Positions 1 to 42,750 of a stretch of 42,750 nucleotides of DNA are shown piece after piece (the first letter of the stretch is position 1; every line of letters begins with the position of its first letter). Below the pieces are notes generated by a model. That model had not been told where the DNA came from, searched no databases, and saw nothing but the letters and a program-made list of their open reading frames with translations. This stretch comes from Magnetococcales bacterium (GTDB taxonomy: Bacteria > Pseudomonadota > Magnetococcia > Magnetococcales > JADFWT01): the NCBI GenBank assembly GCA_015233785.1, contig JADFWT010000012.1:1-42750 (forward strand). Direction: 5' to 3'. Made by a program: the position numbers and the translations under genes.

Positions 1-563
1 TTGGGGCCAACGCCCACCGGAGCCACCACGGGAATAATGTCGGACTTTTTAAACAGCTCCAGCAAGCCGGTTTCGATATGTTGCACATCGCCCACCCAGC
101 CCAGATCGATAATCTCTGGTACTTCGACATCGGGACCACGGCGCACATGGGTTAACTTACGTGCTTGAATGGTATGGCCATCCTTACCGGAGACCCCGGC
201 GGCCCGTCCCCCATTCAGATTGATGAGATTGACGATATCTTTGTTGACCTTACCGGCCAGCACCATCTCCACCACGTTAACGGTCTCTTCATCGGTAATG
301 CGCATGCCGTCAACAAATCGGGGTTCTAGCCCCATCTGTTTCATGGTGATACCAATTTGAGGGCCACCCCCATGCACCACCACCGGATTAATCCCCACCT
401 GACGCAGCAGAATGATATTTTGGGCGAAGCAATTTTTAAGCTCTTCATCCACCATGGCGTGGCCGCCATATTTGATGATGAACGTCTTTCCTTCAAAGCG
501 GCGCATATAGGGTAGCGCTTCGATGAGGGTTTGGGCTTTGCGGATCATCTGGATTGGAATCAT
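1..563 (-). CDS. argB: Acetylglutamate kinase, N-terminal part (cut by window edge)
   Basis: Catalyses ATP-dependent phosphorylation of N-acetylglutamate, the second step of arginine synthesis, in the cytosol. Reading leftward from an ATG at 563, about 187 residues are present before the window ends; the family is usually about 295 long. Visible family motifs are the N-terminal phosphate-binding stretch [10 protein letters not shown], the glycine-rich loop [10 protein letters not shown] and the segment [10 protein letters not shown]. The Shine-Dalgarno is weak. It is transcribed divergently from the SH3-domain gene at 747. Identification is firm from the motifs; the C-terminal half cannot be checked here. 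Confidence 0.93.
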
Positions 564-746
564 GGGGTGCCTGTCATGAATTAAGGGGGAGAATCAACCG
601 TTTTTTTGCCATAATGCGTCGGACTTGACCCTTTGTTGGGCCGTGGTGCTAAGTGTAACACCCTACTATACCTCTATTTGGCGTCGGATCCCAGGCTGAG
701 TGCCTGGGTGGTGGATACGCTTCGTTTGATGGGCGTTGGAAAAACG

Positions 747-1397
747 ATGAATCGAATCTTGAGAATCTGTTGCATGGTGTTGCTCGGCCTGATGGTGCTG
801 ATGGCGATGCCTCGTGGCCCTCTATGGGCTGCGCCTGGCGTACGCTATGTGATCGACCAATTCAAGATCACCTTGCGGCGTGGTGATGGCCCCAGTTTTA
901 AAATCGTCAAGCAGCTTCTCTCCGGCACCCGTCTGGTGGTGATTCGCAACAATGGGGCTGGCTGGGTGCGTGTGCGCACAGAAGAGGGAGATACGGGGTG
1001 GGTGTTGCAGCGCTATTTGGTGGAAGAGGTGCCGGCGCGGGTCCGATTGGAGGGGGCGTTGGAGGCTCGGGAGAGGGCGGAGACGCGTCTGGCGAAGCTC
1101 AAAAAGGAGCATGCCGTCATAAACGGGCGTCTGGTATCGCAGAAAAAGCTGGAGAAGGAGTTGGCCCACGTGCGGCACATCTCCAAAAATGCCCTCAATC
1201 TGAAGCGGGAGAATGATCGCTTTAAGAGGCGCCTTCAGGAGCTGTCCGGTCAGTTGTACGAAATCCGCAAAGAGAAAACGCGTTTGGAGAAAAATGTCGA
1301 GCAGCGTTTTTTTCTGATTGGAGCCGGGGTTCTGTTTTTCGGTGGGATTCTGGGGGTTCTATTTGCTGGGCGTCGTCGTCGCAGCAGCTATCTGTAA
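747..1397 (+). CDS. SH3-domain membrane protein, YgiM/TIGR04211-like
   Basis: About 216 residues. Order of parts: a signal peptide with hydrophobic core CMVLLGLMVLMAM ending near PLWAAP; a bacterial SH3 domain (roughly residues 30-100, with the typical RRGDGPSFKIV and GWVRVRTEEGDTGWV pattern); a charged coiled coil of about 80 residues; and a C-terminal membrane helix followed by a positive tail RRRRSSYL. This is the architecture of E. coli YgiM and the TIGR04211 family, whose molecular role is poorly known. The start at 747 gives the cleanest signal peptide and has GGA about 9 bases upstream; ATG 729 in the same frame is an alternative. It lies 29 bases before the ETF-QO gene, probably co-transcribed. 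Confidence 0.8.
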   Translation: MNRILRICCMVLLGLMVLMAMPRGPLWAAPGVRYVIDQFKITLRRGDGPSFKIVKQLLSGTRLVVIRNNGAGWVRVRTEEGDTGWVLQRYLVEEVPARVRLEGALEARERAETRLAKLKKEHAVINGRLVSQKKLEKELAHVRHISKNALNLKRENDRFKRRLQELSGQLYEIRKEKTRLEKNVEQRFFLIGAGVLFFGGILGVLFAGRRRRSSYL

Positions 1398-1426
1398 CGG
1401 TTTCATTAAAACGATAGAAGGGCGCT

Positions 1427-3094
1427 GTGTCGGACAACGAAGCGCTATCATACGATGTGGTGGTGGTAGGGGGCGGCCCGGCTGGGCTGTCGGCGGCCTG
1501 TCGTCTGGCCATGTCGGCCCGTAATGCCGGGCGTTCGCTCTCCATCTGTGTGTTGGAGAAGGGGGCGCGCATTGGTGGCCATCAGCTCTCTGGGGCGCTG
1601 CTCCACCCCCGAACCCTGGAGCCGCTTTTTCCAGACCATGTTGGTTCCGAGGCGTCGCTGTTCGGTGGTGTCTCCGTGGATGATGAATCCCTGCTCTATC
1701 TCACTTCCCTTCGTGCCATCTCTTTGCCTATGGTCTCCGATTGGCAGCATCGGGGACATGCGGTGCTCTCTCTGGGGCGTCTATGTCGCTGGTTGGGGGT
1801 GCAGGCTGAGGCGCTCGGTGTGGATCTGTTTCCCGGTTTTGCGGCCATGGAGCCTCTCTGGGATGGGGCGCGGTTGGCGGGGGTGGTGACTGGTGCCATG
1901 GGGCTGGATAGCCATGGCGCTCCCCAGGGAGATTATCAGCCTGGTGTGGTGATCCATGCCCGAGCGGTGGTGCTGGCCGAGGGGTGTCGCGGCTCTCTGA
2001 CTCGAAAGGTCGTGGCGCGTCTTGATCTGGATCGAGGTCGTGGGCCGCGCCTGCATGCTTTGGGGCTTAAGGAGCTATGGGAGGTTCCTGGAGGTCATCC
2101 TGGTCGGGTACTGCATACGTTGGGCTGGCCTCTGGATGGTTCGGTGCATGGCGGTGGTTTTCTCTACCACTTTGCCGATGGCCGTGTGGGGTTGGGGTTG
2201 GTGGCGGCGTTGGACTATCGGGATCCCGGCTTCCATCCGTTTCGCGCTTTTCAGCGCTGGAAACAGCACCCGGCCATTGCCGAGGTTTTGGAGGGAGGGC
2301 GTCCGGTGGCCTATGGGGCTAGGGCGCTGGTGGAGGGCGCTTGGCAGCAGTGGCCGCGATTGGTGTTCGATGGCGGTGTGCTGGTCGGTGATGCGGCGGG
2401 GTTTTTGCATCCGGCCCGGTTGCAGGGGATTGATGGGGCGATTCACTCCGGGGTCATGGCGGCGGATGCTGTTTTTTCGGGCCTTGATGCGGGTGTGTGT
2501 TCGGCTTCGGCGCTTGCGGGGTATCCGCGGGCGTTGGCGGCTTCCGAGATGGGGCGTGACCTTAAGGCGGTTCGCAACGTTCGGCCCGGCTTTCGTTTGG
2601 GGTGCTGGCTTGGTTTGGCCAACGCCGCCTGGGAGGGGGTGAGCGGCGGGCGCTCGCCCTGGACATGGCGGATGCGGCAGAGGGATTGTCAGAGGTTGCG
2701 GCCAGACTCGGCGGGGAGGGGTGTTGCGGATGGATCTTTGGATGCGCCGTCGGGGCTTCAGGGCGGCGGGGAGCGGCAGGCTGGCCAGATGCGGCGCATG
2801 GATGCTCTGGCGCTGAGTGCCATTCAGCACCGTCCCGATCAGCCCCCCCATGTGGCCTATGAGAACCCTGATCTCCCGTTGACAGAGGCTGGGCGGCGTT
2901 ATGGTCATCCAGAGACCCGTTACTGCCCGGCTCAGGTGTTTGAGTGCAAGGTGAGTTCATCTGCTGTGACGGCCATGCGCCTCCATCCTGAAAACTGCCT
3001 GCACTGTAAAAGTTGTGAGATCAAGGATCCGTTGGAGAATATCCGCTGGCAGCCGCCGGAGGGGGGAAGTGGGCCCGACTACTGGGATATGTGA
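1427..3094 (+). CDS. Electron transfer flavoprotein-ubiquinone oxidoreductase (ETF-QO)
   Basis: A 555-residue FAD and 4Fe-4S membrane-associated dehydrogenase that passes electrons from reduced ETF, for example from acyl-CoA dehydrogenases, to quinone. The N-terminus carries the FAD-binding motif VVVGGGPAGLSAACRLA. The segment VLVGDAAGFLHPARLQGI is the second flavin-contact motif. The C-terminus has the ETF-QO ferredoxin-like signature, with cysteines in RYCPAQVFEC and ENCLHCKSCEIKDP and the ending PEGGSGPDYWDM. The start is GTG with GAAGGG just upstream. Length is normal for bacterial members. The gene ends 8 bases from the convergent sensor-kinase gene. No etfA or etfB is in the window. Confidence 0.92.
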   Translation: MSDNEALSYDVVVVGGGPAGLSAACRLAMSARNAGRSLSICVLEKGARIGGHQLSGALLHPRTLEPLFPDHVGSEASLFGGVSVDDESLLYLTSLRAISLPMVSDWQHRGHAVLSLGRLCRWLGVQAEALGVDLFPGFAAMEPLWDGARLAGVVTGAMGLDSHGAPQGDYQPGVVIHARAVVLAEGCRGSLTRKVVARLDLDRGRGPRLHALGLKELWEVPGGHPGRVLHTLGWPLDGSVHGGGFLYHFADGRVGLGLVAALDYRDPGFHPFRAFQRWKQHPAIAEVLEGGRPVAYGARALVEGAWQQWPRLVFDGGVLVGDAAGFLHPARLQGIDGAIHSGVMAADAVFSGLDAGVCSASALAGYPRALAASEMGRDLKAVRNVRPGFRLGCWLGLANAAWEGVSGGRSPWTWRMRQRDCQRLRPDSAGRGVADGSLDAPSGLQGGGERQAGQMRRMDALALSAIQHRPDQPPHVAYENPDLPLTEAGRRYGHPETRYCPAQVFECKVSSSAVTAMRLHPENCLHCKSCEIKDPLENIRWQPPEGGSGPDYWDM

Positions 3095-3102
3095 CGATAG
3101 CT

Positions 3103-5655
3103 CTAGGAGTTCTCTGCAGGCTTTTTGTCGAGGTGGTGAATCAATTCGGCCAGTAGTTTGCGCTTGCGAATCGGCTTGGTGAGGTGTGCGTCACACCCGG
3201 CGGCAAGGCTCTTCTCCTGGTCATCAGAGAGGGCGTGGGCGGTGAGGGCGATGATGGTGATGGGGGTGCGTCCCAACTTCGACTCCAGGGCGCGGATGCG
3301 GCGGGTGGCCTGGTAACCGTCCAGTTCCGGCATCTGTACATCCATCAGTACCAAATCGAACGGCTGCTTTTCAAAGGACTCAATGGCCTTCGTGCCGTCG
3401 ACCACCCATGTCAATACAGCGCGGCTCTCCTTGAGGAACTGTTTGATCAGCAGGGCGTTGTCTGGGGAGTCCTCCGCCAGTAGGATGCGCGCTCCGGTCA
3501 GTGAAGTGGTTGGGGGCGCATGGTCGGTTTTCGGAGGGGTGCTGGATGTTGCTGGAGGGAGGTCGGTAATGGCGGGAGAGAAAATTCGGGTGATGAGGGC
3601 TAGAAGCTCCGTTTTTCGTACCGGGCGCAACATGTAGTGGGTGCCGGATTGACGCGCCTTATCCAGCGTGCTGATGCGTTGGTCGGCACTGAGTACGCAG
3701 ATGGGCAGCTTGGCAAACGCTTCCGATTGCTGAAGCAGTCGAGCCAGACTCAGGCCGTTGTGCGCCTGGCTGTGAATGTCGAGGAGTAGGAGGTCGCAGC
3801 GCTGTTGGTTGAGGGCGCGTCTGACCGAATCTTCGGCGGCTTCCGGGTCAAATATCACGTTGGCGACGTGACAACCGACGCTCTCCAGCATCTCCTTGAG
3901 AATCAGTCGATTGTCGTCATGATCATCCACCAGTAGGATGTGCAATCCTTCGAAGATAGCACTCTGATTGATGGAGGCTGATACTTTGGCGTTCACCACT
4001 TTGAAGAGCGGGTTGACGTGAAACGTACTGCCGATATCGAGTTGGCTTTCAGCCCAGATGCGGCCCTGCATCATCTCCACCAGTCGCTTGCTGATGCTGA
4101 GTCCAAGTCCGGTTCCTTGATAGCGGCGGGTGATGGAGGTGTCGGATTGGGTGAAGGGCAGAAATATGTCATCCAGTTTGTCCTTGGGGATGCCGATGCC
4201 GGTATCGTGGATGCTGAAGCGGATACGGCCACTCTCCGGTGTATCGGGGTCGGGGCCGATCTCCAACAGAATATCGCCCCCCGGTTCGGTGAATTTAATG
4301 GCGTTGCCCACCAGGTTGACCAACACCTGACGTAAGCGCCGGTAGTCGCCGAGCAGTTCCTGAGGGGTGTCGGGGTGGATGCGGAGACTCAGTTCCAACC
4401 CTTTGTCTCGTGCGCGGATGGCCAAAATGGCCATGGCGTTGCCCACCACTTCCTCCAGATGGAAAGGCTCCGGGAACAGTCCCAGCTCCCCCGCTTCCGC
4501 CTTGGATAGGTCGAGAATGTCGTTGATGAGATCCACCAGCGACTCTCCGGCATTTTGCAATATGGTAACGAACTGTCTCTGGTCGTGGTCCAGCTTGGTC
4601 TCCAGCAGCAGCTCTCCCATGCCGATGATGGCGTTCATGGGGGTGCGAATTTCGTGGCTCATGGTGGCCAGAAACAGGCTTTTAGCGCGATTGGCGGCCT
4701 CGGCGCGCTCCTTGGCGATCATGGCTCCTTCCATGCGTTTTCGTTTGGCGATCTGCTCTTCCAGTAGGTGATTGGCCGCCTCCAGTTCGTCGGTACGCGC
4801 CCGTACTCTCTGTTCCAGGTGCTTGTTGAGGTTGCGGATTTTTTGGTCGGCCTGCACCTGCTTGGTGATATCGCTGAATATCCAGACGCGACCATGGGGT
4901 TGATCGTCCCGAAGTAGAGGTGCTGATTGGCGATCAAGCGTTCTGCCATCTTTGAAGGGCAGCGTGTCCTGGCTTCTGTCGTTGCTTTCGTAGAGTTTTT
5001 CAACCCCTTTTAAAAAATTTTCAGGTTCCGCGAGTTGGTGTAGGACGTGACTCAACAGGGCCTGGTCGTTCCGAGGGGCAAGGAGTGGTTCAGGAATATT
5101 CCAGAGTTGAATAAAGCGTTGGTTGAAGTGGGTCACCTTGCTGTTGCGATCCACCACCAGGATGCCGCTGGGGGAGGCGTCGATGATGCTGTTCAGCAGT
5201 TGCTCTTTTTCGGCCAGTTTGTCGGCGGCTCGGCGTAGTGCCTGTTCTACCCGTTGTCTCTCTTGAATCTCGGTTTGAAGTTGGTCAATGAGATGTTTCT
5301 GCTGTTTGTGTTCATCGATGAGGTTGGGAAGCCAGCGGCGCAGCAGAATGGCCAGCACCAGGACGGCGGCGATGACGTTGACCAGTTTGGGGATGAAGAC
5401 ATTTTGCGGCTGAACCAGAAGCTCGAACCAGCTATGGGGCAGCAGTCCCACCCGAGCCGTGTACCAGATGCCGAAGTAGATACTCTCGAACAGGGTGCGA
5501 AAGGCGTCGATGGCCAGCACGGCCAGCAGAAACCGCATGGCCTGACCATCCAGTCGATCCGAGCGTTCCTGCACCACATAGAGTCCCAGGATGACCATCC
5601 AAAGAATGATCAGGATCCAGTAGGTGATAGGGGTCAGCCATTTAAAAAGCTCCAT
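3103..5655 (-). CDS. Hybrid sensor histidine kinase: membrane helices, PAS, HisKA, HATPase, two receiver domains
   Basis: About 850 residues. Two or three N-terminal membrane helices (within residues 7-110) lead to a coiled coil, a PAS domain (about 155-265), a second coiled coil, and a HisKA domain with the phospho-accepting His334 in [12 protein letters not shown]. The ATPase domain has [20 protein letters not shown] and [12 protein letters not shown]. Two receiver domains follow. The second is canonical ([27 protein letters not shown]). The first keeps its acidic residues and phospho-Asp (LLLLDIHS), but the conserved Lys is Arg (MLRPVRK). No HPt domain is present, so a separate phosphotransfer protein is expected. 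Start 5655 is preferred because AGGAAG sits 5 bases upstream; an ATG at 5676 lacks this. The signal sensed cannot be read. Confidence 0.9.
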
Positions 5656-5807
5656 ATTCACTTCCTGAATGGTCACTATGGTGGATAGCGCGTCTGTCGA
5701 TCATGCAGTGTCTTGACCATCACTATCAATGATAGCCAATTTTGTGTTGTGTCCCAGGCAAAAATTGTCAGGGGGTGTCGGGATGGCGGTTGCGGCCGGC
5801 TTAGACG

Positions 5808-5851
5808 TGTCAAAAATTTACCATAAGTCGAAAATTGCCTCTTTTTTGACA
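5808..5851. promoter_or_regulatory. Inverted repeat, candidate activator-binding site
   Basis: Arms TGTCAAAAA (5808-5816) and TTTTTGACA (5843-5851) are perfect complements separated by 26 bases. The centre lies about 110 bases upstream of the -24 element at 5941, a usual distance for a sigma-54 enhancer-binding protein. The responsible activator cannot be identified from the sequence. The TTGACA at 5846-5851 could be mistaken for a -35 box, but no -10 box stands at the right distance. Confidence 0.4.
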
Positions 5852-5886
5852 TGCATTGGGTAGGTGGTGGAATTTTACATAATTTA

Positions 5887-5899
5887 CAACTTGTTGATT
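5887..5899 (-). promoter_or_regulatory. IHF-type binding site
   Basis: Read on the minus strand, the 13 bases are AATCAACAAGTTG. This is a full match to the IHF consensus WATCAANNNNTTR. The site lies between the upstream inverted repeat and the sigma-54 promoter, where IHF bends DNA in many sigma-54 systems. AT-rich flanks add support; binding is inferred. Confidence 0.5.
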
Positions 5900-5938
5900 T
5901 ATTGTTAAAAATAGAACTAATTTAACATAATTAAAAAA

Positions 5939-5956
5939 CTGGCATCCCTGTTGCAT
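5939..5956 (+). promoter_or_regulatory. Sigma-54 (-24/-12) promoter
   Basis: The bases CTGGCATC-CCTG-TTGCAT match the sigma-54 consensus TGGCACG-N4-TTGCA. The invariant GG (5941-5942) and GC (5953-5954) are exactly 10 bases apart. Transcription would start near 5966, giving a leader of about 37 bases that contains the strong AGGAGG before the ATG at 6003. Confidence 0.75.
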
Positions 5957-6002
5957 TATATTTTTGCAGCAAGCGAAACAATAATAATTAGGAGGAGATG
6001 TC

Positions 6003-6317
6003 ATGAGTCAGAACCGGAAATATTCAGAGAATCGCATCTGGGCCAACGTCATGCAGACCGCCGTAGAAGATTGCGTCACTATGAACAAGTGTTTGGAGAC
6101 CACCCCGGAACTGCGCAGTGATCCCGATTTTCGCCAAAGCTTTGTCGAGGTGCGTAACTGGTTTTGCTCCTCATCGGACGATATGGGTTCATTCATCTGG
6201 ATCTGCCGTCTTTTTGGCTGGAGTCCGGACAAAGAGTTGGGTTTCCTCAAGGAGTATCTGAACAATGCGCTGGTTTCGAGTGGGACGCACTCCCAGCGCG
6301 AATTCCAGGCAGCCTGA
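6003..6317 (+). CDS. Small conserved-looking protein of unknown function under a sigma-54 promoter
   Basis: 104 residues, no signal peptide or membrane helix. A strong AGGAGGAG at 5991-5998 fixes the start. The N-terminal half holds AVEDCVTMNKCLE; the C-terminal half reads FVEVRNWFCSSSDDMGSF, then IWICRLFGWSPDKELGFLK. This resembles a pattern I associate with small unnamed helical proteins of other proteobacteria (an acidic helix, a Trp-containing helix, then F-x-x-IC-x-x-L-G-x-D-P). I cannot name the family and assign no function. The last helices could be a helix-turn-helix-like unit, which is speculative. It is probably co-transcribed with the gene at 6371, 53 bases downstream. Confidence 0.75.
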   Translation: MSQNRKYSENRIWANVMQTAVEDCVTMNKCLETTPELRSDPDFRQSFVEVRNWFCSSSDDMGSFIWICRLFGWSPDKELGFLKEYLNNALVSSGTHSQREFQAA

Positions 6318-6370
6318 TTGGGCTGTTTATGGATAGGCCGGTTAAGGGCCTGATTTGATGGGGGAGCATG

Positions 6371-6805
6371 ATGAAAGTCAGCGTTATAGAGCGGGATGGG
6401 GCGCGGCAGCGTTTTTTGCGCAAGATGCGGTTATGGATAGCCGTGATGTGTGCGCTGCTAACTTTTCAGGCCACGGCGGCCTTCTCCAAAACCTTGCAGG
6501 ATGCCGTGAGTGAGGCGATTCAGTCCAACCCAAGCATTCTGACCGTACAGGAGAACTGGCCCCGCATTGAGCGTCAGGTGGCTCGCGCTTTCGACATGTA
6601 TCTGCCCGAGGTGAGCATGTCTCATGTCACCCTTCGTCAGGGGGATCGGGTCAACTGGTTTTGGGTCGATGGCCTCATGGAAGAGATGTATGACATTGTG
6701 ATTCTGGCGGGAGAGAACCGTAATATGGCGCTGGGGTTTAAGTGTGCTCAGATACGCGAAATTCTCGCCGCCAAGCAAGATGACTCAGAGAGTAGGGTGC
6801 GTTAA
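6371..6805 (+). CDS. Short secreted protein with a TolC-like N-terminal segment
   Basis: About 144 residues. A positively charged N-terminus and hydrophobic stretch LWIAVMCALLTFQATAAF look like a signal peptide. The mature start KTLQDAVSEAIQSNPSI followed by RQVARAFDMYLPEVS matches the opening helices of TolC-family outer-membrane efflux proteins. Those are normally 400-500 residues, and here nothing TolC-like follows. The remainder (residues 80-144) is not recognised. The purine-rich GGGGGAG at 6360-6366 favours the ATG at 6371 over the one at 6368. It could be a truncated remnant or a purpose-built small periplasmic protein. Distance and direction suggest an operon with the gene at 6003. 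Confidence 0.6.
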   Translation: MKVSVIERDGARQRFLRKMRLWIAVMCALLTFQATAAFSKTLQDAVSEAIQSNPSILTVQENWPRIERQVARAFDMYLPEVSMSHVTLRQGDRVNWFWVDGLMEEMYDIVILAGENRNMALGFKCAQIREILAAKQDDSESRVR

Positions 6806-6886
6806 AAGGGAAGAGAGAGCACTTATGGAAGAGTGTTTGGAGATCACATCGGCTTTCCAAGGAGTCGATGTGTAGGGTGGGTGCAA

Positions 6887-6923
6887 AAAGCCGCCGGTTC
6901 TATCGAATCGGCGGCTTTGCTTT
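6887..6923. terminator. Bidirectional rho-independent terminator
   Basis: Arms AAAGCCGCCGGTTC and GAATCGGCGGCTTT pair over 14 positions (one G-T) around a TATC loop. An A-rich flank lies on the left and TTTGCTTTT on the right. It sits between the rightward gene ending at 6805 and the leftward prfA ending at 6943, so it can serve both. Confidence 0.85.
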
Positions 6924-6942
6924 TGTGCGTGCGCGGACTGTC

Positions 6943-8010
6943 TCAGGTTCCTGAGAGCAGCTCCGCCTGATAGTGCGCTGCCAGGGAGGATACGATCTCC
7001 TCCATCTGTCCCTCCATCACCTGATCGAGCTTGTGCAGCGACAGGTTGATGCGGTGGTCGGTGATGCGGCTCTGGGGAAAGTTGTAAGTGCGGATGCGTT
7101 CTGACCGGTCCCCGGATCCCACCTGACTGCGCCGCTCCTGGGAGCGCTCTTTGTCGGCAGCCTGCTGCTCCAGGTCGTAGAGTCGGGCCTTGAGTACCTT
7201 CATGGCCTTGGCCTTGTTTTTGTGTTGGGATTTCTCATCCTGGCAGGTCACTACCAGTCCGGTGGGGATGTGGGTGATACGCACCGCCGAGTCGGTGGTG
7301 TTGACGCTCTGCCCGCCGGGGCCGGAGGAGCGGTAGACATCGATACGCAGATCTTTCTCCTGAATTACCACATCCACTTCGTCCGCCTCGGCCAGAATCG
7401 CCACAGTGCAGGCGGAGGTGTGAATACGCCCGCCGGTCTCCGTGGTGGGGATACGTTGTACCCGGTGAACCCCTGATTCAAACTTGAGGGCGCTGTAGGC
7501 ATCCTTGCCGGAGATGGTGGCGATGACCTCCTTGAAGCCGCCCAGGTCGGTGGGGCTGGAGGAGAGAATTTCCACCTTCCACCGTTTTAGTTCGGCGAAG
7601 CGGGTGTACATGCGCCACAGGTCGGAGGAGAAGAGTGCCGCCTCATCACCGCCGGTTCCGGCGCGAATCTCCAGAATGACGTTTTTGCCGTCATTGGGAT
7701 CTTTGGGTAGCAGCATCAGCTTGAGGTCGTGTTCGGCCGTTTGGATCTGCGTCTTGATCTGCTCCATCTCCTCCTTGGCCATCTGTCGCAGTTCCGGGTC
7801 GTCATCATGGCTCATGGCCTCGGCCTCTTCCGCCTGCTCTGTCAGTTCTCGAAAAGCGTGACAGGCGGCGATGATGGGGTCCAGATCGGAGAACTCCTTA
7901 CTCAGTTTGGCATAGCGCTCCTGGTCGGCGTGAACGTCGGGTGCGCTGAGCTGAGTGCCGAGTTCGCTGTGGCGTTGAACCATGGTTTCGAGTTTGTCGA
8001 GCAGGGACAT
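6943..8010 (-). CDS. prfA: Peptide chain release factor 1
   Basis: 355 residues, normal family length. Recognises UAA and UAG on the ribosome and triggers peptide release. The universal GGQ motif is at residues 232-234 within [10 protein letters not shown]. The stop-codon-reading PxT motif is PTT at 188-190, followed by the family signature [19 protein letters not shown] precedes the ATG. It follows hemA by 27 bases on the same strand, the common hemA-prfA pair. The downstream prmC often found in this group is not here; the next element is the terminator at 6887. Confidence 0.97.
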
Positions 8011-8037
8011 GGAATCCTTCCTGAGCCGTTTTTTTGA

Positions 8038-9297
8038 TTAAAGTTGAAACAGTTTGCGGGCGGCGTCCAGATAGAGGTCGCCATTCTCTTCGGCAGAGAG
8101 TTTTTTCAGTCCCTTGGTGGGGACATGCAGCAGCTTGTTGACCAGCCGCCTCCCCATCTCCTCCAGCCGTTTGCGATCCTCATCGCTGAGGTCCGACCAG
8201 CCGCTGACCGCCTTGGCGATCTCCTGGTCGCGAATCTCTTCGAAGCGGTTTCGCAGTGAGACGATGGTGGGGGTGACGCTCAAAGTATCCAGCCAGCGCT
8301 GAAATGCCATCACCTCCTGTTGAACAATTTTTTCGGCCTGCTGGGCAATCTGAGTTCGCCCTTGAATATTCTTCTCCACAATCTGGTGCAGGTCGTCGAT
8401 GTCGTAGAGGAAGGCGCTGTCCACCTGATCAATGGCCGGGTCCAGATCTCTGGGGACGGCGATATCGATCAAAAACATGGGCTGATAGCGGCGCTGTTTC
8501 AGGGCGTTTCGTACCATGGCGGCGTTAATGATCGGCTTTGCGGCTCCAGTGGAGGAGAGTACGATATCGGCCCGGTGGAGTTGCTGGGCCACCTCTTCCA
8601 GGGGGAACGCTTCACCATCAAACTGCTTGGCCAGTGTTTCGGCCCGAGAGAAGGTGCGGTTGGTGACCAATACCTGATCAATGCCGTTGGTCACCAGGTG
8701 CTGGGCGGCCAGTTCGCACATCTCGCCGGCTCCGATGAGCAGGCAGCTCTGCCCCTGAAGCCGCCCAAAGATTTTTTTTGCCAGAGAGACCGCCGCCGAG
8801 GCCACTGAAACGGCATTTTCGGCGATGGTGGTTTCGCTGCGGACCCGTTTAGCGGTACGAAAAGCGTGATGAAAAAGCCGGTTGAGGATCGCCCCTGTGG
8901 ATTGGGCTTGTGCAGCTAGATGGTAGGCCTCCTTTACCTGACCGAGGATTTGCGGTTCTCCCACCACCAGGGAGTCGAGGCTGGCGGTGACGCGAAAGCT
9001 GTGCTGAACCGCCTGCTGGTCAGACTTGATGTAGAGATGCGACTCCAACTGGGCAGCGGGAACCTCATGCACATCGGCCAACCATAGTGCGGTCTCAGCG
9101 ATGGCGATGTCGTCTTGCTGGGTGGCCAGATAGATCTCCACTCGGTTGCAGGTGGAGAGGATCACCGCTTCGGCGATGCACTCCTTGGCCAGCAGTTCCG
9201 GCAGGCGTTGGGTCAGCTCGGCAGCCGAGAAGGAGAATCTCTCCCGCAGAGCGACTGGGGCTGTTTTGTGGCTAAGGCCGAGGGCAACGATTTTCAT
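8038..9297 (-). CDS. hemA: Glutamyl-tRNA reductase
   Basis: 419 residues. Reduces glutamyl-tRNA to glutamate-1-semialdehyde with NADPH, the first committed step of C5-pathway tetrapyrrole synthesis. The N-terminus [15 protein letters not shown] and the catalytic Cys50 in [10 protein letters not shown] are typical. The central NADPH domain contains [16 protein letters not shown] and [13 protein letters not shown], and a C-terminal dimerisation helix bundle ends DAARKLFQL. This C5 pathway, rather than the ALA synthase of classical Alphaproteobacteria, is compatible with an early-branching lineage. It is the first gene of the leftward hemA-prfA unit. Confidence 0.96.
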
Positions 9298-9599
9298 AGC
9301 AGCGTATTCTGGAAACGTCTGGCCTCGGAGGCGGTGTCGGGCTAAAGTCCGGCGTACCCATGGTCTGGGTATGCGTCGAAAGGCTTCGGTGAAAACGCCC
9401 TATCATAGACCGGATCACCTTGTCGGACAAAGGCGAATCCATCGGCGTGATGGGAGGTGAAACGATTGGGGCATTTAATTGAATATAGGGGGGTGGATAG
9501 GGCCATGTCATTTTTTTCGTGATGGAGTGCTTGTTTTTCACTCCCTTTACGCAGTATATTCCAACGGCTCCGATACACATTTCGGAGTCGTGAGTGAGA
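9298..9599. other. Divergent promoter region, hemA and tRNA cluster
   Basis: 302 non-coding bases between the leftward hemA and the rightward tRNA-Pro. A possible promoter for the tRNAs is TTGTTT (9531-9536), an 18-base spacer, and TATATT (9555-9560), which would start transcription about 35 bases before the tRNA. The -35 box matches poorly. Reading frames through this stretch run into the tRNA genes and are not coding. Confidence 0.4.
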
Positions 9600-9676
<77 letters not shown>

Positions 9677-9734
9677 TTCATGAAGCTGGATTCCAATGCA
9701 GCGGGACGCCGTGGTAATGCATGCGGCGAGGTGA

Positions 9735-9811
9735 GCGCCCGTAGCTCAACTGGATAGAGCAACGGCCTTCTAAGCCGTAGGTTGCAGGTTCGAGCCCTGC
9801 CGGGCGCACCA
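9735..9811 (+). tRNA. tRNA-Arg (anticodon TCT)
   Basis: A 77-base cloverleaf. Acceptor GCGCCCG pairs with CGGGCGC, discriminator A, CCA encoded. The anticodon loop CTTCTAA gives TCT, which reads AGA and AGG. Confidence 0.97.
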
Positions 9812-9959
9812 AGAGCCGGAATCCATTTTTTTGCTTGCCGGAGCGGCAAATCCTCATACATTATGGGGCGATGCCCTCCCGGATGGTGGGTGGCGTCTTG
9901 CGCGGCGCGGTCATTTGTTTTGGCCCACCTTGTTTCAAGATCCTGCCCATCCTGTTTGG

Positions 9960-9991
9960 CCCATCTTCAGCAGGGATATGGCGAAGATGGG
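9960..9991 (+). repeat. Stem-loop just upstream of tRNA-His
   Basis: CCCATCTTC (9960-9968) and GAAGATGGG (9983-9991) form a perfect 9-bp stem with a 14-base loop, ending 9 bases before tRNA-His. No T-run follows, so it is not a terminator. It may be a processing or spacing structure in the tRNA precursor. The wider 9812-10000 spacer holds no gene. Confidence 0.45.
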
Positions 9992-10000
9992 GTAGCGTAT

Positions 10001-10077
10001 GGCGGTCGTAGCTCAGTCGGTAGAGCCCTGGATTGTGATTCCAGTTGTCGCGAGTTCAAATCTCGTCGATCGCCCCA
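10001..10077 (+). tRNA. tRNA-His (anticodon GTG) with encoded G-1 and C73
   Basis: The anticodon is GTG in loop TTGTGAT. The 7-bp acceptor GCGGTCG (10002-10008) pairs with CGATCGC (10067-10073). G at 10001 is the extra G-1, and C at 10074 is C73, followed by CCA. This is the ordinary bacterial histidine identity pair, which many Alphaproteobacteria have lost. Confidence 0.95.
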
Positions 10078-10226
10078 TTTTTTCTCTTCGCCCAAGTTAC
10101 AGACGGGACATGACGACCCTGCCGGCACGGCTTGCGGATTGGGCGCGGCGGACAGAATCCAGGGATTGGATACTGGCCGTATCGCTTGTGAGCTCAGGTT
10201 TCTTCTGTGGGGCGCGGTGGGTGCCT

Positions 10227-10311
10227 GCGAAAGTGGCGGAACTGGTAGACGCCCTGGATTTAGGATCCAGTGCCGCAAGGCGTGGGGGTTCGACTCCCCC
10301 CTTTCGCACCA
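10227..10311 (+). tRNA. tRNA-Leu (anticodon TAG)
   Basis: An 85-base class II tRNA with a long variable arm (TGCCGCAAGGCGT). Acceptor GCGAAAG pairs with CTTTCGC, discriminator A, CCA encoded. The loop ATTTAGG gives anticodon TAG. A short GC-rich palindrome with a T-run (10323-10339) follows and could end the tRNA transcript weakly. Confidence 0.96.
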
Positions 10312-10424
10312 TTTTTATCAGGCCCGATATCGGGTTTTTGCAGTTGGTCTCCAGTGATGAGCACCGTTCACGTTTCCTTAATTTTATGTTGCCCTTCCTC
10401 ATATTTAGATAGAGCAGGTTTTCC

Positions 10425-11768
10425 ATGGATGTCACCGTAGAAGAAAAAGGCCAGTTTGATCGCAGCGTTACCGTACGGATTCCGGCGGAGCGCGTGGCGC
10501 AGATGATGGATGTGGAGGTGCAGCGCCTGGCGCAGTCGGTGCGTCTGCCTGGATTCCGGCCCGGTAAGGCACCCAAGAAGATGCTGGAGTCCCGCTATCA
10601 GGGGCAGATTGTGGCCGAAGTAGGAGAGCGACTGGTGGAGAGTACCTACTCCCAGGCTCTGCGGGATAACGACCTGCGTCCTGTGGGGCCGCCGGAGTTG
10701 GAGGTGGGGAAACTCTCCCGAGAGGATGGTTTCTCCTATACGGCCGTGGTTCAGGTGATGCCTACCATGACCCCCGAAGGGTATAAGGATCTGAAGCTGA
10801 CGCGTCTGGCGGCGACCATTGAAGAGGCCGATGTGGATCGGGTCATTGAGGAGATGCGCCGCAGCAACGCCGAGTTTGAAATGGCGGAAGGGCGTGCGGC
10901 AGAGAAGGGCGATCAGGTGGTGTTGGATTTCGAGGGGTTTGTCGATGACGAGCCGTTTGAGGGCGGGGCCTCCGAGAAGTACGTGTTGACTCTGGGTGAA
11001 AATCGTTTCATCCCCGGTTTTGAGGAGCAGTTGGAAGGCGCTAAGGCCGACCAGGATGTGGATGTGAAGGTCACTTTCCCGGAGAAGTACCACAGCAGCA
11101 ATCTGGCCGGTAAAGAGGCGATTTTCAAGTGCAAGGTTCACGAAGTGCGCACCCCGGAGTTGCCGGAGGTGGATGACGATTTTGCCAAGGCGTCCGGCGG
11201 TGTCGAAGAGGGCGGCGTTGAGGCGCTTCGTCAGAAGGTTCAGGAGCGGCTGGTCAAAGAGGCGGAGAAAAAATCCCGCCAACTGCTACGCAGCGAAATC
11301 ATGGACCAACTACTGGAGGCCAACCGCACCGAGTTGCCCGACCAGTTGGTGGATCAGGAAGCCAAGGCGCTTATCGATCGGATCAAGGGGGAGTATAAAA
11401 ACCAGGGTGTGGACCCCGAAGCCATGAAGTCCGAGCAGGAGTGGATGGACGAGTACCGCGATTCAGCGATGGATCGGGTGATTCTCGGCATGACTGTAGG
11501 TGCTATCTCCCGTGAGGAGTCCATCGGGGCCGACGAAGAGGAGCTCTCCGCTCATCTGGATAAGATGATTGAGGAGACCGTCGGTGAGATGCCCGGCGTG
11601 GATCCCGAGCGCATGAAGGCTTGGTTCCGTGAGGACAAGGAGCGCATGGGTGAGGTGGAGAGCCGACTTGTGGAGGAGAAGATCATCGAATGGATCGTCG
11701 ATCACGGCGAGATGAGCGATGAAAACATCTCCCTGGAAGAGCTGCTCAATAAGGGTACAGAGGGCTGA
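10425..11768 (+). CDS. tig: Trigger factor (ribosome-associated chaperone)
   Basis: 447 residues. Binds ribosomal protein uL23 at the peptide exit and shields nascent chains. The ribosome-docking signature GFRPGKAP is at residues 43-50. A FKBP-type prolyl-isomerase domain follows (about 155-240, with KGDQVVLDFEGF and PGFEEQLEGAK), then the helical C-terminal chaperone arms. The ATG has AGCAGG upstream. It heads the conserved order tig-clpP-clpX-lon-hup. A 267-base gap before clpP makes a separate promoter for the protease genes likely. Confidence 0.97.
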   Translation: MDVTVEEKGQFDRSVTVRIPAERVAQMMDVEVQRLAQSVRLPGFRPGKAPKKMLESRYQGQIVAEVGERLVESTYSQALRDNDLRPVGPPELEVGKLSREDGFSYTAVVQVMPTMTPEGYKDLKLTRLAATIEEADVDRVIEEMRRSNAEFEMAEGRAAEKGDQVVLDFEGFVDDEPFEGGASEKYVLTLGENRFIPGFEEQLEGAKADQDVDVKVTFPEKYHSSNLAGKEAIFKCKVHEVRTPELPEVDDDFAKASGGVEEGGVEALRQKVQERLVKEAEKKSRQLLRSEIMDQLLEANRTELPDQLVDQEAKALIDRIKGEYKNQGVDPEAMKSEQEWMDEYRDSAMDRVILGMTVGAISREESIGADEEELSAHLDKMIEETVGEMPGVDPERMKAWFREDKERMGEVESRLVEEKIIEWIVDHGEMSDENISLEELLNKGTEG

Positions 11769-12035
11769 CATATCCCCTCATCGGCGTCGATTTCTCGGCG
11801 CAATTCAGGTTAAACAGACCCCGGCATGACAGCGCTTTATGTGCATAAATGCCGGTTGAAGGGGTGAGCCGTGCGGTTTTTGCCGTACCGTTTCGCCCTG
11901 TGTGGTGTATGATCACTGTTCAATAGTCTGGTCGTGTTGTGGCATCGGGCTTGCATTCTACAGAGCCGACGGCCTGTGTGTTGCAGTGTGTCCGCATCGC
12001 ACCAAAATGGAACTGAAAAGGGAAGGGAAGGCTCT

Positions 12036-12668
12036 ATGAATCTGGTGCCAATGGTGGTGGAAACCACCAATCGCGGTGAGCGGGCCTACGATATCTACTC
12101 GCGGCTGCTCAAGGAGCGGGTGGTGTTTATGGTGGGGGCCGTCAATGACGAGATGGCCAACTTGGTGATTGCACAGCTGCTTTTTCTGGAGTCGGAAAAT
12201 CCCGAAAAAGATATCCACCTCTACATCAACAGTCCTGGCGGTTTGGTGACGGCGGGTCTGGGCATCTATGACACCATGCAGTTTATTCGTCCCGATGTCA
12301 GTACTCTATGTCTGGGGCAGGCGGCCAGTATGGGTGCCGTGCTTTTGGCGGCGGGCACCAAGGGTAAGCGGCTTGTGTTGCCGAATGCTCGGGTGATGAT
12401 CCATCAGCCTCTGGGCGGATTTCAGGGACAGGCGTCCGATATTGAGATCCATGCTCGGGAGATGCTGCGAGTTCGTCAGACACTGAATGAGATTTTGGTA
12501 GACCACACCGGAAAAAGCATGGATTGCATCTCCGAGGATACCGAGCGGGACAACTTTATGTCCGGTGCCGAGGCGTGTGAATACGGGCTGGCCGATAAAG
12601 TGGTCGAGAAGCGCGACCTTCCCGATGATCATGAGAGCAAGGACGAGCGCTCGGACAACGACGCCTGA
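12036..12668 (+). CDS. clpP: ATP-dependent Clp protease proteolytic subunit
   Basis: 210 residues. Forms the tetradecameric serine-protease chamber used by ClpX and ClpA. The catalytic triad is Ser98 (QAASMGAVL), His123 (MIHQPLGG) and Asp172 (ERDNFMS). The IGF-type and N-terminal regions are normal. The last 17 residues are an acidic, hydrophilic tail ([13 protein letters not shown]) slightly longer than in E. coli. The start is set by a purine-rich GGGAAGGGAAGG just before 12036; an in-frame ATG at 11934 would add residues not seen in the family. It lies 58 bases upstream of clpX. Confidence 0.97.
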
Positions 12669-12726
12669 TCGGCCCGCCTGGGTTGGCGGAGACCGGAAGC
12701 TAAATGAGAGTGATTGAGGCGCCCAA

Positions 12727-13998
12727 ATGGGAAAAACGACAACCGACTCCGGGAGTGTTCTGCACTGCTCCTTTTGCGGCAAGAGTCAACACGAATCGCG
12801 CAAGCTGATTGCCGGCCCGGCGGTCTATATATGCGATGAGTGTGTGGACCTGTGCAACGATATCATCAAGAAGGATAAGGGTGATGCGGCGCTGCCTAAG
12901 AATCAGCAGCGTGAAGGATTGATGCCGCCCAAGGAGATCAAGCAGACGCTGGACCAGTACATCATCGGCCAGGACTTCGCCAAGAAGGTGGTCTCGGTGG
13001 CGGTCTACAACCACTACAAGCGTCTGGAGAATGATCTCAGCGACGATGGGGTGGAGGTGGCCAAGAGCAACGTGCTGATGATCGGTCCTACCGGCTCCGG
13101 CAAGACGCTCATCGCCCAGACTCTGGCGAGAATTCTTGATGTTCCTTTTACCATCGCCGACGCCACCAGCCTCACCGAGGCGGGGTATGTGGGCGAAGAT
13201 GTGGAGAACATCATTCTGCGTCTGTTGCAGGCATCGGACAACGATGTGGATCGTGCTCAGCGGGGCATCGTCTTTATCGATGAGATCGATAAAATCTCCC
13301 GCAAATCGGACAACCCCTCCATTACGCGGGATGTCTCCGGCGAAGGGGTGCAGCAGGCGCTGCTCAAGATTATTGAGGGCACCGTGGCCAGCGTACCGCC
13401 CCAGGGTGGACGCAAGCATCCCCAGCAGGAGTATCTCCAGGTGGATACCACCAACATTCTGGTGATCTGCGGCGGGGCTTTTAACGGTCTGGAGAAGGTG
13501 ATTGAGCGGCGTTCCACCAAGCATCATGGTATCGGCTTCGGTTCGGAAGTGAGTACGGGAACCGCCGAAGAGCGCATGAATGAGCTGCTGGAGGATTTGG
13601 AGCCTGAGGATCTACTGCAATTTGGTCTGATTCCCGAGTTTGTCGGGCGTCTGCCGGTGGTGGCGACCCTCACTGAGCTGGATCTGGACGATCTGGTAGA
13701 GATCCTGACCCGGCCCAAAAACGCTCTGATTAAGCAGTATAAGAAACTGTTTAAGTTGGATAATGTGACCCTTACCTTTACCGATGATGCCCTGCGTGCC
13801 GTGGCGGAGAAGAGCCACAAGCGTAAGACCGGGGCACGTGGCCTGCGGGCTATTCTGGAGGAGGTGTTGCTGGATGTGATGTTCGACATCCCCTCCGCCT
13901 CTGATGTGGATGAGGTGGTGATCAATCGTGATGTGGTGGAGAAGGTGGCGGAGCCGCTGCTGATCTACGCTAAAAACCCCATGGAAGCCAAGGCCTGA
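12727..13998 (+). CDS. clpX: Clp protease ATP-binding subunit ClpX
   Basis: 423 residues. AAA+ unfoldase that feeds substrates to ClpP. The N-terminal zinc-binding domain has Cys14, Cys17, Cys36 and Cys39. Walker A is GPTGSGKT at 120-127, Walker B is [10 protein letters not shown], and the substrate-gripping pore loop is GYVGED. The sensor-2 region [13 protein letters not shown] is present. Length and all motifs are standard. It ends 11 bases before lon, indicating co-transcription. Confidence 0.98.
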
Positions 13999-14009
13999 GG
14001 CCCTCTTTT

Positions 14010-16466
14010 ATGAATAGTTTTCGTGATCAGGACGCCACGGGCGTCATGCGCATGCCAGCTCTCCCTCTGCGGGATATTGTGGTATTTCCCCATATGATTG
14101 TGCCTTTGTTTGTGGGGCGAGATCGATCCATACGGGCGCTGGAGGCGGTGACCGAGATGGCGGAGAAGGATCGCAAGGTGATCCTGGTCTCTCAGCGCGA
14201 CGCATCCACCGATAACCCCGAGGGGAGCGAGGTGTATGACGTCGGTGTCGTCGGCTCGCTGCTACAGCTTCTGAAGCTGCCTGACGGCACGGTGAAGGTG
14301 CTGGCCGAAGGTGGACGCCGGGTGAAGATTCTCGGTTACGATCAGGAGGATCCCTATTTTCTGGTTCGCTATGAGTATCTGGAATCAGAGCCCTACAGCT
14401 CCACGGAAGCTCAGGCGCTGATGCGCTCGGTGGTGGGTCAGTTTGAGACCTACACCAAGTTCAACAAGAAGGTGCCGCCGGAAGTGTTGATGACCTTCCA
14501 GTCCATTGAGGATCCAGGGCGTTTGGCCGATATTGCCGCCTCGCACCTGACGCTGAATGTGACCGAAAAGCAGTCGTTGCTTGAGGTGACATCGGTGATT
14601 GAGCGTCTGGAGCGTCTGTTTCTGGCGCTGGAGCAGGAGATTGAAGTGCTTCAGGTGGAGAAGCGCATCCGTGGCCGTGTTAAGCGGCAGATGGAGAAGA
14701 GCCACCGGGACTATTATCTCAATGAGCAGATGAAGGCGATCCAGAAGGAGCTGGGGGATCGTGACGATGACAAGGATGAGTTGAATGAGTTGGCGGAGCA
14801 GATCAAAGCTGCCAATCTGCCGGAAGAGGCGCTGAAGAAGGCCGAGTCGGAGCTGCGCAAGCTGCGCCAGATGGCCCCCATGTCGGCAGAAGCGACGGTG
14901 GTGCGCAACTATTTGGATTGGATCGTCAATCTTCCCTGGGGCAAAGAGACAGAGCTGGAGCACGACCTGCATAAGGCCGAGGAGATCCTGGATGAGGATC
15001 ACTACGGGCTGAACAAGGTTAAAGAGCGCATTGTCGAGCATCTGGCGGTGCAGCAGAAGGTCAAAAAGATGAAGGGTCCGATTCTTTGTCTTGTGGGGCC
15101 TCCTGGTGTGGGCAAGACCTCTCTGGCCAAATCCATTGCTCGGGCGGCTGGACGTGAGTATGTGCGTGTCTCGCTGGGCGGTGTGCGTGATGAAGCGGAG
15201 ATTCGAGGCCATCGGCGTACCTATATCGGCTCCCTGCCTGGCAAGGTGATTCAGTCCATGAAGAAGGCGGGTAGCTCCAATCCGCTCTTTTTGCTCGATG
15301 AGATCGACAAGGTGGGTGCCGACTATCGGGGAGATCCCTCTTCGGCACTTTTGGAGGTGCTGGACCCTGAGCAGAACAACACCTTTGCCGATCACTATCT
15401 AGAGGTGGATTACGATCTCTCATCGGTGATGTTTATCACCACCGCCAACAGCATGACGATCTCCAGGCCGCTTCTGGACCGTATGGAGGTGATTCGTCTG
15501 GCCGGGTATACCGAGCGTGAGAAGATGCAGATCGCCTCCCGCTACCTGATTCCTCGGCAGATGGAGTCCCATGGTCTGGAGGATCGAGAATTCAGTGTCT
15601 CCCGCTCGGCTTTGCTGGAGCTGATCCGGCGCTACACTCGCGAGGCAGGGGTGCGTAATCTGGAGCGTGAGATTGCGGCGCTCTGTCGTAAGGCCGCCAA
15701 GCGTATTCTTTCGGAAGAGAAGTGTGAAACCGTCTCGGTGGGCACCAACACCCTGGCAAAATATCTGGGGGTTGCCCGCCATCAGTACGGCCAGATTGAG
15801 GAGAAGGATCTGGTGGGGGTAACCACCGGTCTGGCTTGGACCGAAGTGGGAGGTGAGCTGCTCTCCATTGAGGCGATCCATGTCAACGGCAAGGGGAAGC
15901 TGACCATCACCGGTAAACTGGGCGATGTGATGCAGGAGTCGGCCCAGGCGGCGGTCACCTATGCCAGGTCTCGGGCCGAAATGTGGGGCATTTTGCCGGA
16001 TAAGGCGTTTTTCCAAGAGCGTGATTTCCATATCCACGTTCCAGAAGGAGCCACGCCAAAGGATGGTCCATCGGCGGGTATTGCCCTCTGTACCACCATC
16101 GTCAGCGCCATGACCGGCATCCCGGTGCATCGTGATATTGCCATGACTGGTGAGATCTCGCTGCGGGGGCGGGTGTTGATGATCGGCGGGCTAAAAGAGA
16201 AATTGATGGCGGCTCATCGTGCGCGGATTTTGAAAGTGATCATCCCTAACGAGAACGTCAAGGACTTGAAAGATTTGCCGGCGGTGGTTCTAAAAGACAT
16301 TGAAATTCATCCGGTTAAGCATATGGATGAGGTTTTGGAAATTGCTCTGGTGGAGAATTTGGCCAAAAAAAATCTGCCTCCGATCCCGAAGCGGGGGAAA
16401 GGTGGTAAAGCCTCAACTTCACAGAAGGAAACGGCACCTGTTGACCCCCAGGTTGTGACCCATTAA
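14010..16466 (+). CDS. lon: ATP-dependent protease La
   Basis: 818 residues, family-typical. The N-terminal substrate-binding domain (to about 310, with a coiled-coil part) leads to an AAA+ module with Walker A GPPGVGKT at 363-370. The C-terminal protease domain has the Ser-Lys dyad: Ser688 in [10 protein letters not shown] and Lys731 in GGLKEK. The C-terminal tail is lysine- and threonine-rich and disordered-looking. It degrades misfolded and regulatory proteins in the cytosol. No clear terminator follows within the 175-base gap to the HU gene. Confidence 0.98.
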
Positions 16467-16586
16467 AAAGGAGTGAGTCGCCTCTGACGCCAACCTGCCG
16501 GTGTGCAGTATCGGGAAGCATTCAAGCTGTTTGTGGCCCGGTTCTTCATGGGGTTCCTTAAAGGTAGCCAGCGTCGGAACATCGTA

Positions 16587-16599
16587 AGCGTTAAACGCT
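16587..16599. promoter_or_regulatory. Palindrome upstream of the HU gene
   Basis: AGCGTT-A-AACGCT is a perfect 13-base palindrome 43 bases before the HU start. It could be an operator overlapping the HU promoter, but no convincing -35/-10 pair can be fixed around it. Confidence 0.3.
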
Positions 16600-16641
16600 G
16601 TTTAGAGTATTCTGAACACCATCTGGAGGGAGGGCTTTCCA

Positions 16642-16920
16642 TTGAACAAAACCGAGCTCGTCGAGGAAGTCGCCAAGAGCACCGGCTTGACCAAAGTGCA
16701 GTCCACTGAAGCCGTTGAGGCGGTTATCGGTGCTATTCAGGGGCAACTTGCCCAGGGCGGACAGGTTAGCCTTATCGGCTTCGGCACCTTTTCGGTAGCC
16801 GAGCGTGCGGCCCGCACCGGACGTAATCCGCAAACCGGCAAAAAAATTAAGATTGCCGCCACCCGTCTGCCGAAGTTTAAACCCGGCAAGGGGCTGAAAG
16901 ACGCTGTAGCAAAAAAATAG
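16642..16920 (+). CDS. hup: HU-type DNA-binding protein
   Basis: 92 residues. Small histone-like protein that bends and compacts DNA. The N-terminus MNKTELVEEVA, the core GFGTFSV and the DNA-arm signature GRNPQTGKKIKI are diagnostic. The start is TTG, supported by GGAGGGAGGG a few bases upstream and by the exact family N-terminus; no ATG or GTG fits. It follows lon, as HU genes do in many proteobacteria. Two hairpins downstream can end transcription. Confidence 0.96.
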   Translation: MNKTELVEEVAKSTGLTKVQSTEAVEAVIGAIQGQLAQGGQVSLIGFGTFSVAERAARTGRNPQTGKKIKIAATRLPKFKPGKGLKDAVAKK

Positions 16921-16945
16921 CAATGGATGTGATTCGCTCTTAAAT

Positions 16946-16966
16946 GGGCCGATAACGCCCTTTTTT
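16946..16966 (+). terminator. Terminator after the HU gene
   Basis: GGGC (16946-16949) pairs with GCCC (16957-16960) around a 7-base loop, followed directly by six T residues. The stem is short but ideally placed 26 bases after the stop codon. Confidence 0.6.
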
Positions 16967-16980
16967 GATCGCACACCAGC

Positions 16981-17013
16981 AAATCCCGCCTGTTTTCCTA
17001 ATGGGCGGGATTT
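16981..17013. terminator. Second hairpin after the HU gene
   Basis: AAATCCCGCC (16981-16990) and GGCGGGATTT (17004-17013) form a perfect 10-bp stem with a 13-base loop. GTGCTTTT follows. A back-up terminator for hup is the simplest reading. Confidence 0.55.
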
Positions 17014-17125
17014 GTGCTTTTAGGAACAATTCAGGATAGATTTTCGGCCGTGTGCGCTTTTTTCGTGCATCGCCGGTCGAGTTATGCCATAGTCTTTTCC
17101 GCCGTCGATACGGCAGATCCCGTTC

Positions 17126-17201
17126 GGGCGGGTAGCTCAGTTGGGAGAGCATCGGCCTTACAAGCCGAGGGTCACAGGTTCAAGCCCTGTTCCGCCCACC
17201 A
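17126..17201 (+). tRNA. tRNA-Val (anticodon TAC)
   Basis: A 76-base cloverleaf. Acceptor GGGCGGG pairs with TCCGCCC (one G-T), discriminator A, CCA encoded. The anticodon loop CTTACAA gives TAC. Confidence 0.97.
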
Positions 17202-17252
17202 CTCATTTTACAGTGTTGTTCAAATTCGTCTGTTTTGAGTGCATATTTTCGG

Positions 17253-17281
17253 TTGACAGGGGGCGGTTAAAGCCGTAATTT
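17253..17281 (+). promoter_or_regulatory. Sigma-70-type promoter for tRNA-Asp
   Basis: A perfect TTGACA (17253-17258), a 17-base spacer and TAATTT (17276-17281). Transcription would start about 75 bases before tRNA-Asp, so this tRNA can be made independently of tRNA-Val. Confidence 0.65.
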
Positions 17282-17361
17282 TGCCGCTCCATGAAGGGCC
17301 GACCAAAGGTCTTAAATGGGGAGATTCGACGGATCCTGCTTTATTCGCGGGCATAATTTAC

Positions 17362-17438
17362 GGGGGCGTAGTTCAGTTGGTTAGAATGCCGGCCTGTCAC
17401 GCCGGAGGTCGCGGGTTCGAGTCCCGTCGCTCCCGCCA
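17362..17438 (+). tRNA. tRNA-Asp (anticodon GTC)
   Basis: A 77-base cloverleaf. Acceptor GGGGGCG pairs with CGCTCCC (one G-T), discriminator G73 as expected for aspartate, CCA encoded. The anticodon loop CTGTCAC gives GTC. Confidence 0.97.
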
Positions 17439-17453
17439 AAACTCGCTAAATAG

Positions 17454-17487
17454 GAGCAAGTCGAATCTACTTCGACTTGCTCTTTTT
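17454..17487 (+). terminator. Terminator after tRNA-Asp
   Basis: GAGCAAGTCGAA (17454-17465) and TTCGACTTGCTC (17471-17482) form a perfect 12-bp stem with loop TCTAC, followed by five T residues. It separates the tRNA from the citrate lyase operon. Confidence 0.92.
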
Positions 17488-17586
17488 GTTTTTGATGTCC
17501 CCATTAAATTAAAAGTCTTACATCGGACGTGGGGGCCGAAGCGAATCGACGCACCTTGAGATGACCCTTGAATAAGGAGTGTGTAA

Positions 17587-18858
17587 ATGCAGATCACAGG
17601 CATGCGGTGGGGAGCGAAACTTCTGAAATATGTCGATTTCCCGACCACGGAAGTGCTGGGGCCGGAAGCGACCCCGGATGAAATTCAGGATCTGATCAGT
17701 CGTCACGGCGGCGTTCTGGTGAAGCCGATTTTTAAAGGCGGCATTGGTAAAAAGGGTAAAGCTGGTCTCATCGGTAAAGCCACCGATCTGGTAACGGCTC
17801 TCAAAGAGAAGGAGCGTCTCTACTTCTGCGAGCATACCCATGGCAACGCCACCGCTAAATCCGAAGGCGTCACCTATGAGGCGTTTGTTCCCGCCGAGTA
17901 CGAGGTATATGTCTCTCTCACCGACAACACGCGATTCCGCGCCCCCACCATTACCATCACCCATCATGGCGGCATGGATATCGAGGAGTTGCCGGAAGAC
18001 AAGATCAAGGTGATTCCCTTTGATCCGCTTACCGGCTTCAAAGGTTTTATCGTCTCCAACGCACTGAATGAGATGAATGCCCCCAGCGAAATCATCAGCC
18101 CGCTGGTGCAGAACCTGCCCAAGCTGTGGGATCTCTACCACAACTACGGCATGACCACCCTGGAGTTGAACCCGATTCGTATGGGTCGCAACGCCAAGGG
18201 GCGTCTGGTTCCCATCGCCTGTGACTTCAAGTGCGCCTTTGATGGCGACGACCCCAGCGTAAAGCGTCTTGGGTTGCCTGCCAATCTCGACAGCACCGGT
18301 TTCTCCAAGTACGAGCTGGAAGTGAACCAGTTGCGGACCTATCAGGGGCAGTCGGATGTGTTTGTCATCAACGATGCCGGTACCATCACTGCCATGACCT
18401 TTGGCGGCGGTGCCAACGCCCTGGTTACCGAGTTGCTCGGCGACCGCGCCACCATCTCTTCGGACTTCGGTGGCAACCCGCCCTACGCCAAGATGATGGA
18501 TATCAGCCGCATCACCTATAAATACTGGCTGAAACAGACCAACGTTCTGTTCTTGATCGGCGGTAAGGCAAACAACACCGACATTTACGAAACCTTCCGC
18601 GCCATGGCCGATGGTCTGCGCGACTACTTCAGCACCCACGGCCCAACCCCGCTCTATGTGGTGGTGGGACGCGGCGGACCCAATCTGGTCCGTGGTCTTG
18701 GCTATCTTCAGGATACGCTGGACTCTCTGGGGCTTCCCTACTCCATGTTTGGTTACGACTCCGCCATGAGCGAAGTGGTGAACTACGCCGAGGCCGCCGA
18801 TGACTGGATGGCCAATGGCGGTCGCGACATTGTCGCTGCCAAATTGGGGATCAAATAG
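17587..18858 (+). CDS. aclB: ATP citrate lyase, ATP-grasp (small) subunit
   Basis: 423 residues; the Chlorobium small subunit is about 398. Together with the next gene it cleaves citrate with ATP and CoA into acetyl-CoA and oxaloacetate, the key step of the reductive TCA cycle. The N-terminal ATP-grasp fold has VLVKPIFKGGIGKKGKAG (residues 43-60) and the metal-binding ELNP at 193-196. The C-terminal Rossmann part carries TFGGGANALV, SSDFGGNPPYAK and LIGGKANNTDIYETF, counterparts of citrate-contacting segments of human ACLY. AAGGAG lies 7 bases before the ATG. I follow the Chlorobium naming (AclB small, AclA large). A succinyl-CoA synthetase beta subunit was considered, but the partner's fused citrate-synthase domain argues against it. 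Confidence 0.87.
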   Translation: MQITGMRWGAKLLKYVDFPTTEVLGPEATPDEIQDLISRHGGVLVKPIFKGGIGKKGKAGLIGKATDLVTALKEKERLYFCEHTHGNATAKSEGVTYEAFVPAEYEVYVSLTDNTRFRAPTITITHHGGMDIEELPEDKIKVIPFDPLTGFKGFIVSNALNEMNAPSEIISPLVQNLPKLWDLYHNYGMTTLELNPIRMGRNAKGRLVPIACDFKCAFDGDDPSVKRLGLPANLDSTGFSKYELEVNQLRTYQGQSDVFVINDAGTITAMTFGGGANALVTELLGDRATISSDFGGNPPYAKMMDISRITYKYWLKQTNVLFLIGGKANNTDIYETFRAMADGLRDYFSTHGPTPLYVVVGRGGPNLVRGLGYLQDTLDSLGLPYSMFGYDSAMSEVVNYAEAADDWMANGGRDIVAAKLGIK

Positions 18859-18927
18859 TCCAGGAGCTGTCGGCCAGACCGACACACGATCCGAACCGTG
18901 TTGAAGAACAAGTGATCGAGGTTTGAT

Positions 18928-21696
18928 ATGAACGACGAAAATAAGGGCTACAGCTTTAACGCCTTGCAGGCCAAAGGCGAAGCTGCATTTCCGAACTACT
19001 ATGTGGGTATCCACTCGCTGCGCGATATCGCCACCCGCGAAGATCGCGTCTGTGTCATCAATATTCTCGGTGGCGAGAGCCGTACCGTGACCCCCACCAG
19101 CCACGCTTTCTCCGGTGGCAACATTGTCTGCGGCACCATGCCTGGACGCTCTGGTGAGGTGATGAAGACCAAGGCGGGCAATATTCCCGTCTATCACAAC
19201 ATCAAAGAGGCGATGGCCGCTGGTCACAAGTTTAATGTGGCGGTGGTCTATGTGCCCCCTTCGGGCGTGAAGGATTCGGTGATTGAGGCTGTGCGCGTCA
19301 ATCCCGACATCACCAAGGTGGTGATTCTCACCGAGAAGGTGCCGGTACGGGACTCCCGTATTATTCGTCAATACTGCCAGTTGCGCGGTGTGGACGTGTT
19401 TGGCGGCAACTGTCTGGGCGTGGGCGACTCCCATCACAAGGTCCGCATCGGCGGCGCTTTAGGTGGCAACTCCCCGGAAGAGTCCATGGTTCCGGGCTCT
19501 ATCGGTGTCTTCTCCAACTCCGGCAATTTTACCACCACCATAGCCACCTACCTGCTCACTGGCGGCTGGGGAACGACGGTCTCCATCTCTTCCGGTAAGG
19601 ATGTTTACATCCACTACTCAGCACCGGAATACACCTACGCCATGCACAATGACGACCGTACAGCGGCGTCGGTGATGTACATTGAGCCGGGTGGTTACTA
19701 CGAGTACGACCTGGAGTTTAAAAAGCCTGTGGTGGCCTGCATCGTTGGTCGTTGGAAGGCCAAACTGACCCGCTCCTGCGGCCATGCTGGTGCCATTGCC
19801 GGTGCTGGCGATAATGCCCAGGAAAAAGAGAAGTGGTTCATGAACAAGTTCGACGTGAATGAGATTTTCACGCCGGACAATCCGGTCTGCTCCGCCAAGG
19901 GCGCAGTGGTGATCAACATTTCGCACATTCCTGCGGCCATGACCGCTGTGATGAAGCTGAATGGCAAAGAGCCCGATTTTGAGCCTCGGGGCGACCTCTC
20001 TCTGAAGTGTTGGTTCTCCAACAGTCAGGGTATTGATCTGCCTAAGGAGTTGCAGGTTCCGGTTGTGGAGGCCATTGAGCCTTACAATGAGCAGATTGCC
20101 GGTCTCTCCAAACAGGTGGGCACCATCTTCCCGCGTCAGAACATGAAGGACTGCTCCGGCGCCTCGCGGATGGATCCCAAGACCCAGGTGACCCAGATTC
20201 ACGGCACCAGTGTTCTGGATGCTTCCACCAAGTCCTATGAAGAGAATCTGGTTCAGTCGTTGATCCGGGAGTACCCGGATGCTAACGGCGCTGCCATGAC
20301 CAACGTGGTGCTTAATGCCCTGGTCAACCAGTCCGGCTCCATCGGTCTGGCGGCGGCGGATACGGCACGTCAGGCTGGCAACAGCCCCAACACCTGTCTT
20401 TCGTCGTCCGTGGCCATGATGGGCCCCAATATGGTGGCCAAGGCACGCAAGGCGTCTGAATTAATGGCCAATCTGTTCTTCGAGGCCGGTCTCAAGGATG
20501 CTTCCGACGCCTCGTTTGACGTAGGTGCGTTGGTAGATAAGGTCGTTTCTGGTGATAATCTGGATGCGCTCACCTCTGAGAAGGGCTGCAAGCGTGGCAA
20601 GAAGATGCTGGCGGGTATGGAAGCGCGTGGCGTCAAGTCAGTGTTTGTGGACTTTCTGAATGCGCTGGCCAAGAAAAGCGGTCGTGAGTTGAATGCCCAG
20701 TTGGTGTTGGCGGCGACCTCCTGTCACCTCTGCTGGTCGGGCCTGATGCGTAAGCGTGTGGCCATGAACACCGTGGTGAATATGGCTTGGCATTTGCGTA
20801 TCTATGCCACGCTGGTGGGTTCTGCTGTACCTGCCGATCAGCAGCCGGACAAGAAAACCTTCTGCGGTGTGGCCGTCAAGGATCTGGTGGAGAGTTGGAG
20901 CTTTACCGAGACCGCCTTCCTGGCGCTGTTCGGCAAGCGTCCCAACGACGAAGAGCGCTTTGGGTTCTCCGTATTGCTGGGTCTTATCGTCACCAACGGT
21001 CCGGGGACCATTTCGGCTCAGGGTGCCAAGGGTGCCGTGGCGGCGGACGGTTCCGAGGTTCCTGGACGCGTTCAGGTCAACAAAGGCTACATCGGCTTCC
21101 TGACCCATACCGGTTATGCCCATGGCGGCAACGGCTTTGAGGCTATCGCCTTCTTGCTGGATCGCTTTCGTGACAGTGGGTTGAAGGATCCGGGTGCAAG
21201 GGATCATGGAATGGATCTTACCGCCATGGCTATGGCGTACGGCAAAGAGTATCTGGCTTATAAGATTCAGGCCAAGGCAGCTGGTAATCTTAACTACGCC
21301 AAGATTCCATGCATCAACCACCCGGTCTTCAAGGGCGAGGATGTCAACTACGATCCTCGTGAAACCTTTGTGGGTGATTTGTTTAAAAGTCGTGGAGATT
21401 ACAATATCTTCCAGGATTTTTATCATGAGTTGGTCAACGCCCTCTACAAGACCGGCGTCAGTCGCAACGTCTACTGCGTCAATGTGGATGCGGTGATTGC
21501 GGTGATTCTGCTTAAGATGCTCTGGACCCCATTCAGCGAAGGGAAGATCAGCGAATCCGTCATGGAGAGCGCAGCCTTCACCACCTTCCTGTTTGGTCGC
21601 ATGATCGGCAGCGCAGCGGAGATCGACGACCACACCAACCGTGGCCGTAACATGGATACCCGTACCGCCGCCAGTAAATGCTCCTATGCCGGATAG
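18928..21696 (+). CDS. aclA: ATP citrate lyase, enlarged CoA-ligase/citrate-synthase-like (large) subunit
   Basis: 922 residues against 608-610 in Chlorobium. Residues 20-350 form the SucD-like CoA-binding and ligase part, with the phospho-His286 in RSCGHAGAIAGAG. Residues about 640-922 form a citrate-synthase-like lyase module: the entry helices KDLVESWSFTETAFLALFG, then YAHGGNGFEA (His732), INHPVFKGEDVNYDPR (His798) and VNVDAVIA (Asp854), ending GRMIGSAAEIDDH...MDTRTA as in other AclA proteins. Residues about 435-640 are extra and look like a degenerate second citrate-synthase-like stretch without catalytic His. It follows aclB by 69 bases. I recall an atypical ATP citrate lyase being reported for Magnetococcus MC-1; this may be that type, which I could not verify. 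Confidence 0.86.
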   Translation: MNDENKGYSFNALQAKGEAAFPNYYVGIHSLRDIATREDRVCVINILGGESRTVTPTSHAFSGGNIVCGTMPGRSGEVMKTKAGNIPVYHNIKEAMAAGHKFNVAVVYVPPSGVKDSVIEAVRVNPDITKVVILTEKVPVRDSRIIRQYCQLRGVDVFGGNCLGVGDSHHKVRIGGALGGNSPEESMVPGSIGVFSNSGNFTTTIATYLLTGGWGTTVSISSGKDVYIHYSAPEYTYAMHNDDRTAASVMYIEPGGYYEYDLEFKKPVVACIVGRWKAKLTRSCGHAGAIAGAGDNAQEKEKWFMNKFDVNEIFTPDNPVCSAKGAVVINISHIPAAMTAVMKLNGKEPDFEPRGDLSLKCWFSNSQGIDLPKELQVPVVEAIEPYNEQIAGLSKQVGTIFPRQNMKDCSGASRMDPKTQVTQIHGTSVLDASTKSYEENLVQSLIREYPDANGAAMTNVVLNALVNQSGSIGLAAADTARQAGNSPNTCLSSSVAMMGPNMVAKARKASELMANLFFEAGLKDASDASFDVGALVDKVVSGDNLDALTSEKGCKRGKKMLAGMEARGVKSVFVDFLNALAKKSGRELNAQLVLAATSCHLCWSGLMRKRVAMNTVVNMAWHLRIYATLVGSAVPADQQPDKKTFCGVAVKDLVESWSFTETAFLALFGKRPNDEERFGFSVLLGLIVTNGPGTISAQGAKGAVAADGSEVPGRVQVNKGYIGFLTHTGYAHGGNGFEAIAFLLDRFRDSGLKDPGARDHGMDLTAMAMAYGKEYLAYKIQAKAAGNLNYAKIPCINHPVFKGEDVNYDPRETFVGDLFKSRGDYNIFQDFYHELVNALYKTGVSRNVYCVNVDAVIAVILLKMLWTPFSEGKISESVMESAAFTTFLFGRMIGSAAEIDDHTNRGRNMDTRTAASKCSYAG

Positions 21697-21732
21697 TTTT
21701 ATCGTCCCGTAGAAGCGTCTGTAGAATGAATG

Positions 21733-21773
21733 AGGGCCTGCCCGGTTAGGATGAACGGGGAGGCCCTTTTTTT
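21733..21773 (+). terminator. Terminator of the acl operon
   Basis: AGGGCCT (21733-21739) pairs with AGGCCCT (21761-21767). Inner bases CCCGGTT/AACGGGG extend the stem with one mismatch. Seven T residues follow. It stands 37 bases after the aclA stop and insulates nuo transcription. Confidence 0.88.
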
Positions 21774-21924
21774 ATGGCAAGAGGGGAGAGGTGGGCGGTG
21801 CGCTGAGATTAGAGATATTCCCTAGGCGTAAGAAATTCAAACAGGTGTGGAATCAATATTAGAATTACGCAATATTATGATGGATAAATATTGAGTAAAA
21901 TGCACTTTTTTGTAGTTGGACGCC

Positions 21925-21953
21925 TTGACTGTAGAGCGTTGTAGATGTATTTT
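21925..21953 (+). promoter_or_regulatory. Probable promoter of the nuo operon
   Basis: TTGACT (21925-21930), a 17-base spacer, and TATTTT (21948-21953), inside an AT-rich stretch. The predicted start is near 21960, giving a leader of about 58 bases to nuoA. The rest of the 321-base gap from 21697 holds only the acl terminator and AT-rich sequence; no gene is seen. Confidence 0.5.
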
Positions 21954-22017
21954 TTTTGTTGGTGCATGACATGTGTACCGAGTCTTCTTGATCGTATCAG
22001 GTTTGAGGTTTTCAGGG

Positions 22018-22374
22018 ATGTTAGAGAACTATTTTCCCATCCTGGTGTTCCTGTTCATCGCCATTGGGTTTGCGGTGTTCTTGATGGCGGGGAACTACAT
22101 TGTTGGGTTTAAGCGCCCTTACGATGTTAAAACGAGCCAGTATGAGTGCGGGTTTGACCCCATACACCGGGTTCGAATGCCCTTTGATGTTCGTTACTAC
22201 CTGATTGCCATACTCTTTATAATTTTCGATATTGAAGCGGCATTTTTGTTCCCCTGGGCCGTCGCCTTTAAGCAGATCGGCATTATCGGCTTTGTGGAGA
22301 TGATTCTGTTTCTGTTGGTACTGCTGGTCGGCTACGCCTACGCCTGGAAGAAAGGGGCTCTGGAATGGGAATGA
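22018..22374 (+). CDS. nuoA: NADH-quinone oxidoreductase subunit A
   Basis: 118 residues, three membrane helices. Part of the membrane arm of complex I next to the quinone site. The conserved loop [17 protein letters not shown] and the motif [19 protein letters not shown] are diagnostic. The ATG at 22018 has GAGG 9 bases upstream and gives the family N-terminus MLENYFPIL; an upstream GTG at 21973 would add unlikely residues. First gene of the operon, overlapping nuoB by 10 bases. Confidence 0.96.
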
Positions 22375-22874
22375 TCGAAGAGGTCCGGGACGAGGCGCAG
22401 AATCGTGGTTTTCTGCTGACGTCAGCCGATAAGATTGTAAACTGGGCGCGCACCTCCTCAATGTGGCCCATGACCTTCGGTCTGGCCTGCTGTGCGGTGG
22501 AGATGATGCACGCCGGCGGTAGTCGTTATGATCTTGATAGGTTTGGGATTATCTTTCGTGGCTCCCCACGTCAGTCTGACGTGATGGTGGTGGCGGGAAC
22601 CCTCACCAACAAGATGGCCCCGGCGCTTCGCAAGCTTTATGATCAAATGCCGGAACCCCGCTGGGTAATTGCCATGGGGGCCTGCGCCAGTGGTGGCGGG
22701 TACTATCATCACACCTATTCGGTAGTGCGTGGATGTGGGCGTGTAGTTCCTGTGGATATCTACATTCCCGGTTGCCCTCCCACGGCTGAAGCGCTGCTCT
22801 ACGGCATCATTCAGTTGCAGAAAAAGATTCATAAGACCCATACGCTATATTCCGGATGGGAGCTTTCCAAATGA
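22365..22874 (+). CDS. nuoB: NADH-quinone oxidoreductase subunit B
   Basis: 169 residues. Carries the terminal 4Fe-4S cluster N2 that reduces quinone. Ligands are the tandem Cys42-Cys43 (LACCAVEMM), Cys107 (GACASGG) and Cys137 ([10 protein letters not shown]). It starts inside the end of nuoA and ends in an ATGA overlap with nuoC, implying translational coupling. Confidence 0.98.
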
Positions 22875-23425
22875 TTCGTGAGGATTTGGAACAGTTGGAG
22901 GCGCGCCTGCTGAAGGTGTTTTCTGAAGCCAAGTTGGAGCGGACCCTGGATCACATGGTGATGTGGGTAGAGCCGGACCGGTTGGTGGAAACCATGACGC
23001 GGCTGCGGGATGATGATGCGCTTAATTTTAAGCAGATGATGGATCTGACGGCGGTCCACTACCCGAAGCGGGAAGCACCTCTTGAGATTGTTTACCAGTT
23101 GCTGTCGGTTTACAGAAACCAGCGTTTGCGAGTGAAGATGGCGGTGCCGGATGGTGCGATGATTCCCACGGTGACCGGTATTTGGAGTTGCGCTAACTGG
23201 TACGAGCGTGAGACCTATGAGATGTTCGGGGTTCTTTTTAAGGGACATCCCGATCTGCGGCGTCTTTTGACTGAGTACGATTCAGAAGACTATCCGCTGC
23301 GTAAGGAGTTTCCGTTGTGTGGGCATTACGATGTCTTCTACGACGAAAAGCAGCGCCGTGTGGTTCGAAAGCCGGTGGAGTTGCCGCGTGAAAGTCGGGA
23401 GCCTTATTCCCGTAAACGCGCTTGA
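22871..23425 (+). CDS. nuoC: NADH-quinone oxidoreductase subunit C
   Basis: 184 residues. A peripheral-arm subunit equivalent to mitochondrial 30 kDa NDUFS3. Signature [26 protein letters not shown] and the ending PLRKEFPL are present. The ATG overlaps the nuoB stop (ATGA), with GGGAG 8 bases upstream. NuoC and NuoD are separate genes here, unlike the fused E. coli NuoCD. Confidence 0.96.
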
Positions 23426-23484
23426 GCGACTGGTTGGCGCAGACCTGCGGATTCTGAGTGAGAACACCTGCGAGTGAGAAGCTG

Positions 23485-24663
23485 ATGGTGGAGCAGCAAG
23501 ACAACAACTATATGATCAACTTCGGCCCGCAGCATCCAGCGGCCCACGGCGTGCTGCGTCTGATGCTGGAGCTGGATGGCGAAGTTGTTCAACGGGCCGA
23601 TCCCCATATCGGATTTTTGCATCGGGGCACCGAAAAGCTTCTGGAGCATAAGACCTATCTCCAGGGTCTGCCCTACTTTGACCGCATGGACTATATGTCC
23701 ATGATGTCCGAGGAGCACTCCTGGGTGCTGGCGGTAGAGAAGCTGATGGGTATTGAGGCCCCGGAGCGTGCACAGTATATCCGGGTGATCTTTGCCGAGC
23801 TGACCCGGCTGCTGAATCATCTGCTGTTTTTGGCCGCCCACGGCTTGGATGTCGGGGCGATGACCATGTTTATTTACTGCTTTCGTGAGCGTGAAGAGAT
23901 CTTCGACATGTACGAAGCAGTCTCTGGAGCCCGGATGCATGCGGCCTATTTCCGCCCTGGTGGCGTGGCCAAGGATCTGCCTGAAGGGGTAGCGGAGAAG
24001 ATTCGCAACTTTACCGAGCACTTCCCGTCGAAGATTGACGACTACGAGACGCTGCTCACCGAGAATCGAATCTGGAAGCAGCGGTTGGTGGATATCGGCG
24101 TTGTCAGTGCCGAAGATGCCCTGGATATGGGGTTTGCGGGACCGATGTTGCGTGGTTCCGGGGTGGCCTGGGATTTGCGCAAGTCGGAGCCTTATGATGT
24201 CTACGACAAGCTGGATTTTGATATTCCAGTGGGCAGCAGCGGGGACTGCTATGATCGATATCTGGTGCGGGTTGAGGAGATGCGGCAGAGCAATCGCATC
24301 ATCCGTCAGTGTCTGGACCAGATGAAAGAGGGGCCTATCAAACACGAGAACTTTAAGATCTCGACCCCTTATCGCAAGGATATGCATGTCAGCATGGAAT
24401 CGCTGATTCACCACTTCAAGCTCGTTACCGAGGGGTTTGAAGCGCCGGTAGGTGAGGTGTATGCGGCCAGCGAGTCTCCCAAAGGGGAGCTTGGGGTCTA
24501 TCTGGTGTCGGATGGTTCCAATAAACCCTATCGGGCTCGGGTTCGTGCGGCTGGATACAATCATCTCCAGGCCGCGGATCAGATGACCCGGGGGCATATG
24601 ATTGCCGATGTAACCACTATTATCGGCAGTGTGGATATCGTTTTCGGCGAGATTGATCGCTGA
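23485..24663 (+). CDS. nuoD: NADH-quinone oxidoreductase subunit D
   Basis: About 392 residues. The 49 kDa-type subunit that, with NuoB, forms the quinone pocket. The N-terminal loop [13 protein letters not shown] and the segment [16 protein letters not shown] (Arg47 in LHRG) are near-identical to the mitochondrial protein, and DRMDYMSMM follows. ATG 23485 gives the family N-terminus; an upstream in-frame GTG at 23458 is less likely. Arg47 corresponds to the NDUFS2 arginine methylated by NDUFAF7, and a gene of that family lies at the end of this operon. Confidence 0.97.
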
Positions 24664-24704
24664 GTGTTCGGAAAGCCGAGTAACAGCAGGTTGGCGGCGG
24701 TTAC

Positions 24705-25217
24705 ATGAGACAGATACAGAAAGATCCCAACGCCGGTACGTTTCAGTTTTCAGAGACGGCTCTGGGGGAGATTGAAAAGATCTACGCCCGCTATCCGGCG
24801 GCCCAGCGTCGATCGGCGTTGATGCCGATTCTTCATCTGGCCCAGCGGGAGTTTGGCGGCTGGCTCAGTCAGGAGGCGTTGGATTTTGTGGCCGAGTTTA
24901 CCGGAATCGCACAGATTCGGGTCTATGAGGTGGCCACCTTCTACACCATGTACAACCTGGAGCCGGTTGGTAAATACCATGTCCAGGTATGTACCAACAT
25001 CTCTTGCTGGCTCTGTGATTCTGATGGTGTGATGGCCTCCCTTAACGGGAAGCTGAAGCAGGAGTTTGGCACCACCAGCGACGATGGTCGCTTTACCCTG
25101 GTGGAGGTGGAGTGTCTCGGGGCTTGCGTCAATGCTCCGATGATGCAGATTAACGATGATTATTACGAGAATCTGACGCCTGAAAAGGTGTCCGATATCA
25201 TCGACCGGCTCCCCTGA
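24705..25217 (+). CDS. nuoE: NADH-quinone oxidoreductase subunit E
   Basis: 170 residues. The 24 kDa-type thioredoxin-fold subunit holding the 2Fe-2S cluster N1a. Ligands are Cys96 and Cys101 (VCTNISCWLCDSD) and Cys137 and Cys141 (VECLGACVNAP). The N-terminal helical part has the usual ALMPILHLAQREFGGWL. It works with NuoF and NuoG as the NADH-oxidising module. Confidence 0.97.
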   Translation: MRQIQKDPNAGTFQFSETALGEIEKIYARYPAAQRRSALMPILHLAQREFGGWLSQEALDFVAEFTGIAQIRVYEVATFYTMYNLEPVGKYHVQVCTNISCWLCDSDGVMASLNGKLKQEFGTTSDDGRFTLVEVECLGACVNAPMMQINDDYYENLTPEKVSDIIDRLP

Positions 25218-25265
25218 TGATGGGGTGCGTTCACCCAGGGCGGGTGGAGCTTGACAGGTGACGGA

Positions 25266-26546
25266 ATGAGTTATAAGTCCGATACGAAGATTCTCTTCAA
25301 GAATATTGACCGAGATGACAGCCATAAGTTGGCGGTTTATCAAGGCAATGGCGGCTATCAGGCGGTTCTTAAGGCCTATGGTATGCAGCCGGTTGAAGTG
25401 ATCGATGAGGTGAAACGCGGCGGTGTTCGTGGTCGTGGTGGAGCCGGGTTTCCAGCGGGCCTCAAGTGGTCCTTTATTCCCAAGGATGATCCGCGTCCCA
25501 AGTATCTGGTCTGCAACGCCGATGAGGGTGAGCCGGGTACCTGCAAGGACCGTGATATCATCCGATACGATCCTCACTTGCTCATCGAAGGGATGGCCAT
25601 TGCCGCCTATTCGGTGAATGCTACGCGTGGCTACATCTATATTCGTGGTGAGTTTTATCGCGAGGCCGAGGTGCTGCAAGGGGCTATTGATGAGGCGTAT
25701 GCCGCCGGGATTCTTGGCGACAACTGCCACGGCAAGGGGATTCGCTTCGATTTGGCGGTACATCGTGGAGCTGGGGCATACGTATGCGGCGAGGAGACCG
25801 GCCTGATTGAGTCTCTGGAAGGCAAAAAGGGGCAGCCCCGCTTGAAGCCGCCGTTTCCGGCCAATATTGGGCTGTATGGTTGTCCCACGGTGATCAACAA
25901 CGTGGAGACCCTGGCTTCAGTTCCGGATATCATCGCCAACGGCGGTGACTGGTACGCTGGGCTTGGTGTGGAAAACTCTTCGGGAACCAAGCTCTTCTCG
26001 GTCTCTGGGCACGTCAATAAGCCCGGCAACTATGAGGTGGAGTTGGGCATCCCCATGAAGATGCTGCTGGAAGAGTATGCCGGCGGCGTGCGTGGTGGGT
26101 GGGATAATCTTAAAGGGGTGATTCCCGGCGGCTGTTCCATGCCGGTTCTCACCGCTGACATATGCGAAACCGTGACCATGGACTACGATGCGTTGGCCAA
26201 ATCGGGATCATATCTCGGCTCCGGCGCGGTGATTGTCATGGATAAGTCGGTCTGTATCGTTAAGGCGATTAGGCGGCTTTCGCAGTTTTATCGGCATGAG
26301 TCGTGCGGGCAGTGCTCGCCTTGCCGAGAGGGAACCGGTTGGATCTCCAAAATTATGGATCGCCTGGAGTCCGGCAAAGGAACCCCTGATGATATCGATC
26401 TGCTGTTGAATGTGTGTGATAACATTCAGGGCAAGACCATTTGTGCTCTCGGCGATGCCGCTGCCATGCCCGTTCGTGGTGCGATTCAGGCGTTTCGAGA
26501 GGAGTTTGAGTACCACGTGGAGCACGGCCGCTGCATGGTGGGCTGA
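25266..26546 (+). CDS. nuoF: NADH-quinone oxidoreductase subunit F
   Basis: 426 residues. Binds NADH and FMN and carries the 4Fe-4S cluster N3. The FMN/NADH loop RGRGGAGFPAGLKW and NADEGEPGTCKDRDI are present. The cluster motif is ESCGQCSPCREGTGW, with the fourth Cys in GKTICALGDAAA. The start at ATG 25266 (MSYKSDTKILF) has AGGTGA just upstream; a TTG at 25251 is less likely. Confidence 0.97.
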   Translation: MSYKSDTKILFKNIDRDDSHKLAVYQGNGGYQAVLKAYGMQPVEVIDEVKRGGVRGRGGAGFPAGLKWSFIPKDDPRPKYLVCNADEGEPGTCKDRDIIRYDPHLLIEGMAIAAYSVNATRGYIYIRGEFYREAEVLQGAIDEAYAAGILGDNCHGKGIRFDLAVHRGAGAYVCGEETGLIESLEGKKGQPRLKPPFPANIGLYGCPTVINNVETLASVPDIIANGGDWYAGLGVENSSGTKLFSVSGHVNKPGNYEVELGIPMKMLLEEYAGGVRGGWDNLKGVIPGGCSMPVLTADICETVTMDYDALAKSGSYLGSGAVIVMDKSVCIVKAIRRLSQFYRHESCGQCSPCREGTGWISKIMDRLESGKGTPDDIDLLLNVCDNIQGKTICALGDAAAMPVRGAIQAFREEFEYHVEHGRCMVG

Positions 26547-26563
26547 GGAGCGAGCGACAAACA

Positions 26564-28984
26564 ATGCCTACTCTGGTCATCGACGACAAGGAGATCAGCG
26601 TCAAGCCCGGCGCCACCATTATGGAGGCGGCTAAGCAGCTTGGCGTCTTTATTCCGCACTTTTGCTACCATCCCAAGTTGCCGGTAGATGGCAACTGTCG
26701 GATGTGTCTGGTGGAAGTGGTGAAGATGCCGAAGCCTGTGGTCTCCTGCGCCATGCCGGTCAACGACGGCATGGTGGTTAAGACCGACAGTGAAATGGTG
26801 CGTCAGGCGCGCCAGGGGGTGATGGAGTTTTTGCTCATAAACCACCCCTTGGACTGCCCGGTATGCGACCAGGGCGGCGAGTGCAATTTGCAGGATTTCG
26901 CCATGAAGTACGGCCCGGATCGGTCGCGCTTTATTGACGAAAAGCGCAGCGTCCCGGATCGCGATATGGGTCCGCTCATCGAGACGGTGATGAACCGCTG
27001 CATACACTGCACCCGCTGCATACGCTTCTCTACCGAGATTGCGGGCGTTGAGGAGATGGGCGGCATTAATCGCGGCGACCATATGCAGATCGGCGCGGGC
27101 GTTGAAAAGACTTTGAGCTCGGAGTTGGCCGGAAATATGGCCGAGCTCTGTCCGGTTGGGGCGCTAAACCTGAAGCCGTTCCACTACGAGGCGCGGGGTT
27201 GGGAGCTGAAGCAGAGTTCCGGCCTTTGCGGCCAGTGCACCATTGGCTGTCGGGTGCGTCGGGATCATCTGGATGGGGCCATCAAGCGTATCATGGTGGA
27301 TCCATGTGACGAGATCAACGAAGCGTGGATATGCGATAAAGGTCGTTTCTCTTGCGACGGCCTGACGGTGGATCGGTTGACCGAACCTCAGTTGCGGAAG
27401 CCGGATAATGGTGACGCTCTGAACCGCGTCGGGTGGCCTGAGGCGCTGGATTACGCCGCTGAGATTCTCAAGGGTGTGAAGCCTGAAGAAGTTGCTGGTC
27501 TGGCTGGATCGACCGGAACGGTGGGTGAGGAACTTTACGCCTTCCAGGATCTGTTGGTGAACGGCATCGGTACGCCCCATGTGGACCATCGACTGCGTCA
27601 GCGAGATTTTCGTAGCGATTCCGACTCCCTGACTCGGGCCGATCTTTTGATGAACACCTCATTAGTGGATATGGAACGGGCCGACGCCGTCCTTTTGATC
27701 GGTGCTGACCCCCGCTTTGAGGCACCGATTCTAAATCTGCGTATCCGTAAGGCCGTGAAGGCCGGTGCTCAGACGATGTCGGTGCATGCTCGTCGACTGA
27801 ATGGCAATATGGATGGTCTGCAAGAGGCGCTTTGTGCCCCAGGTAGTGAAGCGGCCTTTTTGGGTGAGGTTCTGCAAGCGGTAAAGAGCGGTGTCTCTAT
27901 GGATGAGACCCCAGAGAGCCCCACAGCCGACTCCATTGCCTCAACGTTGGTGAAGGCAGAGCGACCGGTCGTGGTGTTGGGAGATTATGCCATACATCAC
28001 CCTGGAGCCGAGCGCATTCGACGGTTGGCGGTGGCTATTCTTGAAGCCGCAGGCGGATTGACAGAAGCGTGGAACGGTTTCAACCGAGTGACCTCTAGAG
28101 CCAGTGTTCCTGTGGCTCAGGATATGGGGGTTGCACCCCATCGTGGACCTGGCTATTCCCGCAAAGAGAAGCGCGGTTATGATGCCCACCGTATACTTAA
28201 GGCGGCGGCTTCCGGCGAGATTAAGGTGCTGTTTTTGCTTGGGGTTGACCCAGGCTTGGAGAGTAGTGATTCCACGCTGGCCAGAGAGGCGCTCGCCAAG
28301 GCGCGGGTGATCTATCTGGGGGCTTTTGACAGCCCTGTGGTGGAACAGGCGGATGTGGTGCTTCCCGGATTGGTGATCGGTGAGAAAGAGGCCACGCTGA
28401 CGAACTGTGAAGGGCGCGTTCAGCGCAGCGGTAAAGCGGTGGATGGTCCTGGGGATGCCAAAGAGGATTGGCGCATTCTGCGGGCGTTGAGTGATCGCTT
28501 CTCATCGTCGCTGGTGTACAACGATCTCGAAAGTCTACGTTCAGCCATGGCCAAGGCCGATCTGCGTTATAATGTGGAGCGGCTGGATGAGGAGATGCCT
28601 CCGGCTTGTGATCACACCCCAGTGACCAGAGGGTTGGCGGTTGATGGTGTGGATGCTCCGACGCAGTCCCAGGGATTGCGTCTGGTGGTGGAGCCCTCCT
28701 TCTATGTGGATGATCCGGTGGCACGGCGCTCGCCGCTGATGGCCAAGCTGGATAAAGGGAACCGTCTCAGGGTCAATCCTAAGGATGCAGAGTCGGCAGG
28801 TGTAGAGCCTGGACAGAAAGTGCGGGTTATACACGGCGAACGAACAGTGGAGATGGTGGCCGTAAGGGATGACCGTATTCCACAGGGTGTTGTGTTTGCG
28901 TATTACGGGTATCCAACGGGATGCGCGCAGGATCTTTGCAGCGGGGAACAACCGTTCCCTGTGGTCAGTCTGGCCGGCATTTAA
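26564..28984 (+). CDS. nuoG: NADH-quinone oxidoreductase subunit G
   Basis: 806 residues. The 75 kDa-type subunit. N-terminal ligands: N1b Cys34, Cys45, Cys48 and Cys62; N5 His94, Cys98, Cys101 and Cys107; N4 Cys146, Cys149, Cys152 and Cys196. A further set, Cys222, Cys225, Cys229 and Cys257 (LCGQCTIGC and WICDKGRF), matches cluster N7, known from E. coli and Thermus but absent from mitochondria. The rest is a molybdopterin-oxidoreductase-like domain without cofactor, ending in an extended C-terminal domain. It lies 17 bases after nuoF. Confidence 0.97.
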   Translation: MPTLVIDDKEISVKPGATIMEAAKQLGVFIPHFCYHPKLPVDGNCRMCLVEVVKMPKPVVSCAMPVNDGMVVKTDSEMVRQARQGVMEFLLINHPLDCPVCDQGGECNLQDFAMKYGPDRSRFIDEKRSVPDRDMGPLIETVMNRCIHCTRCIRFSTEIAGVEEMGGINRGDHMQIGAGVEKTLSSELAGNMAELCPVGALNLKPFHYEARGWELKQSSGLCGQCTIGCRVRRDHLDGAIKRIMVDPCDEINEAWICDKGRFSCDGLTVDRLTEPQLRKPDNGDALNRVGWPEALDYAAEILKGVKPEEVAGLAGSTGTVGEELYAFQDLLVNGIGTPHVDHRLRQRDFRSDSDSLTRADLLMNTSLVDMERADAVLLIGADPRFEAPILNLRIRKAVKAGAQTMSVHARRLNGNMDGLQEALCAPGSEAAFLGEVLQAVKSGVSMDETPESPTADSIASTLVKAERPVVVLGDYAIHHPGAERIRRLAVAILEAAGGLTEAWNGFNRVTSRASVPVAQDMGVAPHRGPGYSRKEKRGYDAHRILKAAASGEIKVLFLLGVDPGLESSDSTLAREALAKARVIYLGAFDSPVVEQADVVLPGLVIGEKEATLTNCEGRVQRSGKAVDGPGDAKEDWRILRALSDRFSSSLVYNDLESLRSAMAKADLRYNVERLDEEMPPACDHTPVTRGLAVDGVDAPTQSQGLRLVVEPSFYVDDPVARRSPLMAKLDKGNRLRVNPKDAESAGVEPGQKVRVIHGERTVEMVAVRDDRIPQGVVFAYYGYPTGCAQDLCSGEQPFPVVSLAGI

Positions 28985-29052
28985 GGCACGGCCCATCGAC
29001 TTGATGTCTTGGTGGATGCAAGGCGCGGGTGGGATGGGGTCGGAACCGGGAA

Positions 29053-30090
29053 ATGGACATGTTGGAAGCAGCATTACTACAGATACATGGCTTCGGCAAC
29101 GAGTGGTTTGGCTTCCTGTGGCCGCTGGTCTGGTCGGTGGTCAAGGTGATGGTCCTGCTCGGACCGGTGTTTATGGGTGTCAGCTATCTGACCCTGGCCG
29201 AGCGTAAGATTATCGGTGCCATGCAGGTTCGGGTAGGACCCAACCGTGTTGGGTTCTTTGGGCTTTTGCAGCCCTTTGCCGATGCTGCCAAGTTGTTCAC
29301 TAAAGAGACGTTGATTCCGTCTACGGCGGACAAGATTCCTTTTTTGATTGCACCGGTTCTGGTGATGGCCCCTGCACTGCTCTCATGGGCGGTGGTGCCG
29401 ATTTACCCGGAAGTGGTGGTGGCCGAAGTGAACGTCGCCATGCTCTTCCTGCTGGCGGTGGCTTCACTGGAGGTGTACGGCGTGCTGCTGGCCGGATGGG
29501 CCTCCAATACCCGGTACTCGTTTCTTGGTGCGCTGCGTGCGGCTTCCCAGATGATCTCTTATGAGGTCTCCATGGGGTTCGCGCTGGTGCCGGTGGTGAT
29601 GCTGGCCGGAAGCCTCAATCTGACCGACGTCGTGATGTCCCAGCAGAACATGTGGAACATCGTTCCGCTCTTTCCTGCGGCCATGGTTTACTTTATCTCG
29701 GTGGTGGCGGAGACCAACCGCGCCCCGTTCGATCTTCCGGAAGCGGAAGCGGAGTTGGTGGCAGGATTTTTCACCGAATACTCCGGTATGGGCTTCGGCA
29801 TGTTCTTTCTTGGCGAGTACGCCAACATGATTTTGGTCTCGGCATTGGGCGCGTTGATGTTCCTGGGTGGATGGCTGCCGCCATTGGAGATCCTGTCGTT
29901 TATTCCGGGCGTTCTCTGGTTTGGTATGAAGGTGAGCTTCCTTTTGTTTGTGTTTCTGTGGATTCGGGCCACCTTCCCGCGCTATCGCTACGATCAGTTG
30001 ATGCGCATCGGTTGGAAGGTGTTTCTGCCTATCTCACTGGTGTGGATCTTCGTAACGGGAGCCGCCATGCATTTGTTCGGTCTGGCTTAG
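29053..30090 (+). CDS. nuoH: NADH-quinone oxidoreductase subunit H
   Basis: About 345 residues, eight or more membrane helices. Links the quinone site to the proton channels. Signature segments are [21 protein letters not shown], the acidic loop [20 protein letters not shown] and [16 protein letters not shown] 29053 ([11 protein letters not shown]) is chosen for normal family length; ATG 29029 in frame would add eight residues. Confidence 0.96.
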
Positions 30091-30100
30091 GAGTGGTGGA

Positions 30101-30589
30101 ATGAGTCTGAGACAAACCCTGCGAGGTATGGCGCTTAAGGAGCTGTTTACCGGTATGACGGTGACGCTTCGGCATATGTTTAAGCCGAACATTACCATTC
30201 AGTACCCGGAACAGCGTACGCACATCTCACCCCGTTTTCGCGGTGAGCATGCCCTGATGAAATATAAGAGCGGGCGTGAGCGGTGTGTAGCATGCAAACT
30301 GTGTGAGGCGGTCTGTCCAGCCCAGGCGATCTATATCGAGATCGATGCGGAGAGTCAGGGACAGCGTCGCTGCACCTCGGTGTATGACATCGACAACGGC
30401 AAGTGCATCTTCTGCGGATATTGTCAGGAAGCCTGTCCTGTGGATGCCATTGTGCTGGGCCCCAATTTTGAAATGGTGGCCGAAACCCGTGAAGGGCTGC
30501 TCTCTGACAAAGAGAAGTTGCTCGGCAACGGTGTTAAGTGGAACGACCAGATTAACGCCAATCTGAAGGCGGACGCCAAATACCGGTAG
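30101..30589 (+). CDS. nuoI: NADH-quinone oxidoreductase subunit I
   Basis: 162 residues. The TYKY-type ferredoxin subunit with clusters N6a and N6b. Two CxxCxxCxxxC motifs are seen: Cys62, 65, 68 and 72, and Cys102, 105, 108 and 112. The N-terminal amphipathic helix anchors it to the membrane arm. GGAGTGG precedes the ATG, 10 bases after nuoH. Confidence 0.98.
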
Positions 30590-30603
30590 CTGGAGTGCAG
30601 GAA

Positions 30604-31206
30604 ATGATGGTGGCGGATTTCATATTTTTCATGTTTGCCGCAGTGGTGGTGGTCTCCGCCTTGATGGTAATTACGGTGCGTAACGCCGTACATTCGGTGC
30701 TGTTTCTGGCGCTGACCTTCTTCTCTACGGCGGGACTTTTCGTTCTGCTGCAAGCGGAGTTTTTGGCGGCCATTCTGGTGATGGTCTACATGGGTGCGGT
30801 GGCGATTTTGTTCCTGTTTGTGGTGATGATGCTGGATATTGACTTCACCACACTGCGCAAAGGTGCGCGTGAGCATCTACCGCTTGGCCTTACTGTGGGG
30901 TTGGTGATTCTCCTGGAGGTCGTCGCCATTGGTATGGGCTTTCATCAAAGCCCGGAGTCCGCTGCCGCAGCGGCCGCTCTGGAGCCGATGAACAACACCA
31001 TGGAGTTGGGAAAGCTGCTCTACACCAAGTATCTGTTTCCCTTCGAGGTGATCTCGCTGATTCTGCTGGTGGCGCTGATTGGTGCCGTAGCGCTGACCCT
31101 GCGTCAACGTAAGGATGCCAAACGGCAGGATATACATCAGCAGTTGGCCCGCAAACGTGAGGATGCTGTCCAGTTGAAGAAGGTCTCCTCCGGAGAGGGA
31201 GCATAA
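30604..31206 (+). CDS. nuoJ: NADH-quinone oxidoreductase subunit J
   Basis: About 200 residues, five membrane helices. Signature AVHSVLFLALTFFSTAGLFVLL and the conserved YMGAVAILFLFVVMML of helix 3. The ATG at 30604 has GGAG 8 bases upstream; a GTG three codons earlier is less likely. A charged cytosolic tail rich in Lys, Arg and Gln follows the last helix. Confidence 0.95.
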   Translation: MMVADFIFFMFAAVVVVSALMVITVRNAVHSVLFLALTFFSTAGLFVLLQAEFLAAILVMVYMGAVAILFLFVVMMLDIDFTTLRKGAREHLPLGLTVGLVILLEVVAIGMGFHQSPESAAAAAALEPMNNTMELGKLLYTKYLFPFEVISLILLVALIGAVALTLRQRKDAKRQDIHQQLARKREDAVQLKKVSSGEGA

Positions 31207-31209
31207 ACC

Positions 31210-31512
31210 ATGAGTCTGAACAGCTATCTGATCCTGAGCGCTATTCTGTTCACCATCGGTGTGTTCGGCATTTTCCTGAATCGTAAGAATGTCATCATCA
31301 TCATGATGGGCATTGAGTTGATTCTGCTGTCGGTGAATATCAATTTTGTCGCCTTTTCACACTACGGCGGAGATCTTACCGGGCAGGTATTTACCTTTTT
31401 TGTGATTTCGGTGGCGGCGGCCGAAGCAGCCATCGGCCTGGCGATTTTGGTGACCTTCTTCCGCAATATGGCCACCATTGACGTAGAGAAGATCGACAAC
31501 TTGAAGGGCTAG
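31210..31512 (+). CDS. nuoK: NADH-quinone oxidoreductase subunit K
   Basis: 100 residues, three helices, exactly the usual length. The proton-path glutamates Glu36 (MMGIELILL) and Glu72 ([10 protein letters not shown]) are present. It starts 3 bases after nuoJ ends. Confidence 0.97.
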
Positions 31513-31518
31513 CTGAGC

Positions 31519-33441
31519 ATGAGCAGCAACTTTCTCATCCTATTATTGCCGCTGTTAGGGGCGCTGATTGCTGGCCTGTTTGGTCGCATCATCGGCCTGC
31601 GGCTGAGCCAGTTGGCCACCATCATTGGTGTTGGCGGGTCCCTGGCGCTCTCTATTATGGCCTTTATGAGTGTAGCCGTTGGGGATGCGCCCACCATCCA
31701 TGAGCCGATATTCTCTTGGATTGTGTCTGGATCCTTCAAGGTGTCGTTTGCGATTTTGATTGATCGCCTGACGGCGGTAATGCTGATCGTGGTAAACGGG
31801 GTGGCATTCCTGGTCCACGTATATTCAGTGGGCTACATGGAGGATGATCCCCATCAGCCTCGTTTCTTCAGTTATCTGTCGCTCTTCACCTTCGCCATGC
31901 TGATGCTGGTCACCGGTGATAATTTTCTGCAACTGTTCTTCGGTTGGGAAGGTGTGGGGCTTTGCTCCTACCTGCTGATCGGCTTCTGGTTTAAAAAGGA
32001 GTCGGCTTGCAACGCGGCCATGAAGGCGTTTCTGGTTAACCGTGTTGGTGACTTCGGTTTTGCCCTGGGAATCTTCGCCATCTACATGATTTTTGGCACG
32101 CTGGACTATGCCGAGGTGTTTGAGTTGGCCCATCAGACCGGCACCTATCCGGCCCAGACCGCTTTCCCGCTGTTTGGTCAGGTGGACACCATCACCTTGA
32201 TATGTATGCTGCTCTTTATGGGGGCCATGGGTAAATCGGCCCAGCTCGGGTTGCACACCTGGTTGCCTGACGCCATGGAGGGACCAACGCCAGTGTCGGC
32301 CCTGATTCATGCCGCCACCATGGTAACTGCTGGTGTCTTTTTGGTCTGTCGCGCCTCTCCGCTGTTTGAACTTTCAGAGTTTGCTCTGGCTGTGGTGACG
32401 CTGGTGGGCGCTTTTACGGCCTTTTTCGCAGCCACCGTGGGCATGGTGCAGAACGATATCAAGCGGGTGATTGCCTACTCCACCTGTTCGCAACTTGGCT
32501 ACATGTTTTTTGGCGCAGGGGTTTCGGCCTATGCCGCCTCTATGTTCCACCTGATGACCCATGCTTTTTTCAAGGCGCTGCTGTTCTTGGGAGCCGGCGC
32601 TGTGATCTACGCCATGCATCACGAGCAGGATATGCGCAAGATGGGTGGGCTGGTGAGGAAAATCCCCATCACCTATGCGCTGATGATGATCGGCACCTTG
32701 GCGCTGACTGGTTTTCCCTATCTGGCGGGCTACTACTCCAAGGATGCCATTCTTGAGTCGGCATACGCTGCCCACACCACGGTGGGGATGATCGCGTGGA
32801 CACTGGGTATCGCCGCTGCATTTATGACGACCTTCTACTCGTTCCGACTGGTCTTTATGACCTTCCATGGCAAGCCAGCCAGCGAGAAAGCCTATGATCA
32901 CGCCCACGAGGCACCATGGGTGATGCGCTTCCCGCTGGTGGTGCTGGCGGTGGGTGCGGTGATCGCTGGTGCTGTGGGTGCGCCCATGGTTGGGGCGGAT
33001 TGGTTCCAGTCGGCTATTCAGTTGGTAGAGGGTCATGACGCACTGGAGCATGCGCACCATGTGAGTGGGCTTGCCAAGTGGGCACCGTTCATCATGTTCC
33101 TGTTTGGGCTTGGCGCCTCCTATCTGCTCTATGTCTTGAAGCCCGACATGCCGGGACGCATTGCCAAGAGCTGGCCTGGGGTTCATCAGTTTCTGCTCAA
33201 TGCCTGGTACTTTGATCGTCTCTATGAGCGTCTGTTTATCAACCCGGCCAAGGTGATTGGGCACGGGCTCTGGAAGACCGGCGATGAGACCATCATTGAC
33301 GGCTACGGCGTCAACGGATTGGCGAACACCATTGGACGCTGGGCCCAGGCCATGCGGCGGCTTCAGACCGGTTATATGTATCACTACGCCTTTGCCATGC
33401 TGGTGGGGGTGCTGGTGCTGGTGACGCTCTACGCGGCGTAA
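31519..33441 (+). CDS. nuoL: NADH-quinone oxidoreductase subunit L (antiporter-like)
   Basis: 640 residues. The distal proton-pumping subunit, with the long lateral helix at its C-terminus. Antiporter-family motifs GWEGVGLCSYLLIGFW and HTWLPDAMEGPTPVSALIHAATMV are present. It lies 6 bases after nuoK. Confidence 0.97.
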   Translation: MSSNFLILLLPLLGALIAGLFGRIIGLRLSQLATIIGVGGSLALSIMAFMSVAVGDAPTIHEPIFSWIVSGSFKVSFAILIDRLTAVMLIVVNGVAFLVHVYSVGYMEDDPHQPRFFSYLSLFTFAMLMLVTGDNFLQLFFGWEGVGLCSYLLIGFWFKKESACNAAMKAFLVNRVGDFGFALGIFAIYMIFGTLDYAEVFELAHQTGTYPAQTAFPLFGQVDTITLICMLLFMGAMGKSAQLGLHTWLPDAMEGPTPVSALIHAATMVTAGVFLVCRASPLFELSEFALAVVTLVGAFTAFFAATVGMVQNDIKRVIAYSTCSQLGYMFFGAGVSAYAASMFHLMTHAFFKALLFLGAGAVIYAMHHEQDMRKMGGLVRKIPITYALMMIGTLALTGFPYLAGYYSKDAILESAYAAHTTVGMIAWTLGIAAAFMTTFYSFRLVFMTFHGKPASEKAYDHAHEAPWVMRFPLVVLAVGAVIAGAVGAPMVGADWFQSAIQLVEGHDALEHAHHVSGLAKWAPFIMFLFGLGASYLLYVLKPDMPGRIAKSWPGVHQFLLNAWYFDRLYERLFINPAKVIGHGLWKTGDETIIDGYGVNGLANTIGRWAQAMRRLQTGYMYHYAFAMLVGVLVLVTLYAA

Positions 33442-33456
33442 GGGGATATTCGTGAC

Positions 33457-34959
33457 ATGCTGAGTCTGGTTACATTTCTACCTTTGATCGGCGGGCTGCT
33501 GATTTTTCTCGCGGTGCGAGATCAGAGCGACAGCAGCGCCTCGACGGCCAAGTATATCGCCCTGGGCGTCTCGCTTCTGACTTTTCTGCTTAGTCTGCGG
33601 CTTTATGTGGGGTTTGATCTTACCACCGCTGAATTCCAGTTTCTGGAAGAGGTGCCGTGGCTGCCTGAACAGGGAATCGTCTACCGGATGGGTATCGACG
33701 GCATCAGTCTGCCGTTTGTACTGCTCACAGCTCTGTTGACCCCCATCTGCATACTCGCCTCCTGGGAGTCCATCACCCACCGGGTGAAAGAGTACATGAT
33801 CGCCTTTTTGGCGTTGGAGAGCTTTGTGATCGGCGTCTTTTGTGCGCTTGATTTCATTCTCTTCTATATTCTCTGGGAAGCGATGTTGATTCCGATGTTT
33901 CTGCTCATCGGTGTCTGGGGCGGACCACGCCGGGTTTATGCGGCGATGAAGTTCTTTCTCTACACCTTGGGCGGCTCGGTATTGATGTTGATTGCGGTGT
34001 TGGCGCTGGCCCATAAGGGCGGTACCTTCAGTATCCCGGAGTTGATGGCTATACCATTTGACTTCGGCTTCCAGATTTTCATTTTTTTGGGCTTCTTTGT
34101 GGCCTTTTCGGTAAAGGTGCCCATGTGGCCGGTTCACACATGGTTGCCGGATGCTCACGTTGAGGCTCCCACGGCGGGGTCCGTTATTCTGGCTGGTGTG
34201 CTGTTGAAGATGGGCGCGTACGGTTTTCTGCGCTTCTCACTGCCGATGGTACCGGACGCCTCACGATACTTTATGCCGATGATTTTTGGATTGTCGTTGG
34301 TGGCCATTGTCTACACAGCGCTGGTGGCGCTGATGCAGAAAGACCTGAAGAAGCTGATTGCCTATTCATCGGTCTCGCACATGGGCTTTGTTACCATCGG
34401 CCTGTTCGCCTTTAATCAGCAGGGCGTCGAGGGGGGCATCTTACAGATGGTCAACCACGGCGTGGTTTCCGGCGCACTCTTCCTGCTCGTGGGCGTGGTT
34501 TACGACCGCCTGCATACACGTGAGATTGCCAAATTTGGCGGTCTGGTTCACCGCATGCCTGTTTATGCGGTGATCTTTATGATCTTCACCATGGCCTCGG
34601 TGGGTTTGCCCGGCACCAATGGCTTCGTGGGGGAGTTCTTGATCCTGTTAGGGGCGTTCCTAACCAATAAAGCCGTGGCCATGGTGGCTGCAACGGGCTT
34701 GGTGCTGGGTGCTGCCTACATGCTCTGGATGTTCAAGAAAGTGGTCTTTGGCGAGATCCAGAACAAGGCAGTGGAGAGCATCACCGATGTTAATGCCAGA
34801 GAGGTGGCGATGTTTGTGCCGTTGTTGATTCTGGTATTCTGGATGGGTTTCTACCCCGGTCCATTCCTGGAGATCATGCACGTCTCGGTGGAGAATTTGG
34901 TGCAGCAGGCCACCGCCGTCAAAACGGGTGTGGCATCCGTAGCAGCAATGGCCCATTAG
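33457..34959 (+). CDS. nuoM: NADH-quinone oxidoreductase subunit M (antiporter-like)
   Basis: 500 residues, about 14 membrane helices. A proton-pumping subunit. Motifs: YILWEAMLIPMFLLIGVWGG, HTWLPDAHVEAPTAGSVILAG, and LIAYSSVSHMGFV. The hairpin-rich repeat begins 2 bases after its stop codon. Confidence 0.97.
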   Translation: MLSLVTFLPLIGGLLIFLAVRDQSDSSASTAKYIALGVSLLTFLLSLRLYVGFDLTTAEFQFLEEVPWLPEQGIVYRMGIDGISLPFVLLTALLTPICILASWESITHRVKEYMIAFLALESFVIGVFCALDFILFYILWEAMLIPMFLLIGVWGGPRRVYAAMKFFLYTLGGSVLMLIAVLALAHKGGTFSIPELMAIPFDFGFQIFIFLGFFVAFSVKVPMWPVHTWLPDAHVEAPTAGSVILAGVLLKMGAYGFLRFSLPMVPDASRYFMPMIFGLSLVAIVYTALVALMQKDLKKLIAYSSVSHMGFVTIGLFAFNQQGVEGGILQMVNHGVVSGALFLLVGVVYDRLHTREIAKFGGLVHRMPVYAVIFMIFTMASVGLPGTNGFVGEFLILLGAFLTNKAVAMVAATGLVLGAAYMLWMFKKVVFGEIQNKAVESITDVNAREVAMFVPLLILVFWMGFYPGPFLEIMHVSVENLVQQATAVKTGVASVAAMAH

Positions 34960-34960
34960 T

Positions 34961-35041
34961 ATTGGGGAGTCCAGAGGGCCTCAGGCCTTCTGGCAGGTGC
35001 AGGACAGAGTCCTGCCAGGGGTTTGGGGACAGAGTCCCCAA
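34961..35041 (+). repeat. Modular hairpin repeat, copy 1 (between nuoM and nuoN)
   Basis: About 80 bases nearly identical to 38691-38770; the first 60 positions differ at 4 sites by eye. It folds into three consecutive hairpins: CCAGAGGGCC/GGCCTTCTGG (34971-34993), GCAGGAC/GTCCTGC (around 34999-35015) and TTGGGGAC/GTCCCCAA (35023-35041). No reading frame crosses it sensibly. It is transcribed inside the nuo mRNA and may affect RNA stability or the nuoM/nuoN ratio (inference). Confidence 0.85.
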
Positions 35042-35080
35042 TAAAGAGACACCGAAAACGTTTTGGGAGCGCAAGAGCCC

Positions 35081-36541
35081 ATGCCTGTTCAATTGCCGGA
35101 TATCAATCTGACCCTTCTACTGCCGGAGATATTTATCGCTCTGGCGGGAATGGCTCTGCTGCTCTTGACGGCGTGGCGTGAGGATCAAGAGGGTCGCGAG
35201 CTGGTCGCCAACGGCACCATCGGCACCATTGTGGTGGCCATGGGGCTGCTCTGGTTTACCGCCCACACCACCCGCACTACTACCTTTGGAGGCATGTTCA
35301 CCAGCGATAGCTTTGCGCTGTATATGAAGATGCTGATGTGTACTGCTGCGCTGCTGCCGCTGTTGGTGAGTCGTGACTACCTGAAGCGTAACGAGATCTT
35401 CAAGGGTGAGTATCAGGTGTTGTCGCTGTTTGCGCTGCTTGGCGGCCTGATTATGGCCTCCAGCGGTGATTTCCTGACCCTCTACCTGGGTCTGGAGCTG
35501 ATGAGCCTCTCCATCTATGTGTTGGCAGCTTTTCGTAGGGACGATAAGCGCTCCAGCGAGGCGGGTCTTAAGTACTTTGTGCTGGGCTCCCTGGCCTCTG
35601 GCATTCTTCTCTACGGCATCACGCTGATTTACGGCGCTTCAGGCACCACCACCTTTACCGATATTCACGCCTATGTCTCCGGCGATTTGCATCACCATGG
35701 CGCCATTGTCAATCTGGGCATGATTCTGATTTTGATCGGCTTCAGCTTTAAGATTGCCGCTGCTCCGTTCCACATGTGGGCCCCGGATGTCTATGAGGGC
35801 GCGCCTACCTCGGTGACGGCCTTTATGGCGGTCATGCCCAAGATTGCCGCCTTTGCCGCACTCTATCGCGTATTGCTTGAGGCGTTTGGTCCTCTGCATG
35901 CAGAGTGGAGCCCGGTTCTACAGTTCCTGGCGGTGCTCTCTGTGGCTGTAGGTGCCTTGGCGGCCATTGCTCAGACCAATATCAAGCGCATGCTGGCCTA
36001 CTCCTCCATCGGACATGTGGGCTACGTGCTCATTGGTCTTTCAGTGGGGAGTGATCTCGGATACCAGGCGGTTCTGGTCTATCTGGCGGTCTACATTTTC
36101 ATGAATGTCGGAGCCTTTACACTGATTTTGCTGCTTAATCGTGATGGCGTGGGTGACGAGATTTCCGATTACCAGGGGTTGGCGCACAAGCGTCCGTTGC
36201 TGGCCTTCCTGATGGCGCTTTTCATGTTTAGCATGGCGGGCATTCCGCCGTTGGCTGGATTCATCGGTAAGCTATACGTCTTTATGGCGGCGGTGCAGGC
36301 CGGCATGATTAAGCTGGCCATTGTCGGCATTCTCTTCTCGGCGGTGGGTGCCTTCTACTACCTGCGGGTGGTGAAGCGCATGTACTTTGATCAGCCGCAG
36401 AGCGACAGGGACTTTGAGATGGAGGTGAGTATCCCCAACCGTCTGGTGATGGGGGTGACCGGTCTGTTTGTGGTGATTGTCGGTATTTTTCCCGAACAGA
36501 TTTTAACTTGGGCCAAGATCTCCATGAGCTCGTTTCAGTAG
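35081..36541 (+). CDS. nuoN: NADH-quinone oxidoreductase subunit N (antiporter-like)
   Basis: 486 residues. The third proton-pumping antiporter-like subunit. Motifs: LYLGLELMSLSIYVLAAF, HMWAPDVYEGAPTSVTAFMA, and MLAYSSIGHVGYVLIGLS. ATG 35081 gives the family start MPVQLPDINLTLLLPEI; a TTG at 35063 is rejected. It is separated from nuoM by 121 bases, the largest gap in the operon, filled by the repeat. Confidence 0.97.
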   Translation: MPVQLPDINLTLLLPEIFIALAGMALLLLTAWREDQEGRELVANGTIGTIVVAMGLLWFTAHTTRTTTFGGMFTSDSFALYMKMLMCTAALLPLLVSRDYLKRNEIFKGEYQVLSLFALLGGLIMASSGDFLTLYLGLELMSLSIYVLAAFRRDDKRSSEAGLKYFVLGSLASGILLYGITLIYGASGTTTFTDIHAYVSGDLHHHGAIVNLGMILILIGFSFKIAAAPFHMWAPDVYEGAPTSVTAFMAVMPKIAAFAALYRVLLEAFGPLHAEWSPVLQFLAVLSVAVGALAAIAQTNIKRMLAYSSIGHVGYVLIGLSVGSDLGYQAVLVYLAVYIFMNVGAFTLILLLNRDGVGDEISDYQGLAHKRPLLAFLMALFMFSMAGIPPLAGFIGKLYVFMAAVQAGMIKLAIVGILFSAVGAFYYLRVVKRMYFDQPQSDRDFEMEVSIPNRLVMGVTGLFVVIVGIFPEQILTWAKISMSSFQ

Positions 36542-36580
36542 ATGCAGCGCCCGCGTAGAGTGGGTGTCATGTTGAGTATA

Positions 36581-36622
36581 GAGAAGGGAGTCGCGTGGCT
36601 GCGTGGCTCTCTTCTTGTTTTT
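36581..36622 (+). terminator. Possible terminator after nuoN
   Basis: GAGAAGGGAGTC (36581-36592) pairs with GGCTCTCTTCTT (36605-36616), with several G-T pairs, around a 12-base loop. TTGTTTTT follows. It would end or attenuate the nuo transcript before the methyltransferase gene. Confidence 0.5.
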
Positions 36623-36639
36623 GTGGTCCTGGTTGATTG

Positions 36640-37815
36640 ATGGTTTCCAGCAGTGGATCTTCTGGTTTGCGTGCGGTTCTCTCTGCCATGATTCAGGAGG
36701 CGGGAGGGCGGCTTCGGTTTCGTGATTGGATGGAGGCCGCGCTCTATCACCCCCAGTGGGGCTATTATATGGCGCAGCGGCCTCGACTGGGCCGTGAGGG
36801 GGATTTTGTCACAGCCCCGGAGATGACCTCGCTGTTTGGGGAGTTGCTGGCGCTTCAGTGGATTGAGGTGTGGCAGGCCATGGGTAAACCCAACCCTTTT
36901 ACGGTGGTTGAAGCGGGGGCGGGAAGCGGTCGTTTGGCGTTAGATGTGTTGACCACCTCGGCCCGTTTTGCCGACTATTATGCCGCACTGCGTTATGTGA
37001 TTATTGAGCGCAGCCCTGACTTTCAACAGCGCCAGAAGCTGTTGCTGGAAGATGTGGCGGCCTCAGGTCGTCCTGTATTCTGGTGTGAAGCCCTCCAGGA
37101 GTTGGATGCGGGGCAGGGCATCGAAGGGGTGATCTTCAGCAATGAGTTTCTTGACGCCTTCCCGGTTCACTGGGTGGAGATGGGCGAAGCGGGGCTTTTG
37201 GAGTTGGCGATTGCCGAGCGTCAGGATGGCGGTTGGGAGGTGGTTGCGGTGGAGCCTCAGGCCCCTTTGGAGCCCGACTATCTGAGTGGGCTGGAGACGC
37301 CGCTTCCCATCGGTGTTCGAACGGAAGTGGGCTTGGATGGTCAGCACTGGGTTGCAGAGGCTGCCGGTCGGTTGCAGCGCGGCGTGATGGTGACCATCGA
37401 CTACGGCTATACTGGGCCGGAGTATTACCACGCGTCACGGCTGGAGGGGACGCTCACCGGTTTCTGGCAGCACGCGCAGCTTAATGATCCGCTGGCTCAT
37501 CCTGGGGAGATGGATCTTACCGCCCATGTGGATTTTTCTGCTGTGGCGCGTGTAGGTGAACGGGCTGGAGTGCGTACCATGGGCTATACCACCCAGGGGT
37601 GGTTTCTTATGGGGCTTGGTATTTTGGAGCGTCTTGAGCAATTGCGGGCAAAAATGGCCCCAGGAGAGGCGCTGGAGAGCTTGGAGAAGACGGTTCAGCG
37701 GTTGGTGATGCCCCAAGCAATGGGGGACCGTTTTAAGGTGTTGGCCCAGGGGCGGGGGGTTGATCCTTTGAAACTTTCGGGATTCCGGTTGAATGATCAA
37801 CGTCATCGTCTGTAA
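36640..37815 (+). CDS. MidA/NDUFAF7-family SAM-dependent methyltransferase
   Basis: 391 residues. The N-terminal signature ALYHPQWGYYMAQ...LGREGDFVTAPEMTSLFGELLA and the SAM loop VVEAGAGSGRLALDVL (near residues 89-104) identify the DUF185/COG1565 family. The mitochondrial member NDUFAF7 dimethylates an arginine of NDUFS2 (the NuoD counterpart) during complex I assembly. Position directly after nuoN on the same strand supports a complex I role here (inference). The ribosome site is weak. Transcription may be read-through past the hairpin at 36581 or from its own promoter. Confidence 0.88.
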   Translation: MVSSSGSSGLRAVLSAMIQEAGGRLRFRDWMEAALYHPQWGYYMAQRPRLGREGDFVTAPEMTSLFGELLALQWIEVWQAMGKPNPFTVVEAGAGSGRLALDVLTTSARFADYYAALRYVIIERSPDFQQRQKLLLEDVAASGRPVFWCEALQELDAGQGIEGVIFSNEFLDAFPVHWVEMGEAGLLELAIAERQDGGWEVVAVEPQAPLEPDYLSGLETPLPIGVRTEVGLDGQHWVAEAAGRLQRGVMVTIDYGYTGPEYYHASRLEGTLTGFWQHAQLNDPLAHPGEMDLTAHVDFSAVARVGERAGVRTMGYTTQGWFLMGLGILERLEQLRAKMAPGEALESLEKTVQRLVMPQAMGDRFKVLAQGRGVDPLKLSGFRLNDQRHRL

Positions 37816-37903
37816 TGTGTGGGGGATGTGGGCTGCGCGCTGTATGGTGTTGCGGGCTTAGGCTCTATAGGAGCGCAAAAGGTTGTTTGGAGGGTATGTG
37901 CGC

Positions 37904-38686
37904 ATGGGCATTCTGACAGGAAAACGTGGTTTGGTGTTTGGGGTCGCCAACGAGCGGAGCATTGCTTGGGGTATCTCTCAGGCGTGTCGTCGGGAGGGGG
38001 CGGAGCTTGGTTTTACCTTTCATGGCGAGGCGCTGGAGAAGCGTGTGCGTCCTCTGGCTGAGAAGCTGGATGCTACGATTATTGAACCGTGTGATGTGAC
38101 CTTGGAAGAGGATCTGTTGCATGTGATGAAGCGTGTTTCCGAGAAATGGGGGAAGCTGGATTTTGTGGTTCATTCGGTAGCCTTTGCTAAAAAAGAGGAG
38201 TTGAAGGGACGTTATGTAGATACCTCTCCTGAGGGGTTTCAGGTGGCGATGAATGCGTCGGTTTACTCGCTGACCGCCATCAGTCGCCACACCACGCCGC
38301 TGATGACCGATGGCGGCTCCATTCTGACGCTCTCCTATCTTGGGGCAGAGCGGGTGATGCCTCACTATAATGTGATGGGGGTTGCCAAGGCGGCTCTGGA
38401 GGCCAGTGTTCGTTATCTGGCCATGGATCTGGGGGTGGATAATATTCGTGTTAACGCTATTTCGGCGGGTCCGATTCGCACGTTGGCGGCGGCAGGAATT
38501 GGTGATTTTAAGCATATTCTCAACTGGAACAAAGAGAATGCCCCTATGCGTCGTAACGTCACCAAGGAAGAGGTGGGGGAGGCGGGCCTGTTTCTGCTTT
38601 CGGACATGGGGGCAGGCGTCACCGGCGAAGTGATGCATGTAGACGCCGGATACCATGTAGTAGGCATGAAATCCGTAGAAGTATAA
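37904..38686 (+). CDS. fabI: Enoyl-[acyl-carrier-protein] reductase (NADH), FabI type
   Basis: 260 residues. Carries out the last reduction of each fatty-acid elongation round. SDR fold; cofactor motif [16 protein letters not shown], catalytic Tyr145, Tyr155 and Lys162 in [19 protein letters not shown], as in E. coli FabI. GGAGGG lies 9 bases before ATG 37904. The C-terminus [11 protein letters not shown] is typical. It uses acetyl-CoA-derived chains, so it sits functionally downstream of citrate lyase. Spacing to the methyltransferase gene is 88 bases. Confidence 0.96.
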
Positions 38687-38690
38687 ACAT

Positions 38691-38770
38691 ACTGGGGAGT
38701 CCAGAGGGCCTCAGGCCTTCTGGCAGATGCAGGACAGCGTCCTGCCGGGGTCTGGGGTCGTAGAGCCCCG
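38691..38770 (+). repeat. Modular hairpin repeat, copy 2 (between fabI and aroC)
   Basis: Same orientation and order of three hairpins as the copy at 34961. The first hairpin is unchanged. The second differs only in its loop (ACAGCGT for ACAGAGT). In the third, the outer pairs T-A become C-G and T-G (CTGGGG/CCCCGG), so pairing is kept while sequence changes. It starts 4 bases after the fabI stop and ends before the aroC ribosome site. Confidence 0.85.
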
Positions 38771-38792
38771 GAAAAAGAGCGAGGAGGCAGGC

Positions 38793-39890
38793 ATGTCAGG
38801 CAGTGGTTTCGGCACGCTATTCCGTGTCAGTACCTTTGGCGAGAGCCACGGCCCGGCACTGGGGGCGGTTGTCGAGGGGTGTCCGTCAGGGGTGTCGTTG
38901 ACCGAGGCGGATCTGCAGAGCGATCTGGATCGTCGTCGTCCCGGTCAGAGTCGTTTTACCACCCAGCGCCGTGAGGCGGATCAGGTGCGGATTCTCTCCG
39001 GCGTTTTTGAGGGTGTAACCACTGGAACGCCCATTGGTCTACTGATCGAAAACACCGATCAACGCTCTCGCGACTACTCTAAAATCAAGGATCTGTTCCG
39101 TCCGGGGCATGCAGATTACCCTTACTGGAAAAAATATGGCGTGCGGGATTATCGGGGGGGCGGTCGCGCTTCTGCCCGTGAGACGGCTATGCGGGTGGCG
39201 GCTGGTGGTGTTGCTCGTAAGCTGCTCTCCCAGAGTGGTGTTATGATTCGCGGTGCGCTGACGGGCATCGGCCCGGAATTTATTGATCGTGATCAGTGGG
39301 ATTGGGCGCAGGTGGCGGAGAATCCATTTTTCACTCCGGATGCCGGCGCGGTGGCGCGGTTTGCCGCTCTGATGGAGGAGATCGGCACGGCGGGTGATTC
39401 GATTGGGGCAACGCTTGAGGTGGTGGCTTCCGGGGTGCCGGCCGGATTGGGTGAGCCGATCTTTGACCGCCTGGATGCCGATCTGGCCAAGGCGATGATG
39501 AGCATCAATGCCGTCAAGGGGGTAGAGATTGGCGATGGGATGGCCAGTGGTACCATGCGTGGTTCTGCCATGGCCGATGAGATGATCCCCGCCGGAACTC
39601 AGGATGCCGCAGGGCGGGCCGATGCCGAGTTTCTTAGCAACCATGCCGGGGGTGTTCTCGGCGGGCTTTCCACTGGCCAGGAAATTCTGGTTCGCATGGC
39701 GGTGAAGCCAACCTCTTCCATTCGTATTCCCCGCCGCACCATCGACCGTCACGGTGCGCCTGCCGAGGTGGTGACGCATGGCCGTCACGATCCATGTGTT
39801 GGTATTCGTGCCGTACCCATTGCCGAGGGGATGATGGCGTTGGTGCTGGCTGACCACCTTTTGATGCAGCGACGCTTTGATGGCCGGTAG
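38793..39890 (+). CDS. aroC: Chorismate synthase
   Basis: 365 residues. Converts EPSP to chorismate, the last shikimate-pathway step, using reduced FMN. Signatures [30 protein letters not shown] and SDQDTQ-type C-terminal region [17 protein letters not shown] are present. GAGGAGG 5 bases upstream fixes ATG 38793; a frame extending upstream into the repeat is not used. Confidence 0.97.
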
Positions 39891-40096
39891 GGCGGTTTAA
39901 ACGCTTCTATCGCCATTTTTTATTCTCTGGGTGTGATGCCCTGTCTCTCTCCTTGAAGAGGCTGGAGTGGCCTTTTGAGAGAGGATAAGGCGATTTTATC
40001 CATTTGTGGTGCAGGTCGATGCTTGTAGGAAGAGCGTTGTGTGTTGCTCGGGGGCGCATCATGCTTCGAAGCAGAACTATTGAAGATCGTATCTTT

Positions 40097-40131
40097 CGAT
40101 AAATTCGATACTATTAACGATAGAATCCGAT
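40097..40131. repeat. Phased CGATA repeats in AT-rich DNA
   Basis: CGATA occurs at 40097, 40106 and 40118, and CGATC at 40128. Start-to-start spacings of 9, 12 and 10 bases are near one helical turn. The repeats lie 40-75 bases upstream of the -35 box, as expected for cooperative regulator binding. Confidence 0.4.
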
Positions 40132-40169
40132 CAAAATCCGAATATATAGAGATAAATTTCGAAAAAATC

Positions 40170-40198
40170 TTGACTTATTCAGTCAAAAACACTCTAAT
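40170..40198 (+). promoter_or_regulatory. mucR promoter with overlapping palindrome
   Basis: TTGACT (40170-40175), exact 17-base spacer, TCTAAT (40193-40198). The -35 box is the left arm of a perfect palindrome TTGACT-TATTC-AGTCAA (40170-40186), a likely operator for repression. The predicted leader to ATG 40255 is about 50 bases. Confidence 0.62.
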
Positions 40199-40254
40199 GC
40201 GAAAAATTTCTCTTTACAGAGTTGCTTTGAGCCTCACGCTATTGGAGATTGTGC

Positions 40255-40728
40255 ATGTCGTCCGAACTGGTCAAGCGCGCCGCTGAGATCGTTGAGGCGT
40301 ATGTTTCGAATAATGAGGTTCCGGCGGATGAGGTTCCGGCGCTTCTCAACGAGGTGTACAACTCCCTGGTGCGCATGTCCGGCGGTGTCGGTGATGCGGC
40401 TCAGGCGGCGATTGCCGGTGGTGTGGAGGAGGGGGGCGGTGCTGGTTCCAGCAGCCACCCCAGAGTCACTCCGGCGGTTCCGGTCTCTGAGGCGGTACAT
40501 AAGGGGTATGTGGTCTGCCTGATGTGCGGGAAGCGCTGCAAGGCGCTCAAAGGGCATCTGACCCGCTCCCACAAGATTGAAGTGGATGACTATCGGGGCA
40601 TGTTCGATCTGCCTAAAGATTTTCCTCTGGTGGCCCCCAACTACTCGGCCCGTCGTCGTCAGTTGGCTATTGATGCCGGTCTTGGCGATAAGCTGCGTGA
40701 GGCCCGTAAACGGCGCTCTGCGGAGTAG
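40255..40728 (+). CDS. MucR/Ros-family zinc-finger transcriptional regulator
   Basis: 157 residues. The N-terminal oligomerisation part has AAEIVEAYVSNNEVPADEVP. A glycine/serine-rich linker follows. The Ros-type zinc finger is Cys88-x2-Cys91-x9-His101-x4-His106 (VCLMCGKRCKALKGHLTRSH), followed by the family tail LPKDFPLVAPNYSARRRQLA. MucR proteins bind AT-rich DNA in an H-NS-like way and often repress their own genes; the AT-rich, repeat-bearing upstream region fits. GGAG lies 8 bases before ATG 40255. The Ala/Gly linker (residues 43-75) is longer than I would expect. Targets cannot be read here. Confidence 0.92.
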   Translation: MSSELVKRAAEIVEAYVSNNEVPADEVPALLNEVYNSLVRMSGGVGDAAQAAIAGGVEEGGGAGSSSHPRVTPAVPVSEAVHKGYVVCLMCGKRCKALKGHLTRSHKIEVDDYRGMFDLPKDFPLVAPNYSARRRQLAIDAGLGDKLREARKRRSAE

Positions 40729-40768
40729 CGTTTCGTCGCCGATTGATGTGCCTGCACAGGATAGATAC

Positions 40769-40810
40769 AACAAGAGCCGCTTCGGATTCGAGGCGGCTCT
40801 TGTTTTTTTT
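40769..40810. terminator. Terminator between mucR and suhB
   Basis: ACAAGAGCCGC (40770-40780) and GCGGCTCTTGT (40793-40803) form a perfect 11-bp stem followed by eight T residues, with an A-rich left flank. It ends mucR and could act on the convergent suhB, which stops at 40825. Confidence 0.92.
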
Positions 40811-40824
40811 GGGGCGTTGGTGGA

Positions 40825-41631
40825 TCAGGTGATCTGGTCCAGCCCGGAGCTTTTGATCTCTCGCATCATTCTGTCGTGAATGGCTGGCGGTGCTGCGACA
40901 ATGTTGCCGCTGGCCAGATAGCTGCTTTTATCCCCTTTGAAGTCGGTAATCCAGCCCCCAGCCTCCTGAATCAGCAGACTCCCTGCCGCCACATCCCAGG
41001 GGGATAGCTTCATCTCCCAGAAGCCGTCGTAGCGCCCTGCAGCCGTGTAGGCCAGATCCAGTGCGGCACTTCCGGCCCGTCGGATTCCAGCGCAGCCGCT
41101 GAACATCTCCCGAAACGATCCCAGATAGGTATCCAGATGCTCTTTGCGTCGGTGCGGAAAGCCGGTGGCCAGCAGAGCGGACTTGAATTTCGGCTCGCTG
41201 CTGACGCGAATCCGCTGATTGTTGAGAAACGCTCCGCCGCCCTTTTCGGCATGAAACAGCTCGTCCAAAACCGGATTAAAGACCGCGCCCACCACGATTT
41301 GATCCCCCTGGGCCAGCGCAACTGAGATGGCGAAGTGGGGAATGCCGCGAATAAAATTGGTTGTTCCATCAATGGGATCAATAATCCAGCGCCACTCCTG
41401 ATCGCCTCCTTGCAGGCCGCTCTCTTCGGCCAGTACGCCATAATCGGGAAAGCTGCGCTGAAGGTGGTAGAGCAGCTCCCGCTCCACGTCGATGTCGGCG
41501 TTGGAGACCAGATCATTGTCCCGCTTGGCATGGACCTTGAGTTTGTGGCGCTGGTCGAAGTGGCGCAGGGCCTTGGTGCCGGCGCTACGCATCGTGCGGA
41601 TAAGAATGTTGGTGATGGGGGATAGATTCAT
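40825..41631 (-). CDS. suhB: Inositol-1-monophosphatase family protein
   Basis: About 268 residues. A Mg-dependent sugar-phosphate phosphatase of the SuhB type. Metal ligands: Glu69 or Glu70 in LAEESG, Asp85 and Asp88 in WIIDPIDGTTNF, and the second motif SPWDVAAGSLLIQEAGG. In E. coli SuhB also takes part in rRNA transcription complexes; whether that holds here is unknown. The ATG at 41631 gives the family N-terminus but has no good Shine-Dalgarno; a start at 41691 would add 20 atypical residues. Confidence 0.9.
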   Translation of the reverse strand: MNLSPITNILIRTMRSAGTKALRHFDQRHKLKVHAKRDNDLVSNADIDVERELLYHLQRSFPDYGVLAEESGLQGGDQEWRWIIDPIDGTTNFIRGIPHFAISVALAQGDQIVVGAVFNPVLDELFHAEKGGGAFLNNQRIRVSSEPKFKSALLATGFPHRRKEHLDTYLGSFREMFSGCAGIRRAGSAALDLAYTAAGRYDGFWEMKLSPWDVAAGSLLIQEAGGWITDFKGDKSSYLASGNIVAAPPAIHDRMMREIKSSGLDQIT

Positions 41632-41775
41632 AAGGGGAAAGGTCCAGTTCTCGGGTAAAAGGTTGCCGGGGCGCTCTGCTGGGGCTGCCAAGATTGCCGT
41701 GCGGTGGAAATAATTGCCGCGTGAATGTCCTTAGAGTGCGGGGCCGGTCAGTCAAAAGGCAAGCGCTTTTTGTGG

Positions 41776-41798
41776 CTTGAGTGATTTTTTCGCTCAAG
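41776..41798. promoter_or_regulatory. Inverted repeat, possible activator site for flgK
   Basis: CTTGAG and CTCAAG arms separated by 11 bases, centred about 105 bases upstream of the -24 element. The distance suits a sigma-54 activator site. The protein is unknown. Confidence 0.3.
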
Positions 41799-41889
41799 TT
41801 GAATCTATCTTTTAAAAACAGTCATCTAATTCTGAATATTGGGGTGGATGGAGGGAGGTTTGACGGGAAATAAGACAAAAAAAATCGCA

Positions 41890-41906
41890 TTGGCATGGGG
41901 TGTGCT
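41890..41906 (+). promoter_or_regulatory. Sigma-54-type promoter of flgK
   Basis: TTGGCATG-GGGT-GTGCT. The GG (41892-41893) and GC (41904-41905) are exactly 10 bases apart; one mismatch in each half from TGGCACG-N4-TTGCW. Predicted start near 41917, leader about 50 bases. Many polar-flagellar systems use sigma-54 for hook genes. Confidence 0.6.
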
Positions 41907-41966
41907 GTTTTCACATTGACAGTTTGTATCGAAAGCGATGTTGGATAACGGAACGGGAAAGCGGAT

Positions 41967-42750
41967 ATGACCATAGCGAGCCTCATCAATGTTTCCAAGT
42001 TAGGCGTCCTGAGCAGCCAGAGTGCGCTGCAGGTGGTTTCGCACAACATTGCCAATGTCAACACCGAAGGGTTCTCCCGCCAGACGGCGGTGCTGGGAAC
42101 CAATGCCACCAACGCCCAGCGCTATGGTCTGAGCGGCACCAACGTGGCCGGCGACGGGGTGATGGTGAATGCCGTGACCCGTCAGGTGGATGCTCTGGTG
42201 GAGAATCGCATTCTTCTCGGTGAGCAGGAACTGGGCCGTCTGACCACCCGTGATCGTTTTCTGATGATGGTGGAGGACGAATTCAACGATCTGGACGGTG
42301 ATGGTTTTTCCCAGCGGATGGCCTCCTTTTTTGAGGCGGCGGACTCTCTGGCGGACAACCCTCTCAACCCGGTAGCTCGTGAGGAGTTTGTGGCCCGCAG
42401 TGAAACGCTGGGTAACTTCGCCAACCGCATGCACTCTTCTCTCAGCGAGTTGGCGCTGCCGGTAGATGGCGAAATAACGGTGGCGATTCAGGATATCAAT
42501 ACCCGTTTGCGCAGCCTGCAGCAGGTGAATGACGCCATTGTCCGCCAGGGAACGGCGGGATCGGATCCGGCGCTGGATCTCATGGATAAGCGTCAGACCA
42601 TGATTCGTGAACTCTCCGAATTGATGGATGTTCAGGTTTTGGATCAGCCCAACAGCGCCGGGATTACCCTTCTCTCCGGCTCCGGTCGGATGCTGATGGA
42701 TCAGGGTTTTTCGGCTCAGTTCGAGCGTGGTTCCATCTCCAACGTCACCG
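41967..42750 (+). CDS. flgK: Flagellar hook-associated protein 1, N-terminal part (cut by window edge)
   Basis: 261 codons before the window ends. HAP1 forms the hook-filament junction. The N-terminus has the axial-protein signature SSQSALQVVSHNIANVNTEGFSRQ, then DGVMVNAVTRQVDALVENR and the coiled segment FFEAADSLADNPLNPVAREEF, all typical of FlgK. GGGAAAGCGG precedes the ATG. FlgL would be expected downstream. Confidence 0.94.
   Translation, partial: MTIASLINVSKLGVLSSQSALQVVSHNIANVNTEGFSRQTAVLGTNATNAQRYGLSGTNVAGDGVMVNAVTRQVDALVENRILLGEQELGRLTTRDRFLMMVEDEFNDLDGDGFSQRMASFFEAADSLADNPLNPVAREEFVARSETLGNFANRMHSSLSELALPVDGEITVAIQDINTRLRSLQQVNDAIVRQGTAGSDPALDLMDKRQTMIRELSELMDVQVLDQPNSAGITLLSGSGRMLMDQGFSAQFERGSISNVT

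Follow-up and report, generated by a model that had tools for sequence, protein, structure and literature searches.

The reverse Krebs cycle has ATP citrate lyase (ACL) as its key enzyme, and in humans ACL is a target for drugs. The literature is divided on its citrate-synthase-like core, which is held either to cut citryl-CoA or to act allosterically. The locus studied here lies in a window of 42,750 nucleotides (the whole stretch of DNA that was analyzed) from a Magnetococcales genome of 3.36 Mb, 364 contigs, and 72% completeness. It raises the question of why its large subunit, AclA, is so long. An earlier note on this DNA had put the excess at about 300 residues and had proposed that it was a degenerate second citrate-synthase-like segment.

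The aclBA locus and its assignment to type II ATP citrate lyase

The reading frame of AclA proved to be a genuine ORF, and the small subunit, AclB, is encoded next to it (Table 1). AclB and AclA were adjacent at all the loci where both could be read. On sequence grounds, we assign the pair to type II ATP citrate lyase, since AclB carries the ATP-grasp and citrate-binding domains and AclA combines an SCS-alpha-like domain bearing a phospho-His with a catalytic C-terminal citryl-CoA lyase (CCL). This family has already been postulated in Magnetococcus MC-1 (Mmc1_3638/3639), as stated in PMC6783814, which cites Hugler and Sievert (2011) and Schubbe (2009), and in tubeworm symbionts, according to PMC3522073 and PMC6315080. 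Like the pair described here, the type II enzyme postulated in the order Magnetococcales is encoded by two adjacent genes, for products of about 420 and 920 aa; the source genome belongs to this order. A run of nuo genes (NADH:quinone oxidoreductase) lies directly 3′ of aclBA on the same strand (21973–36541).

The best PDB match of the N-terminal part of AclA was the small subunit of citryl-CoA synthetase, 6hxq (residues 39–296, E 3e-32), and the NCBIfam SCS alpha model matched with E 1e-36. At the other end of the protein, an intact lyase module follows the extra segment, as the earlier note had said; PF00285 matched this C-terminal CCL in 24 of 30 members. Its catalytic residues were mapped through 6hxp. 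We take His732 to be equivalent to His274 of citrate synthase, His798 to its His320 and to His900 of human ACLY, and Asp854 to its Asp375 and to ACLY Asp1026.

Table 1. Features of the aclBA locus (positions are those of the window; residues are those of AclA)
Feature	Position	Strand	Evidence
AclB, small subunit, 423 aa	17587..18858	+	ATP-grasp and citrate-binding domain; Pfam PF08442, PF16114
AclA, putative type II ATP citrate lyase large subunit, 922 aa	18928..21696	+	Domain and homologue matches
SCS-alpha-like (citryl-CoA synthetase) domain, residues ~36–335	19033..19932	+	6hxq, NCBIfam SCS alpha
Phospho-acceptor His286, in CGHAG	19783..19785	+	Invariant in 34/34 homologues
Degenerate citryl-CoA lyase domain (pseudo-CCL), residues ~395–640	20110..20847	+	hhalign, AF2, Foldseek, same-gene HMM matches
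Invariant N-terminal motif of the pseudo-domain, residues 403–416 (RQNMKDCSGASRMD)	20134..20175	+	10/14 residues invariant
Gln591, catalytic-Asp column of the pseudo copy	20698..20700	+	Asp in 17/34 homologues; Gln, Ser, or other elsewhere
Intact citryl-CoA lyase domain, residues 641–922	20848..21693	+	PF00285 over cut-off, NF004869, PDB 6hxp
His732 (AHGG), intact copy	21121..21123	+	Invariant in 34/34; aligns with GSAHGG of 6hxp
His798 (NHPVFK...DPR), intact copy	21319..21321	+	Invariant in 34/34; aligns with YGHRYY..DPR of 6hxp
Asp854 (NVDA), intact copy	21487..21489	+	Invariant in 34/34; aligns with NVDG of 6hxp

The stretch from His286 to the C-terminus measures 636 residues, the figure given in the earlier note. 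The excess of about 300 residues is real when AclA is set against its solved relatives: the AclA chain of Chlorobium has 617 aa, and the corresponding Hydrogenobacter proteins, CcsB and CCL, have 353 and 268 aa. Judged by length, type I enzymes have no extra copy. The type I enzymes (Chlorobium AclAB, 6hxj, and human ACLY) share with AclA the order of a synthetase module, a phospho-His, and then a CCL; however, they have one CCL per large subunit in a homotetrameric core, whereas AclA has two in tandem, one of them lacking the catalytic His residues. The closest solved relatives of the two halves are those of Hydrogenobacter, 6hxq for the synthetase part and 6hxp for both CCL copies. In that organism, the synthetase and the CCL are separate proteins, whereas in AclA they are fused and the CCL is duplicated.

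No canonical citrate synthase was found in the source genome at 72% completeness (no PF00285 match above the cut-off). A weak PF00285 match on one of its contigs (C29) was rejected: it had no citrate-synthase character, and the frame looked by eye like a PstS-type (phosphate-binding) protein. A relative has a separate 438-aa frame that matches the citryl-CoA lyase model and is possibly a citrate synthase.

A degenerate citryl-CoA lyase copy precedes the intact one

Residues ~395–640 are a degenerate copy of CCL, with the citrate-synthase fold, placed directly before the intact copy at 641–922. The motifs that had been quoted for the segment, GSIGLAAADTARQAGNSP (residues 470–487), SSSVAMMGPN, and NMAWHLRIYATLVGS, are present in it. 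In a profile–profile alignment with hhalign, residues 430–640 matched 641–922 at 97%, with P from 4e-11 to 6e-11 over 189–192 collinear columns and about 20% identity. The score was 77, while 200 column shuffles gave at most 25 and the reversed profile gave 15; the synthetase domain and the linker, used as controls, matched nothing. A profile built from the segment alone was run against 399 genomes and found the segment in the 38 that carry the gene. Its sole further matches were to that gene's C-terminal copy, found in 14 of these 38 genomes (best E 3.7e-6, per genome; in the source genome, positions 21463–21633, E 1.8e-4), and it matched nothing in the 361 genomes without the gene.

The full-length model of AclA was of moderate confidence (pLDDT 71, pTM 0.56), and a fold search with the whole protein did not resolve the two copies; the segment was therefore folded alone. 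The AF2 model of residues 395–645, made with an alignment of 27 genome-derived rows, reached a pLDDT of 85.7 and a pTM of 0.82. In Foldseek, its 38 best PDB matches were all CCLs or the CCL/CSH (citrate-synthase-homology) part of ACL, followed by citrate synthases; the first was the Hydrogenobacter CCL 6hxp (E 3.4e-5, probability 1.00, TM 0.54). The TM-scores against CCL were moderate (0.5–0.6), with an rmsd of 5–7 Å.

Could the segment be a helical insertion of other origin whose resemblance to CCL is accidental? In a direct sequence search against PDB, it matched solved CCLs only weakly (6hxp, E 1.4), the longer profile (395–645) gave spurious PPR matches only, and a Pfam scan assigned the segment to no family in the source AclA and brought just one of 32 members near PF00285 (E 0.06). 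Such a resemblance would not explain the distance between the real score and the shuffled and reversed controls, the matches within the same gene, or a fold search headed by CCL and ACL only. Traces of CCL also persist in the segment: AGNSPN stands where 6hxp has GGNSLN, some plasmid homologues keep DPR, and in plasmid homologues ADAVLAAI of the segment parallels VDAVIAAL of the active copy. We rejected chance similarity, which we regard as highly improbable.

The excess thus turned out to be what the earlier note had proposed, as the profile–profile match, the confident fold model, and the same-gene profile matches agree. In the passages on the type II enzyme in the papers cited above, we saw no reference to an additional, degenerate CCL, and no published description of such a duplication was found in the open-access literature. 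While the type II family is known, its duplicated CCL is apparently undescribed in that literature; priority is uncertain, because the search covered open-access papers and not key ones under subscription, among them Hugler and Sievert (2011).

Degeneration and constraint of the pseudo copy

The earlier note had also stated that the segment lacks the catalytic His and Asp. For His this holds throughout, as neither site has His in any of the 34 homologues, and the loops that bear both residues are shortened or replaced. For Asp it holds only in part: the source protein has Gln591, and Asp is kept in half of the homologues, among them those of the plasmid clade and of some Magnetococcales. The absence of His from both sites, together with Gln591, indicates that residues 395–640 are not an active CCL, and the retained Asp makes some residual ligand-binding role possible.

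Invariant columns made up 7% of residues 433–640, versus 28% of the active copy and 38% of the synthetase domain, and identity to the plasmid homologues was 31–39% in the segment against a comparison value of 52–60%. Pairwise dN/dS values for the segment, which are rough given synonymous distances of 0.4–0.9, were well below 1 and mostly higher than those of the other domains. For the four closest pairs within a single genus, they were 0.11–0.30 for the segment, 0.05–0.21 for the active copy, and 0.05–0.08 for the synthetase domain. From these comparisons of columns and codons, the constraint on the pseudo copy is relaxed but real. Its invariant residues include R403, Q404, K407, D408, S410, G411, A412, S413, M415, and D416 of the N-terminal motif, and R481, R567, and R610 farther on. 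One homologue (G007:C76:157622–160450) has an insertion of about 28 residues within the degenerate copy, near residue 545.

One explanation of this pattern is that the pseudo copy is mainly regulatory, with a CoA/acetyl-CoA or citrate pocket that is kept without the catalytic His residues and senses ligands. The core of human ACLY is a homotetramer of CSH domains, and Wei et al. (2023; PMC10115795) argue for an allosteric role of this module, together with the loading and unloading of CoA. The Asp found in 17 of 34 homologues, the three invariant arginines, and the 403–416 motif would suit such a pocket. However, the loops of both catalytic His residues are shortened or replaced, and in conservation the segment falls far below every other part of AclA, unlike a strongly constrained ligand site. 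We think a mainly regulatory role unlikely.

Proposed working of the enzyme

We consider it probable that AclBA is a type II ACL with tandem CCL folds, in which the dead copy serves as a built-in structural partner and the enzyme would be A2B2. AclB and the N-terminal part of AclA would activate citrate through phospho-His286 and form citryl-CoA, which the C-terminal CCL (His732, His798, and Asp854) would split into acetyl-CoA and oxaloacetate. The copy without the catalytic His residues, which follows the synthetase linker, would replace one subunit of a citrate-synthase-type dimer. Since each AclA chain has two CSH folds, the four lobes of the central core could come from two chains, and an A2B2 assembly is predicted instead of A4B4. 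The 403–416 motif probably takes part in the junction with the synthetase domain or in the neighboring active site. We infer the catalytic assignment of the two copies, their pairing geometry, the A2B2 stoichiometry, and the role of this motif from the evidence given above.

A more specific proposal is that the core is asymmetric, with one live and one dead CCL lobe per large subunit and two lyase sites in the A2B2 enzyme. We put this forward tentatively, as a fair possibility that could well prove wrong; if true, the asymmetric core would be a case, within the citrate synthase superfamily, of a catalytic domain fused to a pseudo-catalytic partner.

The active site may instead be composite, with the pseudo copy lending residues of the 403–416 motif across the interface, as the subunits of citrate synthase do. 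It would account for a motif that is invariant while the rest of the pseudo copy varies, and the C-terminal copy seems to have no such N-terminal motif of its own, because only a short segment precedes its first helix. The reading overlaps with the structural-partner model and is not exclusive of it. We consider a composite site somewhat doubtful.

Whichever role the pseudo copy has, the enzyme offers a natural pair of CCLs, with and without the catalytic His, in which cleavage and allostery could be separated by point mutations.

Distribution and plasmid neighborhoods

AclA was found in 38 of 48 Magnetococcia genomes (66%–75% identity). Another family in the phylum had it in 4 of 17 genomes. 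An orthologue with 67%–68% identity lies at about 97% of the length of a single-contig genome of the same order. A contig scan of genomes with a single AclA sequence gave two Magnetococcales only, and no AclA relatives were found in viral contigs. In one Magnetococcales family, the gene is absent from all eight genomes. With five of these at 95% completeness or more, true absence is favored over the incompleteness considered in PMC6783814. Full-length AclA was also present on 19 plasmids (51%–57% identity) of Paraburkholderia, Caballeronia, Sinorhizobium, Microvirga, Aminobacter, Gemmobacter, and Polymorphobacter.

All the full-length homologues found, from Magnetococcia and from plasmids, have the extra segment, which is therefore a family trait and not a peculiarity of the source gene; the comparison did not include the type II sequences of tubeworm symbionts, Nitrospina, and Planctomycetes. 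The extra length that had attracted attention is thus genuine relative to type I but no oddity within its own family. As a family trait, it provides a natural test of the role of the citrate-synthase-like domain. The CCL duplication could also serve as a simple sequence hallmark of type II enzymes, whose present names in annotation pipelines are "CoA-binding protein" or "hypothetical protein"; the plasmid homologues of Burkholderiales and Rhizobiales bear merely these names.

The role ascribed to the Magnetococcales enzyme is in the reverse Krebs cycle, and ATP-dependent citrate cleavage has been reported for MC-1 cells (PMC6783814). On the plasmids of heterotrophs, aclB-aclA has other neighbors: tripartite tricarboxylate transporter genes and an acyl-CoA thioesterase in Microvirga; tcuAB, a tricarboxylate transporter, and a thioesterase in Gemmobacter; a 2-hydroxycarboxylate transporter in Polymorphobacter; and an MFS transporter, dctA, and a LysR regulator in Burkholderiales. 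No such neighbors were present in the stretch examined in Aminobacter. The transporter, TcuAB, and thioesterase genes suggest that the plasmid type II ACL belongs to a cassette for the catabolism of citrate, tricarballylate, or similar acids. Because the family occurs beside transport genes of this type in heterotrophs, its presence need not imply autotrophy.

Two further loci may be decaying copies. In Sinorhizobium fredii CCBAU 45436, the gene is in two pieces, with a 610-aa open frame. Only a fragment, which matches residues 647–787, is left on a plasmid of Paracoccus denitrificans.
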